DNA of 64,000 nt from Oscillatoriales cyanobacterium (GTDB lineage: Bacteria > Cyanobacteriota > Cyanobacteriia > Cyanobacteriales > Laspinemataceae). The stretch is from contig JAABRM010000018.1 of NCBI GenBank assembly GCA_011390955.1, positions 62,001 through 126,000 of the forward strand. Direction: 5' to 3'. Below are positions 1 to 64,000 of the stretch, piece by piece. Each line of letters starts with the position of its first letter. Position 1 is the first letter of the stretch. A program made the position numbers and the translations under genes. The notes beneath the pieces are model-generated. The model made no database searches. It saw nothing but the letters and a program-made list of their open reading frames with translations, and had not been told where the DNA came from.

Positions 1-216
1 TTCGGGAAATTCATAACCAGTTTTCGTCGCGAATTCCCGTAGTTTAATCCGCACAGTTTCTAAAGCATTGTTATGTTGGCGATCGCTGTTCAATAGTTTT
101 TCATCGCGATCGCTCGCCCCCACCCCTGGATACTGTACCAAAGTCGCAATCAGTAACAAGAGGCGATCGAATGCCTGCTGGTCAGAATGTGAGTGTAGAG
201 TGGGTTTTTTTGCCAT
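1..216 (-). CDS. N-terminal part of a putative regulator, cut by the window edge
   Basis: Reading the minus strand from ATG at 216 gives 72 codons without a stop up to the window edge, starting MAKKPTLHSHSDQQAFDRLL. The stretch with LLLIATLVQYPGVG followed by a helical segment resembles the start of cyanobacterial WYL-domain regulators that sit beside CRISPR loci, but the WYL part lies outside the window, so this is only a suggestion. It is transcribed away from the cmr operon. The first 24 or so codons are repeated at 2186-2269 as a broken copy, so this locus has been rearranged. The alternative ATG at 226 runs into a stop after 14 codons and was not used. Confidence 0.5.
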   Translation of the reverse strand, partial: MAKKPTLHSHSDQQAFDRLLLLIATLVQYPGVGASDRDEKLLNSDRQHNNALETVRIKLREFATKTGYEFPE

Positions 217-263
217 TAGTCTTCATCCTTTTTTTCTCCGACCCCGCGAAATGTAACGCAATA
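146..263. repeat. 118-bp direct repeat, copy A
   Basis: This segment, covering the start codon and upstream region of the minus-strand gene at 1-216, recurs at 2199-2316 with the same length and only a few mismatches. The two copies bracket the small gene pair and the group II intron. Confidence 0.85.
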
Positions 264-436
264 GGGAATAAACAACAAAAAATCGGGCGATCGCCCTTAA
301 AGTCAGAGGTTGATGATATGATATTTATACCAGCAGCCAGCCATAAAATAAATTCCCAGATATTTTGAGTCTGTGTTTAATCAAGATTGTGTATAGAATC
401 ATACAGATTATCGACTGAGGTAATTTTAAGCGTTAT

Positions 437-634
437 ATGGGGAAAAGCCATTTTAAAAAAGCAATCTCCTCTTTGCAAGGTCGGATTGCCGAACATGAAA
501 CAAAAATTAGATTAGAATTGGAAAAGCCATTGCCCGATCGAGGATTAATTAACCATTGGCAAAAAGAAATTAAAGCGTTTGAAAAAGGAATTCAGCAAGC
601 ATTAAAAAGATTAGGAAAAGAATCATGCAACTAA
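437..634 (+). CDS. Small coiled-coil hypothetical protein
   Basis: This 65-residue charged, helical protein contains LQGRIAEHETKIRLELEKP and an HWQKEIKAFEKGI segment. Small proteins of this look are common in cyanobacteria and often precede a second small gene. It overlaps the next ORF by 10 bp (ATG at 625, stop at 632-634), which indicates translational coupling. A toxin-antitoxin-like or accessory role is possible, but I recognise no catalytic motif and assign no function. Confidence 0.6.
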   Translation: MGKSHFKKAISSLQGRIAEHETKIRLELEKPLPDRGLINHWQKEIKAFEKGIQQALKRLGKESCN

Positions 635-879
635 CCCCCAGAAAAATCAGCACTCAAAACCCAACACTCAATCACTTGATTCTTGAATTACAAGAAGAAT
701 GTCAAAATGTTCTTTCTTTAATTCATCAGTTACAGCTATCTGAGTTAAGCGATCGGCAAAAAGGTGAAATTTTATCAGAATTACTGGTGGCTTCCATTCA
801 TCTACATTCTCATTGTGATGAAGACTGGCAAAATTTAATTTCTGACGAGTTAGAACGTTTAACGGATGATGATGCCTAA
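625..879 (+). CDS. Small acidic hypothetical protein
   Basis: This 84-residue helical, acidic protein ends in ERLTDDDA. It overlaps the preceding gene by 10 bp and is almost certainly cotranslated with it. It has no transmembrane segment and no recognised motif. The pair lies between the two copies of the 118-bp repeat, upstream of the CRISPR effector operon. Function is unknown. Confidence 0.6.
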   Translation: MQLTPRKISTQNPTLNHLILELQEECQNVLSLIHQLQLSELSDRQKGEILSELLVASIHLHSHCDEDWQNLISDELERLTDDDA

Positions 880-1071
880 GATCGATTTTTTGGGTCGCCA
901 TATAACTGAAATAGGGGCAATTGATGAATTGTTTCTATTTCAGAGAAAATCTCAGCAAATTACTGCTGATTTATGTTTATTTCAAGTAAGATTGACAAAA
1001 TCATACGGGGCGCAAGCATTGCGCCCTCAGAGCTTTGTATAGTATTTTCAGATAACAATGATACATTATTT

Positions 1072-1255
1072 TGTAGGTTGGGTTGAGGAACGAAACCCAA
1101 CATTACAATCATTACAGGCAATAAACCGGGTTTAGTCACATATAGCGCTCTCCAATAGATGTATCACTTTTTTTTGAAATTACTATATCAATCACAATTG
1201 AAATAATTATAACGATTCTAATAATGTTGGGTTTCGTTTCTCAACCCAACCTACA
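1072..1255. repeat. Inverted repeat pair next to the group II intron
   Basis: The arms at 1072-1106 and 1221-1255 are nearly perfect reverse complements over 35 nt. Each arm is itself a hairpin (GGGTT...AACCC). The group II intron ends one base outside the second arm, so the repeat may be its insertion target. Confidence 0.7.
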
Positions 1256-1256
1256 G

Positions 1257-2088
<832 letters not shown>

Positions 2089-2146
2089 GTTACAGAATAA
2101 TATATCACTCTTATTTGAAATGGCTATAAATCTGTCAAATATAAAA

Positions 2147-2179
2147 GGTTCGGTTTCTCCTCAAGCAAAATCAAAGAAA
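2147..2179 (+). pseudogene. Short cmr2-like fragment upstream of cmr2
   Basis: These 33 bases match 2678-2710 inside cmr2 (codons around VSPKAKSKK) with two mismatches. The match ends beside the broken copy of the regulator gene, which suggests a scar of an earlier duplication or deletion at the head of the operon. Confidence 0.5.
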
Positions 2180-2185
2180 TACAAT

Positions 2186-2269
2186 TTATTGCAGAATAGC
2201 AATCAGTAACAAACGGCGATCGAATGCCTGCTGGTCAGAATGTGAGTGTAGAGTGGGTTTTTTCGCCAT
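2186..2269 (-). pseudogene. Truncated copy of the regulator-like gene at 1-216
   Basis: From ATG at 2269 the minus strand reads MAKKPTLHSHSDQQAFDRR and stops after 27 codons. It matches the start of the gene at 1-216 and then diverges at the cmr2-like fragment. It lies in copy B of the 118-bp repeat. Confidence 0.7.
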
Positions 2270-2316
2270 TGGTCTTCATCCTTTTTTTCTCCGACCCCGC
2301 GAAATGTAACGCGATA
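2199..2316. repeat. 118-bp direct repeat, copy B
   Basis: Second copy of 146-263, same orientation and length with a few substitutions. It places a duplicate of the regulator gene's 5' end about 240 bp upstream of cmr2. Confidence 0.85.
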
Positions 2317-2551
2317 TTGATTATTTTTCACAAAAATTGATAAAACTTAATCTAGATAAACGTTTCAGCGATTCTTAAAAAAATCAGTAATTATTGGCAA
2401 ATTTGAGACAACCGGGCTTGTCCTCTGATATGTTTAACGAAACAGGGGCGAAGCATTCGCGATTAAGTATCCTAAATACTCTCTAAATATTCATCGTCAA
2501 TCGACAAGATATATCCGCGAATCCTTCGCGCTTACGGACAGCATAAAAAAT

Positions 2552-5500
2552 ATGACAAATACACCCTTTTGGCAAGCAAAAATTTGGGGTCTACTCCATG
2601 ATCCCGCGTTGAAAGCATTACACGATCGCTCTGGTAGAGGAGAAGAAGGGCCTTGGCAGGTACTCCAATGTATGACAGGTTGGGTTTCTCCTAAAGCAAA
2701 ATCAAAGAAAGATGCTCAATATTGTACCAAATGGCTCGAACAAATTGCTTTATCTGACCTAATTGCTTCAGCGAGCGATCGCGCTGCCATTGGTCGATTA
2801 CCTGCTACTACGGCTATTGATTATAATACAGCAGGGATAGAAATTCGCCATTTATTATCAGGAGCAAAGCAAACCCTAAAACTTGGACAATGGCATGATT
2901 TTTTAATCGATTGGAAAAATAAACGAGGTGAAGAACTTCTAAAAATAGAAGATATTTTAATTCCCGAATCAATTCGGAAATGTGAAGATGCCAGAAAAGT
3001 TTATTGGTGGTTATGGCGCTGCTATCCTGTGGCATTAGCACAAGCATTTGACCGAGAAGATACTAGAGAAAATCATATTCTCAATGAGCCTTGTTTACCC
3101 TTATTACCCGCAGAAACTCGGATTCCTGATGCCTCAGTTTGGAGTCATACCACCATGACTTCGGCATTAGCTGGTGCTTTGGCAGGTTATCATCAGGATA
3201 CTGATACTTATCCCCCCAAAGGAGCCAGAAAAGGCAAGGCTTATTATCAGTCTCGGCCTTATGTTAGCATCTTTAGCTTTACCCCAGTGCAAGAACTGAT
3301 TAAAGCTAGTCGAAAAATGCGAGATTTTTGGGCAGGTTCTTGGTTATTGCATTATCTTTCGGCTAAGGTTTCTTGGGCGATCGCGTGGCAATATGGCCCC
3401 GATACTTTGCTCTATCCTTGTTTATATGCTCAACCGCTAATTGACCTATGGCTATTAGAAGCATATCCTGATTTTCAAGAATGGATTACACCGCCAACGG
3501 AACGGCAATTACTCACCGCTGGATTTCCTAATGTGTTAGTGACAATTTTGCCGGATAATGGCGACCATTCCACCGATGCTAAGGTGAAAAATCCAGTCAA
3601 AGCAGCGATGCAATTTGCGGAACAAACTCTGCATCAAGAATGGCTTAATTTAGGGCGTCAGGTTCTCGCAGATTTACAAGACCCAACCAAGGGCAAACCT
3701 TGGATGCCAGAGTTAAATCCCCATACTTGGGAAGATTGGCTGAAAGCCCAATGGCAAACTTACTGGACAGCTTTACCCATTGGCGATCGCGACTCAGAAT
3801 TGCATCAGTCACCCCGGAAAGAAGCAGAATATAAAGCATGGGAAAAGAAACAGAATGATTTTGCCCGCCCTAAACCAGAATTGCTGGTAGAACCGGAGGC
3901 TAATTTTGTTAAAGCCACCTATGAATCAGGAGTCAAAGAAGATTGGCAAAATCGCCATGAATCAAATTACTCTCATAAGTCCCATAAAGTCCGACAACCT
4001 AATCTAAATGTGGGGTCATGGTGGGGGAATATTTTTGACCAAACCCGCTTTGCTTTAACAGCGGTAAAAAATGCCCGAATTTGGGAGATACCCACCGCTT
4101 TTGGGCCGCGTTCGACTATTTCGGGAATTGGTCCAGTAGTTCATTCTGGTAATGATTGGGTGACAGAAGGAGACACCCAAAATGATTGGCAACGGCAAGT
4201 GGGTTTATTTGATGGCATTGAAGAATTAAATGCCACGGAAGTCCTGAAACGAGGATTGCATCGAATATTGCCTAACTTGTTGCAGCGTTCTGAAATTAAA
4301 TTGGAGTTATATTATCCAGACTTATGTTCGGGGGTTGCCGGTTGGCTAAAACTGCATCCTGAAGCCTTAGAATATTATCAAAAAGCTTGTGATAAGATTA
4401 GCCAGGAGTTTAATTGGATAAATCCCCATCAACCTTGGGGTATTCCTTGGGTTTCCAGCAATCATCCAGACTGGCAAAATCCCCGGTTGCTGAATGCAGG
4501 CTGGTTAATCGAAGATTTTGAACCAAAACCAATCAATTCTGATGAATTGTTGACCAAAACTCAACAAAAAAACCAAAAGCAAGCTGAATTGAAACGACTG
4601 CGGGAATCTATTGCCAAACAGTTTGCCCCAGGAAATAATCCCACGGACTGGTATGCGATCGCTGCTGGTGATGGGGATGGGATGAGTAATTGGCTGAAAG
4701 GCCAACCTTTGAAAAATTATTCTGACTATATTCCTGATGCTTTGCCGCCGAAAATTGAGAAATTATCGGATGACTTAAAAGAACCGTTTCAAGAGTTTCT
4801 GGAATGTAAAAAACGGATGGGGCCTGCCACTCACAATGCCTTGAGTCGGGCTTTACTGGACTTCTCTAATCAACTGCTGCCCTATTTAACAGAAGTTCGC
4901 TATGCTGGGCGCTTAATTTATGGCGGTGGCGACGATGTTCTCGCTTATACTAATATGTGGGAATGGGATCGATGGTTATGGGATATTCGCCAATGTTTTC
5001 GCGGGGCAGATGACCCAAAACAAGAGTTTATTAGTGAGGGCGATTATTGGCGTTGGAATAGTGGAGACTTGCCTAAAAATATTCAAGAACGTCCTTTATT
5101 TACGATGGGTAGTTGTGCTACGATTAGTTTTGGCATTGTGTTAGCCCATCATTCCGTCCCTTTAGCCATTGCCCTAGAAAATCTTTGGCAGGCAGAAGAG
5201 TCTGCTAAAGACCATAAAACTCCCAATAATCAGAAAAAAGATGCGGTACAAGTGCGGGTACTTTATGGCAATGGCAATGTTCTCAAAGCAACTGCCAAAT
5301 TTGAGGTATTTGATTCATGGCGATCGCTGTTAAATGGCGAGCAATTCGAGCAATTAGATAGTGCTTTATTTGAGCAAGCCGCAACCGTATGGGGTCAGCA
5401 TCCTGTACCAGTGAAAGATGCGATCGCGCCTTGGACAAATGCCTTTTGCAGCCGTCGGGAAGTGTTCAAAGGTGATGAAACCTTACAACGTAATTTTCAA

Positions 5501-5632
5501 GTAGCTTTGTGTAATTTCTTGACCAAGCTTTTTGAAACAACAGACACCGAAGACTGCGATCGAGAAGTCCAAAACTGGTTAAAAGTTGCTGCCTTTGTTT
5601 TACGACAACGAAACATTAAATTTTCTGTCTAA
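2552..5632 (+). CDS. cmr2: Cas10/Cmr2, large subunit of the type III-B effector
   Basis: This 1026-residue protein is the signature subunit of Cmr complexes. An HD dyad (H16-D17 in LLHDPALKAL) marks the N-terminal nuclease domain. The palm polymerase motif GGGDD is at about residues 791-795, inside YGGGDDVLAY, and GDGDGM earlier in the chain fits the first palm domain. In this family, target RNA binding switches on cyclic oligoadenylate synthesis and sometimes DNase activity. Both active-site motifs look intact here. It is the first gene of the effector operon and is followed by a 160-bp repeat-filled gap before cmr3. No strong ribosome binding site is visible before ATG 2552. Confidence 0.96.
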   Translation: MTNTPFWQAKIWGLLHDPALKALHDRSGRGEEGPWQVLQCMTGWVSPKAKSKKDAQYCTKWLEQIALSDLIASASDRAAIGRLPATTAIDYNTAGIEIRHLLSGAKQTLKLGQWHDFLIDWKNKRGEELLKIEDILIPESIRKCEDARKVYWWLWRCYPVALAQAFDREDTRENHILNEPCLPLLPAETRIPDASVWSHTTMTSALAGALAGYHQDTDTYPPKGARKGKAYYQSRPYVSIFSFTPVQELIKASRKMRDFWAGSWLLHYLSAKVSWAIAWQYGPDTLLYPCLYAQPLIDLWLLEAYPDFQEWITPPTERQLLTAGFPNVLVTILPDNGDHSTDAKVKNPVKAAMQFAEQTLHQEWLNLGRQVLADLQDPTKGKPWMPELNPHTWEDWLKAQWQTYWTALPIGDRDSELHQSPRKEAEYKAWEKKQNDFARPKPELLVEPEANFVKATYESGVKEDWQNRHESNYSHKSHKVRQPNLNVGSWWGNIFDQTRFALTAVKNARIWEIPTAFGPRSTISGIGPVVHSGNDWVTEGDTQNDWQRQVGLFDGIEELNATEVLKRGLHRILPNLLQRSEIKLELYYPDLCSGVAGWLKLHPEALEYYQKACDKISQEFNWINPHQPWGIPWVSSNHPDWQNPRLLNAGWLIEDFEPKPINSDELLTKTQQKNQKQAELKRLRESIAKQFAPGNNPTDWYAIAAGDGDGMSNWLKGQPLKNYSDYIPDALPPKIEKLSDDLKEPFQEFLECKKRMGPATHNALSRALLDFSNQLLPYLTEVRYAGRLIYGGGDDVLAYTNMWEWDRWLWDIRQCFRGADDPKQEFISEGDYWRWNSGDLPKNIQERPLFTMGSCATISFGIVLAHHSVPLAIALENLWQAEESAKDHKTPNNQKKDAVQVRVLYGNGNVLKATAKFEVFDSWRSLLNGEQFEQLDSALFEQAATVWGQHPVPVKDAIAPWTNAFCSRREVFKGDETLQRNFQVALCNFLTKLFETTDTEDCDREVQNWLKVAAFVLRQRNIKFSV

Positions 5633-5639
5633 ACGCAAA

Positions 5640-6960
<1,321 letters not shown>

Positions 6961-6966
6961 AATAAA

Positions 6967-7836
6967 ATGACTGATTTTAGAGTAGGTTATCTTTACAGTT
7001 TGGCTCCTATTCACTGTGGAGGCGAAGGCAACTTAGGCAATATTTTAGAAATTGCCCGCGAAGTTCACACGAATTTTCCTTATATTCCTGGATCTTCTTT
7101 ACGAGGCAGTTTACGAGATGAAGTTTTGAATACATCTGGTCAAAATATTACCGATACTTTATTTGGCAAAGAATTAAATGATGGTGGACAAATGGGGGTT
7201 CACCAAGCGTGGTTTGGCGATGCTCGATTATTATGGGTGCCCATGCGAACTATGTCTAGTAGTCAACAAGATGTTTTTACTTGGGTAAGCTGTCATTCTT
7301 TAATTCGCGACCATGCTTTATTGGCGAATTTGCCAGGAGTTACATTTCCGAATCATGCGGTAGGAACGAAACCGGGGAACTATACGATCGCCGATGCTAC
7401 ATTAAACGTAGTTCAATTAAGTGATTCTGAGAAAAAGGCGATCGCCTTGGCTGGAAATTGGCCTGATTCATTGAAAAATTCCATCGCTACCACATGGGAA
7501 AAAAGCTTAATTGTGCTGCCTGATGCAGATTTTCAAGTGTTGATGGAGCATTCACTCTGGACTCAGGTACGGAATAAAATTCAAGAAGGAGAGAAAGGAG
7601 CAACTTCTGAAGGTTCTGCCGAAGTTTTTTGGACTGATGTTTGTATTCCCCGCGATACAATTTTCTATTATTCCTGGGGATACAGTTTGCTGAAAAATAA
7701 CCCCGTCACTCAAACCGAACATAATGCATTAATCACCGTTTTACAAAGCTTAATCCAAGTTGGCGGTCAAGCGAATATCGGACGAGGTTGGGCACAAAGT
7801 TGGGTGGCAAATAATTCTGCCCCTAACGGTATTTAA
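6967..7836 (+). CDS. cmr4: Cmr4, backbone RAMP subunit; catalytic Asp appears absent
   Basis: This 289-residue Cas7-family backbone protein contains the Cmr4 stretch FPYIPGSSLRGSLRDEV and a C-terminal glycine-rich loop (GGQANIGRGW). Cmr4 polymerises along the crRNA and normally cuts target RNA every six nucleotides. In active Cmr4 proteins the loop reads about VDLPIQRE, with a catalytic Asp five residues before the Arg. Here the matching segment is NILEIARE (residues 25-32), so Ile26 takes the Asp position, by my eye alignment. If correct, target RNA slicing would be lost while RNA recognition and Cas10 signalling could remain. Confidence 0.92.
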   Translation: MTDFRVGYLYSLAPIHCGGEGNLGNILEIAREVHTNFPYIPGSSLRGSLRDEVLNTSGQNITDTLFGKELNDGGQMGVHQAWFGDARLLWVPMRTMSSSQQDVFTWVSCHSLIRDHALLANLPGVTFPNHAVGTKPGNYTIADATLNVVQLSDSEKKAIALAGNWPDSLKNSIATTWEKSLIVLPDADFQVLMEHSLWTQVRNKIQEGEKGATSEGSAEVFWTDVCIPRDTIFYYSWGYSLLKNNPVTQTEHNALITVLQSLIQVGGQANIGRGWAQSWVANNSAPNGI

Positions 7837-7850
7837 TTTAATTGAACAAT

Positions 7851-7905
7851 TACCAGTATTAGTAGGGTGTCATTCCGAACGGTAATGCACCAAATAATAC
7901 TGGTA
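7851..7905. repeat. Hairpin between cmr4 and cmr5
   Basis: A perfect 10-bp inverted repeat, TACCAGTATT at 7851-7860 and AATACTGGTA at 7896-7905, encloses 35 nt. It lies in the 115-bp gap between cmr4 and cmr5 and has no T-run, so a processing or mRNA-stability element is more likely than a terminator. Confidence 0.65.
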
Positions 7906-7951
7906 AGAACATCTGCATAATTTACGAACAAGTTAAGCTAAACAGGAGTCG

Positions 7952-8512
7952 ATGATGCCTAGCAATAAAAATAAAAAAAAGAAATCTTCTCAGTTTCCCA
8001 GCCAACAAACCACGCCACCTTCAGGGAAATCTGTAAGCGATCGCCCCAATAATTCACAAGGGCAAATTAGTCAAGATTCAATGACAACTCACTCTATTTC
8101 CAGCAGTATTAAACCGGAACAAATGAGTCTGACTGCTCATGCTCAGATTCAGAAATATTTGCAAACCACGAACAAAACCGACATGGAGAAAGAAGACTTA
8201 AACGCTGTGTTGCGACTGTCTCAGCATTTACGATTATTTGGCTTAGTCTCTGCGGTGGGATATGTGAATCAGCAAAATGCTCAAGAAGGCAAAGTGCGCG
8301 ATCGCACCGTTCCGGTTTGGTCATCTTTATTAGGGCAAATGCTCGGTAAAGAAATTGACCATAAAAATGCTCAACAGCGACGAGAACTGATGGAAACCGT
8401 GGTCAACATGGCCCGAAATGAACCGAAAAAATATATGGCCAGTTGGCGTCAGTCCATGACCTTAGCAGAACATTGGAATTTTTGGGCAAGAGCATACGCG
8501 AAGGGGGAATAA
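7952..8512 (+). CDS. cmr5: Cmr5, small subunit of the Cmr effector, with extended N-terminus
   Basis: The C-terminal part, from about residue 60, is helical (LRLSQHLRLFGLVSAVGYVN) and matches the Cmr5 small-subunit fold that lines the complex opposite the backbone. The first 55 residues form a Lys/Ser/Pro/Gln-rich low-complexity tail, making this longer (186 residues) than typical Cmr5. The ribosome binding site AGGAG at 7944-7948 fits the second ATG (7955) better than the first (7952). The stop codon overlaps the next ATG (TAATG at 8510-8514), so cmr5 and the next gene are translationally coupled. Confidence 0.88.
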   Translation: MMPSNKNKKKKSSQFPSQQTTPPSGKSVSDRPNNSQGQISQDSMTTHSISSSIKPEQMSLTAHAQIQKYLQTTNKTDMEKEDLNAVLRLSQHLRLFGLVSAVGYVNQQNAQEGKVRDRTVPVWSSLLGQMLGKEIDHKNAQQRRELMETVVNMARNEPKKYMASWRQSMTLAEHWNFWARAYAKGE

Positions 8513-10269
8513 TGTACAGCGGCACTCGATTAATAGAATTGCTCGAACAGCAACATCAAGCCCGTAACCAAGCGGACTTATTTCAAAAAGGAATATTTGC
8601 CATTCAATGGCGGGCAAAAGTGGGGTCTTTTCCTCACCCAGATGTCGAAACTATTGTTTCAGCGGGGGAACCTTGTGGGGCATTTCGTCCTAAATCAGGA
8701 TGTCCTCGTGAGTTGAGTCGTCCTGAAGAAAAACGCAATTTGGGTGAGAATTTAAAATATTTTCCTGGCTTACCTTTAAATGGTTATATTCCCGGTTCGG
8801 CCATTCGGGGATTAGTGCGGTCTTGGGCAAAACAACGCCCGGAGATTAAACCCCGAATGTTTCAGCTACTTGGTTATCAAGATGATGACAAAATTCAGTC
8901 TGGGAAAATCGAATTTCTCGATGCTTGGCCGGAAAAACCGACTCAGTTAACCCTAGATATTGTCAATCCACAACAAGAGTTTCAAGTTTACCACCAAGGA
9001 CAAGGAACGCCATTATCTTTTTATACTTTGGGAAATGGGGAAAAAACGATTCCGGTAACGGTGGCCATTCGCGGCATTCCCGGAAAAACCACCGCAGCAG
9101 AAGTGGCGGAAGTTTGGGACTGGGTACAGCAAGCAATAACGCTTTATGGCGTTGGCAGTCGCACCGCTTCGGGATATGGTGCGATTAAAGCGAAAAATCA
9201 AGGGAAAAATCAAGATGCACCCAAGATAATTCCTGACCCTGGTTATACCCAAAAAGAGTTTAATTTTATCCTCTATAGCCAAGGTTCCTATGGGGCAGAT
9301 AATCAGCCGAATTCTTCGCCACAGTTGCGTCCCACTCATTGGCGAGGTTGGTTGCGGTCTTGGGTTTTACGGTTTTTGTTAGGGGTAATGTCCGAGCAAA
9401 ATGCTCAAGCTACATTAGCCGAATTAATGGGAACTTTGGAACCCGATAGTCGCAAAGGCTGCCTGCGCTTGGAAATGATTCAAGGGTCAACTTGGGGCGA
9501 ACGTTCTCAGGACTCACCCCGTTTTTACGCTTGGAAAGGAAAGTTAGTGCTGACGGCTCCCAAAGATACTTTAAATCAAATTATCTTGCCGATCGTTCAG
9601 TTTGCGGTCATGGCTGGGGGTGTCGGTCGCGGTTGGCGTCGTCCGTTGCATATTTTCCGAACGGATAAAGGTTATGAAGCAGCCCGAGGAACAGACTTAA
9701 CTTTAACTCATCAAGTCAAAGATCAGAACAGCGATCGCATGAAGCTCGTTAAATATGGCTTAGGGGTTAAGCCAGAAAAATGGCAACAAACTTATGACAA
9801 ATGGGTGCAAGCAGTTCAGCAGCAATGGCCAAATCGCATCGCTATTGGACAGAACGATCGCCAACCTTGGGAAATTTTTTCTCCCAATACTTGCTCGGTT
9901 TATATCGTACCGGGGCCGCATACCAACCCAGTTAATACAACAGAGATTGAATGGTTAGAAACTTATCCTCAAAGGACTCGCGGAGATGGAGTGAATTTGA
10001 TTTACCAAGAAACGCACCCTCAAAATTATAAGCGAAATTCAGAAATGGGTGGAAATGCCGGGAATGGCGGGTCTTCTTGCTCTTGGGCAAGTATTAAACG
10101 AGTGAATATTCCTAACGCTGAAGCAGAAACCGACTGTCAAGAAATTGTTTGCTTATTTCTGGGCGGTCAAAATGCCAATGCCAACCATGTGCGATCGCGC
10201 TTTCTTAAAGACTTAGGCAAAATGCAAGGTGGGGTTCATTTATTTGGGATACCTGCCCCACAGACGTAA
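8512..10269 (+). CDS. Double-RAMP Cmr protein, probable Cmr6-Cmr1 fusion
   Basis: From ATG 8512 the protein has 585 residues, about twice the usual Cmr6 length. The first half carries a RAMP signature (GYIPGSAIRGLVRSW, residues 91-105) and a glycine-rich loop GVGSRTASGYG (213-223). The second half starts over with RPTHWRGWLRSWVLRFLLG, a Cmr1-like RG-LR-W pattern, then LAELMGTLE resembling the Cmr1 LFGS region, and a second glycine-rich stretch GGVGRGWRR. No separate cmr1 gene exists in the operon, so I infer that Cmr6 (N-half) and Cmr1-like (C-half) functions are fused. The longer reading frame upstream of 8512 overlaps cmr5 and was not used. The start overlaps the cmr5 stop by one base. Confidence 0.85.
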   Translation: MYSGTRLIELLEQQHQARNQADLFQKGIFAIQWRAKVGSFPHPDVETIVSAGEPCGAFRPKSGCPRELSRPEEKRNLGENLKYFPGLPLNGYIPGSAIRGLVRSWAKQRPEIKPRMFQLLGYQDDDKIQSGKIEFLDAWPEKPTQLTLDIVNPQQEFQVYHQGQGTPLSFYTLGNGEKTIPVTVAIRGIPGKTTAAEVAEVWDWVQQAITLYGVGSRTASGYGAIKAKNQGKNQDAPKIIPDPGYTQKEFNFILYSQGSYGADNQPNSSPQLRPTHWRGWLRSWVLRFLLGVMSEQNAQATLAELMGTLEPDSRKGCLRLEMIQGSTWGERSQDSPRFYAWKGKLVLTAPKDTLNQIILPIVQFAVMAGGVGRGWRRPLHIFRTDKGYEAARGTDLTLTHQVKDQNSDRMKLVKYGLGVKPEKWQQTYDKWVQAVQQQWPNRIAIGQNDRQPWEIFSPNTCSVYIVPGPHTNPVNTTEIEWLETYPQRTRGDGVNLIYQETHPQNYKRNSEMGGNAGNGGSSCSWASIKRVNIPNAEAETDCQEIVCLFLGGQNANANHVRSRFLKDLGKMQGGVHLFGIPAPQT

Positions 10270-10286
10270 TTTTTTCAACTTGGTAA

Positions 10287-10327
10287 GCAATGCCCACTGA
10301 TATTTGTTAATAATTGATGGGCATTGC
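10287..10327. repeat. Hairpin between the RAMP gene and the CARF-HEPN gene
   Basis: A perfect 10-bp inverted repeat, GCAATGCCCA at 10287-10296 and TGGGCATTGC at 10318-10327, encloses a 21-nt loop. It overlaps the earliest possible start of the downstream frame, which favours the later ATG at 10357. It may separate effector and accessory expression. Confidence 0.7.
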
Positions 10328-10356
10328 CACCCGACATCTATCTATTTAAGGGAAAA

Positions 10357-11946
10357 ATGAAAACTATGAAAAATCAAAATAAGCTGGAAATCGATCGCGT
10401 TGATACCTTAATTATTACCGTGGGAACTCGTCAAGTAGGATGGCGATGCCAAGATGGGATTATTCGCTGTCTGGGGGCAGATGGCGATCGCATGCATCCT
10501 CCTCACATTAATCAACTGTATCAGGAATTAAAAATCGAACGACAGTATCACGATCCGAATCAAGTAAATACCCTTTGGGGTGTCAGAGATTTAGGTGAGC
10601 GATTTTATCAACATTGCACCGAATGGTTAGATAATGATTTTAGTTCGGTTGAACTGTTAATCGACCAGCAAATCATTGCGGATTTTGTCAAGAAAAAAGT
10701 CCAACAAATTATTTTATTTGCTACGGATCAACCTGATGCAGTCGGCTGGAATTTTCGGCGCAGTGATACCATTTGGCTGGCGAAACTGATGCAAGGTAAA
10801 ATTAAAAGCACTTGGCCGCAGATTCAACAAGTAGAAGTTTTTCATCCGCAGGTGAAAGCGATTGATAAACTATCGATTCGCCAGGAAATTGAAGGGCTAA
10901 TTCTACCTTTTGCCCTAGAATTTGTTCAGAACAAACCACAAGATACTTTGGTTTTAGCTATCGAAAATAAAGGGGCTGTTCCCGCAGTTGCCGAAAGTCT
11001 AGAAATTTGTGCAGCCGGTTTAGTCCGTCAATGTCAAATAATTAATGCGACTCCCATAGAACCAGACCCACTTTATTTGGAAACTAATGGAGAAAAGTCC
11101 GCTCAAATATCCACTGAATATGATTTAGTTCCGGTAAGTCAATATTTTTGGCCATTGGAACGGTTACGGGTGATTTCCGCTTGGGAGCGAGGAGATTTTG
11201 CCGAAGCTCAAATTTGGTTAGAATCGCATAAAATTGAGTACAACAGTTTGTATCAACTCGCGGGTTATTTGGCAGTTTGTAATAATTGGAATTTAAAAAA
11301 ATTTCTCAGAGAGAAAAATTTTGAAAATGCCTGGTTGCGTTCAAAATTTGTCTTAAATTCCGCCGGATCGGAGCAGGTTGAACAGTGGCGATCGCAATTG
11401 TCAAATTTGAAAGAAGATGGCTTTTTGCAAACTTGGGAATCAATCTTTTTAATTGAATTGCTGTTAAAACGCGGTAATTATACTCAGGGTTTTATGCAAT
11501 TTTCCCAAACTTTAGAACGCTTACTTTATTTGCAATATAAAAAAGAAAAATGGGTAAAAAATGGATTTGTGACAATTCCTAAAGATATCCAAAACAACCA
11601 CGAGCCATTTAATCCTAGCTTCTCTCATTTAATTAATGGTTGGGTAAAATATGCTAAACTAAAAAAACCAGAACTTTGGCAGAAATTTTTGCATCAAATT
11701 CGGGAAAAAAGAAATGATGTAGTCCATCAAGCTGAACCTATGAGTTTAGCTAATTTGCGGTTACTTTGGGCAAATAACGGATTTGCCGTGACAATTTCCG
11801 AAGACTCTGCTGTAATCACGCAATTAATGTTACAGGTGTTTCAGGAAATTTGCCAGCCTACCTGGGATATTCCTGCTCAATCTTTTCTGCGATCGCTCTA
11901 TCTTTGGGGACTAAAAGTGCTTCGGGCTGATAGTCCTTTAGCTTAG
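10357..11946 (+). CDS. CARF-HEPN ribonuclease (Csm6/Csx1-like), type III ancillary effector
   Basis: The N-terminal half looks like a CARF sensor: a TLIITVGTRQ strand-loop, then alternating hydrophobic strands, with LVLAIENKGAVPAVAESLE later. The C-terminal region carries the HEPN RNase motif R-x4-H in REKRNDVVHQAE (about Arg452 and His457 from ATG 10357). Such proteins are switched on by cyclic oligoadenylate made by Cas10 and then degrade RNA non-specifically, causing dormancy or abortive infection. The protein has about 529 residues. The start was set after the upstream hairpin, with AAGGG just before ATG 10357; ATG 10366 is also possible. Which cyclic oligoadenylate it binds cannot be told from sequence. 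Confidence 0.82.
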   Translation: MKTMKNQNKLEIDRVDTLIITVGTRQVGWRCQDGIIRCLGADGDRMHPPHINQLYQELKIERQYHDPNQVNTLWGVRDLGERFYQHCTEWLDNDFSSVELLIDQQIIADFVKKKVQQIILFATDQPDAVGWNFRRSDTIWLAKLMQGKIKSTWPQIQQVEVFHPQVKAIDKLSIRQEIEGLILPFALEFVQNKPQDTLVLAIENKGAVPAVAESLEICAAGLVRQCQIINATPIEPDPLYLETNGEKSAQISTEYDLVPVSQYFWPLERLRVISAWERGDFAEAQIWLESHKIEYNSLYQLAGYLAVCNNWNLKKFLREKNFENAWLRSKFVLNSAGSEQVEQWRSQLSNLKEDGFLQTWESIFLIELLLKRGNYTQGFMQFSQTLERLLYLQYKKEKWVKNGFVTIPKDIQNNHEPFNPSFSHLINGWVKYAKLKKPELWQKFLHQIREKRNDVVHQAEPMSLANLRLLWANNGFAVTISEDSAVITQLMLQVFQEICQPTWDIPAQSFLRSLYLWGLKVLRADSPLA

Positions 11947-11953
11947 AATTTTC

Positions 11954-12155
11954 CAACTAACCCATTACCCAAACCCCAGAAACCGGGTTTCTTACCCACA
12001 TCTTTGCCGAAATCCAAGATTAACCTAGAAACCCGGTTTCTTATCTGCCGAAGTCAACTAACCCATTACCCAAACCCCAGAAACCGGGTTTCTTACCCAA
12101 ATCTTTGCCGAAGTCCAAGATTAACCTAGAAACCCGGTTTCTTATCTGCCGAAGT
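11954..12155. repeat. Tandem 101-bp unit with AAACCGGGTTT palindromes
   Basis: Two copies of a 101-bp unit (11954-12054 and 12055-12155) lie head to tail with very few differences. Each holds two AGAAACCGGGTTTCT-type palindromes separated by a TTTGCCGAA-TCCAA spacer. The same palindrome family recurs at 12.7-13.1, 20.05-20.65, 36.66-36.72 and 45.78-45.84 kb. Confidence 0.88.
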
Positions 12156-12212
12156 CAATTAACCCAAAATTCGCTATCCGTAATTATCCTTAAATCGTCA
12201 CAACAAAAAATT

Positions 12213-12689
12213 ATGACTGTTCTCAAAAACATTACAGAACTCCAGGGCAAAGCTGGACAAGGTTTCGGTGACATAGTAATTCCCATCCAAGGGAAAACCT
12301 CTATGCAAATTCAGCCAGATTTCCTGTATATTCGTACCAAGCTTTCCTATGAATTAGAATCTGTAGAAACATTTATTCGACTCTCTAAAATAGACAGTGT
12401 TTCTCTGGGAGAGGGACGAAGTTGGTGGTTACTCTGGTTAGGCTTTTCTCTGTTATTTGCTTATTTCATTGGCGTGATTTTTATTATTTTATTCTTTGTC
12501 AACAAACATCGATGGATTGCGGTTCACTCAGCCTCGAAAAGTTACTATCTTTTTTTCCAAAATTCTGAGATAAATCGGGCTAAACAATTCACGCAAAGTT
12601 TATTAAATGCCATGAAGCAAAGTTCAGCACCAAAACTCCCCAAAAAGCCACCAACTCAGCCGCAAAAATTACCCAGTAAACCAGAATAA
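12213..12689 (+). CDS. Small membrane protein in the CRISPR locus, function unknown
   Basis: From ATG 12213 the protein has 158 residues. The first 70 are soluble and strand-rich. A strongly hydrophobic region follows (WWLLWLGFSLLFAYFIGVIF and on), probably one long or two short membrane spans. The C-terminal tail is Pro/Lys-rich (KLPKKPPTQPQKLPSKPE). The longer upstream frame runs through palindromic repeats and was discarded. It lies between the CARF-HEPN gene and cas1, flanked on both sides by AAACCGGGTTT repeats. A CRISPR-linked membrane role is possible but rests only on position. Confidence 0.65.
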   Translation: MTVLKNITELQGKAGQGFGDIVIPIQGKTSMQIQPDFLYIRTKLSYELESVETFIRLSKIDSVSLGEGRSWWLLWLGFSLLFAYFIGVIFIILFFVNKHRWIAVHSASKSYYLFFQNSEINRAKQFTQSLLNAMKQSSAPKLPKKPPTQPQKLPSKPE

Positions 12690-13085
12690 ACACCCAAAAA
12701 AACGGGTTTATTACCCACGTCTTTGCCGAAGTCCAAAGCTGAAATAGAAACCCGGTTTCTTGTTTTCCCCAGAAACCGGGTTTCTTGCCCACACATTTGC
12801 CGAAGTCCAAAACTGACATAGAAACCCGGTTTCTGGTTTTCCCCAGAAACCGGGTTTCTTACCCACATCTTTGCCGAAGTCCCAAATTAACCTAGAAACC
12901 CGGTTTCTTATCTGCCGAAGTCAATTAACCCAAAAACACGGTAAACAAATAAGGGCGAAGCATTCCGGTCATAGATTTCTAGTTTTTTCCCATAAATTAT
13001 CTGCCGGAATGCTTCGCCCCTACCCAGAAACAAAAGTTAAAAAACCGGCATAAAAACCCGGTTTCTTATCTGCCAAATTCAAATA
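12690..13085. repeat. Palindromic repeat cluster
   Basis: At least six AGAAACCGGGTTTCT or AGAAACCCGGTTTCT palindromes fill this gap. Inside it, 12953-13024 is a second family: an inverted repeat with outer arms GGGCGAAGCATTCCGG and CCGGAATGCTTCGCCC. The same element recurs at 20358-20427 and 22570-22640. Confidence 0.88.
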
Positions 13086-13114
13086 ACCCAAATCTAAAAA
13101 ATCAGGAGATTCTC

Positions 13115-13393
13115 ATGTACTTATCCATGCGCGGTCTGGTCATTCGTCATATTTCCGTTGCCTTTATTAATGGCGCAATTACTCTAATGATTTTACTCAT
13201 TGCCCCATTAGGATTAGCCGCAGTAATTACCAACACGGTCTTAATCATGGCTTCCACCTTACTATCTTCCGCAATGGTAGATGGAATCGTGCGATTTTTA
13301 ACTCCCGGACAAGTGAAAATCTTAGAAGAAGTTCAACGTCAAGAAGCCAAGTTACGGCAAACAGAAAAAGTGGATGAAATAGAGGGAAGATAA
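13115..13393 (+). CDS. Small two-span membrane protein coupled to cas1
   Basis: The protein has 92 residues. Residues 10-60 are hydrophobic (AITLMILLIAPLGLAAVITN and on), consistent with two membrane spans. A charged coiled-coil-like tail follows (VKILEEVQRQEAKLRQTEK). A good ribosome binding site (AGGAGA) lies eight bases upstream. The stop codon overlaps the cas1 start (TAATG at 13391-13395), so it is translated with cas1. I know no named Cas protein of this form. The tight coupling suggests a role in, or co-regulation with, spacer acquisition or membrane placement. Confidence 0.75.
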   Translation: MYLSMRGLVIRHISVAFINGAITLMILLIAPLGLAAVITNTVLIMASTLLSSAMVDGIVRFLTPGQVKILEEVQRQEAKLRQTEKVDEIEGR

Positions 13394-14385
13394 TGCAGAC
13401 ACTTTATGTGTCTCAGCAGGGGTGCTATGTTTGTCTCGACCAAGAAATGCTTGTGGTAAAACAAGGTGATGTAGTCTGGGGTCAAGTGCAGTTACCCCTG
13501 CTAGAACAAGTCTTAATTTTTGGCAAATCTCAAATAACAAGTCAGGCAATTCGGGCTTGTTTACAGCGCAATATTCCCATTGTTTATTTATCTCGGATGG
13601 GCTATTGTTACGGCAGAACTTTGCCCATTGAACGAGGTTATCGGCAATTAGCGCGATATCAGCAACAACTGGGTTTTGCGGAACGGTTGCAAGTGGCTCA
13701 AAAAATTGTTCAAGTCAAGTTGAATAATTCTCGAACTTTGCTACAGCGGCAGCAACGGCGGCAAAATTCTGAGGTGGTTGCTTTGGCGATTAAAACTTTG
13801 CAATATTGCCGAGAACAAGCGGGAAAAGTTGAGTCTTTGGATCGGTTAATGGGGTTTGAAGGGGCGGGGGCGGCGCAATATTTCTCAGCTTTTGAGGAAT
13901 GTTTGGACAATCCAGATTTTGTGTTTGTCAGCCGGTCTAAACGCCCCCCAGGAAATCCCGTGAATGCGATGTTATCTTTTGGTTATCAAGTATTGTGGAA
14001 TCATTTACTTTCTTTGATTGAGTTACAAGGACTCGACCCTTATTCTGCTTGTTTGCACCAAGGAACGGAACGTCATGCGGCTTTGGCTTCAGATTTGATT
14101 GAGGAGTTTCGGGCACCAATGGTTGATTCCCTAGTTTTGTATTTGGCGAATCGGCAAATGATTGATAGCCGCGATGATTTTTTGTATAAAAATAGCGGCT
14201 GCTATCTGAATGATTCGGGACGCAGGAAATTCCTCAAGGCTTTTGTGCAACGGATGGAAGAAACGATTACCAATGAGGCTGGAGAAGTTCAGCCGAAATG
14301 GGATTTGTTGACTCAGCAAGTGAAGAAGTATAAGCAGTTTGTTTATCAGCCGACTGAACTGTATTCCCCTTATCAAATTCGCTGA
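13393..14385 (+). CDS. cas1: Cas1, CRISPR integrase
   Basis: This 330-residue protein is the integrase of the adaptation complex and inserts new spacers with Cas2. The metal-binding residues are visible: Glu156 in MGFEGAGAAQYF, His222 in ACLHQGTERH, and Asp234/Glu237 in SDLIEEFRAPMVD. The N-terminal half is the usual strand-rich dimerisation domain. No reverse transcriptase or Cas6 domain is fused to it. It overlaps the upstream membrane-protein gene by one base and overlaps cas2 by one base (TGATG), so the three genes form a coupled unit that leads directly into the array leader. Confidence 0.96.
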   Translation: MQTLYVSQQGCYVCLDQEMLVVKQGDVVWGQVQLPLLEQVLIFGKSQITSQAIRACLQRNIPIVYLSRMGYCYGRTLPIERGYRQLARYQQQLGFAERLQVAQKIVQVKLNNSRTLLQRQQRRQNSEVVALAIKTLQYCREQAGKVESLDRLMGFEGAGAAQYFSAFEECLDNPDFVFVSRSKRPPGNPVNAMLSFGYQVLWNHLLSLIELQGLDPYSACLHQGTERHAALASDLIEEFRAPMVDSLVLYLANRQMIDSRDDFLYKNSGCYLNDSGRRKFLKAFVQRMEETITNEAGEVQPKWDLLTQQVKKYKQFVYQPTELYSPYQIR

Positions 14386-14666
14386 TGTTATTTTATGTGG
14401 TGGTCTATGACATTCCCGATAATAAACGTCGTCAAAAAGTCCATGATTTACTGGAAGGTTATGGCAAATGGGTGCAGTATTCGACGTTTGAATGTGTCCT
14501 GAGTTCAGCTAAGTTCGAGGAGTTGCAAAAACGTTTGCGATATCGAGTGAAGTTGGAGGAGGATAGCATCCGCTTTTATCCTCTGTCCCGTCATACTTCG
14601 GGGCAGGTGGAAACCTGGGGGGTGGGGCCACCGATTACGGAGTTTCCCGGTTCGGTGATTATTTAG
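14385..14666 (+). CDS. cas2: Cas2, structural partner of Cas1
   Basis: This 93-residue protein starts MLFYVVVYDIPDNKRRQKVH, the standard Cas2 opening with a ferredoxin-like fold and the conserved YDI-D motif. Cas2 dimers bridge two Cas1 dimers in the spacer-integration complex. It overlaps cas1 by one base and ends about 190 bp before the first repeat, placing the adaptation genes at the leader end of the array. Confidence 0.95.
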   Translation: MLFYVVVYDIPDNKRRQKVHDLLEGYGKWVQYSTFECVLSSAKFEELQKRLRYRVKLEEDSIRFYPLSRHTSGQVETWGVGPPITEFPGSVII

Positions 14667-14859
14667 CTAGTAAGCTGGTGTTGCGAGGCTGAGTCAAAAT
14701 CGCTGAAACTTAGCTAATTCGTCGGGAGCCTCGCAGCCTCTCTGGGTAAGGGTTTCAGGGTTTTATTTTTAGCGATTCAGGGAAATTGTAGCAACAAATT
14801 TGCTGAGGCTCGCAAACCGCCTCTAGACATCTTGCTGGGTAAGGGTTATAATTTTAGCT
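14667..14859 (+). promoter_or_regulatory. CRISPR leader
   Basis: This gene-free stretch lies between cas2 and the first repeat. It holds an inverted repeat (TGCGAGGCT at 14682-14690, AGCCTCGCA at 14727-14735), a related GAGGCTCGCAA further on, and two copies of CTGGGTAAGGGTT (about 14742 and 14835), each followed by an A/T-rich block ending in TTTTAGC. Leader polarity is supported by repeat degeneration at the opposite end of the array. Confidence 0.75.
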
Positions 14860-19739
<4,880 letters not shown>

Positions 19740-19774
19740 TAAATCAGTTAATACTGTCATAAAGGAGAAAAACT

Positions 19775-20056
19775 ATGGTATGGTGGGCTGCTCTTTTGTT
19801 TACATTTGGACTTGTTACTGTGGGATTGTTACTACCGAATCCAACGATATCGTTAATTGTTCTAGGTTCAGCGATTTGGGCAGCGTTTGACTCGTCGAAA
19901 ATTAATTTGCATAAGTACAAGTCAGGGATTTCTTGTAAGCCAGTAATACTTTTCATTTGTATAGTTGCACTTTGGATTATTGCTTTTCCCTGGTATTTGA
20001 TTGTTCGCGGCAAAATTTTGGCAGGAAAGGCAGTTCTTAAAGATAAATTCCGCTAA
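19775..20056 (+). CDS. Small integral membrane protein next to the array
   Basis: The protein has 93 residues with three hydrophobic stretches: WWAALLFTFGLVTVGLLLP, TISLIVLGSAIWAAF and VILFICIVALWIIAFPWYLI. The last is followed by VRGKILAGKAVLK. A strong ribosome binding site (AAAGGAG) lies nine bases before ATG 19775. It begins 36 bp after the last CRISPR repeat. Similar small membrane proteins occur widely in cyanobacteria outside CRISPR loci, so the link may be positional only. Function is unknown. Confidence 0.7.
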   Translation: MVWWAALLFTFGLVTVGLLLPNPTISLIVLGSAIWAAFDSSKINLHKYKSGISCKPVILFICIVALWIIAFPWYLIVRGKILAGKAVLKDKFR

Positions 20057-20690
20057 GAACCCAGAAACCGGGTTTCTTCCCCAAATATTTGCCGAAGTCC
20101 AAAAATAAAATAGAAACCCGGTTTCTTGTTTTCCCCAGAAACCGGGTTTCTTCCCCAAATATTTGCCGAAGTCCCAAGATAAAATAGAAGCCCGGTTTCT
20201 TGTTTTCCCCAGAAACCGGGTTTCTTACCCACACATTTCCCGAAGTCCAAAACTGACATAGAAACCCGGTTTCTTGTTTTCCCCAGAAACCGGGTTTCTT
20301 ACCCAAATATTTGCCGAAGTCCCAAGATAAAATAGAAACCCGGTTTCTTCTTTGCATAAGGGCGAAGCATTCCGGTCATAGATTTCTAGTTTTTCCCATA
20401 AGTTATCTACGGTCATGCTTCGCCCCTACCTAGAAACCCTGCCCAGAAACCGGGTTTATTACCCAAATATTTGCCGAAATACGAAGCGCAACACCTGGTT
20501 TTGACACGAGGCAGAGCCTCTAGATCGGCATTCCCAGGCAGAGCCTGGGAACGAGAAAAACGAGAAAACCCGGCCCAGAAACCGGGTTTCTTACCCACAC
20601 ATTTGCCACAGTCCCAAGATAAAATAGAAACCCGGTTTCTTCTTTGCCTTTCTTGCCTACATAACCCATGTTATAATCAAACGGACAAAA
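20057..20690. repeat. Palindromic repeat cluster downstream of the CRISPR array
   Basis: About eleven AGAAACCGGGTTTCT-type palindromes, often in tail-to-tail pairs spaced by TTTGCCGAAGTCC, fill the space. A GGGCGAAGCATTCCGG inverted repeat lies at 20358-20427, and a GGCAGAGCCT motif occurs twice near 20511-20547. No gene is seen here. Confidence 0.88.
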
Positions 20691-20719
20691 TTATCAACCA
20701 AAATCACCAAAACTAATCA

Positions 20720-22321
20720 ATGCAAGTCTGTATTGTTACAGGGGGCAACTCCGGTGTAGGACTAATGACATCTTTGGGTTTAGCCAAATTAGGGCACCAT
20801 GTTTTTATTGCTTGTCGTTCCCAAACCAAAGCGGCAAAAGCTATTTCTTATATTCGCCAAAAAACCGCCAATCCTCATATAGAATATCTACCTTTAAATC
20901 TGGCTTCCCTGGAATCCGTCCGCCACTGCGCCCAACTTTTTCGGGCCAAAAATTTACCCTTACATATATTAGTCAATAACGCCGGAATTTTCAACGGCAA
21001 CGGCGTCACGGAAGAAGGATTTGAGTTAATTTGGGGCACCAACTATTTAGGGCATTTTTTGCTCACTTATTTACTCTGGGATCGACTGGAAGCATCCGCC
21101 CCTAGTCGAGTGGTGATGGTATCTTCAGACATGGCTGTAAAACCCAAAAAAATCCAGTGGGATTTATTTGTCCAACCTACCCCGTTAAACTTTATCCCCC
21201 TCTATAGTCAATCTAAACTTTGCTTGCTGCTTTTAACCAGACATTTGGCGGAAAAATCACCCCATGTCAAGGTCAATGCCGTGCATCCGGGATTTGTCCA
21301 ATCTAATATTACCATCGGTCATCGCTTAAGTAAGTATTTAGGGTTAGGAATTAGCCCGGAAAAAGGCGCTTATAGTAGTCTATTTTGTGCCACTTCTCCC
21401 GCCGTTGAGTTAGTTACAGGTAAATTTTTCGACCCGCAAGGGGAACAAATGTCTTTACCTATTTTAGCCCAAAACTATCAGCTATGTCAAGAGTTATGGG
21501 ACAAAAGTTTATCCTGGACTGGGGGCAAAGAACCTGTAGCCAAAAAACCGATTAATTATGATGGCAGTGATGAGGTTTGGGGGCCTTATGCCCTGAAATT
21601 AACTCAGGATGAAATCGCCACAATTCGCCAGCATCTTTTTCAGCAAGTGTTACCTAAACCGCCGGTAAAAGTTTTATTGACTCAGGCATTAAAATCCCTG
21701 GTAAAATTCCAATTTGGCTCAATTATGTTGCTGCTGGTGCAATGTTATCAGCGACAATTTTATATGGAAAGACATTTAGATTCCCCGGTGTTGTTCCGGC
21801 TATGTCAAGATGAGAATTTATTAGCAGTTCTCCGCGATTATCTGGGGGACAGTTTTAATTTATGGCGTTCCGAGTTGTGGGTGAATTATCCCTCTCGTCA
21901 ACTAATTCCTTTTTGGCATCGGGATATTTATCCCAATTTATTAGCCGGTGAGGGAAAAACTATTAATATCTATATTGCTTTAACTGATGTCACCGAGAGG
22001 AATGGCTTTGAATATGTCCCCAAAAGTGAGGCGGATAATTGTGAAATTCAAGTCACCGATCCTTTTAGTGGGAATCATCTTTTCCGCGTTCCCAAATCCG
22101 TGCAAGAAAAAGTGATGCCGGTGGTTTTACGTCCGGGAGAATTTATTGTTTTTACCGATCGCGTAATCCATCGTTCGGTTTATAATACCAGTGGCAAGGT
22201 GCGCCTTTCTTTGACTTTAAGGGTTGCCCAAGAAACGGTGCAGATTTTACCGGGATATAGTCCGATTTATCATCAGCCGATTCCTTTAAATACGCGATCG
22301 GCCAAACAAAATTACCAATAA
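20720..22321 (+). CDS. SDR oxidoreductase-phytanoyl-CoA dioxygenase-like fusion
   Basis: The 533-residue protein has two enzymatic parts. Residues 1-260 form a short-chain dehydrogenase with the nucleotide loop TGGNSGVG (7-14), NNAG (86-89), a catalytic Ser near 135 and YSQSK (Tyr162, Lys166), resembling retinol dehydrogenase and protochlorophyllide reductase-like SDRs. Residues from about 340 resemble Fe(II)/2-oxoglutarate dioxygenases of the PhyH group: HRD (His400, Asp402), His484 in DRVIHRS and Arg495. The combination suggests consecutive oxidation or reduction of one lipophilic or specialised metabolite, but the substrate cannot be read from sequence. It stands alone, with no adjacent biosynthetic genes. 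Confidence 0.82.
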   Translation: MQVCIVTGGNSGVGLMTSLGLAKLGHHVFIACRSQTKAAKAISYIRQKTANPHIEYLPLNLASLESVRHCAQLFRAKNLPLHILVNNAGIFNGNGVTEEGFELIWGTNYLGHFLLTYLLWDRLEASAPSRVVMVSSDMAVKPKKIQWDLFVQPTPLNFIPLYSQSKLCLLLLTRHLAEKSPHVKVNAVHPGFVQSNITIGHRLSKYLGLGISPEKGAYSSLFCATSPAVELVTGKFFDPQGEQMSLPILAQNYQLCQELWDKSLSWTGGKEPVAKKPINYDGSDEVWGPYALKLTQDEIATIRQHLFQQVLPKPPVKVLLTQALKSLVKFQFGSIMLLLVQCYQRQFYMERHLDSPVLFRLCQDENLLAVLRDYLGDSFNLWRSELWVNYPSRQLIPFWHRDIYPNLLAGEGKTINIYIALTDVTERNGFEYVPKSEADNCEIQVTDPFSGNHLFRVPKSVQEKVMPVVLRPGEFIVFTDRVIHRSVYNTSGKVRLSLTLRVAQETVQILPGYSPIYHQPIPLNTRSAKQNYQ

Positions 22322-22672
22322 GGGCGCGACTTGACCGCAGTCAAATTAATAGACATATCTAAAAAACAATGTAAGTAGGTGAACATAATTAATTGCACTT
22401 TTCGTTCCCCGCCGATAGGCTTTGGATTCCCGCCTTCGCGGGAATGACAGTTTTTCTTCTAATGGGGGTCTGTGGTGCATTTATTTCTGTCCACCTACTT
22501 ATATTGGTGCGTTACGCTTCGCTAACACACCCTACGAATAGGATTGGTGCGTTACGCTAAACCACGATCGGGCGAAGCATTCCGGCAGTCAGGTTAATAT
22601 TTTTAGCAATAAATTATTTGCCGGAATGCTTCGCCCCTACAAATCATTGTGGTTTATTTAATAGAAAATTGC
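22322..22672. repeat. Intergenic region with three palindromic repeat families
   Basis: No gene is seen. The region holds a CCCGCCTTCGCGGG hairpin near 22430, GGTGCGTTACGCTTCGC-type sequences near 22505, and a GGGCGAAGCATTCCGG inverted repeat at 22570-22640 like those near the CRISPR locus. Confidence 0.75.
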
Positions 22673-24256
22673 TTAATTTTGCTGAATTTGCCATAATTTC
22701 GCTCTTTTTTGCTCAAATACCCGATTCAGCGTCAAATTTTTCTCCCTGGATAAGCGATCGATTAACCCATCAGACCCGGCAAATACAAACCGAGTGCGAT
22801 CGCTGGACTCATGCCCCATTTCGGGCAAATTTCCCTCGGTGACGAGTTGCAGTGTAACTTCTGGGTTCAACAGATAACTGAGAGATAAAATATTCGTCTC
22901 AGAAGTATCGCTAATCACCAGAGAATTAGTCCCTTGATTAATCACTTCTGCCATTCTCGGATAATACTTGGTTTCGGCAAGATTTTTATGCCACCAAGAA
23001 TCTGCCTGAGAACTGATACTATTAGAAATAACTCCAGCGGAAATCAGCAAAACTGCCACCCCTTGCCAGACCCTTTGTTGCCAAATTTGCCGAAATTGAG
23101 TCAGTTTAACGGTCAACAAATAAGCGATCGCTAATTCCCAGGCTAAACCGCAAGGAATTAAATAGCGAGTTCTCACCGATCGCTGTCCCCCAGTAATTAA
23201 ATCTGGCAATCCCAAAGTTAACGCAGTCACCCCAAACAGAGTAAAAATAAACCACCAAACTTTTTTGCTGGTATGCCGATAAACAAAATAAAAAGAATAG
23301 GCAGTAAATAAGACTAAAATCAGATTAGCCGTCCCCAAGTCAGCATCGTGAAAAAAGCGATTCACGCTGCGAAACCACTTGCCAATTAACTGGTCTAGGG
23401 AAATTTCTCGCCCCAAAGCCGTGGTAATACTCTCGAAATATGGCAAGTTATTTTTATATTGGATAAAAACCCAAATCCAAGGGCTAAACACCAAAAGCCC
23501 AACGGCAGAAGCGACCAAATAACCCCGGACTATTTGATTTAGTTTTAACCCTTGGTCAATTAGCAGATAAATCCCATGTCCCAGGGCAATTAAAACAAAA
23601 AATAAATGAGTGTAACAGCCCAAAACCAACGTCACCCCATATATCGCCCAACTGCGGATATTTTTTTGGCGCATTGCCCGCAATAATGCCGCACTAGAGA
23701 GTAAAATTATGACAATCCAGAGACTATATTGCCTTGCTTCTTTGGCATAAAGTACATGAACCGGGGAAACCGCAATCATAGCGATCGCGATTGAGGAAAC
23801 TAAAGGGGAAGCGAACAATTCTTGACATAACCAATACATAGCTGGAAATGCCAATAAACTGATGAAAGCGGGCAAACTCCGCATAGATGTTACGGAACTG
23901 CCAAACAATTGCGCCCAGAATCTCGCTATGAGATAATAGAGAGGCGGATGTTCTGCTTTATCCATCAAAACTTGTAGGGTATCTCCTAAATTTTTGCGGG
24001 GATTCGGTGACTGATACCGTTCTCTTAATTCAGCCACGGTAATCGGTTGCCCGTTGTAAACTTCTTGGACAAATTCAATTTTAGAATAGCCCGAAATTCG
24101 CAAAGAAGTTGCCGCTTCATCTTGCCAATAAACTTGGCGATCGAGGTTGACAAAGCGAAAAAATATGCCAATAATTAAGATTATTATTACCAATAACTTA
24201 AACCTCTGATGGCGCGATCGCTTGGAAAATAACTCTGGGAGTAATTGATTTGGCAT
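22673..24256 (-). CDS. GT39-like membrane glycosyltransferase
   Basis: This 527-residue multi-span membrane protein has a first span at residues 20-36 and an acidic loop motif YWQDEAATS (Asp46, Glu47), as in PMT/ArnT-type glycosyltransferases that use polyprenyl-linked sugars. The segment AEHPPLYYLIARFW and the LPAFISLLAFPAMYWL span that follows also match this family, often labelled glycosyltransferase family 39 in cyanobacteria. About ten hydrophobic spans are followed by a soluble C-terminal part ending LWQIQQN. It likely transfers a sugar to an extracytoplasmic acceptor (lipid, protein or polysaccharide). It is a single gene with no operon partner. Confidence 0.8.
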   Translation of the reverse strand: MPNQLLPELFSKRSRHQRFKLLVIIILIIGIFFRFVNLDRQVYWQDEAATSLRISGYSKIEFVQEVYNGQPITVAELRERYQSPNPRKNLGDTLQVLMDKAEHPPLYYLIARFWAQLFGSSVTSMRSLPAFISLLAFPAMYWLCQELFASPLVSSIAIAMIAVSPVHVLYAKEARQYSLWIVIILLSSAALLRAMRQKNIRSWAIYGVTLVLGCYTHLFFVLIALGHGIYLLIDQGLKLNQIVRGYLVASAVGLLVFSPWIWVFIQYKNNLPYFESITTALGREISLDQLIGKWFRSVNRFFHDADLGTANLILVLFTAYSFYFVYRHTSKKVWWFIFTLFGVTALTLGLPDLITGGQRSVRTRYLIPCGLAWELAIAYLLTVKLTQFRQIWQQRVWQGVAVLLISAGVISNSISSQADSWWHKNLAETKYYPRMAEVINQGTNSLVISDTSETNILSLSYLLNPEVTLQLVTEGNLPEMGHESSDRTRFVFAGSDGLIDRLSREKNLTLNRVFEQKRAKLWQIQQN

Positions 24257-24800
24257 AACTGTTGACTTTTACCTGTATATTTTGTGTTTGCATGAGGTTT
24301 AATTTAACTACATTATCAATACATCATCGATCGATACACCACAAAGACACAAAGGACACAAAGGAATTAATATCAAATCCGGTTGTAATAGACTGACTAC
24401 TATAATCCCCTAAAACGCTTGTGGATTCCCGCCTTCGCGGGAATGACAGATGGCTTTATAGACGGGTTTTGACAACCGTATTTGGTATAAGTCGTCACGG
24501 GTTAAAACCGGGGGCGATCGCTTTTCTGATTTTTCCCCCTTGTGTAAAGTTTTGTAAAATTACCGCAGGCGAATTTCTGGTAAAAATACTTATCAAATCC
24601 GGGAAAAGTTCGCCCATATAGACTGAGAAAATCTTCCCCAAGACTGCGATCGCTTCCCGATCTTCCTCAATAACCGGCGATCCCCTTGAGGATAGAGAAG
24701 CCCCTGTAACCCTTAAACCGCAAGGATTTGAGCGTAGCATCTAGCCGCACGTTTAGTTGATTTTTTAGTCAATTTTTTAGCGATCGCCGCATAAATTGTA
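24257..24800. other. Gene-free region upstream of the tandem ncRNA units
   Basis: No convincing gene was found. A GATTCCCGCCTTCGCGGG hairpin (about 24423-24440) matches one near 22430. The short frames here have no coding character and no recognised product. Confidence 0.5.
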
Positions 24801-24818
24801 AACATTTGTATCAGATAC

Positions 24819-24846
24819 TTGCACTAGCAAAAAAAAGTGATAGATT
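24819..24846 (+). promoter_or_regulatory. Promoter of tandem ncRNA unit 1
   Basis: TTGCAC (24819-24824) and TAGATT (24841-24846) are separated by 16 bp. The arrangement is conserved in the second unit although the spacer sequence differs, and both are preceded by TGTATCA-N2-TACTTG. Confidence 0.6.
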
Positions 24847-24852
24847 AATCAC

Positions 24853-25098
24853 AGAAGCAAATAAAGCTTCCCTGGCAGATAAAACAGTTACGTTCACTTA
24901 ATAAATAAAGAGGTTCATTCTGTTTAATCAAACATCTGTCTCGCTCAACAACAATAGCACCCTTCCAGAGGGCTGATACTTCCAAAGCTGATGCGATCGG
25001 CAGCAAATTCATTCAACAGGATTGATTGAAAATCTGCGAATAAACGCTCATTATAATCGGAAGTCACTCAGTCGTTAAGGCTTGGGTGCTTTTGTTTT
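24853..25098 (+). ncRNA. Unassigned structured RNA, tandem copy 1
   Basis: About 246 nt, from the promoter to a T-rich end, are repeated almost exactly 350 bp downstream. No open frame spans the unit. It can form an AAACAG/CTGTTT stem in the 5' half. AGCACCC (about 24956) can pair with GGGTGCT just before TTTTGTTTTG, giving a closing, terminator-like stem. I cannot match it to 6S RNA, tmRNA or the Yfr family by eye. Ends are estimates. Confidence 0.55.
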
Positions 25099-25168
25099 GC
25101 CCGTTATTTTTCAGAAGAAAAGAAACCCACAAGAATTTTCCCAAAATATAAAGTTTTGTATCATTTAC

Positions 25169-25196
25169 TTGTCTTTCCAGAAAGTTGTGATACATT
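25169..25196 (+). promoter_or_regulatory. Promoter of tandem ncRNA unit 2
   Basis: TTGTCT (25169-25174) and TACATT (25191-25196) are 16 bp apart, the same layout as unit 1. The upstream TTGTATCA-N2-TACTTG block is also shared. Confidence 0.6.
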
Positions 25197-25202
25197 AATA
25201 AC

Positions 25203-25449
25203 AGAAGCAAATAAAGCTTCCCTGGCAGATAAAACAGTTACGTTCACTTAATAACGCAAGAGGTTCATTCTGTTTAATCAAACATCTGTCTCGCTCAACA
25301 ACAATAGCACCCTTCCAGAGGGCTGATACTTCCAAAGCTGATGCGATCGGCAGCAAATTCATTCAACATGATTGATTGAAAATCTGCGAATAAATGCTCA
25401 TTATAATCGGAAGTCACTCAGTCGTTAAGGCTTGGGTGCTTTTGTTTTG
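25203..25449 (+). ncRNA. Unassigned structured RNA, tandem copy 2
   Basis: Near-identical to copy 1, with only a handful of substitutions over about 245 nt, including the AGCACCC/GGGTGCT closing stem and the T-rich end. The spacer DNA between the two units is not conserved, so identity is confined to the transcribed unit and promoter elements, which argues for a retained function. Confidence 0.55.
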
Positions 25450-25484
25450 GCAAAAAAAATAGCCGGTTTGATTCACCATAAATA

Positions 25485-25620
25485 TAGGACTGACGCAACA
25501 ACTCTATATCTGGGGTATTGGTGCGTTACGCTTTGCGCTTTCACACCCTACTTAGGACTGACGCAACAACTCTATATCTGGGGTATTGGTGCGTTACGCT
25601 TTGCGCTTTCACACCCTACT
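25485..25620. repeat. Exact tandem duplication of a 68-bp unit
   Basis: Units 25485-25552 and 25553-25620 are identical and start TAGGACTGACGCAACAACTC. Each includes GGTGCGTTACGCTTTGCGC and ends in CACACCCTACT. An inverted relative lies near 57980-58045. Confidence 0.92.
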
Positions 25621-25705
25621 GTTGTATGAATTTTTGTAAATGGTCTAATTAAAGCGCAGGTATTTTAACCCGCGCTTTTGAGCATTACCCCTGCCATGAG
25701 ATATT

Positions 25706-27244
25706 TTAAGCTTGTAAGACCGGGATTAAATACTGAGTCAAGGTAAACGCATCAACACCGAGTTCAGTTCTTTCTTTGGCCGCTAAAATTCCCGCTTGTG
25801 CGTGCCACCAAGCAGCGGTTTGAATTCGATCGATGAGATTGTCCGGGTTGGCTTGAGCGATCAGTCCGCCCATTAATCCGGTGAGCACATCACCACTGCC
25901 CCCTCTGGCAAGGGCTGGGGTACTTTCGGGGTTGATGTAGACGCTGCCATTGGGGTGAGCGATCGCCACTCTAGCGCCTTTCAACACCACGATCGCGCCA
26001 CTCTGTTGGGCAGCGCTTTGGCAGACAGCAACTCGATTGGCTAAATCCATGCCTAAATCGGGAAATAGACGCCGGAACTCCCCAGGATGCGGGGTTAAAA
26101 TAGTGGGCGCCGATCGCTGGAGTAACATTTGCTGAGGATCGAGTTTGGCGAGAATATTTAACCCATCGGCATCAAGGAGCAAGGGCCGATCGCTGTCTAA
26201 TATCTGTTTGAGCAAAAGCATGGGCTGCATAGTTAATCCAGGCCCACAAGCGATCGCCTGATAAGTACGGAAATCAATATCTGGGGGCAAATGAGCGATC
26301 GCGCCACTTTCGGTTTCGGGACAATCAATCACCAAAGCTTCGGGCAAATGACGATTCAACAACAGCTTGAGGGATTCTGGCACCACCATCGAAACCATCC
26401 CCACCCCACTACCGCGAGCCCCCAGACCGGCCAAAATCGCTGCCCCCGTGTACTGCCGCGAACCACAAATTAACAACAAATGACCCAACTTATACTTATG
26501 AGCAGTTACGGGACGGGGTAACGGTAAACCTGATTTTGCTTGCTCTGGGGTAATCCGGTGAACTTTTGGGGAATTGCCCAACACTGCCTCAACATCTGCC
26601 AAAGGCAAATCAAAATCAATTAATTCCACTTGACCGACATAATCTAAGGCTTGGTCTTCGAGAAAACCGAGTTTCCATAAACCCAAACAAAAAGTGTGAG
26701 TAGCAGAAATAGCGGTGCCTAATACTGCCCCGGTATCTGTATGTAACCCCGATGGAATATCAATACTGAGGATCGGTTTGCCCCAACTATTTACAAGCGC
26801 GATCGCTGTGGCTACGGGGTCTTTAATTGCCCGTTCCAAACCAAACCCAAACAAGCCATCCACAAATAAAGCACAATTTTGGAGAAAGTCAATTTCTTGA
26901 TAAATTGGTATCCCCAAACTTGCCGCATAATTTGCATGATGCTGGGTCAAATCTTTCAGCTTGGTAAAGGGGCAATAAACGATAACTTCATAACCCCGAA
27001 AATGTAACTCCCGTGCCACCACCAAGGCATCTCCGCCATTATGTCCCGGCCCGACTAATACCCCAACGGATAAAGTATTGGGGGACTTAGGCAGGGGGTA
27101 AAGGGTTTGAATCCGACTAGCTACCAAAGTAGCCACTTTTTCCATTAATGCGGTCACGGGCATTCCCGCATCAAATACCCGATTTTCGATCGCCCGCATT
27201 TGTTCGGCGGTGACGATAAATTGCTCAATTTCTGGTCGATTCAT
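25706..27244 (-). CDS. nnr: Bifunctional NAD(P)H-hydrate repair enzyme (epimerase and dehydratase)
   Basis: The protein of about 512 residues from ATG 27244 starts MNRPEIEQFIVTAEQMRAIE. The N-terminal YjeF_N epimerase domain contains VGPGHNGGDALVVAREL, and the C-terminal ribokinase-like ADP/ATP-dependent dehydratase contains TPHPGEFRRLF and ARGGSGDVLTGLMGG. Together they repair damaged NADHX and NADPHX. The reading frame stays open a further 127 codons upstream, but that part is made of heptamer repeats (TINHQQSTINHQQ) and is not part of the protein. Conservation begins at MNRPE or shortly after. It is a single housekeeping gene on the minus strand. Confidence 0.93.
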   Translation of the reverse strand: MNRPEIEQFIVTAEQMRAIENRVFDAGMPVTALMEKVATLVASRIQTLYPLPKSPNTLSVGVLVGPGHNGGDALVVARELHFRGYEVIVYCPFTKLKDLTQHHANYAASLGIPIYQEIDFLQNCALFVDGLFGFGLERAIKDPVATAIALVNSWGKPILSIDIPSGLHTDTGAVLGTAISATHTFCLGLWKLGFLEDQALDYVGQVELIDFDLPLADVEAVLGNSPKVHRITPEQAKSGLPLPRPVTAHKYKLGHLLLICGSRQYTGAAILAGLGARGSGVGMVSMVVPESLKLLLNRHLPEALVIDCPETESGAIAHLPPDIDFRTYQAIACGPGLTMQPMLLLKQILDSDRPLLLDADGLNILAKLDPQQMLLQRSAPTILTPHPGEFRRLFPDLGMDLANRVAVCQSAAQQSGAIVVLKGARVAIAHPNGSVYINPESTPALARGGSGDVLTGLMGGLIAQANPDNLIDRIQTAAWWHAQAGILAAKERTELGVDAFTLTQYLIPVLQA

Positions 27245-27245
27245 A

Positions 27246-27485
27246 ATTTTTTGTTGATGGTTGATTGTTGTTTGTTGTTTGTTCTTTGTTGATGGTTGTT
27301 TGTTGATGGTTGATGGTTGATGGTTGGTTGTTGATTGTTGTTTGTTCATGGTTGATTGTTGATGGTTGATTGTTGATTGTTGATGGTTGATTGTTGAATT
27401 CGCACAAACAACAAACAACAAACAACAAACAACAACCAACAAAGAACAAACAACAAACAACAAAGAACAACCAACAAAGAACAAA
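27246..27485. repeat. Heptamer-repeat tract, STRR-like, with inverted halves
   Basis: Runs of TTGATGG, TTGATTG and TTGTTTG-type heptamers fill about 150 bp and are followed by their complement (CAAACAA, CAACAAA types). The whole can form a long imperfect hairpin. Short tandemly repeated heptamers of this kind are known in filamentous cyanobacteria. Confidence 0.9.
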
Positions 27486-28301
27486 TTAATCTTGAAAATG
27501 AATTCGGGCATCAAGGCCAAACTTTTGTAAATAACCGCTTTCTTGTTGGGCGGTGGTGCGATCGCGAAAAGGCCCGATCGCAATATGGGGGCCAAAAGGT
27601 TGTTCTCTGGTGAAAATTTCTGCACCGGAAATCCCAGAATCCACGGCGGTTTGAATCATTCTGGGTAAATCTTGGCGATTGCCCGGAACGATCAGAAAAT
27701 ACCCTCTGGCTAGTTGACTGCCCCCACCGGGAGGGGGTGCCGGAAGAGTGGAGAGTGAAGTCCCAATCGGGGGCATAGCCTGAGAATTATTCACCGGGGG
27801 AAGATTATAGCCAGAAGCCACGGGAGGATTGATCCAAGCAGGAGCCACATTGGTTGCCGGTTGGTCAATGGAAGCGATCGCCGATCTCACCCCGCCTAAT
27901 TCCAATTCTCTAGCCAATCGTTGAGCATTATTGCGATCGGCAAAAACCCCCACTTGAATCACCGTTCGTCCTTTGTACTGACTCAGAAACGCCTCTGGTT
28001 CATATAAACGGACTTGGGCAAGGGTCTGGGGATTTTCTCCCGGAATATAGACCAAATAGCGTTTACTATCCAAATTCCGCGAATTATCCCGAAAATCTGG
28101 GTTAGTAAAATTCGGATTAACTTGGAAATTCCGGTCTTGTGGCAAAACCACCGATGGGAAAGAAGACGGATCGGGGGGCACCCCTTGATTGCCAAAAGGC
28201 AACGGTGGTAAAGGTTCAGCGCCAGCAATTTGTCGCCCTCCGGTTAAGACTTGAAGGGCGATCGCGATCGCCATCAGCAGATAAATTTTTGTCATGTTCA
28301 T
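27486..28301 (-). CDS. Secreted SPOR-like domain protein
   Basis: This 271-residue protein has an N-terminal signal peptide (MTKIYLLMAIAIALQVLTGG) and a Pro-rich linker. Two SPOR-like modules follow: YLVYIPGENPQTLAQVRLYE with VIQVGVFADRNNAQRLAREL, and a second with IAIGPFRDRTTAQQESGYLQ. SPOR domains bind denuded peptidoglycan, so a periplasmic cell-wall role is likely. The protein probably starts at ATG 28301 or 28295. Heptamer repeats flank it on both sides. Confidence 0.75.
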   Translation of the reverse strand: MNMTKIYLLMAIAIALQVLTGGRQIAGAEPLPPLPFGNQGVPPDPSSFPSVVLPQDRNFQVNPNFTNPDFRDNSRNLDSKRYLVYIPGENPQTLAQVRLYEPEAFLSQYKGRTVIQVGVFADRNNAQRLARELELGGVRSAIASIDQPATNVAPAWINPPVASGYNLPPVNNSQAMPPIGTSLSTLPAPPPGGGSQLARGYFLIVPGNRQDLPRMIQTAVDSGISGAEIFTREQPFGPHIAIGPFRDRTTAQQESGYLQKFGLDARIHFQD

Positions 28302-28342
28302 ACCCAGTATTTCTCTATTTTTAGTTCTTAGTGGTTATTTAG

Positions 28343-28490
28343 TGTTGGTTGTTTGTTGTTTGTTGTTTGTTATTTGTTATTCGTTATTGGTTATTGGTTA
28401 GGATATCGATTCGGCAAACAACCAACCAACAACCACCAACCAACAACCAACAACCAACAACCACCAACCAACAACCAACAACCGTCACGA
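28343..28490. repeat. Heptamer-repeat tract, STRR-like
   Basis: TTGTTTG/TTATTGG-type heptamers are followed by CAACCAA/CAACCAC complements, giving a long inverted structure directly upstream of mnmA. The open frame that runs through it into mnmA is not used as coding sequence. Confidence 0.9.
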
Positions 28491-28526
28491 TTTGTTAAAG
28501 TAATTGAGAGGATTTTTTTTTATGAT

Positions 28527-29654
28527 ATGACAAGGATTGTCGTTGGCTTATCCGGTGGGGTTGACAGTTCAACTGCGGCTGCCACCCTGCACGATCGAGG
28601 ATATGAAGTTGTAGGTGTAACCCTTTGGCTGATGAAGGGCAAGGGTCAATGCTGCTCAGAGGGAATGGTTGATGCCGCTGCACTTTGCGAACAATTAGGC
28701 ATCCCATATCATGTTGTGGATAGCCGCGAACTGTTTGAGAAGAATATTATCAATTATTTGGTGTCTGGTTACAGTAGTGGCGTGACACCATTGCCTTGTT
28801 CTCAATGTAATAAAGCGGTGAAATTTGGCCCAATGTTGAAATATGCCCAGGAAGAATTGGGCATCGATCGCATTGCCACGGGTCATTATGCGCGGATCGA
28901 ATATAACGGGGAAACTGGCCGTTATCAGTTGTTGCGGGCAGTCGATCGCAATAAAGATCAATCCTATTTCTTATACGATCTGACCCAAGATTTGTTAGCT
29001 CATTGTGTATTTCCCCTCGGAAATATTCCCAAGACAGAAACGCGGAAAATTGCCGCTGAATTTGGCTTGAGTACGGCGGATAAACCAGAAAGTCAAGACC
29101 TTTGTTTGGTTGAATCCCACGGGTCAATGCAGAACTTTTTGGAAAAATATATTGAGCGCCAAAAAGGACAGATTGTGGATACCCAAGGCAATGTTTTGGG
29201 CGAACACGAGGGGATTCATCGATACACCATTGGACAAAGACGGGGAATTGGGTTGGCAGCGCCAGAACCGCTTTATGTGGTGGCCTTAGATCCGATAAAA
29301 AATCAAGTGATTGTGGGCGATCGCACCGTGGCAACTCAAGCGGAATGCACCGTTAAACAAATCAATTGGGTTTCTATGGAACCACCCAGCAGCCCGATCC
29401 GCGCTGAGGTACAAATTCGCTATCGGACGCCAGCAGTGCCGGTGACAGTGATTCCTTTAGCAGGAGGCGATCGCGTCAAATTAGTATTTGACGAACGACA
29501 GTTTGGGGTCACACCCGGACAAGCCGCAGTCTGGTACAATGGCGAAATTTTACTCGGTGGCGGCATTATTGAACCGGCAAACGCGATGTTGCATCCGCAA
29601 CGCTTCGCGAACGAGGGCAAAGATTTTTTGTCCGGAGACTCGCAAGCAAAGTAG
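28527..29654 (+). CDS. mnmA: MnmA, tRNA-specific 2-thiouridylase
   Basis: From ATG 28527 the protein has 375 residues, the usual size for MnmA. The PP-loop [10 protein letters not shown] is near the N-terminus. The catalytic cysteines are in PLPCSQCN and in [15 protein letters not shown] and QRRGIGLA are also conserved. MnmA adenylates and thiolates U34 of Glu, Gln and Lys tRNAs. The 58 upstream codons in frame are heptamer-repeat sequence and were excluded. GAGAGGA lies upstream of this ATG as a plausible ribosome binding site. Confidence 0.96.
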
Positions 29655-29710
29655 GATAGAAAAGTCAGTAAAATTAATCGTTACTGTTAACATAATTCAG
29701 AGGATAAGCC

Positions 29711-30880
29711 TTGAGTCATCATTTACAAGACGCCATTGCCCCCCACGGCGGACACCTAATTAATCGCATTGCCAGTCCTGGTCAAAAGCAGGAATTTCTT
29801 GACCAAGCTGATTCTTTGCCCCGCATTCAACTCACAGAAAGATCCCTATCGGACTTGATTCTGATTGCCATTGGTGGCTTTAGCCCTCTAAATGGCTTTA
29901 TGGAACAGAAAGACTATGAACCAGTAGTCACCGATATGCGGATGGCCAGTGACTTGCCCTGGGCAATTCCCATCACCTTATCTGTCACCGAAGCAGAAGC
30001 AGACCGGGTGAAAGAAGGTTCTTGGGTACGCTTAGACGATCCCAGCGGTCGGTTTGTCGGGGTACTGGAACTGACCCAAAAATATCGTTACAACAAAGCT
30101 TTGGAAGCGAGTAACGTCTATCGCACCGAAGACATAAACCATCCTGGGGTCAAGGTGGTTTATGAACAAGGGCCAATTAACCTGGCTGGCCCCGTCTGGT
30201 TACTGCAACGGGATCCCCATCCCTTGTTTCCCAAGTATCAAATCGATCCCGCTGAGTCTCGGAAACTATTCCGGGAAAACGGCTGGAAAAGTATTGTGGC
30301 GTTCCAAACCCGCAACCCCATCCACCGGGCCCATGAATACATTACTAAATGTGCTTTAGAAAGCGTGGATGCGTTATTTTTACATCCTCTAGTCGGCGCT
30401 ACTAAAGAAGATGATATTCCCGCAGATGTGCGGATGCGCTGCTATGAAGTTTTGCTAGAGAAATATTATCCCAAAGATAAAGTAATGCTGGCAATTAATC
30501 CCGCCGCCATGCGTTATGCGGGACCGAGAGAGGCGATTTTCCATGCCCTGCTGCGGAAAAACTATGGTTGCACTCACTTTATTGTCGGTCGCGATCATGC
30601 GGGTGTGGGTGATTACTATGGCACATATGATGCTCAATATATTTTTGATGAGTTTGAACCCGGTGAATTGGGCATTTTACCGATGAAGTTTGAACACGCA
30701 TTCTACTGCAAGGTGACTCAGGGGATGGCTACGACTAAAACCAGTCCGAGCAATCCAGAACAGCGGATTCACCTATCAGGAACGAAGGTGCGGGAAATGT
30801 TGCGGGATGGTAAATTGCCTCCCCCAGAATTTTCTCGTCCAGAGGTGGCGGCAGAATTAGCCCGTTCTATGCACAAGTAG
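29711..30880 (+). CDS. sat: ATP sulfurylase (sulfate adenylyltransferase)
   Basis: The 389-residue protein contains the family motifs [12 protein letters not shown] and [12 protein letters not shown], plus [10 protein letters not shown]. It makes adenosine 5'-phosphosulfate from ATP and sulfate, the first step of sulfate assimilation. The start appears to be TTG at 29711: the protein begins [20 protein letters not shown] after the initiator, no ATG lies near, and GAGGA precedes it. Codon use matches the neighbours. An A/T heptamer repeat follows directly after the stop. Confidence 0.96.
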
Positions 30881-31037
30881 TAATTGATAATTGATAATTG
30901 ATAATTGATAATTGATAATTGATAATTGATAATTGATAATTATGTTTAATTGTCAACTAACAACTGTTAGTTATCTATTATTAATTATTAATTGACAATT
31001 GTCAATTATCAATTGTCAATTGTCAATTATCAATTGT
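30881..31037. repeat. TAATTGA heptamer tandem repeat with inverted half
   Basis: About eight copies of TAATTGA run from the sat stop codon and are followed by inverted CAATTGTCAATTATCAATTG sequence. The two halves could form a long A/T-rich hairpin. Confidence 0.9.
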
Positions 31038-31098
31038 TTTACCCTACACCCCACACCCCAACCAACCAACGCACCACCTAATGATTTAGACTAGCTAT

Positions 31099-33405
31099 AT
31101 GAGGTTAGAGGCAATGGAGAAGGGAATGGGACTCAATCGACGCGAGTTTATTCAACAAATTAGTGGTTTGCTTGCCGCATTCGGCATCAGTGAAACCGGT
31201 ATTTCATTAGCAGGCGATCGCTACTATCAAGCCTTAGCCCAACCGACCGCCAGGAAGTTAGCCTTACTGGTGGGGATTAATCAATATCCCGGCGATATCT
31301 CCCTATCCGGGGCGGTGACGGATGTCGCCTTACAAGAAGAATTACTTAAATATCGCTTTGGCTTTCAATCGTCAGATATCCTTACCCTGAAAAACGAACA
31401 AGCCACTCGCGCAAATATTGAATCAGCCTTTATGGAACATCTGATTAATCAAGCGAGTGCCGCTGATTTAGTCGTATTTCACTTTAGTGGTTATGGCCGC
31501 TGTTTGAAGTGGGAAAGTACCGAGGAAAGTCCCTTATTCAAAAATAGCTTAGTCCCCGTGGATGGCGGATTGTCCGACGCTTCTAATGCTTCTAAATTAG
31601 GGGTGAATGACTTACTCGAAGAAACCTTGTGGCAACTGTTGGCTATGCTACCAACTAAGCGAGCGATCGCAGTCCTGGATACCAGCTACACCTATCCGGG
31701 CAGCAATTTTCAAGGCAACCTGATGATTCGTTCTCGACCCAGCCCCCGCACCAGTCAACTCACCTCAGAAGCCCTAGCCTTTCAAGAAAAACTGAAAAAT
31801 CAAACTTCTCCAACCAGTAATCCGCAAAATATCCCGGCTTTAATCCTCAGTGCCACCAGTCCGAACCAAGTCGCCACGGAAGCGAAATGGCAAGGATTTA
31901 GCGCTGGACTATTCACATTAGCCTTAACTCAGCAATTGTGGTTAGCCACTCCCGCCACCAGTCTGCAATCCAGCTTCCAAAAAGTCTCCTGTACCGTCCA
32001 GGAGTTAGGGGGATTTCTTCAGCAACCGCAAATGCTCAAACCGGGCAATAGCAAAAGCGATTCCCGCATCTTACCGATTACCCCTGGAGAGAATAATGGA
32101 CTGATTCCCGTCTTGCCATCAGCAGATGGGATGATTAAGTCTGTGGAAGAAGGGGGCAAGACGGCACAGCTATGGTTAGGGGGATTACCGGCAAATATTT
32201 TAGAAACCTACTCGGCCAATTCTATTTTTTCTTTGGTGCCGCCGACGAATTCTCCAGAGTCAAGCCCTACCACATTACAAATTCGCGTCCGAGATGGGTT
32301 AACCGCTAAAGCCCAACTTTTAGACCAATCGACAACGGCTTTAGAGGCAGGGCAATTGTTGCAAGAAACGGTGCGGGTTTTGCCCCGTCATCTCAACTTG
32401 ACCGTGGCGTTAGATAGGGAGTTACAGCGGATCGAACGGGTAGATGCTACCAGTGCTTTTGCCTCCATGCCCAATATTTCCACGGTGCTTAAAGGAGAAC
32501 AACCGGCGGATTGTTTGTTTGGTCGCGTCCGCCAAGACCAATTAGCCCAAGATAAGTTTTCTGGGCTGGTTTCTGCTAATACCCCGATTCTGCCCCAGGG
32601 GAGTTATGGGTTATTTTCTGTGGGTCAAACTCTGCTGGTGAATACGGTGGGGGCAGGAGGCGAAGCGGTGAAATTGGCGGCACAACGATTAACTCCCTAC
32701 TTAGAAATGTTACAAGCAGCTAAGTTAATTGGTTTAAGCGCGAATCAAGGATCGTCGCGTTTGGGCGTCCGTGTCACCTTGGAAAAAGTGACCCCAGAAG
32801 AAAAATTACTGATGCAAGCCTCGACCAGACGGGCGCCTTGGCCATCACCTTCTGAGGGGTCGGCGGTTTCTGGAGAGAGTAGTATTTTATCTTTGCCTGT
32901 GGGCAGTCGGATTCGCTATCGGATTTTTAACTATAGCGATCGCCCCATCTATTCTTTCTTGTTTGGCATTCACAACAGTGGTAGCGCGATCGCCTTTTAT
33001 CCCTTCCAGAATCTTAATCAATCGGCCAAAAGTCAGCCTCAACTCGAACAAAACTTGATTGCCCCCGGAACCACCCTCACCCTGCCTGATGATGCCGTCG
33101 GTTCCGCTTGGTCAATTAATGGCACCGTGGGACTGGCAAAAACTCATTTAATTTGTAGCACTAGCCCGTTTCTGCAAACCTTTAATGCCTTAAAACCCGT
33201 AATGGGTTCTCGCGGCGACGGTCAGGGAATTATCACCCTGCAAAATCCGTTTAAAATCGCCCAAGCGGTCTTAGAAGACTTACATCATGCCAGTGCTTCC
33301 AACCCGCCAATCGGTTTTTCTAATTGGGCCGGAATTTCTGAGGAGTTTTGGGCATTCAATGTCAACCATTGGGCAACCCTCAGTTTTATCTATCGAGTGG
33401 TATAG
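31099..33405 (+). CDS. Tat-type exported pseudo-orthocaspase
   Basis: The 768-residue protein has a twin-arginine signal (NRREFIQQISGLLAAFG, residues 13-29) and a caspase/metacaspase p20-like fold starting LALLVGINQYPG. The catalytic dyad is replaced: the His motif HFSGHG reads HFSGYG (Tyr132), and the Cys motif D-x-C-H reads D-T-S-Y (Ser196). This Tyr/Ser replacement is known from bacterial pseudo-orthocaspases. The protein should not cleave peptides and may act as a binding scaffold. The C-terminal third (SRIRYRIFNYSDRPIYSFLF and on) resembles the DUF4384-type domain often joined to cyanobacterial caspases. Start 31099 or 31114 is possible. Confidence 0.85.
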   Translation: MRLEAMEKGMGLNRREFIQQISGLLAAFGISETGISLAGDRYYQALAQPTARKLALLVGINQYPGDISLSGAVTDVALQEELLKYRFGFQSSDILTLKNEQATRANIESAFMEHLINQASAADLVVFHFSGYGRCLKWESTEESPLFKNSLVPVDGGLSDASNASKLGVNDLLEETLWQLLAMLPTKRAIAVLDTSYTYPGSNFQGNLMIRSRPSPRTSQLTSEALAFQEKLKNQTSPTSNPQNIPALILSATSPNQVATEAKWQGFSAGLFTLALTQQLWLATPATSLQSSFQKVSCTVQELGGFLQQPQMLKPGNSKSDSRILPITPGENNGLIPVLPSADGMIKSVEEGGKTAQLWLGGLPANILETYSANSIFSLVPPTNSPESSPTTLQIRVRDGLTAKAQLLDQSTTALEAGQLLQETVRVLPRHLNLTVALDRELQRIERVDATSAFASMPNISTVLKGEQPADCLFGRVRQDQLAQDKFSGLVSANTPILPQGSYGLFSVGQTLLVNTVGAGGEAVKLAAQRLTPYLEMLQAAKLIGLSANQGSSRLGVRVTLEKVTPEEKLLMQASTRRAPWPSPSEGSAVSGESSILSLPVGSRIRYRIFNYSDRPIYSFLFGIHNSGSAIAFYPFQNLNQSAKSQPQLEQNLIAPGTTLTLPDDAVGSAWSINGTVGLAKTHLICSTSPFLQTFNALKPVMGSRGDGQGIITLQNPFKIAQAVLEDLHHASASNPPIGFSNWAGISEEFWAFNVNHWATLSFIYRVV

Positions 33406-33547
33406 CACGAGTGATATAGAATCGCCATCTCCGATAGCCTCCTAGAGCATCTCCGTGAATTATGCTCGATTATTGCATATCTTTATCAATTAAAAAAACA
33501 TCGAATCGCTAAATTCAGCATATCTGGGGATCCCCATGTAAGCCGAA

Positions 33548-33572
33548 TTTAGATTTTGTCACAAAATCTAAA
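33548..33572. promoter_or_regulatory. Perfect palindromic operator 1
   Basis: TTTAGATTTTG (33548-33558) and CAAAATCTAAA (33562-33572) are exact reverse complements with a 3-bp centre. It sits upstream of the DNA-binding protein gene at 33665. Confidence 0.8.
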
Positions 33573-33591
33573 GACTTTGTTAAAAAACCGC

Positions 33592-33616
33592 TTTAGATAT
33601 TGACACAAAATCAAAA
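33592..33616. promoter_or_regulatory. Imperfect operator 2, overlapping the -35 box
   Basis: TTTAGATATTG (33592-33602) and CAAAATCAAAA (33606-33616) repeat operator 1 with a few changes. Centre-to-centre distance is 44 bp, about four helical turns, which suits cooperative binding on one DNA face. Confidence 0.75.
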
Positions 33617-33627
33617 AGGGTTAAAAT
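33600..33627 (+). promoter_or_regulatory. Sigma-70-like promoter of the RHH-type gene
   Basis: TTGACA (33600-33605), 16 bp, TAAAAT (33622-33627). The -35 box lies inside operator 2, so occupancy would block RNA polymerase. Confidence 0.75.
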
Positions 33628-33664
33628 AGAAGCATCAGACCAAAGCTCTATACAGGAGGTCAAA

Positions 33665-34108
33665 ATGATGAGAGGCAGAGGTGGCATACGCCCAGGGGCA
33701 GGTCGTAAAGGCAATTGGCAGCAAGGGGAAACCCAAACAATTCGTGTACCCGCTGCAATTAAAGAAGACTTACTAACCCTGGGACAACAGTTAGATCGCG
33801 GTCATGGGGTCATTGCCGGACAGAGTTTGCAGCAATTGGAAAGCGTTTTAGCCCATTATCAGGCACAATGTGATGCGAATTCAGGAGAAGAATGGCAAGT
33901 TATGCGCCAGTTGATCTCTGAAGTTCGGACGATTCTGGAACAAAATACCCATCGTGGTTTTGGCAGAATGAGACATCAAGGAGGTTATGGGCAACAACAT
34001 CAAAATCGTTGTGGTTTTGGTCAACCAGGGGCTGGTAGATGGCAAGATAGCGATCGGATTTTGGGAGAAAATTCTGGGGCGATCGCGCCTGAAGTTTCTC
34101 CTCACTAA
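33665..34108 (+). CDS. Small DNA-binding protein, probable autoregulator
   Basis: The 147-residue protein begins MMRGRGGIRPGAGRKGNWQQ. It has the G-RPGAGRKG basic patch followed by a short strand-helix-helix segment (TQTIRVPAAIKEDLLTLGQQ), typical of cyanobacterial ribbon-helix-helix-like regulators. The C-terminal third is Gly/Gln/His-rich (GYGQQHQNRCGFGQPGAGR). An AGGAGG ribosome binding site lies just upstream of ATG 33665. Two palindromic operators overlap its promoter, so it probably represses itself. Its convergent neighbour encodes a ferritin-like protein with a similar Gly/Arg-rich tail, and the two share a terminator. Confidence 0.72.
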   Translation: MMRGRGGIRPGAGRKGNWQQGETQTIRVPAAIKEDLLTLGQQLDRGHGVIAGQSLQQLESVLAHYQAQCDANSGEEWQVMRQLISEVRTILEQNTHRGFGRMRHQGGYGQQHQNRCGFGQPGAGRWQDSDRILGENSGAIAPEVSPH

Positions 34109-34135
34109 TCCCTAGAAAATCAAAAATAATAAAAT

Positions 34136-34169
34136 AAGCCCCCTAGCCTATGGTTGCCAGGGGGCTTTT
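34136..34169. terminator. Bidirectional terminator
   Basis: AAGCCCCCT (34136-34144) pairs with AGGGGGCTT (34159-34167) across a 14-nt loop and is followed by T residues, with A residues before it. It lies between two convergent genes. Confidence 0.85.
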
Positions 34170-34237
34170 GATGAATATTTTTTAATCAATCAGGGGAATT
34201 CAGAACTAAGGTAATCGCGCCAATCATCGCGCCAAAG

Positions 34238-34783
34238 TTATCTGCCCCCTCGATGACGCCGACCACGGCCCCCACCACCACAGCCGCCTCCCCGTTCATT
34301 CATGGCAGCAAAGCGATCGCTTGTTTGTGCTGAATTTTGTGCTGAATTTTGTCCTGTATGGCTGGGATTTACAGGATTAACCGGCAAGCCTGCACTGCGT
34401 TGAAAAGCACGGAGATGGTTTTCTTGGGAAGCCCGTTGGAGATTCCGAAACACACTTTGTACGTCGGGATAGCCGGCGGAAAGTTCTAGCAGTTTATGGT
34501 ACATTTCACCATTTTCAATTTCAGCTTGAACCCCCATCAAACAAGCTTCATGGAATGTATTAGGAATAGAAATATTGCGCTCATTCCATTGATTAATCGG
34601 AATGGGAATTTGATATTTCCGAAACAGCGGGAGCAGGGCTTGGATGTGACGTTGTTCGGCGCCCATGATGTTAATAAAAGGGCGAACGGCACCAAATTTT
34701 TGCATGACTAAACGATAAGTTTCGCAAGCCTTGTACTCGTCTTGAAGAGCTTCGTTGAGGGCGATTTCGAGATTTTTTAACAT
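34238..34783 (-). CDS. Ferritin-like DUF2202 protein
   Basis: This 181-residue protein has a four-helix ferritin-like core. LNEALQDEYKACETYRLV, MGAEQRHIQALLPLFRKY and EIENGEMYHKLLELS supply Glu and Glu-x-x-His ligands for a di-metal centre, as in the DUF2202 family. The tail is Gly/Arg-rich with one Cys (GGGCGGGGRGRRHRGGR). Ferritin-like proteins of this type are linked to metal or redox stress, though no activity can be claimed from sequence. It is convergent with the regulator gene at 33665 and shares its terminator. Confidence 0.8.
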   Translation of the reverse strand: MLKNLEIALNEALQDEYKACETYRLVMQKFGAVRPFINIMGAEQRHIQALLPLFRKYQIPIPINQWNERNISIPNTFHEACLMGVQAEIENGEMYHKLLELSAGYPDVQSVFRNLQRASQENHLRAFQRSAGLPVNPVNPSHTGQNSAQNSAQTSDRFAAMNERGGGCGGGGRGRRHRGGR

Positions 34784-35095
34784 TGATGATTAAATCTGGG
34801 AAAATGATGGATAGTGTTTTTGTCTCAAGTTGATCCTGGAGGAACGCAGGGAAGGGATGCTCCCTTTGTGCCGCTACGTCCGACGGATAGATTTCAAATA
34901 TTCATCAACTGACTTGTACCATTAATAAGAATATTTGGCAATAACCAGCCTATCGTAAATCGATCGCTTGCATCCGTGTTGATATATGTCTTTTCCTTAA
35001 AAAAACGTTACAAAACTTAACATTTTGCCCGTTGATGGACTGAAACTGGGCAGGGGACAATAGTCCGTAAACTCAAGGTTGGCGTTGTGGGTAAT
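34784..35095. other. Gene-free region upstream of the DUF2202 gene
   Basis: No gene or clear repeat is seen. It should hold the promoter of the minus-strand DUF2202 gene, but no convincing box pair was identified. Confidence 0.4.
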
Positions 35096-35239
35096 AGCAT
35101 TTACAAAAAATTATGCAACAATAAGTATTTATATTGTAGGGTGGGCAAAAGTTTACCCATCATATATGGTAGGGTGGGTAATTTTTTTGCCCACCCTACG
35201 AATTTTCGGGGCTGTTGGATGAATTTTTGTAAATGGTAT
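35096..35239. mobile_element. MITE-like element with about 25-bp terminal inverted repeats
   Basis: The left end reads CATTTACAAAAAATTATGCA and the right end, in reverse complement, ACCATTTACAAAAATTCAT. The interior holds TAGGGTGGGCAAAAG and its inverted relatives. It has no coding capacity. Related ends occur at about 25622, 36481, 37803 and 43233. Confidence 0.7.
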
Positions 35240-35385
35240 AAGTAGAATTCTATTTAATTAATTCTCCGATTCAGGTCAGAGTAACGGTGAGGGGCTGAGA
35301 ATTTTTACGGGAAATATGATAAAATTAAATCAAATGAATCAAAAAATTAACGTTTTATCCTTGTAATCAATGCGGGATATTTTTA

Positions 35386-36117
35386 ATGATGAATTTACCA
35401 AGTTCTTGGGATCTGCCTCCGGTGATTAAAAATCGCTTTGGCCAAAAAAGCCTGGGTCAACAACGGGCGATGATTGCCCACAATCACCTGTTACTGGTAT
35501 TGCACAAACCCCCGGAACCGAATCAGCGGAAACGTGAGGTTGCCTTGTTTTGGCGACAACCGGATGGGACTTGGAAACAGACGGCGATCGGCAATGGCGT
35601 CGAACCTTTAATCAGGCATTTAAAAGAATATAATGCAGCAGCAGAAAAATTTATCGAAGATTATCACCAAGCCCAAGAAGCAGAAGATTATTTTCGCATT
35701 CTTGAGGCTATGTCTCCCTTGCGTTTGGCTACAAAAAACCTGCACGCTACCTTACAAGCAGCGAGAGAAGGCATTCCCGGCGATCGCGATCTAATTGATT
35801 TGCGGGATTATGCTTATGAAATTGAACGCAGCTTAGATTTACTTTATGAAAATACCAAAAATGCTCTAGATTTTCGGATTGCTAAACGAGCGGAAGAACA
35901 AACTAAATTAAGTTTGCAAGCGGTAAAATCTGGTGAAAGATTGAATATTTTAGCAGGTATTTTCTTTCCTTTGACCGCAATCGCTTCGGTGTTTGGCATG
36001 AATCTTGTCAGCGGTCTGGAGAGTAATTCTATAGAAACTTTTTGGTTAGTGGTATTGGTCGGCATCGTCCTCGGTCTTTTTGTGCTGCAATGGAGTATTA
36101 AAGGCAAATTAAAATAA
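35386..36117 (+). CDS. CorA-like divalent cation channel family protein
   Basis: The 243-residue protein has a long helical cytoplasmic part and two C-terminal membrane spans. The CorA selectivity motif GMN is present (residues 204-206 in FGMNLVSG) at the end of the first span, and the second span is FWLVVLVGIVLGLFVLQWSI. It is shorter than typical CorA (about 320 residues), with a reduced N-terminal domain, so transport activity is likely but not certain. Some type III CRISPR loci use CorA-like effectors, but this gene is 21 kb from the array and has no CRISPR gene beside it, so I do not link it. Confidence 0.8.
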   Translation: MMNLPSSWDLPPVIKNRFGQKSLGQQRAMIAHNHLLLVLHKPPEPNQRKREVALFWRQPDGTWKQTAIGNGVEPLIRHLKEYNAAAEKFIEDYHQAQEAEDYFRILEAMSPLRLATKNLHATLQAAREGIPGDRDLIDLRDYAYEIERSLDLLYENTKNALDFRIAKRAEEQTKLSLQAVKSGERLNILAGIFFPLTAIASVFGMNLVSGLESNSIETFWLVVLVGIVLGLFVLQWSIKGKLK

Positions 36118-36179
36118 TTGATGTATAGTTATTTAAATTGTGCTTGATACAATACCAAATTTATGATCCACACAAAAAA

Positions 36180-36204
36180 ACGAGTCAGGTTAATCCAGAC
36201 TCGT
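36180..36204 (-). terminator. Terminator-like hairpin reading on the minus strand
   Basis: ACGAGTC (36180-36186) pairs with GACTCGT (36198-36204). On the minus strand the stem is followed by a run of T (TTTTTTTGTG). It lies about 540 bp beyond the end of the DUF4351 gene, the nearest minus-strand gene. Confidence 0.55.
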
Positions 36205-36742
36205 GGAAATATCTAGGTAGTTGATTGACTCAAGAAGCTTGAAAAAACTTCAAGAGTAATGATAGATTACTGGCGCGGTTGGATCGGATCGGGATAATTT
36301 GAGAGAAATTTGAGAGAAATTTTTTTGCCCATATGAGGACGGTCTACGGGGAAAGTGCCGTTTGGGTTTCCGACCCAGGGCTAAACCTGCCATTCATCCT
36401 GACGAGAAGATCGTCCGGTGCCCAAGAATCCGCCGATTTCCCCCGCACCAGCACGACAGCCCACATTTTTGCCCCATGTTGGACCATTTACAAAAATTCA
36501 TGCAACAGTAAAGGATCGGGGCAACAAACGCCACGGAAAAGCCCCTACTAATGCCCAAATAAATTTCTTAATTGTCGCAATAATTTTCCAGGCTTGGTAT
36601 TAAATAAGGGCGCGATGTTTCCGGCAGTCAAATTAAGATTTTCCGCCATAAATTAGTTTCAGAAACCGGGTTTCTTGGTTAACTCTGAGTCAAGCAACAG
36701 AGATAATAATAGAAACCCGGTTTCTTGTCCCTCTACCCAGGT
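36205..36742. repeat. Repeat-bearing intergenic region
   Basis: No gene is supported. A single MITE-type end (CATTTACAAAAATTCATGCA) is at about 36485-36504. A pair of AGAAACCGGGTTTCT-type palindromes lies at about 36660-36725, just beyond the 3' end of the DUF4351 gene. Confidence 0.65.
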
Positions 36743-37672
36743 TCAGGAATCACGAGAAAAACGCGCTAAAAGTTGCTGGCGGGATAGCTGCAAAATCAAC
36801 TGGGCTTGCTCTAATGGGGGCACTTCAATTAACGCCTCGATAATCTGAGCTAATTCCGCATCCACGGCACCAAACTTTACTTGCAGCATACTTTCCACTA
36901 GCCGCCGTTGTCCTTGTTGGATACCTTGTTGGACACCTTGCTGGATGCCTTGTTGAATGCCTTCTTCTTTAACAGTTTGTAACCGTTGTAAATATAGCGG
37001 TGATAGTTCCATAATTAACTCCCTTTCTTTTGGGTCTAAATTTTGCCGAGCTTCTAACATTGCCCGCAGGTTGTACAGTAATTCTAGCGTGGTTTCTCGC
37101 GTGGGATGATCCGGTGGTAATTGATATAATTCTTGCAGGGCTTGTTTTTGGACTTTGCCCGTGCCTAAAATCCGCAACCACAGGGTTTCTGGGGTCGGCG
37201 GTAGTTGGTGAATCACTACGATCGCGCTTAGTAGTCCCTTCGGGAGAAAGTAAACGCCTCCCGGAAAGTTTTCCAAGTCTAAGGTAGCGCCAAAATCGGC
37301 TAATACGGCGGCGGATGCGGTGGGAGTCATCATCCACAACCGGGGTGATTCTGCGGGTGTGAGTCGTCTTTTTTCCCGAACAGCTTGGCGTTCAAATTCT
37401 GCGTTGAGGTCTAATAGTTTGAGTAAACAACTGCGAATTTCTCTGGGTTTAACCGGATTACTAAAGGGTTCAAACACTGCGGGGGTTGTCGCCAATTTTC
37501 CCAGTAAGCCTAGGTGACTGGCATCGGCGATTTTTTCCGGGTTAGGCGTGAAAAATATGTCAATTTCTCGCCGTTCTGATACCATTGTTTTGCTGGTTTC
37601 AGTTTGACCTAATTCCTTTAATAGTTCCTGAATGTATTGTTTGGTGAATTGGTCGTAGATAAATCGGGTCAT
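36743..37672 (-). CDS. DUF4351 / Rpn-like family protein
   Basis: The 309-residue protein starts MTRFIYDQFTKQYIQELLKE with EREIDIFFTPNPE soon after (here RREIDIFF), the usual opening of a large cyanobacterial family related to Rpn/PD-(D/E)xK-like proteins. A run of IQQG/VQQG repeats (residues about 238-256) forms a linker. The C-terminal 50 residues match DUF4351 (LVESMLQVKFGAVDAELAQI). Members are abundant and often multicopy in cyanobacteria; a nuclease or recombination role has been proposed for relatives, but none is proven here. It is transcribed alone. Confidence 0.72.
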   Translation of the reverse strand: MTRFIYDQFTKQYIQELLKELGQTETSKTMVSERREIDIFFTPNPEKIADASHLGLLGKLATTPAVFEPFSNPVKPREIRSCLLKLLDLNAEFERQAVREKRRLTPAESPRLWMMTPTASAAVLADFGATLDLENFPGGVYFLPKGLLSAIVVIHQLPPTPETLWLRILGTGKVQKQALQELYQLPPDHPTRETTLELLYNLRAMLEARQNLDPKERELIMELSPLYLQRLQTVKEEGIQQGIQQGVQQGIQQGQRRLVESMLQVKFGAVDAELAQIIEALIEVPPLEQAQLILQLSRQQLLARFSRDS

Positions 37673-37840
37673 TTATTATGATTGGCTGTAAATATACTTT
37701 TTAATCATAGCATTTTTTTTGCTGATAAATTAATTAATCCTAATTGCCAAAAATTTTGCTAAAATTACGAGGTTTATTTGGGCGCAAGCATTGCACCCCT
37801 AATGTTGCATGAATTTTTGTAAATTGTATTAGACAAAATT

Positions 37841-37875
37841 GCGGGGCGATCCGACCTTCGGTCGGATCGCCCCGC
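37841..37875 (-). terminator. Perfect 16-bp hairpin, probable ispH terminator
   Basis: GCGGGGCGATCCGACC (37841-37856) is exactly complementary to 37860-37875 with a TTC loop. It lies 38 bp after the ispH stop codon and is followed on the minus strand by AATTTTGTC. Confidence 0.75.
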
Positions 37876-37913
37876 AGGAAGAAGCTATTAATTACACCAA
37901 TAATTACACCTAA

Positions 37914-39122
37914 TTACACCAAAGCAGGGGTGGCTTTGATTTCGATAATTTTCGCGATCGCCTCTTCCACAGACTTATCGGGAGTCGATGCCCCAGAAGT
38001 AATTCCGATCAGAATTTTGCCATCAGGCAACCAATTTTCTTTAACTTCAATTTCCCCATGTAAAGTGTTATATTCAATGCGATTACCGGGGAGAATTCGG
38101 CCAGGGCCATCAATCCAATAAGAGGGGATACCGCGATGTTCGGCAATTTCTTGTAAATGGCTGGTATTAGAAGAATTAAACCCGCCAATTACTAACATTA
38201 AATCTAACGGTTCTTCCACCAAATTAAACATAGCATCTTGCCGTTCTTGGGTGGCATCACAGATAGTATTAAAAGTTTGAAAATGCTCGGTTAATTCCGT
38301 CGGACCAAACTTTTTCAGCATGGTACGCTCGAACAGTTTGCCAATTTCTTCGGTTTCACTTTTGAGCATCGTGGTTTGATTGGCAATGCCCACTCGTTCT
38401 AAATCTCGATCGGGGTCAAAGCCCGCCGAACAAGCTTTGGCAAATTTGGCCATAAATTCGGTTTTATCCCCGCCTTCCAGAATATATTGCGCTACATATT
38501 CGGCTTCCTGGATATTTAGGACGACTAAATATTTCCCAGCAAAAGAACTGGTGGCGATGGTTTCTTCGTGCTTATATTTACCGTGAATAATTGAGGTATA
38601 TTCCCGTTTTTTATGTTTTTCTACGGTATTCCAAACTTTGGAAACCCAGGGGCAAGTGGTATCGACAATTTTGCAGCCTTTGTTGTTGAGTAACTCCATT
38701 TCTTGAACGGTGGCACCAAAGGCGGGCAAAATTACCACATTTCCAGAGTCCACCACGGAAAAATCTTTTTCGCCATTGTTGACCGGGATAAATTCCACTT
38801 GGAGATTTTTTAAGTCTTGGTTTACCCCTGGGTTGTGGATAATTTCATTTGTCACCCAAATCCGTTCGGTGGGAAAATGGGTGCGGGCTTCTAATGCGAT
38901 CGCGATCGCCCGTTCTACTCCCCAGCAAAAACCAAAAGCCTCTGCCAGTCGGATGGTGATATCTCCACGGCTTAAAGTATAATTGTTGCCCCGAATTTCT
39001 TGGATCAGACTACTTTGATAAACCGAGTTCATCGTCTCGATCGCCTCTTCTTCGTGGCCAAATCCCTTGCGATAGTAATTGTCCGACTGCTGTAAGGAGC
39101 GTTTAAATGCTTTTGTATCCAT
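37914..39122 (-). CDS. ispH: IspH, 4-hydroxy-3-methylbut-2-enyl diphosphate reductase
   Basis: The 402-residue protein is the long plant/cyanobacterial form of IspH. Iron-sulfur ligand cysteines are visible in [26 protein letters not shown] and [14 protein letters not shown], and [16 protein letters not shown] binds the substrate pyrophosphate. It makes IPP and DMAPP in the last step of the MEP pathway, receiving electrons from ferredoxin. It is a single gene on the minus strand, followed by a strong hairpin. The downstream gene on the other strand (rsmH) starts about 400 bp away. Confidence 0.97.
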
Positions 39123-39530
39123 TGGTCTGTAATTTCTCTCTCTGGGTGAAATCGGGTCAAGTAGCTTCTATTCTAAAAGAACCTTGTACCGTCGCCACGG
39201 AAAAAACCACAATCTGCCGGTTTTGCCCAAAAAAACTAGCCGGACTCAGAGAAGCGATCGCTCCTAGAACTTTTCAAGAGACGGTGACAGCAGCGGATTT
39301 AGGCGAAGCTAACCGCATACAACCGCATACAATAGAAACCGTGTACGATCTGGGAGTGAAGTCATTGAGCTTGACCCGAAAATCTATCAGGTAGCTAGTA
39401 TTTAGTCACAAAAGCACGAACAAAGTTGCTTTGCTTTCAGACAAATGCCGGGGGTGGGAACTAGCGGATCTTCCCGCGAAAGGGAACTCGCCAAGAAATT
39501 CCGTTGGTACAAACTGTTCAGAGGTTAATT
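39123..39530. other. Intergenic region between ispH and rsmH
   Basis: No real gene is seen; the one open frame of about 95 codons on the + strand has no recognised features. A short direct repeat (CGCATACAACCGCATACAA, about 39314-39332) is present. The divergent promoters of ispH and rsmH should lie here. Confidence 0.45.
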
Positions 39531-40409
39531 GTGAATCAAGAGAAAACAGCAGATTTTATTCACAAGCCAGTATTAGCTGGTGAGTTGATTTCCCGGTTGG
39601 AAATTCAACCCGGTGGCCATTATTTAGATGCCACTTTGGGCGCAGGGGGTCATAGTCGGTTAATGTTGGCGGCAGCACCTGATGTCAGGGTGACGGCGAT
39701 CGATCGCGATGAAATGGCGATCGCGGTGGCGAAAAAAAATTTGGCCGAATATAGTTCCCAAATTGAATTTTGGCACGGGAATTTTGCTGCATTAGATTAT
39801 ACCCATCAGCAGTTTGACGGGATCATTGCCGATTTAGGGGTGAGTTCTGGTCAGCTAGAAATTGCCGAACGGGGCTTTAGCTTCCGCAACACAGGACCTT
39901 TGGATATGCGGATGGATTCTCGGCAATCCCTCACTGCCGCTGATATTGTGAATTACTGGGACGAGGAGCAACTCGCCGATATTTTTTATCATTACGGGGA
40001 AGAACGACTTTCACGGCAAATGGCACGGCGAATTGTGCAGAAGCGACCTTTCAACACCACCACGGAACTGGCGGAGGTGATTGCCCGCAATATGCCTCGA
40101 CGCTATCGCCATAGCCGCACTCACCCAGCCACGCGGTTTTTCCAAGCCTTGCGGATTGCGGTGAACGAGGAAATTTCCAGTTTGGAAACTTTTTTGGCCA
40201 ATGCCCCAAACGCCCTCAAATGCGGCGGCAGAATTGGCATCATTAGTTTTCACAGCTTGGAAGACCGCTTGGTGAAGTACGCCATGAGAGACTCGGAGAT
40301 TTTAGAGGTGCTGACCAAAAAGCCCGTTCGCCCGAAAGGAGAGGAATTGACGGAAAATAATCGATCGCGATCGGCCAAACTGAGGATCGCCCAACGGCTG
40401 AGTCCGTGA
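39531..40409 (+). CDS. rsmH: RsmH (MraW), 16S rRNA C1402 N4-methyltransferase
   Basis: The 292-residue protein contains [10 protein letters not shown], the SAM loop [22 protein letters not shown] and [14 protein letters not shown], all typical of RsmH. It methylates N4 of C1402 in the decoding centre of 16S rRNA. The start is placed at GTG 39531 because AGAGG lies six bases upstream; an in-frame TTG at 39504 is less likely. It is not in a division and cell wall cluster here, which is common in cyanobacteria. Confidence 0.94.
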
Positions 40410-40914
40410 TATATAAAATAATGGTTTATTCCGGTTTGACTGCGGAATTGTGTCAGATTAACTCCGGGAAAAGAATTCGAGGTAAAACCTGGATGATAAC
40501 TTAGATCCCACAATCACGGTAAACTCAATTCACAGCAACAACTTGCATCTGAGTTGAGTCGGCTTGTTTTTCATCGCTCCTGGTTCAGGAGCGTTACGGG
40601 AAAAACATGACTGAACTGGTCATAAATCCTTTGAATACAAAAAACAACCGTAGGCCACTTAAAACTAGGAGTATAAATAGCGTCGTCCATCGCGTGTTGC
40701 GAAGCACATCGGCCAACCGACGCTCAACCACTGCGAAAGTTATAACATCAGGATACAGCCGGAGATTAAGATTGATGCCAGTATTTCTGCACAGCCACCA
40801 ATGGGGAATGATTACCACAGCAACCATTAATACAATTAATCATATAGTAGAAATGGATATCGGGAACTATCCCACCTTCGTCACCGTGAATCCATTAGTT
40901 AAGTGGGGGATTGC
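40410..40914. other. Long leader region upstream of the RsbU-like gene
   Basis: No supported gene lies in these 505 bp. They hold a perfect hairpin, CGCTCCTG-GTT-CAGGAGCG, at 40575-40593, and a weaker ACTCAA/TTGAGT pairing at about 40514-40559. A frame of 103 codons (40607-40918) has an Arg-rich composition unlike its neighbours and was not accepted. The region could be a structured leader. Confidence 0.45.
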
Positions 40915-42582
40915 ATGAGTCGGGGAAAAGGGAGCAAATTGAAAATGATGGTTGTCGATGACGAAATCGACAACTTGGACTTGCTTTACCGCACATTTCG
41001 GCGAGATTACAAAGTGTTCAAAGCTGACAGCGCCTTCAGCGCCCTGGAAATCTTAGATGAAGAGGGCGAAATGGCGATCATTATCTCGGATCAGCGGATG
41101 CCCGAGATGAATGGGACAGAGTTTTTGGGTAAAACCGTAGATCGGTTTCCCGATACTATTCGGATCTTACTCACCGGCTACACCGATGTGGAAGACCTGG
41201 TAGATGCGATTAACTCTGGTCAGGTGTTTAAGTACATTACTAAACCCTGGAATCCAGAAGAACTCAAGGCCGTAGTTCAGCAAGCTAACGACACTTATAA
41301 CGTTCTCAAGAAAAGAACTAATGAGTTACAGCGATCGCTGCGTCGGGAGTCTCTGTTTAATGCAGTCATGTCCACGATCCGGGAATCCCTGGATTATCGC
41401 AGTATGCTGCAAACCATTGTCCAAACTCTGGGGGAAAACTTTGAAGCCACCAGTTGCGTGCTGCGAACCGTGGAGAGCGATCGGCTCTTAAAGGATGCCG
41501 TTTACTACCATTGCCAGAACGCTGATGCTACCAATGAAAACCTTCACGAAGATCCGCTACTGCAAACCGTCCTACAAACTCGCAAAACCGAATTAGTCCA
41601 AAATCAAGACAACGGCAAAAATAGCACCCAATTGGTTGTGCCTATGGTTTGTGGTCAAGAAGTGCTGGCCATTCTTTCGGTTTATCAAGACGGCAGTGGG
41701 GACAATTGGGGTCCGGAAGATATTCAGCTAATTGAAGGAGTCACGGAACAATCAGCCCTGGCGCTGTCTCAAGCCAAGCTCTACCAGCGCACCCAAGAGC
41801 AAGCCCAGCAAATGCAAGCTGAACTGGAAGTAGCTCGGCAAATTCAAACCAATTTATTGCGCCAAAGTTGGCCGGAACTGGAATCAGCCAAAGTTCAAGC
41901 GGGCTGTTTTCCTGCCAGAGCCGTCGGGGGTGACTTTTTCGAGGTTTACGTTCATGCCCAAGGAGATATCTGGATCGCCCTGGGGGATGTTTCCGGTAAA
42001 GGAGTTCCCGCTGCTTTATTTATGGCCAGCGCTATGTCCGTGTTGCGTCGAGAACTCTCTCAAGAAAACTCTCCAGATACCGAAGTGGTGATGAAAAACC
42101 TCAATGAAGCATTAGCCGACGATCTGATTGGCAACAACTGTTTCATTACAATGGTTTTAGCTCGGTATCGGCCTTCAACTTCCGAGATCGCTTATACCAA
42201 TGCCGGACATATTTATCCTCTGGTGTGGTCGCACCGTGCGGTGACTAGCAAATCCGCACCCGTGGAACCGAATTTCCTCAAAAATCGGGGCATTCCTTTG
42301 GGGATTTTGCCGATTTGGAGAGGCAAATCCGGCACTTTACAGTTAAGTCCTGGCGATGTTTTTCTCCTCACCAGTGATGGACTAACCGAAGCCACCATCA
42401 CCAATGCAGACCCATCGATTTCGGGGATTAGAGTGGGTTCGATGTTGGAACAAGAAGGTTTGTGGCAAATATTGCTGCAACAGACTGACCAGCTAAATGT
42501 AGACTCTGTATTAGCTCGCGTCAGAGAGGTGGCTCAACAACAGGAAGACGATCAAACCATATTATCTCTAGAGGTTCTGTAG
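40915..42582 (+). CDS. Response regulator with GAF and PP2C (RsbU-type) output
   Basis: From ATG 40915 the protein has 555 residues. It has three parts: a receiver domain (MMVVDDEIDN, phosphoacceptor Asp in IIISDQRMPEMNG, and TGYTD, KPW), a GAF domain at about residues 150-285, and a SpoIIE/RsbU-type PP2C phosphatase (GGDFFEVY, IALGDVSGKGVPAALFMA, LLTSDGLTEA). Such proteins dephosphorylate anti-sigma-factor antagonists in partner-switching pathways. It is followed four bases later by an RsbW-like kinase gene, so the two form a signalling unit. The gene upstream is not in the same operon. Confidence 0.9.
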   Translation: MSRGKGSKLKMMVVDDEIDNLDLLYRTFRRDYKVFKADSAFSALEILDEEGEMAIIISDQRMPEMNGTEFLGKTVDRFPDTIRILLTGYTDVEDLVDAINSGQVFKYITKPWNPEELKAVVQQANDTYNVLKKRTNELQRSLRRESLFNAVMSTIRESLDYRSMLQTIVQTLGENFEATSCVLRTVESDRLLKDAVYYHCQNADATNENLHEDPLLQTVLQTRKTELVQNQDNGKNSTQLVVPMVCGQEVLAILSVYQDGSGDNWGPEDIQLIEGVTEQSALALSQAKLYQRTQEQAQQMQAELEVARQIQTNLLRQSWPELESAKVQAGCFPARAVGGDFFEVYVHAQGDIWIALGDVSGKGVPAALFMASAMSVLRRELSQENSPDTEVVMKNLNEALADDLIGNNCFITMVLARYRPSTSEIAYTNAGHIYPLVWSHRAVTSKSAPVEPNFLKNRGIPLGILPIWRGKSGTLQLSPGDVFLLTSDGLTEATITNADPSISGIRVGSMLEQEGLWQILLQQTDQLNVDSVLARVREVAQQQEDDQTILSLEVL

Positions 42583-42586
42583 GAAG

Positions 42587-43018
42587 ATGAAAACTGAGTT
42601 ACATGTACCCAGCGATCTGCGATTTTTGTCTGTGGTCGAACATTGGCTCTTGAGTTGTTTAGAAATGGATTTAGGGGAAAAAGTGGATTGGCCTCGGCAA
42701 GCGAATCGCTTACGCTTAGTGTTGGCTGAAGCTTACTCTAATGTGGTGCGTCATGCTCATAAAGAACAACCAAATTTACCTGTATTGTTGCGCTTGGAAG
42801 TGAAAGAGCGCGACTTAGCTCTGGAAGTTTGGGACTATGGCAAGGGCTATGATTTATCAGAATATTCCATACCCGTTCCCGAAAAAATGCCCGATGGGGG
42901 CTATGGTTGGCTGATTATGAATAAACTGATGGATCGGGTGGAGTATAAGCTGGAAGTTGATGGTCGCAATTGTTTGAAGTTAGAGGCTTCTTTACCGGCA
43001 AAAGAACCCGCAAAGTAG
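42587..43018 (+). CDS. RsbW-like anti-sigma factor / serine kinase
   Basis: The 143-residue protein has an HATPase fold of the GHKL class: the N-box is LAEAYSNVVRHAHKE, G1 is VWDYGKGYDL and G2 is DGGYGWLIMNKLMD. Proteins of this kind phosphorylate STAS anti-antagonists and sequester sigma factors or other targets. It starts four bases after the RsbU-type phosphatase gene, which would reverse its kinase activity. No STAS-domain gene is seen nearby, so the antagonist must be encoded elsewhere. Confidence 0.88.
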   Translation: MKTELHVPSDLRFLSVVEHWLLSCLEMDLGEKVDWPRQANRLRLVLAEAYSNVVRHAHKEQPNLPVLLRLEVKERDLALEVWDYGKGYDLSEYSIPVPEKMPDGGYGWLIMNKLMDRVEYKLEVDGRNCLKLEASLPAKEPAK

Positions 43019-43232
43019 ACTTATTCCCGCTTTTTTTTATTTTCTTTTCTAATATAAATTCTCACCGCTAGTTTGCCCAACTTGCGGTTTATTATCTTAT
43101 TTTTATTTTTATGGTGAGTAGGGTAGGCATTGCCTGCCCTTTACCCCAAATTACAGCGCTTTTCTGCTGAATAGACCAAATATGATTTGGTAGGGGCGAA
43201 GCATTTTTGGCAAATAATCTCTGGAACAAAAT

Positions 43233-43374
43233 AATATCATTTACACAAATTCATTCAACAGCCCCTAACATTCGTAGGGTGGGCAAAAATTGTCACCCAC
43301 CCTACCATATATGATGGTGGACTTTTGCCAACCCTACAATATAAATACTGGATTTATGAAGATTTTGATTTACC
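43233..43374. mobile_element. MITE-like element, second copy, inverted and decayed
   Basis: One end reads CATTTACACAAATTCATTCA and the interior (TAGGGTGGGCAAAAATTGTC and relatives, ending with TACAATATAAATACT) is the reverse complement of the element at 35096-35239. The other end is less well kept and runs into the last codon and stop of the methyltransferase gene. Confidence 0.6.
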
Positions 43375-44353
43375 ATAAAGTTAGCTGTCGATCTTCTCTA
43401 TTATAGATAGTCGTTTTTGGCTGTTTTGGTTCAAAATTATTGCTTGATTTCGGTGAAATATGCAACGCTGCCAGTTTGGGAATTGCCGTTTTACTCATTT
43501 CATAATATTCTAAATAACGTTCAATTCCTATGGCAGAAATTCCCATCGCTTCGGCAGCGGCAACGGTAGAACCTGACCCCATAAACGGGTCAAGAATTAT
43601 CCCCTCTCCCAAGGGTAAGGCTGCATAGACAACTTGGCGTAAAAAAGATTGGGGTTTAAGGCTGGGATGGTTGGCAATTTCTCTTTCTTTTTGAGGGGTT
43701 CTTTCGCTGAAGATAACATCATTAAATGGTTGGCTATCAGCGGTTCTTCTTAACCCTCCGGTTTGATATTCTCGCAGGCAGTCACTCAGTTTCATGCCGC
43801 TGGGAATCGGTTTACGAAAAATTCCCCAGGGTTCATAACAACCTCGCGGCATTGAGCAAACATTGGGAAACTCTTCTTCGGCATTTTTTGGTCGATCGCC
43901 TCCCCGGAGGGTTCTGACTAAACGAATTAATTCGCCGCGAAATTCTAGACCGCCTTCTACAATTGCCGAAAAAACCAGTTGCGATAAAAAAGCATTACTG
44001 GCGAGAAAAACATGACCCCCTGGACGCAAAACCGCAATGACTAACTGTGACCATTCTGTAAAAAAATCTTTGAGAACGATTCTTTCTTTGTGACTTAGGG
44101 CGGTAAATCGGGGTAAAGGCGATCGCTGATGACCGTCAAAAGCAGGGGGAATTCTCCAGATTCCTCCTTTGCCCTGATTTTTTTTCTCCAGTTGTTCTAA
44201 ATTATATTCTTTAACTCCATAGGGCGGATCGGTAATGACTGCATGAAGGCTATTTTCCGGTATTTCTTTTAGCCAATCAAAACAATTGGCATTGACAATT
44301 ATGGATTTGCCAATTTTTTCTCCGTTAGGGTGAACCGATAATAGTGAATTCAT
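43370..44353 (-). CDS. Orphan DNA methyltransferase (N4/N6, beta-type motif order)
   Basis: The 327-residue protein has the catalytic motif DPPYG (residues 42-46) near the N-terminus and the SAM-binding motif LDPFMGSGSTVAAA (about 254-267) near the C-terminus, the order of beta-class N6-adenine/N4-cytosine methyltransferases. HPSLKPQSFLRQVV is also typical. No restriction endonuclease gene is adjacent, so it is probably a solitary methylase. The target sequence cannot be deduced. Its stop codon lies at the edge of a MITE-like element, so the C-terminus may have been altered by the insertion. Confidence 0.88.
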   Translation of the reverse strand: MNSLLSVHPNGEKIGKSIIVNANCFDWLKEIPENSLHAVITDPPYGVKEYNLEQLEKKNQGKGGIWRIPPAFDGHQRSPLPRFTALSHKERIVLKDFFTEWSQLVIAVLRPGGHVFLASNAFLSQLVFSAIVEGGLEFRGELIRLVRTLRGGDRPKNAEEEFPNVCSMPRGCYEPWGIFRKPIPSGMKLSDCLREYQTGGLRRTADSQPFNDVIFSERTPQKEREIANHPSLKPQSFLRQVVYAALPLGEGIILDPFMGSGSTVAAAEAMGISAIGIERYLEYYEMSKTAIPKLAALHISPKSSNNFEPKQPKTTIYNREDRQLTLW

Positions 44354-44487
44354 TAAAATTTTCGTTTGGTTAAATGGTGATTTATTTACAAGCCTAGCAG
44401 AAAATTACAGTTATGTAGGGTGGATTCGGTGCGAAAGTCCTGAGTTATAATCACAGCAGAACCATCTTTTCATCACAGGTCAAAGTT

Positions 44488-44760
44488 ATGACAGTGAGAC
44501 AACCTCGCTACAGTAAAGCAGAGTTTGCTTTGAGGGGCGATCGCATTTATGAAACTGAAGTGCGATCGCAAGTTGAAGAAGGAAATCATGGGAAAATCGT
44601 GGCGATTGATATTGAAACGGGTATGTTTGAGGTGGCAGACGAAATTTTGACCGCCACCGATCGCTTATTTGAGCGACTCCCTGATGCTCAACCTTGGATT
44701 GTGCGGATAGGCAGCAGAGCAGTTCATCGTTTTGGCGCCAGGAGCTTGAGAAAATCCTGA
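44488..44760 (+). CDS. Small protein upstream of an aspartic protease-like gene
   Basis: The 90-residue protein begins MTVRQPRYSKAEFALRGDRI and includes IDIETGMFEVADEILTATDR and the tail VRIGSRAVHRFGARSLRKS. The form is that of a widespread cyanobacterial family often paired with retropepsin-like or toxin-like genes. Its TGA overlaps the next ATG (ATGATG at 44758-44763), showing translational coupling. A C-terminal fragment (46574-46695) and a frameshifted copy (58099-58249) lie elsewhere in this window. An antitoxin-like role is possible but not shown. Confidence 0.7.
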   Translation: MTVRQPRYSKAEFALRGDRIYETEVRSQVEEGNHGKIVAIDIETGMFEVADEILTATDRLFERLPDAQPWIVRIGSRAVHRFGARSLRKS

Positions 44761-45131
44761 TGATGCATGGTGTAGTGAATGCAAGCTGTGAAGCAACGAT
44801 TCGGCTGGTGATTGGTAATCAGAATGGTCAAAGACAAGCGATCGATGCTGTCGTTGATACAGGTTATACCGGCTTCTTGAGCTTGCCAAGTCAAATTATC
44901 CGGGCTTTAAATTTGCCTTGGACAGGAATTGAGCGAGGAACTTTAGGCGATGGGAGTGAAACAACCTTTGATATGTATGTGGCTACGATTATTTGGGATG
45001 GAGAATATCGCAATATTCCCGTGAACGAAGCTGACACCGATCCCTTATTGGGAATGAGTTTACTGTATGGCTATGACTTGCGGATTCAAGCAATAGAAGG
45101 TGGTCGTGTCACGATTGAAGCATTAAAATAA
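44760..45131 (+). CDS. Retropepsin-like aspartic protease family protein
   Basis: From ATG 44760 the protein has 123 residues. The motif AVVDTGYTGFLSLP contains the D-T-G triad of clan AA retropepsin-like proteases, and LLGMSLLYGYDLRI matches the second conserved block of these small cyanobacterial proteins. It would act as a dimer. The start codon overlaps the stop of the gene before, so both are cotranslated. Targets are unknown; relatives are usually hypothetical. Confidence 0.78.
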   Translation: MMHGVVNASCEATIRLVIGNQNGQRQAIDAVVDTGYTGFLSLPSQIIRALNLPWTGIERGTLGDGSETTFDMYVATIIWDGEYRNIPVNEADTDPLLGMSLLYGYDLRIQAIEGGRVTIEALK

Positions 45132-45154
45132 ATGCGGATAAATCCGGTTCGGGT

Positions 45155-45222
45155 TCGATCGCTTTTGGGGCGATTTCTGCTAGTAGGTTACTATAAGTCG
45201 CGGGATCAAAAATAAGGGTCAT
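45155..45222 (-). pseudogene. Fragment of a HigA-like gene start
   Basis: The minus strand reads MTLIFDPATYSNLLAEIAPK, then breaks off. It is a degenerate copy of the first 24 codons of the HigA-like genes at 45862-46263 and 57492-57893, a third remnant of that gene in the window. Confidence 0.7.
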
Positions 45223-45238
45223 CTTTCCATGTTTTCGC

Positions 45239-45745
45239 CATGAGCATCCTAGAGATATCGGTGAATGCCTTAAGGGGTTAGTTAAAAATGGTTACTTAGA
45301 ACAATCTGGTCGTAGTCGCGGTACACGCTATACTTTAGCGAACCAAAGTGAGCCTGATTTGTTTTCGTTGTTGTCCGACTCCGAGCATAACGAGTCGAAC
45401 TCCGAGCATAACGAGTCGAACTCCGAGCATAACGAGTCGAACTCCGAGCATAACGAGTCGAACTCCGAGCATAAAGAAAATTCTGATTTACTAGAAATTG
45501 CTGCCCTGGTTCGAGAGACAAAACGAGTAAAACCCGAAGTCATGCAAGATACCATTGCTAAACTTTGTGCCGGAGGATATTTATCTCTTAAAGAGTTGGC
45601 TCAACTGTTGAATCGCAGTTCACATACAATTAGAACGCATTATATAGAACCGATGCTCTCGAAAGGTTTACTAGAACTGAAATATCCCGATCGCACCAAT
45701 CACCCACAGCAAGCATACAAAACCGGATCGCCACCCACCTCCTAA
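45239..45745 (+). pseudogene. C-terminal remnant of an AlbA/Schlafen-type regulator
   Basis: The frame is open from 45239 and reads RDIGECLKGLVKNGYLEQSG, then a winged-helix-like segment (LSLKELAQLLNRSSHTIRTH), ending at 45745. It looks like the C-terminal third of the putative ATP-binding or DNA-binding AlbA_2-type proteins; the N-terminal domain has been lost and replaced by a HigA fragment. A 21-bp tandem repeat encoding SEHNESN lies between the two helical parts. An in-frame ATG inside it (45359) could still express a short product. Confidence 0.6.
45379..45474 (+). repeat. 21-bp in-frame tandem repeat
   Basis: Four full copies and a partial fifth of a 21-bp unit starting CTCCGAGCATAACGAGTCGA. 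The unit encodes SEHNESN and keeps the reading frame, so copy-number change would not frameshift the remnant gene. Confidence 0.95.
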
Positions 45746-45861
45746 CCCGCCAATTTTTGATCGTATCGGGGTTCAGAAACCGGGTTTTTTTGAGGGTTAA
45801 TCTATAATTTTGGGAAAAAGGGCAAAAAACCCCCGGTTTCTCCGATACTCAAACCGATGTT

Positions 45862-46263
45862 TTAGATAAATAAACTAGGGCATACCTGAAAATAATCCCC
45901 AAGTGCTTTGGCTTGTGCTTTGCTAATTGCCCGCTTGCCATTTACCACTTCAGACACCACCCCACTGGAGGATTTCATAATATCTACTAAGTCCGCTTGA
46001 CGGATGCCTTTTGCTTCCATGATATGTTGCAAAATCTGATGAGGTTCGGATTTGTCTATCGGATATTTTTCGGCCTCATAAACTTCAATGAGTGTCACTA
46101 ATAATTTATATAAAGCGGTCTGCTCTGGGGTGGGGTTTTTGGTAAACGTTAGTTTTTCTGCTTCTTTGAGGAGGCGATCGTATTCCTCGTCGTTTTCGAT
46201 CGCTTTGGGGGCGATTTCTGCCAGTAGGTTACTATAAGTCGATCGGTCAAAAGTAAGAGTCAT
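45862..46263 (-). CDS. HigA-like XRE antitoxin, copy 1
   Basis: The 133-residue protein begins MTLTFDRSTYSNLLAEIAPK and carries a C-terminal helix-turn-helix (MEAKGIRQADLVDIMKSSSG, then VVNGKRAISKAQAKALGDYF). This is the form of the HigA-type antitoxins whose N-terminal helical part precedes the HTH. No HigB-like toxin gene lies beside it. It is identical to the protein at 57492 except one residue near the C-terminus (Cys here, Ser there). The longer upstream frame (to 46446) is not supported because the copy begins at this ATG. Confidence 0.85.
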   Translation of the reverse strand: MTLTFDRSTYSNLLAEIAPKAIENDEEYDRLLKEAEKLTFTKNPTPEQTALYKLLVTLIEVYEAEKYPIDKSEPHQILQHIMEAKGIRQADLVDIMKSSSGVVSEVVNGKRAISKAQAKALGDYFQVCPSLFI

Positions 46264-46469
46264 TTTTCCACTTATTTTTATTGTATTCACTGTGGGTGAG
46301 GAGATATTTGTAGCCCTAGTAGCTATTTTTAGGGTGGGCAAAATTTTGCCCACCCTACCCGTGGAGTCGCAGCTATCGGGTTGTTTTTTTACATCGGGAT
46401 ATCGGGTCGCATCGTCCCGAAGGTTGCGAATAGATATTAAATGCATAAGTTATTCTTTTCATAATGAGT

Positions 46470-46573
46470 TTACCTAGCATCAATAACATCGAGCCGATAT
46501 GAGACTGCGGATAATTCCTTAAACCGTGAGTCAGTTTTTAGCTCTGCGATAATTCTCTCATTTTGAGAGGTAT
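46470..46573 (-). pseudogene. C-terminal fragment of an unidentified protein
   Basis: The minus strand is open and ends ...KELSAVSYRLDVIDAR before a TAA at 46470-46472. It has coding character but no start, and its upstream side joins the fragment at 46574. I do not recognise the family. Confidence 0.35.
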
Positions 46574-46695
46574 TTGTCAAGAGTCGCTTATTTGAGCGAC
46601 TCCCTGATGCTCAACCTTGGATTGTGCCGATAGGCAGCAGAGCAGTTCATCGTTTTGGGGCTAGGAGCTTGAGAAAATCCTGATGATGCAGGGTG
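46574..46695 (+). pseudogene. C-terminal fragment of the 44488-type gene
   Basis: These bases match 44663-44784 closely, including the end of the small protein (VHRFGARSLRKS) and the ATGATGCA of the following gene start, then the match stops. It is a scar of a second copy of the module. Confidence 0.75.
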
Positions 46696-46766
46696 CAGGT
46701 AGATTGGCATATTATAGAGTTATGCCAAAACCTTAAACTTGCTTGAGGGGTTCAGGAGCAGATTAA

Positions 46767-47012
46767 ATGAGCTTAGTGATTTCCGATGAAGTGGTCAAAG
46801 CCAGCCAGCTATCAGAAAAAGACCTGATGCTGGAAATTATTATCATGCTATTTGAAAAAGAAAAAATATCTCTGGCTAAAGCCAGTTATCTAGCAGGAAT
46901 GTCTCAACTTCAGTTTCAACATTTGCTCGGAAGTCGTGGCATTTGCATTCATTACGGCGTTGAAGAGTTTCGGGAAGATATGAAATCCTTGCAAGAAAAT
47001 AACTGGCGATGA
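46767..47012 (+). CDS. UPF0175 antitoxin
   Basis: The 81-residue protein begins MSLVISDEVVKASQLSEKDL and contains KISLAKASYLAGMSQLQFQH, the UPF0175 helix-turn-helix core, and ends with HYGVEEFREDMKSL. UPF0175 proteins usually precede DUF3368 PIN-type toxins. Here the stop codon overlaps the toxin ATG (ATGA at 47009-47012). The downstream toxin is frameshifted, so this antitoxin may be orphaned. A truncated copy of its first 20 codons lies at 58318. Confidence 0.85.
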   Translation: MSLVISDEVVKASQLSEKDLMLEIIIMLFEKEKISLAKASYLAGMSQLQFQHLLGSRGICIHYGVEEFREDMKSLQENNWR

Positions 47013-47501
47013 CAATAGTTAGCAATACTTCCCCGTTGAGTAACCTTGATTGCGATCGGTCATATAGAACTTCTGGCACAAATTTACGGCACTATTGTCA
47101 TTCCGACGGCAGTGGCAAACGAACTAGCCAGCGCCGCACCGGAAGATGTGGGAGTTAGACAAGTGCCAAGTTTAGCATGGATTTCTATTCGACCTGTAAC
47201 CGATCGCTCTTTAGTCAACTATCTTCAAGGCGATCGACAACTACATCTTGGGGAAGCAGAAGCGATCGCATTAGCCTTTGAATTAAATGCCGAACGTCTT
47301 GTGATAGATGAGCGTCTTGGTAGACGAGAAGCAAATCGTTTAGGAATTCCGATTGTGGGAATATTGGGAATTCTAGTTGCCGCAAAGACTCGTGGGTTGA
47401 TTTCGGCTGTCCAACCCGTGATGGATCGACTGATTGCCGAAGCAGATTTTCGGGTGGCTCCTCAGCTTTATACGGAGATATTAACAATGGCCGGAGAATA
47501 G
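47009..47501 (+). pseudogene. DUF3368 PIN-type toxin, frameshifted
   Basis: The first 13 codons from ATG 47009 read MTIVSNTSPLSNL, the normal start of the family. Then a +1 shift near 47041-47046 moves the rest (IAIGHIELLAQIYGTIVIPT... to TMAGE) into another frame. The rest of the protein is full length and intact (LHLGEAEAIALAFELNAERL with acidic residues, LVIDERLGRREA). The interval is 493 nt, not divisible by three, and no slippery site is evident. A TTG at 47046 could in principle restart translation without the N-terminal strand. Confidence 0.8.
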
Positions 47502-47692
47502 ATTCGCTCCAGTCGCTCCAGTCGCACAAGGCGCGGATATAATAGAGCTATATTTCGAGTTGAGAAAGACACAATCAATCTCACCATCCCTAGAAGCGCC
47601 ATAAATACCGGATTTCGCATTTCCGTCTGATATGGATTGATTGTCTATTTCAATTTTTCACCGGATTCGCTGTTGACAAGATTAACCAAACC

Positions 47693-48916
47693 ATGAAAAT
47701 TCAAACCGTAATTACCGGATTAATCCTGGGGTTTTTACTAGGATGTAGCAAAACTCAGCAGAATTTGCCGATAACTCAGCCGACTCCCACTCCCCCAGCC
47801 ACCCCAGTACCAGCAACTAATGAGTTTGATAGCGTCTCTTTTCCCCAGGATGCTTGTGGTGATAAGTTGCCTGAAGAACCGCAAGCTTATCCGGTAGAGT
47901 TTTATCCGGTTTACATCGATTACAGTGAAAGTAATTTACAAGCGGTGACATCTAAGTTTTGCCGGGATGCTTTGAAAAAGTATAGGGAAGCGAAAGGCAA
48001 AGATTATATTCAGGTTGCTTCTTTAGTTGGTAAAGAGCGAGCCGATCAGTTTAAGGATTTGATGCAGCGAGAGTTTGGTAGTGGAGAGGTCGGTCAAGCT
48101 AGTATTATAGAAGCTCCTTTAAGCAATAGGGAAGTTTTTCCCAAAGAATACTGCGGAGATAATCCGCAAGATATCAAGAGCTATCCAACTTATATCTACC
48201 CAGTTTTTACTTGGGCAGAAGATATTGATAACATAAAGTTGCAATTGTGTCAGAATGCTCAAATAGGTCAAGCTCCTTCAGAATATCGTAACCCTTATGG
48301 GGTGGAAAGGAAAGCAGTAGTATTAGGATATTTTTCCAGTCAAAAAGCAGCGTTATTGTTTAAAGATGAAATTGAAAATCGTCTAGATAACATTCAAATA
48401 GGTAATCCTTATAAAATTACATCAGAGCCTTCTGAATTAGGTAGGTTAGCAAAGTTGACTGATTCGCAAACTCAAGAGTTGCTCAGTTTTGCTAAAAATA
48501 ACCGTTACCAAAGAACCTTTAAAATTGTTTTGCCAGCTTATATACCCGATGGTTATAAAGTTGCTAAATTTAACGTTGGCGAGGGCATGGGTGGACCACA
48601 GTATGAGATAGAATATCAAAACTCAAATAATTCTTGCTTTAGGATAGATGGCAGTTCAGGAGGTTGGGGTGGCGCACCAGAAGATTATGAACCAGTTGAA
48701 GTTTTGTCTTCAGCTTTAGGAAAAGTAGTTTTAGAAAAAACAGATTTTGATCGTTCTTATAACATGGCAAAGATGAACTTGGTTATTGAGGCTGGCTTAT
48801 TAATTAGCCCGCAAAGATATTCGTTTTCAACTTCTTGGAAAGCTAATTCTTGCACTCCTGTTCAAGTTCAAGATGCGGTTAAAATTGTGGAATCTTTTCA
48901 ATACTTGAATCCTTAA
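47693..48916 (+). CDS. Lipoprotein with two related domains, paralogue 1
   Basis: The 407-residue protein has a lipoprotein signal with lipobox LLGC (Cys18). A Pro/Thr linker leads to a domain with DACGDKLPEEPQAYPVEFYP and KGKDYIQVASLVGKERADQF. A second, shorter relative (EYCGDNPQDIKSYPTYIYPV) follows, then a C-terminal domain with PAYIPDGYKVAKFNV. The first domain is nearly identical to that in the next gene. It is likely an outer- or plasma-membrane-anchored periplasmic protein of unknown function. Confidence 0.75.
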   Translation: MKIQTVITGLILGFLLGCSKTQQNLPITQPTPTPPATPVPATNEFDSVSFPQDACGDKLPEEPQAYPVEFYPVYIDYSESNLQAVTSKFCRDALKKYREAKGKDYIQVASLVGKERADQFKDLMQREFGSGEVGQASIIEAPLSNREVFPKEYCGDNPQDIKSYPTYIYPVFTWAEDIDNIKLQLCQNAQIGQAPSEYRNPYGVERKAVVLGYFSSQKAALLFKDEIENRLDNIQIGNPYKITSEPSELGRLAKLTDSQTQELLSFAKNNRYQRTFKIVLPAYIPDGYKVAKFNVGEGMGGPQYEIEYQNSNNSCFRIDGSSGGWGGAPEDYEPVEVLSSALGKVVLEKTDFDRSYNMAKMNLVIEAGLLISPQRYSFSTSWKANSCTPVQVQDAVKIVESFQYLNP

Positions 48917-48992
48917 TGAGTTGAAGTATCTGCATCTTTTAAATCACCAATGCTAATCAATTACTTCTACAGTTGCAAAAGGAGCAAGTCAG

Positions 48993-49955
48993 ATGATGAA
49001 AAGAATGCTAACAATTTGCGTATTGAGTGGGATTTTGGCCGGATGTGGTGCCACTCAATATCAAATCCCTAATACTCAGCCAACTCCTAAGCCACCATTA
49101 TCAACTAATCCATTTGATAGCGTCTCTTTTCCCCAGGATGCTTGTGGTGATAAGTTGCCTGAAGACCCGCAAGCTTATCCGGTAGAATTTTATCCGGTTT
49201 ACATCGATTACAGTGAAAGTAATTTACAAGCGGTGACATCTAAATTTTGCCGGGATGCTTTGAAAAAGTATAGAGAAACGAAAGGCAAAGATTATATTCA
49301 GGTTGCTTCTTTAGTTGGTAAAGAACGAGCTAATCAGTTTAAGGATTTGATGCAGCAAGAGTTTGGTAGTGGAGAGATTGGAGAACCTAGTGTCATAAAC
49401 GCTTCAAAAAATATTGCTGTATCGCCATCAGCCATAGGAAACTCTGCAAAACTGACTGACAGTGAACTTGAACAGTTAATTTCTTTAGACAAAACCAAAA
49501 TCAGTAGAGATGGCAACCGTAAGCATACATTTAGAGTAGTTCTTCCTACTTATATCCCTGATGGATTTAAGGTAGACGGATTTATTGTCAGAGAAGATCA
49601 TAAACATGGACATTCTTACGAAATTCGGTATCGCAATCAAAACAACACTTGTTTTGGTCTAAAAGCTGATAATGGACAGTGGGGAGGCCCTGTAGCTGAG
49701 TCAGAAACTCTTGAAGTGTTGTCGCAATCTCTGGGTCTAGTTATACTCAGACATTCAAGCCTCGATCAAATAAGTAACTCATATTTGGATTTTCGTAAGG
49801 ACTTGCCTTCACCTCAATCTAGTCCTAAAACTGCTTATTCATTTTGGTCAATTACTGGTAGTAAGTATTATACTGATAATTACAAATGTAAATTTTCGCT
49901 TTCACTCCAAGAAGGTGTTCACGTTATTGAATCTCTTCAATATCTTACTCCTTAG
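48993..49955 (+). CDS. Lipoprotein, paralogue 2
   Basis: The 320-residue protein has lipobox LAGC (Cys18), a Pro-rich linker, one DACGDKLPEDPQAYPVEFYP domain and the C-terminal PTYIPDGFKVDGFIV domain. Its first domain is almost identical to the upstream paralogue, while the C-terminal part has diverged and the second internal module is missing. It starts 76 bp after the first gene with its own AAAGGAG ribosome binding site, so tandem duplication followed by loss or gain of a module is the simplest history. Function is unknown. Confidence 0.75.
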   Translation: MMKRMLTICVLSGILAGCGATQYQIPNTQPTPKPPLSTNPFDSVSFPQDACGDKLPEDPQAYPVEFYPVYIDYSESNLQAVTSKFCRDALKKYRETKGKDYIQVASLVGKERANQFKDLMQQEFGSGEIGEPSVINASKNIAVSPSAIGNSAKLTDSELEQLISLDKTKISRDGNRKHTFRVVLPTYIPDGFKVDGFIVREDHKHGHSYEIRYRNQNNTCFGLKADNGQWGGPVAESETLEVLSQSLGLVILRHSSLDQISNSYLDFRKDLPSPQSSPKTAYSFWSITGSKYYTDNYKCKFSLSLQEGVHVIESLQYLTP

Positions 49956-50135
49956 TATAAATGATCTTGGCTGTTGTCACAACTTGCAAGAAATAGTGAT
50001 AATAAACATAAGCAGAATGATATTTTTACCGCTTTTAACATTCTCTTTCCTCCTTGATTGACTTTCAATGGAATTAAATTTATTGTCATGGGCACCAAAA
50101 TGCCATCTTGGAAATCTTGAAATCACTGGCTCAAG
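49956..50135. other. Short gene-free region between convergent genes
   Basis: No gene, repeat or strong terminator was recognised between the second lipoprotein gene and the end of the caspase-STAND gene. Confidence 0.4.
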
Positions 50136-53100
50136 TCACTGCTGACAAAATTCTCGGACCTGTGAAGCCTCAGAAGCATTTGCCAGATACCCTTCCAGCC
50201 ACTCACACCCCGCTACCAACAACTCATCCAGCCCTTGAACCCGCCATAAATTCACAGTTCCCATATCTCCTCCAGCAAGAATCGACTGCCCATCGGGGCT
50301 AAAACTCAGCCCCCACACTGCCCCTGACTCATTGGCAAACTCAGCCACTTGTCGCCCCTGTAAATCCCAAATTCGCACGGTCCCATCCATGCCCCCAGTG
50401 GCAACATACAACCCATCGGGGTTAAAACTCACCCCATTAATCCCACTCTGGTAGCTGAAAAACTCCAGTTGTTGCCGTCCCGACATATCCCACAGCCGCA
50501 CCATACTATTATTATCTGCCGTCACCAACTGCTTTCCATCGGGGCTAAAACTGACACTGCGGATTTGCGCCTGATGTCCCTGCCATTCTTGCTGCAACTT
50601 ACCCGATACATCCCATAGCTTGATTTTACCATCCCAGTCGGTACTCACAACCCGCTGCCCATCGGGACTAAATGCCACTTTACCCACTACCGCTTCATGT
50701 CCTTTAAGGGTTGCCAGCAATTCTCCAGACAAATTCCACAGTCGCGCCGTCTTGTCTGCCCCGGAAGTCACAATTAACTGACCGTCGGGACTAAAACTGA
50801 CACTATTCACCCAAGACTCGTGACCTCTTAACTGTTCCTGGGGTTGTCCCGAACCATCCCAAAGCCGCACCGTATTCTCATATCCCGCCGTGGCAATCGT
50901 TTTACCATCGGGACTATAACTCACACTCCACACCGCGCCGCGAGAATTCGCCGTCCACTGGGCCACTTGTTCCCCGGACAAATCCCAAACGCGGACAACT
51001 CCCTCATCTCCTGCCCCCACAATGCGCTGTCCGTCGGGACTAAAACTGACACTATTCACATCTTCTTGATGACCGGAAAACTGCACTGCTGTCCGTGCGG
51101 ACAGGTCCCACAGACGAGAGGTGCCATCCCGTCCCGTACTGACCAAGTATCGCCCATCGGGGCTAAACTTCGCTTGCCACACGGTCCCGCGATGACCTTG
51201 CAACCGGGCAATTTCCCGACCGGAATTTTCCCACAGCCGCACAGTCCCATCGTCCCCTGCGGTTGCCAACCGCTGACCGTCGGGACTAAAACTCACGGCA
51301 ATTACCCAGCCTTGATGTCCCTCAAAGCTTTGCACTTCCTTACCGGACAAATCCCAAATCCGAGCGGTATTATCATCCCCCGCCGTTGCCAACTGCTGAC
51401 CGTCTGGGCTAAAGGTCACGTCAAGCACCTGCTGTCCGTGTGCTTTAAACTGACTGACCTGCTTGCCAGTCCGATCCCACAGTCGGACGGTTCCATCTTT
51501 TCCCGCCGTCGCCATTTTCTGCCCATCGGGGCTAAAACTGATCTGGTTGACGCCGCCGGGATGGTCAAATTTTGCCTTCTCCCTTCCCGACATATCCCAC
51601 AATTTCACTACACCAAAGTCATCCCCAGAGGCAAAACTCTGGCCGTCGGGACTGAAGCTCACTCCATTGACTACGGTCTGGTGTTCCATTTTTGCCAGTT
51701 GTTTGCCGGAAGTATCCCAGAGACGCACGGTTTCATCTCCCCCGGCACTAACAATTTTCTGGCTATCGGGACTAAAACTGATATCGTTGATTCCGCCTAA
51801 CACACCCTCCAGATGACCTTCGAGTTTTACCTGCTCTGTTCGCTTTGTTCCTGAAAGGCTCCAAATTCGGACAATTCCATCCCGTCCTGCGGTGGCAACG
51901 GTTTCTCCGTTAGGACTGAAACTGGCAGCTTTGACTTCTTCTCCATTAGCATCAAGTCGATCGCGCTCGTAAATAGTATCGAGAATTTTCTGTAATGCCA
52001 AGATGGGACTAGCTGCTGGGTACTCTTGGGGAGGACGACCATTTTTAACCATTTCTTGCAATCGTTGACCGCTTTGCATCGCGGAAAGCAATGCCTCTAG
52101 TTCCCCTGATCGCAACTGCCGTAGGGCACTCACCCCCGCTTGTTCTAGCTTGGTCCCTTCTTCCGCTTCTCGCTGTTTGTAACTGGCGATCGTTGCTAAA
52201 CCGAAAAGTCCCCCAGCGCAAAGAATGCTCGCTACCAGAAACACAGACCCGATTTTAATTCTACGCTTCGCTTTTTGGTTGGCAGCTTCAAGAATGCGCT
52301 GTTCTTTTTGTGCTGTCTCTTTCTCCCGTCTTTCTTGTTCCAGAGTCAGTTGAGCTTCTATTTCCTCTAACTGCGCTCGATCGCGGGCTTCTTTACTCAA
52401 TTGAATTAATTCAACCGCATCCGATGACAGTTCCCCAGGGTATTGTTGCAAAAACTCTTCCGCTAAAACTAAGCGACTGCCACCGAGTAAGTCTCCGCGT
52501 TGATGAGACTTTCCACCATCCACCCATTGCCGAGCCTCAACTTCAATCCGCCGCTGATTTCGCAACATTTCTCTACTTTCTTCCAGCCAGCTTTTTAACT
52601 GAGGCCAGTGACGGATTATGGATTCATGGGCAACATCAATTACTGTCTCTTTTCCGGTTTCTCCTCGGGCTTGCAATTCATCAGTCACCACTAACCGGGC
52701 TTCAACTAATTTAGAAATCACGCGATCAACGATTTCTTCGGTATATTCCGTAGTAATAAGTTCATTTTTTAGCACCCGTCGGCGAGTATCTTCCGTCCCT
52801 TCTCCCAAATGGGTTAATTCCAGGAAAATGCGCTTGGCAACTTTCGGTTCCGCTTCAGAAAAGTCTTGAAAAACTTTATCTGCTTGCTTTTGCAGCGCTC
52901 CCTTGACTCCTTCCAAACGGTCATATTCCGAAAGGGTCAACCAACTGACTGTTTTGTGATGCCAGAGTTCGGTCAGGGTATATTGCAAGAGCGGCAAACT
53001 TCCCGGAGAACCTTGCACGTCCTCAATCATTCGTTTAATCAGTCCCGCTTCCACTGTCAGTCCGACTTGCTGCGCGGGTTTCGCGATCGCCTCCTCTAAA

Positions 53101-54530
53101 TCTTGTGCCGTCATTGGCGGAACAATCAGCTTATATTCTTTCTTCTTCATATAGTCTGCCAGACCAGAATGCTGCTGTTCCACAGATTTCCCCAAAAAAT
53201 CAATCCTCATCACCAGCACCAGACAAAGCTTGCCATGACTTTGCTCTAAGGCTCCCAAGAGGCACTGAAAAAACTTTTGCCGTTCCGAGTCATCTTCACA
53301 AAGGGTAAAAATTTCCTCAAATTGGTCTATTACCAAGACAACACGAGGCGCTTGAGTTGCTTCGATGAGACGCTTTAACCCTTCCACTCCCGTTGCGATA
53401 AAGTCTTCAGCTTTTTTAAGCTGATATGCACGTTCAGTAGGAGGTAGATCCGGTTCTGCATCCACAAATATCCGAGCTAAGTTTTTCAGGGGACTGATAT
53501 CTCGTTCTCCTGGGGTGAAAGGAGGGTAAATTTTCCAGCGATCGCTCGACCCCCAGCGATCGTCAGAAAACTTTCCTAATTTAAGCTGATACAACAACCC
53601 CGCTCGCACCAGGGAAGACTTGCCACTGCCAGAAGGCCCGATAACTGCCAGAAAATTGTTCCGCCGAAGTAGGTCGATCGCCTCATCAATGACCCTAGTC
53701 CGCCCATAAAAATATTGAGCATCTTCTTCTTTAAAATCAAAATACCTCAACGCCCGATAAGGACAAATCCCTTCCCGAACTGGCTTACCTAACTCCTGCT
53801 TTCTACTGGTGAGAATAATTGGATTCCCAGAGTTACTATAAATGGGCGCTTGAGGGACTCCTTTAAACTTTTCTTTAATAAAATCTGTGAGGTGATTATT
53901 TGTCACCACCCCATCGGCATAGTTATTGGGGTCGAGTCCTTGCAACAGAAACTCAGTCAAAACCCCATGCTCGCCACTTAACGACTCATAAGCTAACTCA
54001 AATGCACGACAGGCGGCAATGAAACACCGATCTGTTCCTTTGCCCAAACTCCCTGGGTCGGCTTCATCAAAGTTAAGCAACTCCCCACTGTGGCAGCAGT
54101 CCAGCCAGATAATCTGTTGCCTGACCGGACTTTCCTGCAACAAGCTACGCAACGATTTCAGCGAAAAACCCCGAAATCCTACACTTGGATCGGAGTCGCT
54201 GGTTGCCAAAAAGCCTTTAGTAGTTGCACCGATCTTTGCACGTATTCCATGACCAGCAAAGAATAGCAATGCGGTTTCAGGAGCTTGGGTCTTTTCTCCT
54301 TCGGGGTTGAAGAGATTGGCGATCGCCTCCTCTAACTCCTTAAATGTAACTGTGCCATCAGGGTTCACGCACAGCTTGCCGTTTATATTGGCTTCCGGCA
54401 ACCGTCGCACGCGAAAACCCCCATAGGTTTCCAGAAGGTGAGCAACTGCTTCCGCATCCCCTGCGGGTTTCCGCAAATCCCCTATCTCCGGGTAGTTATT
54501 AATGCCCACCACCAGTGCATCGCGAGTCAT
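50136..54530 (-). CDS. Caspase-STAND NTPase-WD40 protein, probable conflict-system effector
   Basis: From ATG 54530 the protein has about 1464 residues. Residues 1-240 form a caspase-like peptidase with an intact dyad: His94 in FFAGHG and Cys146 in WLDCCHSGE. Residues 270-600 form a STAND-type P-loop module (GPSGSGKSS at about 298-306; VLVIDQFEEIF as Walker B), then a winged-helix-like stretch and a coiled coil. A single membrane span follows (SVFLVASILCAGGLFGLATI). The C-terminal 600 residues hold fourteen WD40 repeats (pattern SFSPDGQ...TVRLWD), enough for two seven-bladed propellers. Such proteins sense an invader or damage signal through the repeats and release the protease. The upstream frame to 54614 overlaps the divergent gene and was excluded. 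Confidence 0.9.
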   Translation of the reverse strand: MTRDALVVGINNYPEIGDLRKPAGDAEAVAHLLETYGGFRVRRLPEANINGKLCVNPDGTVTFKELEEAIANLFNPEGEKTQAPETALLFFAGHGIRAKIGATTKGFLATSDSDPSVGFRGFSLKSLRSLLQESPVRQQIIWLDCCHSGELLNFDEADPGSLGKGTDRCFIAACRAFELAYESLSGEHGVLTEFLLQGLDPNNYADGVVTNNHLTDFIKEKFKGVPQAPIYSNSGNPIILTSRKQELGKPVREGICPYRALRYFDFKEEDAQYFYGRTRVIDEAIDLLRRNNFLAVIGPSGSGKSSLVRAGLLYQLKLGKFSDDRWGSSDRWKIYPPFTPGERDISPLKNLARIFVDAEPDLPPTERAYQLKKAEDFIATGVEGLKRLIEATQAPRVVLVIDQFEEIFTLCEDDSERQKFFQCLLGALEQSHGKLCLVLVMRIDFLGKSVEQQHSGLADYMKKKEYKLIVPPMTAQDLEEAIAKPAQQVGLTVEAGLIKRMIEDVQGSPGSLPLLQYTLTELWHHKTVSWLTLSEYDRLEGVKGALQKQADKVFQDFSEAEPKVAKRIFLELTHLGEGTEDTRRRVLKNELITTEYTEEIVDRVISKLVEARLVVTDELQARGETGKETVIDVAHESIIRHWPQLKSWLEESREMLRNQRRIEVEARQWVDGGKSHQRGDLLGGSRLVLAEEFLQQYPGELSSDAVELIQLSKEARDRAQLEEIEAQLTLEQERREKETAQKEQRILEAANQKAKRRIKIGSVFLVASILCAGGLFGLATIASYKQREAEEGTKLEQAGVSALRQLRSGELEALLSAMQSGQRLQEMVKNGRPPQEYPAASPILALQKILDTIYERDRLDANGEEVKAASFSPNGETVATAGRDGIVRIWSLSGTKRTEQVKLEGHLEGVLGGINDISFSPDSQKIVSAGGDETVRLWDTSGKQLAKMEHQTVVNGVSFSPDGQSFASGDDFGVVKLWDMSGREKAKFDHPGGVNQISFSPDGQKMATAGKDGTVRLWDRTGKQVSQFKAHGQQVLDVTFSPDGQQLATAGDDNTARIWDLSGKEVQSFEGHQGWVIAVSFSPDGQRLATAGDDGTVRLWENSGREIARLQGHRGTVWQAKFSPDGRYLVSTGRDGTSRLWDLSARTAVQFSGHQEDVNSVSFSPDGQRIVGAGDEGVVRVWDLSGEQVAQWTANSRGAVWSVSYSPDGKTIATAGYENTVRLWDGSGQPQEQLRGHESWVNSVSFSPDGQLIVTSGADKTARLWNLSGELLATLKGHEAVVGKVAFSPDGQRVVSTDWDGKIKLWDVSGKLQQEWQGHQAQIRSVSFSPDGKQLVTADNNSMVRLWDMSGRQQLEFFSYQSGINGVSFNPDGLYVATGGMDGTVRIWDLQGRQVAEFANESGAVWGLSFSPDGQSILAGGDMGTVNLWRVQGLDELLVAGCEWLEGYLANASEASQVREFCQQ

Positions 54531-54582
54531 GGCTTTAACATTTGCTAGAGTAAAATTATTCCTATATTGACACACAATTCTA

Positions 54583-55041
54583 ATGAATGACTCTACTGCG
54601 ATCGTCGCCAACAAAGCATTATTGGCGATTTTGCTTACCCTTGATATCCTCGAAGTGCCTCTTAACCCTGACGAACAGGCTGCCTTAAAAAAAGCCGGTC
54701 AACGACTTGCCATGAATCCTAAAAAATGGGAGTCTGAAATCAAGAGACTTTTGGACAGTTTCGCGGCGAACTCCTCCTTCACAGCTTCCTATCTGGATAT
54801 CAGAAAACAGCTTGAGGAAATTGATGGGGATATTCCCGTTGAGATTCTCCCCAATGAGGATGAGCTTAAACAGGTGCTTCCGGGCGATCGTAAGCCAGTC
54901 AAGCGAGTTTATTTTGAAGGAACTGCTGACAAGAAAAGTAACGAGATTCTCAACTTGGCAATTAATGTGCTGAGAACACCAGAACCCGATATCACCTCTA
55001 AAAAACTTTCTCTATTTCAGCGAATCTCAAAATTATTTTAG
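54583..55041 (+). CDS. Helical protein, candidate CATRA-like partner 1
   Basis: The 152-residue, mostly helical protein begins MNDSTAIVANKALLAILLTL and has a basic mid-part (NPKKWESEIKRLLDSF). It starts 52 bp from the divergent caspase-STAND gene, so both share a promoter region. The following gene begins 16 bp after its stop. Small helical proteins next to caspase genes form part of the CATRA (caspase- and TPR-repeat-associated) conflict systems described by comparative genomics; the match here is by layout and general form only, so the name is a hypothesis. Confidence 0.6.
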   Translation: MNDSTAIVANKALLAILLTLDILEVPLNPDEQAALKKAGQRLAMNPKKWESEIKRLLDSFAANSSFTASYLDIRKQLEEIDGDIPVEILPNEDELKQVLPGDRKPVKRVYFEGTADKKSNEILNLAINVLRTPEPDITSKKLSLFQRISKLF

Positions 55042-55056
55042 CCTCACCATCCTTAA

Positions 55057-56727
55057 ATGACTGACCTCATCTATCCCAACCTGTTTTATTTTAGTTATGA
55101 CTTGCGCGAAGGACTCGGAGAAGATTTAAGCGAACTGGAGAAAAATCGGCGAATCTTTGCGGCAAAATTACAAGAAGAATCATCGAATTTATTCGATCGC
55201 GATACTAGCTGGGAAACGGAATACTTAGAACTGCTGGCCAACCCAACCAAGCCTTCGCCAAAGCCAATTAAAGAATTTCCCAAGAGCGATTCTCCTTACG
55301 AAGGCTATTACTATCCCGTTCGCTTAAATGATACCTATGGTCTGTTGCTGGCTTGTTCTTTACCAGAATCCAGTGAGGCTTATTCCGTGGATATAATTGC
55401 CAAATTTAAAGCCACAATCGATGGAAAATTAACCACCCCAAAAGGACTGCTTCAGGAAGGAACATTAGGGCAAACTTGGATGATTTTAGCCCAATACAAT
55501 CCCAACAGTCAGAAAAGTCCTCAAGCGATCGCTCAAGAATGCTATAAAAAGTTAAGTGAAAAGTGGGAAAACGAATCAGGATTTGATTGGGATCGCGACC
55601 TGCAAGGACAAGGCTCATTTTTAGGAGGGAATATCTTTGAACTGTGGCAGTATAACCTAGTTATGTCAGCCAAATCTAGCAATGAAATCGGGCGATCTTC
55701 TCAAAATAATATATCAGATATACCTAACCCGGTTTCTCTCCAAGATATTCAACGAAGCTATCACGTTATTATTGCCTTATACCCCAATGCAACCTCTGCC
55801 CAGCAAGCCGCTAAGTTAAATTTTAGCTGGCTACGTTTGTTTTGTTATCGGCACAAAATTTTATGGGCTTACGGTCAGAGTCGGTATATCAAACAGCAGA
55901 TTAAACAAGATTATCTAGAGATTAAAAAGTGCATCCAAGTCATTAAAAAAGATACTTTCCCTGGACTTAATCTCAAGAAATTGAAAAAAACTTTAGTAGA
56001 GGCTCAAAGCACTCTATCTCGTTATGCGATTGAGTTAAATTGTCTGGGAGACCAAGTTCGTACTATTGAAATTAATCTGCTAAATTACCAACGGAGAAGT
56101 ATCACGATCCAAAAAGAAGCAGAAGAAATTGCCCTGAAACTATTGCTTCCTGAAACAGTGCGATCGCGCCTCAATTCCTTGTCGGCACAGATGGCAAATC
56201 CAGAGCTATCTTCGTTCTTAAACAAGATTGTCACTTGGCAATATCCCGTAAATTTTAAATTTTTAGAAAATTTTAGCACTGATATCCAAGATAAATATTG
56301 GTTGCAAGTGCAAAAAGATTATGAAAATCTAAGTCCGGGCTTACAAGTGCTGGAAGATTTAATTAACTCAATTCGAGGCATTACAGAAATCGACCAAGCC
56401 CAACGCGATCGCAATTTTCAAACCACCGTAGGTGTGGTGGGGATTGGTTTTGCTGTTGGGGCATCATTTGCTTCCATTTCCGGTCATTTTCCCACCGCTT
56501 ATAATGATAATGTAATTGATGCTTCAACGGATTCATTCTGGTCTAATCTATTAAATTGGGGGGTTCCAGAACCTTGGTTAGCTCCTTTCATCTCTGCCAG
56601 TATTAGTCTTGGAGTAGCACTGGGTATTATTACGATTATAACGGTACTTTGGATGGGTCTAAAATTATGCAGAAAAATTGTTTGGATCGTTGTTGATAGA
56701 CTCAGACGGTTTTTTAAAAATAATTAA
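55057..56727 (+). CDS. Membrane-anchored protein, candidate CATRA-like partner 2
   Basis: This 556-residue protein begins MTDLIYPNLFYFSYDLREGL. A soluble part of about 450 residues with long helices (LKKTLVEAQSTLSRYAIELN) is followed by two C-terminal membrane spans (VGVVGIGFAVGASFASISG and FISASISLGVALGIITIITV). It lies 16 bp after the small helical gene and diverges from the caspase gene. The soluble N-terminal fold with a two-span anchor suits a membrane-disrupting or membrane-tethered partner in a conflict system. I do not recognise the family with certainty. Confidence 0.65.
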   Translation: MTDLIYPNLFYFSYDLREGLGEDLSELEKNRRIFAAKLQEESSNLFDRDTSWETEYLELLANPTKPSPKPIKEFPKSDSPYEGYYYPVRLNDTYGLLLACSLPESSEAYSVDIIAKFKATIDGKLTTPKGLLQEGTLGQTWMILAQYNPNSQKSPQAIAQECYKKLSEKWENESGFDWDRDLQGQGSFLGGNIFELWQYNLVMSAKSSNEIGRSSQNNISDIPNPVSLQDIQRSYHVIIALYPNATSAQQAAKLNFSWLRLFCYRHKILWAYGQSRYIKQQIKQDYLEIKKCIQVIKKDTFPGLNLKKLKKTLVEAQSTLSRYAIELNCLGDQVRTIEINLLNYQRRSITIQKEAEEIALKLLLPETVRSRLNSLSAQMANPELSSFLNKIVTWQYPVNFKFLENFSTDIQDKYWLQVQKDYENLSPGLQVLEDLINSIRGITEIDQAQRDRNFQTTVGVVGIGFAVGASFASISGHFPTAYNDNVIDASTDSFWSNLLNWGVPEPWLAPFISASISLGVALGIITIITVLWMGLKLCRKIVWIVVDRLRRFFKNN

Positions 56728-56794
56728 ATTAATGTAATTATTTTATTGAACGTCATTACTATGTTATTATACTTTATAAGCACGGCAATAAATA

Positions 56795-56914
56795 AATTCT
56801 CCAATTACCACTAACCAAATTAAACAAAAAGCCCAAGAATTTGGCTTTCATAAAGTGGGCATTGCCCTAATCGATGAGGCTGACCTGAATCAGCCAAAAG
56901 GCTATGGTTCTTGA
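56795..56914 (+). pseudogene. N-terminal fragment of a queG-like gene
   Basis: The frame reads ITTNQIKQKAQEFGFHKVGI and on to a TGA at 56912-56914. This is the usual opening of cyanobacterial QueG (epoxyqueuosine reductase), but only about 35 codons remain and no start codon is in frame. It is a relic. Confidence 0.65.
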
Positions 56915-56917
56915 GGA

Positions 56918-57289
56918 TTAATCAGCCGATGTTATAGCTGCATAAGTTATGTAGTAGGGTGGGCTAAATCTCGTGGCATAAATAACCTGTGCAGATTTCA
57001 GTATATGTTGGCGGCGGAGCCAGTTTTCGCTGCGCTCTATGGCGGCTTTTACAATCAAATCCACTGGGCGACCAAAGAGGGTTTGTAACTCCTGACGCAT
57101 TTGTAAAGTTTCGGCTAAACCTCTGTTAAATTGAGGGTCAAAAGTAACCAGGACATCAATGTCGCTATCGGGGCGAAAGTCATCACGCAAGACCGAGCCA
57201 AAGAGGGCAAATTCTGTCATGTGCCAGCGGCGACAAAACTGCTGTATTTGTTCTAAGGGTAGTTTGATGTTGCTGGTGAGTGCTGTCAT
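56918..57289 (-). CDS. MNT-type nucleotidyltransferase
   Basis: The 123-residue protein from ATG 57289 has the nucleotidyltransferase motif GSVLRDDFRPDSDIDVLVTF (G-S and D-x-D). Proteins of this type act as antitoxins that adenylylate HEPN toxins, but the partner HEPN gene is absent here. The start was placed at ATG 57289 (MTALTSNIKLPLEQ) because the longer frame has unconvincing sequence. The C-terminal part (ATRFSPPYYITYAAITSAD) overlaps the flank of the queG relic and may be an altered end. Confidence 0.8.
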   Translation of the reverse strand: MTALTSNIKLPLEQIQQFCRRWHMTEFALFGSVLRDDFRPDSDIDVLVTFDPQFNRGLAETLQMRQELQTLFGRPVDLIVKAAIERSENWLRRQHILKSAQVIYATRFSPPYYITYAAITSAD

Positions 57290-57491
57290 AGTCAGAATTG
57301 GGATGATTGGCAATTTGCAGGACGGGGCTTCAGGTGCGGAGGGAGGCGACTGAAGAAGAAGCGATCGCCCGCGCATTAAAAACATTAATTACGGCAATTG
57401 GTTAGTTATTTAATCTTAGCATAGTTCAGAAACGGGTTTTTTTCAAGAACCCCGTTTATTAGTTTTTCTTTCCCGATGCTTTAGATAAATT

Positions 57492-57893
57492 TTAGATAAA
57501 TAAACTAGGGGATACCTGAAAATAATCCCCAAGTGCTTTGGCTTGTGCTTTGCTAATTGCCCGCTTGCCATTTACCACTTCAGACACCACCCCACTGGAG
57601 GATTTCATAATATCTACTAAGTCCGCTTGACGGATGCCTTTTGCTTCCATGATATGTTGCAAAATCTGATGAGGTTCGGATTTGTCTATCGGATATTTTT
57701 CGGCCTCATAAACTTCAATGAGTGTCACTAATAATTTATATAAAGCGGTCTGCTCTGGGGTGGGGTTTTTGGTAAACGTTAGTTTTTCTGCTTCTTTGAG
57801 GAGGCGATCGTATTCCTCGTCGTTTTCGATCGCTTTGGGGGCGATTTCTGCCAGTAGGTTACTATAAGTCGATCGGTCAAAAGTAAGAGTCAT
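57492..57893 (-). CDS. HigA-like XRE antitoxin, copy 2
   Basis: The 133-residue protein differs from the one at 45862-46263 by a single residue near the C-terminus (Ser for Cys), and the DNA is nearly identical over at least 400 bp. It has the same HTH segment (MEAKGIRQADLVDIMKSSSG). No toxin gene is adjacent. The two copies lie in the same orientation, 11.6 kb apart, and bracket the lipoprotein genes, the caspase system and the nucleotidyltransferase. Confidence 0.87.
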   Translation of the reverse strand: MTLTFDRSTYSNLLAEIAPKAIENDEEYDRLLKEAEKLTFTKNPTPEQTALYKLLVTLIEVYEAEKYPIDKSEPHQILQHIMEAKGIRQADLVDIMKSSSGVVSEVVNGKRAISKAQAKALGDYFQVSPSLFI

Positions 57894-58098
57894 TTTTCCA
57901 CTTATTTTTATTTTATCTTGATTGTATTCACGGTGGGTTATGTAGGGTGGGCAAAATTTTGCCTACCCTACCTGTGCAGTATTGGTAGGGTGTGAAGCGC
58001 GAAGCGTAACGCACCAATCCTCTATATATAGGTCGTTGCGGAAGTCCCGATAAAGTTAAAATCACGGTAGAACCATCTTTTCAGAACAGGTCAAAGTT
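57894..58098. repeat. Repeat-bearing gap before the broken TA module
   Basis: It holds a TAGGGTGGGCAAAATTTTGCC palindrome (about 57942) and an inverted relative of the 68-bp unit found at 25485 (about 57980-58045), then sequence matching the upstream region of the gene at 44488. Confidence 0.65.
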
Positions 58099-58249
58099 AT
58101 GACAGTGAGACAACCTTGTTACAGTGAAGAAGAATTTGCTCGAATGGGCGATCGCATATATGAGACACAAGTGCGATCGCTCTTTGGAAGAGGGAAATCA
58201 TGGGAAAATCGTTGCCATTAATATTGAAACGGGTATGTTTGAGGTGTAG
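58099..58249 (+). pseudogene. Frameshifted copy of the 44488-type gene
   Basis: It begins MTVRQPCYSEEEFARMGDRI like the intact gene, then an extra base near 58180 breaks the frame. The tail (INIETGMFEV) can still be read in another frame before TAG at 58247-58249. Its upstream region also matches that of the intact gene. Confidence 0.8.
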
Positions 58250-58317
58250 ATAGATTAACATATTATATAATTATGCCAAAACCTTAAACTTGCTTGAGGG
58301 GTTCAGGAGCAGATTAA

Positions 58318-58428
58318 ATGAGCTTAGTGATTTCCGATGAAGTGGTCAAAGCCAGCCAGCTATCAGAAAAAGACCTAATGACCGAAATATCTATCCTAAC
58401 GAAGGAACTGAATATTTTAAAGGTTTAA
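58318..58428 (+). pseudogene. Truncated UPF0175 copy
   Basis: The first 20 codons match the gene at 46767 exactly (MSLVISDEVVKASQLSEKDL). The sequence then joins unrelated DNA and stops at 58426-58428. The unrelated part reads well in another frame (NIYPNEGTEYFKGLNFKY), so this is a fusion point between two broken genes. Confidence 0.8.
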
Positions 58429-58611
58429 ATTTCAAATATGGTCAATACAACCGCAAAATTTGAGGCACGAAACCCAACCTACCCTAAATCCAAATTTAAA
58501 AATGGTGCGTTACGGCGCTATTTTTACAATCTATGATTTTTATAGCAAGCTAATTAGCGCCAACACGCACCCTACTAGCTAATAACTAATAACTACGACA
58601 AAAAAAATACC
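58429..58611. repeat. Gap upstream of the ABC-2 permease gene
   Basis: No gene is seen. It holds a GGTGCGTTACGGCGC ... CAACACGCACCCTAC palindromic repeat (about 58503-58575), a family also present near 60466 and 62443. Confidence 0.6.
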
Positions 58612-60141
58612 ATGAATATCTCATTATTAGATGCCATCGGCGAATGGAATCCGCAAATATTCCGCGAGTTCAAAGGACGGCTGAACAATCGTAACGTTTT
58701 CCTCGGTATTGGCGCATCTCTGGCGATTCAGCTTTTGTTATTACTTTACTTCTGGGTAAAACTGCCCTCCAGAAAGATAGAACTTTATCATCCATATTGT
58801 ACAGAACCAGAGGGTTTTTGTACGATTAATTGGCCGGAGTGGTGGAAAGATTTACACCATAGTTTTAGTTGGATTTTGGTTTTGACTCTGGTGGTGGGTG
58901 GAGTTTATTTATTAGTGTCAAATTTAGCGGAAGAACAGCGGCGCGGCACTTTAAATTTTATTCGCCTAACTCCTCAGTCAACCTATAATATTCTCTTGGG
59001 CAAAATGCTGGGAGTTCCCATGATTATTTTCTTAGGGGCTGCGGTGGCTTTGCCTTTGCATATTTGGTCAGCGATCGCGGCTGATTTTTCTGTACCTTTG
59101 CTACTGAGTTTCTATTTACTATTAGGGGCAATTTGCGGTTTCTTCTACAGCCTGGGAATGCTTTACGTTTTTCTGGGCGGAACTCAAGGAGCGATCGCCG
59201 CAGGCACCGCTACTTTTTGCCTTTGGCTATCTCTATATATGGATTTCGGCATTTTATATGATTACCACATGGAATTTCAAGACTTGCAATGGTTTTGGAC
59301 ACCGATCGCCGATAATTTATTTGCCTTCCGAGGCTTTGCTATCTTCAATTGTATCCTGTGGATTTATTGGATTTGGCGAGGCTTAAACCGCCGCTTTAAA
59401 AATCCCAACGCAACAATTTTTAGCAAAAAAGAGAGTTACAGCTTAGTCTCTTGTTTTCAGATGAATTTACTGGGTTTTGTCCTCCCCCAACTCACCTCAT
59501 CTCCAACCAGTATTTACGTTTTTCAAGGAAACATTTATATTCTGGCTTTACTCAACTTATGCTGGTTTATGGGTTTGATTGCTATGCTGTCTCCCCATCG
59601 CCAAACTTTGCAAGATTGGGCGCGATATTCCCATACTCAAAATTTGAAATTTCGCTGGCAAGATTGGCTAGTTGGTGAAACAAGTCCTGCCCCAGTAGCG
59701 ATCGCGATTAATCTCGGCATCACGATGGCGATTTTCCTGCCTTGGATTTTGTTATATCCCACAGATAGCAAACAACAAATATGGGCGATCGCGGGTATTT
59801 TCATTTCTTGTACATTAATGTTGATTTATGCGGTATTGGCTCAACTAATGCTGCTAATTAAAAACAATCAACGGGCAATTTGGGCAGCTTCAAGTATCGG
59901 CATCGCCATGATATTTCCCTTATTGCTTTTAGGGATATTCCAGGTTAATCCAGACGATGTTCCCGAATTGTATCTGTTTACCCCACTCCCATTTTTAGGC
60001 ACTGAATATATCTCATTAAACGGTTTTCTCGGAGTAGTCCTCAGTCATTGCAGTATTATTGCCGCTTTAACCTGGAAACTGAAACAACAACTTCGTCTAG
60101 CCGGTGAGTCACAAACAAAAGCCCTTTTAGCTGGTGATTAA
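58612..60141 (+). CDS. ABC-2 type membrane permease
   Basis: The 509-residue protein has about twelve hydrophobic spans. The N-terminal part (NPQIFREFKGRLNNRNVFLG) and the EEQRRGTLNFIRLTPQSTYN loop after the second span are typical of ABC-2 permeases that work with a separate ATPase. No ATPase gene is adjacent in the window. It may export a lipid, polysaccharide or peptide. Start ATG 58612 follows an A-rich stretch without a strong ribosome binding site. Confidence 0.8.
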   Translation: MNISLLDAIGEWNPQIFREFKGRLNNRNVFLGIGASLAIQLLLLLYFWVKLPSRKIELYHPYCTEPEGFCTINWPEWWKDLHHSFSWILVLTLVVGGVYLLVSNLAEEQRRGTLNFIRLTPQSTYNILLGKMLGVPMIIFLGAAVALPLHIWSAIAADFSVPLLLSFYLLLGAICGFFYSLGMLYVFLGGTQGAIAAGTATFCLWLSLYMDFGILYDYHMEFQDLQWFWTPIADNLFAFRGFAIFNCILWIYWIWRGLNRRFKNPNATIFSKKESYSLVSCFQMNLLGFVLPQLTSSPTSIYVFQGNIYILALLNLCWFMGLIAMLSPHRQTLQDWARYSHTQNLKFRWQDWLVGETSPAPVAIAINLGITMAIFLPWILLYPTDSKQQIWAIAGIFISCTLMLIYAVLAQLMLLIKNNQRAIWAASSIGIAMIFPLLLLGIFQVNPDDVPELYLFTPLPFLGTEYISLNGFLGVVLSHCSIIAALTWKLKQQLRLAGESQTKALLAGD

Positions 60142-60300
60142 TCGATGACTTACCCAAATTAAATTTTTCTGTTCCAGGGTCAATGTAGGGGTCAATTTAG
60201 GGGTCAATTTAGGGGTAAATGGCCATTGACCCCTACAAACAACAAACAACAAACAAACCACAAATAACCTTGTATTTGTAACAGCGAGCGAAATTTTCGT
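60142..60300. other. Short gap with CAACAAA-type repeats
   Basis: AGGGGTCAATTTAGGGGTCA-like direct repeats (about 60187-60214) and a short run of CAACAAA-type repeats (about 60236-60260) occupy this region. No gene is seen. Confidence 0.55.
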
Positions 60301-60480
60301 ACAATTGCCATAAACGGTAATTGTGAGGATATTGTGATTTTAAGGTTATTGTGTGTACTGATTGTTACTGTGGGGATTTGGTTGGGAAATATGGCCCCGG
60401 TAATGGCCAAATCAGAAAATCCCACCACCGCAACCCAAATTACACTAACTGATGCGTTACCGCGCTATGATTTAAGTTAA
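60301..60480 (+). pseudogene. Duplicated leader and signal peptide of the TPR protein
   Basis: A hairpin (ACAATTGCC/GGTAATTGT, 60301-60324) is followed by GTG 60334 and a frame that reads VILRLLCVLIVTVGIWLGNM and on, then stops at 60478-60480 after 48 codons. The 5' part is nearly identical to 63064-63190 of the TPR gene. It still encodes an exportable short peptide, but lacks the TPR part. Confidence 0.8.
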
Positions 60481-60745
60481 CGATTTTTTAAACAAGCTAA
60501 TTAGCGCAAAGACGCACCCTACCAACTAGCTAAAGTGTGGATTAAAATTTATGGTAGGATCTGTATAGTCTGATGACTTTACCAACTACTCAAGATATGG
60601 TGCGAAAGGCGCGAATAGCGATATTCTTGATTGAAATCACTAATGTTGGTTGTCCCGTATTTAGCGCAGCCCGAGTGCCAGCTATACACCGCCTACCAAG
60701 AGAATTCAAATGGGAGCATCCCATATTTGTAAACGGAGTCCAAAA
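60481..60745. repeat. Gap upstream of the ParA-like operon
   Basis: A palindromic GCGTTACCGCGC...GACGCACCCTACC repeat lies at about 60466-60522. The rest holds no recognised gene and may carry the operon promoter; a TATAGT-like box is near 60564. Confidence 0.5.
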
Positions 60746-61369
60746 ATGCAAAAGATAGTCGTAAATGCAACAAAAGGAGGAGTCGGGAAAACAACAATTG
60801 CCACAAACATAGCGCTGCTTCTGGCTAAACAAAACAAGCGTGTTTGGGCGTTGGATCTGGCGGGGAGAAGCCGTATGGCGAAGTTTTTAGAGTCTACAAG
60901 TTACTTTAATAACGGTGAAAACAAGATCGAAATTAAAGAGACAGAGCCTTTACCTGATTCTTTCCCCGGAGCGAATAACTACGATTTTTTGGTTGCTGAT
61001 ACAGATGATTACTACGAAGTTCCTGCTACCGTAGTCACAAAGCGAGGCTGGCGATTAATAGTTCCAGTTGTTCCTCAGTACGATCCCATTGGATTAGAGG
61101 ATATAATCAATGAAACTGCATCACTTTTGAATTTTGGTCTGATCGTTGACTTTGTTCCAAAAGCTCGAATAGTCGTCAATAACCGTTTTCCCGCCAATGA
61201 TTATGAACAACTTCACAGGAACGTTCAGAACTTACTTAAGGATGCCTCTATTGAAGAGTTTTTATCATCCAACTGGTTGCCATTCGTAAGTATTTCTCCT
61301 TTAGATTTTACATCTGATGAAGTTTTCTCAAGCTCCTTATTATCTGTTCTCACTGAGATCGCTACTTGA
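60746..61369 (+). CDS. ParA/SIMIBI-type ATPase, first gene of a three-gene operon
   Basis: From ATG 60746 the protein has 207 residues. The deviant Walker A motif KGGVGKTT (10-17) is intact. The switch region reads ALDLAGRSRMAKFL rather than the common D-x-D-PQG, and FLVADTDDYYE is the Walker B region. This is the ParA/MinD-like fold, here shorter than usual. Two genes follow with a gap of 8 bp and then an overlap. No ParB gene or parS-like site is seen, so plasmid segregation is not the obvious role. The next-but-one gene encodes a nuclease-like protein, which points to defence or to regulation of a DNA-processing enzyme. Confidence 0.82.
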   Translation: MQKIVVNATKGGVGKTTIATNIALLLAKQNKRVWALDLAGRSRMAKFLESTSYFNNGENKIEIKETEPLPDSFPGANNYDFLVADTDDYYEVPATVVTKRGWRLIVPVVPQYDPIGLEDIINETASLLNFGLIVDFVPKARIVVNNRFPANDYEQLHRNVQNLLKDASIEEFLSSNWLPFVSISPLDFTSDEVFSSSLLSVLTEIAT

Positions 61370-61377
61370 GATAAATT

Positions 61378-61839
61378 ATGTCAAAGCTAACTGATACGTT
61401 GAAAAATCAAATTTCAGGACAGATGAAAAATGTGACAATAAGTTTTGATGCGGATCTGCTAGATCGTAACTTATTAAATAAATTAGGGGTTTATCTGTCT
61501 ACGAATTCTGCCAAAAAATTAATTGAAACTTCATTTGCTATGACTTCAACAAAAAAATTAGACAATCATCATAGCATTATCGATCAAATTAAATATCGGC
61601 CTGCTAAACAATTATTAGATATATTATCTCAGCAGCCTCAAATCTCCAATGAAAAAAAAATAAAACGAGCTTCTGTTCCTCGATGGATGGTGCTAGTCAT
61701 TGGCTCAGAAATCGATTCTATAAATGGTAAAGATCCGGCCACTGTAGAGGATGCTATTAATCTAGTGTTTCGCTTATGTCTTAGTTTATTAGAAAAATCG
61801 TTAGGTGACAATGAGCAAACTACAAAGAAAGCTGGTTGA
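61378..61839 (+). CDS. Unknown helical protein between the ATPase and the nuclease
   Basis: The 153-residue protein begins MSKLTDTLKNQISGQMKNVT, is rich in Lys, Asp and Ser and mostly helical, with no membrane span. It starts eight bases after the ATPase stop and overlaps the start of the next gene, so it is translated as part of the same unit. It may be an adaptor between the ATPase and the nuclease. No known family was recognised. Confidence 0.75.
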   Translation: MSKLTDTLKNQISGQMKNVTISFDADLLDRNLLNKLGVYLSTNSAKKLIETSFAMTSTKKLDNHHSIIDQIKYRPAKQLLDILSQQPQISNEKKIKRASVPRWMVLVIGSEIDSINGKDPATVEDAINLVFRLCLSLLEKSLGDNEQTTKKAG

Positions 61840-62392
61840 AGATTTAATTTCTCGCAATTTTAGTGAAAAGCAGGAGATTGGGAACCGAATTGTCCGAGCT
61901 TTAGGCGGCGATCCTACTCCAAAAGTTACGGGATTACCTCCCAGGCGGGGATATTCTGATGGTGGTATAGATGGCAGAATTCCGATTCTGATCAAACAAC
62001 GAATAATTATAGAAAAACTTAAACGCAAGTCCGATGGAATGGAACTGCCAGTAAGAATTGAAGAAGGCGAATTTAAGTGGGTTAAGGCTGAGGCTGGTTT
62101 TAATATCAAAATTGAAACAGACTCCTTTGAACGAGATACACTTAATGCTTTCGTAGAGAATTTAAGACGTGAAGGAATTTTTGCGGGTGTGATTGTATCA
62201 GCAGTTGGACTTTCTCCAGATGCTAAAAGCGAGTTTCAGCGACACAATGCTAATGATATGGACTTATGCCATATTTCTCTAGAAGATTTGCTCAGTGGAG
62301 ATATATCTTGCGCTAATATTCGCTTTGTTATTGGCGACCTTGCCGCTCAACTTCGAGTTAGTCTTCGGGAATATTTAACTTCCCAGCTTTGA
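61811..62392 (+). CDS. Mrr-like restriction endonuclease
   Basis: The protein has 193 residues from ATG 61811 (or 195 from GTG 61805). It carries the pattern RGYSDGGIDGRIPI (Asp50 and Asp54) and FNIKIETDS (Lys100), followed by FAGVIVSAVGLSPDAKSEFQ. This is the layout of PD-(D/E)xK endonucleases of the Mrr type, such as those that follow GIDG...VSVK...GVFI patterns. The E/Q of the E-x-K motif seems to be Asn (N-I-K), so activity needs checking. It overlaps the previous gene by 28 bp and ends the operon. Confidence 0.68.
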   Translation: MSKLQRKLVEDLISRNFSEKQEIGNRIVRALGGDPTPKVTGLPPRRGYSDGGIDGRIPILIKQRIIIEKLKRKSDGMELPVRIEEGEFKWVKAEAGFNIKIETDSFERDTLNAFVENLRREGIFAGVIVSAVGLSPDAKSEFQRHNANDMDLCHISLEDLLSGDISCANIRFVIGDLAAQLRVSLREYLTSQL

Positions 62393-62614
62393 GTACATAA
62401 ACCAAGAGCTTTAAACGACAACTTTTACAGAGATGAAGATGGTGCGTTACGGCGCGATTGTTCAAATGTAATATTTTTGATAAATCCAATCAGCGCCTAA
62501 CGCACCCTACCGCTAATCTATCGCTAATATGCGGATGATAAAAAATTTGAATAGGTTAAGGTGTCTGACTCAATTTGTGTCTATATTTATAAGATAAACA
62601 GGAGGAAAGCCACT
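62393..62614. repeat. Gap with GGTGCGTTACGGCGC palindrome
   Basis: A palindromic repeat (GGTGCGTTACGGCGC ... GCGCCTAACGCACCCTACC, about 62440-62511) fills most of the gap after the nuclease gene. No gene is seen. Confidence 0.65.
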
Positions 62615-62893
62615 ATGCAAATTACCATCGACATCCCTAATGAAATTGTCTCACAACTGACCGCAACACCTGACCAGTTAGAGCGTCAGTTAATCGAACT
62701 TCTGGTCATCGAAGCGTACCGCAGCGATCGCATTACCCATTTTCAGGTGGGACAAATACTTCAACTTCCTTCTCGGTGGGCTGTTGATGAATTCCTGAAA
62801 AAACACCATGCCGATCTTCATTATAATGAAGAAGATTTGGCCAGCGATCGGCAAACCCTGCGGCAGTTAAGAGCTAAAAATCCCACCATTTAA
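62615..62893 (+). CDS. UPF0175 antitoxin, second family member
   Basis: The 92-residue protein from ATG 62615 begins MQITIDIPNEIVSQLTATPD and has the UPF0175 helix region (ITHFQVGQILQLPSRWAVDE). A GGAGGAAAG ribosome binding site precedes this ATG, which is preferred over the longer upstream frame. A PIN-type toxin should follow, but only the start of one remains (62897-62950). Confidence 0.82.
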   Translation: MQITIDIPNEIVSQLTATPDQLERQLIELLVIEAYRSDRITHFQVGQILQLPSRWAVDEFLKKHHADLHYNEEDLASDRQTLRQLRAKNPTI

Positions 62894-62896
62894 TCA

Positions 62897-62950
62897 ATGA
62901 TCGTTATTTCAGATACGTCGATGAACCCGCCGAAGTTTTACTCAATCTGA
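62897..62950 (+). pseudogene. Relic of a PIN-type toxin start
   Basis: ATG 62897 reads MIVISDTS, the standard start of DUF3368 toxins with its metal-binding Asp, and then breaks off with a stop at 62948-62950. The toxin body is lost, leaving the antitoxin alone. Confidence 0.6.
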
Positions 62951-63063
62951 GGCGATCGAGCAACTCACGGCAACTAATTTCCGCTAACCCACAACCAACA
63001 ACAAATAACCCTTAACTTTAGGACAAATAACCGTAAATTGGTTACAGCGAGCGAAATTTTCGT

Positions 63064-63087
63064 ACAATTGCCATAAACGGTAATTGT
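63064..63087 (+). promoter_or_regulatory. Hairpin in the TPR-gene leader
   Basis: ACAATTGCC and GGTAATTGT pair (one G-U) across a 6-nt loop, ten bases before the GTG start. The GTGAGGA that follows could be the ribosome binding site. The same hairpin precedes the duplicated leader at 60301. Confidence 0.55.
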
Positions 63088-63096
63088 GAGGATACT

Positions 63097-63906
63097 GTGA
63101 TTTTAAGATTATTGTGTGTACTGATGGTTGCTGTGGGGATTTGGCTGGGAAATATGGCGCCGGTAATGGCCAAATCAGAAAATCCCACCGCCGAAACCCA
63201 AATTATTCAAGCGGAAGAGTTGGTCAGTCAGGCTATGTCCGCGACTAATGCCGGAGACTTTGCCACGGCAGAGGCTTATTGGACGGAAATTTTGCAAATG
63301 TTTCCCGAAAATCCGGCGATTTGGAGTAACCGAGGCAATTCTAGGGTTAGCCAGAATAAGTTGGCAGAAGCGATCGCGGACTATAACAGATCCATAGAAC
63401 TTTATCCCAATGCCCCGGATGCCTATCTCAACCGGGGCACCGCCTGGGAAGGGTTGGGGCGCTATGAAGAGGCGATCGCGGACTATAACCATGTCCTAGA
63501 ACTCAACCCCGAAGATCCCGCAGCCTACAATAACCGAGGCAATGCCGAAGCGGGTTTAGGACAATGGCAAGCGGCTGTCGCTGACTATGAAATAGCCAGT
63601 GAATTAGCCCCCGACTACGCCTTTGCCCGCGCAAACTATGCCCTAGCCCTGTATCAGCTTGGGGAAAAGTCCGAAGCCTTGCGGCAGATGAAAAACTTAG
63701 TCCGCAAATACCCCAAATTTGCCGATATGCGGGCAGCCCTTAGCGCCGCCCTGTGGTCAGAAGGCAAAATTGGCGAAGCCGAAAGTAATTGGGTGGCAGC
63801 AGCAGGATTAGATCGCCGTTACCAAGACCTCACTTGGGTGAGTCAGATTCGCCGTTGGCCTCCGGCAATGGTCGCCGCTTTGCAAAAATTTATTGAAATT
63901 AAGTAA
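63097..63906 (+). CDS. Secreted TPR protein
   Basis: From GTG 63097 the 269-residue protein has a signal peptide (VILRLLCVLMVAVGIWLGNM, ending near PVMAKS) and four or five TPR motifs: AEAYWTEILQMFPENPAIWS, AIADYNRSIELYPNAPDAYL, AIADYNHVLELNPEDPAAYN and AVADYEIASELAPDYAFARA. The GTG start fits the upstream GTGAGGA ribosome binding site and is shared with the duplicated leader at 60334. TPR arrays mediate protein-protein contacts, so a scaffold role in the periplasm or thylakoid lumen is likely. The leader hairpin may control translation. Confidence 0.85.
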   Translation: MILRLLCVLMVAVGIWLGNMAPVMAKSENPTAETQIIQAEELVSQAMSATNAGDFATAEAYWTEILQMFPENPAIWSNRGNSRVSQNKLAEAIADYNRSIELYPNAPDAYLNRGTAWEGLGRYEEAIADYNHVLELNPEDPAAYNNRGNAEAGLGQWQAAVADYEIASELAPDYAFARANYALALYQLGEKSEALRQMKNLVRKYPKFADMRAALSAALWSEGKIGEAESNWVAAAGLDRRYQDLTWVSQIRRWPPAMVAALQKFIEIK

Positions 63907-63907
63907 T

Positions 63908-64000
63908 GGTTGTTGGTTGTTTGTTGGTTGTTGGTTGTTGGTTGTTGGTTGGTTGTTGTTTGTTGTTTGTTGTTGGTTATTTGTTATTGGTAGGGTGGGC
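63908..64000. repeat. Heptamer-repeat tract at the window end
   Basis: Runs of TTGTTGG, TTGGTTG and TTGTTTG-type heptamers follow the TPR gene up to the window edge, the same STRR-like family as at 27246 and 28343. Confidence 0.88.

Follow-up and report, generated by a model that had tools for sequence, protein, structure and literature searches.

Background

Among the closest described counterparts of the genes analysed here are the conflict systems reported by Kaur et al. in 2020. According to the accessible portions of that article (PMC7159879), these systems are found mostly in multicellular prokaryotes, cyanobacteria being named among them, and both predicted inactive MinD/ParA-like domains and nuclease effectors of the Mrr-like kind are reported. 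Those are vWA-MoxR and peptide-processing systems, and the same portions of the article do not describe the trio considered below. A second point of reference is provided by two laboratory mutants of ParA-type ATPases. The D42A mutant of MipZ is a constitutive dimer that is locked in the DNA-binding state and has very low ATPase activity, as stated in the available extracts of the study (PMC7229837), and the ATPase mutant D44A of Soj was crystallised as a dimer, as summarised in the accessible part of a review (PMC9178275). Below we compare with these systems a compact set of three cyanobacterial genes.

Organization of the locus

The window, that is, the whole stretch of 64,000 nucleotides that was analysed (positions 62001-126000 of contig C92, in a genome of 7.1 Mb), contains three small genes in tandem on the plus strand that together form an operon of 1.65 kb (Table 1). 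An earlier note on this DNA had described an 8-bp gap followed by an overlap, and the ORF coordinates bear this out: parA and the middle gene are 8 bp apart, and the middle gene overlaps the nuclease gene by 29 bp when the latter is read from the ATG at 61811, or by 35 bp from an alternative GTG start at 61805 (ORF 61805-62392, 195 aa). The ATG is the likelier start because most relatives of the window type begin with MGKLQ, MGNLQ or MMGKLQ. In other genomes, the first gap spans 6 bp (G764), 7 bp (G170), 8 bp (G904) or 24 bp (Calothrix), and the overlap ranges from 4 to 56 bp in six measured loci, with the starts chosen by us. This tight packing suggests that translation of the three genes may be coupled. 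Promoter-like and terminator-like sites were about as numerous as in shuffled sequence, and Rfam gave no match. Among the seven window proteins that were scanned, four of them neighbours of the trio, there was no ParB, methyltransferase or transposase, as the earlier note had it.

Table 1. Features of the three-gene locus and its flanks (positions in the window)
Feature	Position	Strand	Description
ParA/MinD-like (SIMIBI) ATPase gene (parA)	60746..61369	+	207 aa; keeps Walker A KGGVGKTT, has Ala39 in place of the switch-I Asp
Middle gene (mid), family-less protein	61378..61839	+	153 aa
Nuclease gene (nuc), Mrr_cat-like PD-(D/E)xK domain	61811..62392	+	catalytic domain only; conserved DGGIDGR and xIK, with Asn where Mrr has Gln
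Segment missing at the orthologous site of both congeners compared (G011, G012)	60443..63024	.	triplet and UPF0175 gene
Left direct-repeat copy	60260..60442	+	183 bp, 93% to 63023-63205; 5' remnant of TPR-repeat gene
Right direct-repeat copy	63023..63205	+	start of the gene 63097-63906, recognised by eye as a TPR-repeat gene

A ParA-like ATPase without the switch-I aspartate

The product of the first gene is matched by the Pfam families CbiA (E=2.3e-13) and AAA_31 (5e-9), which upholds the earlier assignment to ParA-like ATPases; the altered switch region is borne out by alignment. Like the ATPases of the ParA/Soj/MinD/MipZ group, it possesses the deviant Walker A motif with the signature lysine and the aspartates of the YDFLVADTDD segment; both KGGxGKTT and the aspartates of the DTDD segment are kept in all 14 aligned ParA rows, one of which reads DSDD. 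Unlike these ATPases, the protein is short, the partner gene is not recognisable as parB and, in 14 of 14 rows, the switch-I aspartate (the second aspartate of D-x-D) is missing, being replaced by alanine in 11 rows and by serine in three. For comparison, ten ParA-domain proteins were extracted from the same genome, of which nine have a recognisable Walker A motif and the tenth is a fragment; all seven that were aligned have aspartate at switch I, and so do, as judged by eye, the two unaligned proteins with a Walker A motif. Thus, the ParA-like protein of the trio has kept the ATP-binding motif and lost the hydrolysis aspartate of other ParA-type proteins.

When the ParA was compared with PDB sequences, chain 2bek_A (Soj) ranked fifth, behind three chains of ArsA and a two-domain protein. 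This chain is printed with VDLAPQGNA, Ala44 being aligned with profile position 39, and it scored 32.0 bits compared to 29.4 bits for the wild-type-like Soj chain 1wcv. We take 2bek to be the D44A mutant of Soj, which fits the printed letters. Position 39 would also correspond to position 42 of MipZ, judging from a match of equal length (4-65/7-68). The family therefore resembles both laboratory mutants, Soj D44A and MipZ D42A, in the position that is altered, and differs from them in that the alteration occurs in nature and is fixed among the members sampled; in other words, the ParA of the trio naturally carries the trap mutation that is engineered to lock a ParA dimer. We infer that this protein could bind ATP, dimerise and stay on DNA.

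With respect to known defence genes, the PDC-M28B model of PADLOC-DB 2.0.0 was matched by all 14 ParA rows, with 4.3e-7 as the best value, the match in the window protein covering only residues 2-38. No PADLOC-DB 2.0.0 model was matched along its length by the proteins of the window trio or by the ParA rows.

An Mrr-like nuclease domain with a modified active-site motif

The window nuclease itself scores below the Pfam cut-off of 21 bits with the Mrr_cat family PF04471 (E=0.085, 13.4 bits), and six of its ten relatives match this family at E values up to 1 (8.6e-8 at best). In a profile-profile comparison (hhalign) with seven Mrr_cat proteins, selected from 14 that were extracted by leaving out large fusions, the nuclease family reached 86.8% with a 7-row profile and 90.6% with a 12-row profile; controls made from the 7-row profile did not exceed 4.2% in 100 column-shuffled versions and gave 0.0% when the profile was reversed. 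The other two proteins of the trio gave 0.1-0.2% in the same comparison. Together, the Pfam matches of the relatives and the profile-profile comparison agree with the earlier classification of the protein as a nuclease of the PD-(D/E)xK type, specifically, an Mrr_cat-like one.

When the family was aligned by MAFFT together with four Mrr_cat proteins, the DGGIDG motif pairs with GDGGIDG (GDEGVDG in one of the four) and the lysine of xIK pairs with that of QxK, with similar spacing downstream; the correspondence to QxK rests on MAFFT because the hhalign path places the inter-motif stretch differently. The trio nucleases share with Mrr (PF04471) these two motifs, the spacing after the lysine and a C-terminal GxIITAxxLSPDA segment. 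They differ from the Mrr type IV restriction enzymes in having no N-terminal DNA-recognition domain (195 aa, with no other convincing domain match), in the association of all intact copies with parA and the middle gene, and in a stretch of 44 residues between D56 and the x of xIK in the window protein compared to 18 residues in the Mrr protein L048. A further difference is in the QxK motif, the glutamine of which is present in all four Mrr_cat proteins and is replaced in the trio nucleases by asparagine (nine rows), serine (two) or threonine (one). Hence this protein is a catalytic domain of the Mrr type that lacks a DNA-reading domain of its own.

The replacement of the QxK glutamine in 12 of 12 rows implies that the nuclease might be inactive or changed. 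Given that the catalytic aspartate of the ParA is gone as well, the trio could conceivably be a regulatory or structural DNA-binding complex with a catalytically dead nuclease. Against this stands the invariance of both aspartates of DGGIDGR and of the lysine in all 12 full-length rows, including the residues that the earlier note had singled out as Asp54 and Lys100 (D56 and K102 when numbered from the GTG), and we consider a dead nuclease very unlikely. The window nuclease had no match in PADLOC and none among PDB sequences, and its AlphaFold2 model, with a mean pLDDT of 43.7, is too poor to use.

The middle protein

The middle protein of the window had no match in Pfam, NCBIfam or PHROGs up to E=1; PADLOC yielded one weak match, to ZorC (0.0079), and the PDB search one match at chance level (E=2.7). 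When 11 rows of the family were compared with Pfam, scattered weak matches to nine families were obtained, each in one or two members, with 0.01 as the best value. The AlphaFold2 model has a mean pLDDT of 39.8 and is likewise too poor to use; at such pLDDT values for the middle and nuclease models, no fold search was run. A tandem ribbon-helix-helix architecture was considered and is not supported: compared by hhalign with 15 RHH_1 members, the whole protein scored 0.2%, its halves 0.5% and 0.2% and a wider alignment 0.2%, and 100 column shuffles reached 3.2%.

This gene is the most divergent of the three, with 18-24% identity between groups. L28, L40 and T42 are invariant, and M1, F23, F53, P101, W103 and E124 are nearly so. 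In three genomes of one genus (G170, G274 and G817; loci L010, L011 and L127), it is replaced by a fused head-to-tail duplicate of approximately 290-309 aa. An open middle gene was found only inside the triplet and, accordingly, the protein most likely bridges the ParA and the nuclease.

A short ParA gene followed by a small gene resembles the layout of type Ib partition operons. Together with the ParA homology, this layout brings up a derived partition or positioning module, in which the ParA and a centromere-binding-like middle protein would position the nuclease for DNA uptake, repair or chromosome handling. The deviant Walker A motif of ParABS and type Ib systems is indeed present in the trio; the switch-I aspartate and a recognisable adjacent ParB or RHH gene are not. 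With the hydrolysis aspartate lost in 14 of 14 rows, a normal ParA cycle is not expected, and no ParB or RHH model was among the matches of the window protein or its relatives, a result still compatible with a very divergent member. A search for repeats of at least 25 nucleotides around the window copy detected only the flanking direct repeat of 199 nt described below, inspection of 14 upstream stretches of about 160 bp by eye revealed no shared motif, and six copies of the triplet lie on contigs of 3.8-11.4 Mb. One search of plasmids with the ParA returned no match, and a second returned five partial matches at 31-38% identity. We regard a partition or positioning role as unlikely.

Conservation of the triplet

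A search with the window nuclease as a single sequence gave positives in six of 386 genomes of the phylum and in one of 14 genomes of the same family, namely, the genome of the window itself. That genome has a second nuclease copy, 38% identical to the first, which belongs to another parA-mid-nuclease set in identical order on contig C2 (locus L009). The 12-row nuclease profile again found six of 386 phylum genomes, all within the window's own order; a weak nuclease match outside this order, in G429 (E=8.1e-4, with five stops), was treated as chance, and this genome was not among the listed matches of the wider nuclease profile, a search that drew a different sample. An early scan of genome contigs with the window nuclease alone found no relatives. 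With the nuclease alignment, a scan that rests on two short patterns and that distant relatives elsewhere could escape, four relatives emerged from 181 pattern matches, all of them cyanobacterial: an Oscillatoriales MAG, Dolichospermum sp. UHCC 0259, Calothrix sp. PCC 7716 and Dulcicalothrix desertica PCC 7102. At the sensitivity used, no nuclease relatives were found outside cyanobacteria.

A profile of the middle protein gave positives in 13 of 388 genomes of the order, in one of which (G905) only a fragment is present. In each of the 12 other genomes, the open middle gene has parA directly upstream and an Mrr-like gene directly downstream on the same strand, and in two of these a partner gene is damaged: G134 has a nuclease gene with a disrupted 5' part, and the parA of G747 continues in another frame towards its end. 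With Calothrix included, the complete triplets number 13 and are spread over 11 genomes, of which G000 and G764 have two apiece; the G747 copy comes in addition. The triplet occurs in six families of the order, a recurrence beyond chance. The earlier note had made its proposal depend on the triplet being conserved across genomes and on the homologues not belonging to a known partition or defence family; order and orientation proved to be kept throughout, and on neither count did the findings go against the proposal.

Genomic sites

Both congeneric genomes compared lack the segment that holds the triplet (Table 1), in line with the view that the region is accessory, and the repeated stretch that flanks this segment in the window is single in both of them. 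In its wider form, the direct repeat extends over 199 nt (60260-60458 and 63023-63221, 90% identical), which is far longer than a usual target-site duplication. The missing segment also contains an antitoxin-like gene of the UPF0175 family (62561-62893; PF03683, E=2e-17), the usual toxin partner of which may be truncated immediately downstream, as judged by eye. A repeat of about 80 bp, palindrome-like by eye, is present in three copies of 79-81% identity (58500-58583, 60447-60522 and 62436-62517), two of which flank the triplet. A high-copy dispersed repeat starts at approximately 63900-64000 of the window, where most of the listed matches to the window's own genome (81 in total) are found, and positions 50136-54614 encode a large protein that, judged by eye, combines a caspase-like N-terminus with an NTPase region and with WD40 repeats. 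Large proteins of this kind are common in filamentous cyanobacteria.

The second informative site is that of G904 and Dolichospermum (G864), where nothing but the triplet separates fabD from a gene that looks desaturase-like by eye. G061, G077 and G085 belong to the same genus and have no nuclease match; in these three genomes, the matching flanks of this fabD site are only 181-462 bp apart. Congeners without the unit are thus available at two different sites, and at the fabD site nothing else is missing. The presence or absence of the triplet as a unit at two sites, the difference of sites between lineages and a near-identical tandem pair in G764 (L126 5057-11937), with a repeating unit of 3,977 bp that holds the triplet and an upstream gene for a 305-aa protein, would be compatible with a small mobile or homing cassette in which the nuclease promotes the cassette's own spread. 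However, the triplet of G035, a genome of a different genus, is located at the same fabD site as that of Dolichospermum, so movement does not seem to be frequent, and no inverted repeats of at least 25 bp were detected at the two loci tested, the window and L126. We regard self-promoted mobility as improbable.

At the other sites, most of the neighbours that could be named by eye have housekeeping functions (fabD, miaB, leuC, icd), which weakens the argument from defence islands. We scanned 71 neighbour proteins, taking ORFs of 110-1000 aa no more than 6 kb away at 10 loci that each represent a different site, and the families listed comprise 25 of 107 for Pfam and 25 of 51 for PADLOC, the latter at a threshold of 1e-5. 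Among the PADLOC families listed, PDC-M45B/C, PDC-M19A and mad2 were each matched by two neighbours, and one neighbour apiece was found for mad6, for MkoA, for a kinase model and for the PD-T4-6 kinase models; restriction-modification, CRISPR and CBASS models were not among them. Such matches may represent defence genes or shared domains and are descriptive, not a test. A defence-island setting is not supported, most of the other sites lying among housekeeping genes, although a few of the 71 neighbours match PADLOC. As a separate observation, the second triplet of the window genome is probably accompanied on each side by a gene pair of the XisI-XisH type (L009 5449-6449 and 10468-11213), an assignment made from ORF size and likeness, with PF08814 and PF08869 in two neighbours each.

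Co-evolution and decay

Among 10 triplets, pairwise distances are strongly correlated (r = 0.946 for parA and mid, 0.971 for parA and nuclease, 0.945 for mid and nuclease), and none of 2000 permutations reached any of these values. This test retained G747 with its shortened parA and left out the three genomes with a doubled middle gene (G170, G274 and G817), the damaged copies of G134 and Dulcicalothrix and the second G764 copy. In all three gene trees, the window copy, G035, Dolichospermum, G904 and G747 are separated from the C2 copy, Calothrix and G894; G723 and G764 pair together in the parA and mid trees and not in the nuclease tree. Both types are found in the window genome and in genus g39 (G170, G274 and G817 as opposed to G894), and the history of the unit is therefore not simply that of its hosts. 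Taken together, the triplet is a co-inherited unit that is either there or missing as one piece.

For the most informative pair, G035 and Dolichospermum, the NG86 dN/dS ratio is 0.19 for parA, 0.24 for mid and 0.27 for the nuclease. The corresponding values for the closest pair, G274 and G170 (0.62, 0.92 and 0.67), are uninformative because dS is only 0.03-0.05, and the ratios of more distant pairs, with dS between 0.8 and 3.2, span 0.035-0.58, apart from one that is undefined.

Some of the copies are decaying: the nuclease gene in G134, parA and the nuclease gene in Dulcicalothrix, a nuclease fragment only in G129 and a middle-gene fragment only in G905. The pattern of decay bears on the possibility that the trio is an addiction module resembling toxin-antitoxin systems, in which a self-toxic nuclease would be silenced by the ParA and the middle protein and the unit would persist by addiction or act by abortive infection. 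All 14 intact nuclease genes adjoin an open middle gene and parA (intact in 13), the nuclease is damaged wherever any nuclease is seen in a damaged copy (G134, Dulcicalothrix and G129), and toxin-antitoxin-like genes are found near some copies (UPF0175, and PIN domains in three of the 71 neighbours). Conversely, the nuclease of G747 is intact although the end of its parA is out of frame, all these numbers being small, and we know of no ParA-type antitoxin. An addiction module is possible in our view, if rather doubtful.

A candidate conflict cassette

The combination of a lone nuclease domain, an apparently non-cycling ParA, a partner protein found only in the trio and a patchy, decaying unit is best accommodated by a conflict cassette, with an addiction module next. 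We therefore tentatively favour a self-contained, three-gene accessory conflict cassette of cyanobacteria that was previously undescribed, as a serious possibility rather than a probability; its role in defence is what we infer. Weighing against the conflict cassette are the housekeeping sites, the loss of the QxK glutamine and the lack of any trace of the nuclease in viruses or plasmids, as no relatives were found on plasmids, in phages or in viral contigs.

Under the conflict reading, the ParA would dimerise on ATP and remain locked as a DNA-binding dimer, a natural equivalent of Soj D44A and MipZ D42A. As an adaptor, the middle protein would connect the nuclease with this static clamp on the DNA, and a trigger from invading DNA or infection would cause the nuclease to be released or loaded, whereupon it could cut foreign DNA or that of the host. 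That a locked, non-hydrolysing ParA dimer serves as a DNA clamp and, via the middle protein, arms a DNA-blind Mrr nuclease is a speculative proposal with a limited chance of being correct. Equally conjectural is the corollary that ParA acts here as a static platform for a nuclease directed at incoming DNA or infection and not as a moving partition motor.

The statement of the earlier note that no named defence system has this gene set is supported by the lack of a full-length PADLOC match and by searches of a PMC library, which listed no description of the parA-mid-nuclease set. Compared to known nuclease-NTPase conflict cassettes, a categorically new mechanism is possible. What the present analysis adds to the first reading of the DNA is the natural alanine or serine at switch I of the ParA and the asparagine, serine or threonine in place of the QxK glutamine.

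If the interpretation proposed here is right, these cyanobacteria would possess a hitherto undescribed trio contained in a complete operon of a size that is easily cloned, and an unusual nuclease active site, with N, S or T in place of Q/E, would be added to those already known. It would also be a candidate defence unit that resides mostly outside defence islands and, hence, would be missed by guilt-by-association screens. Finally, with the classic trap mutation of ParA fixed throughout a natural family, the use of a never-cycling ParA would become a testable question.
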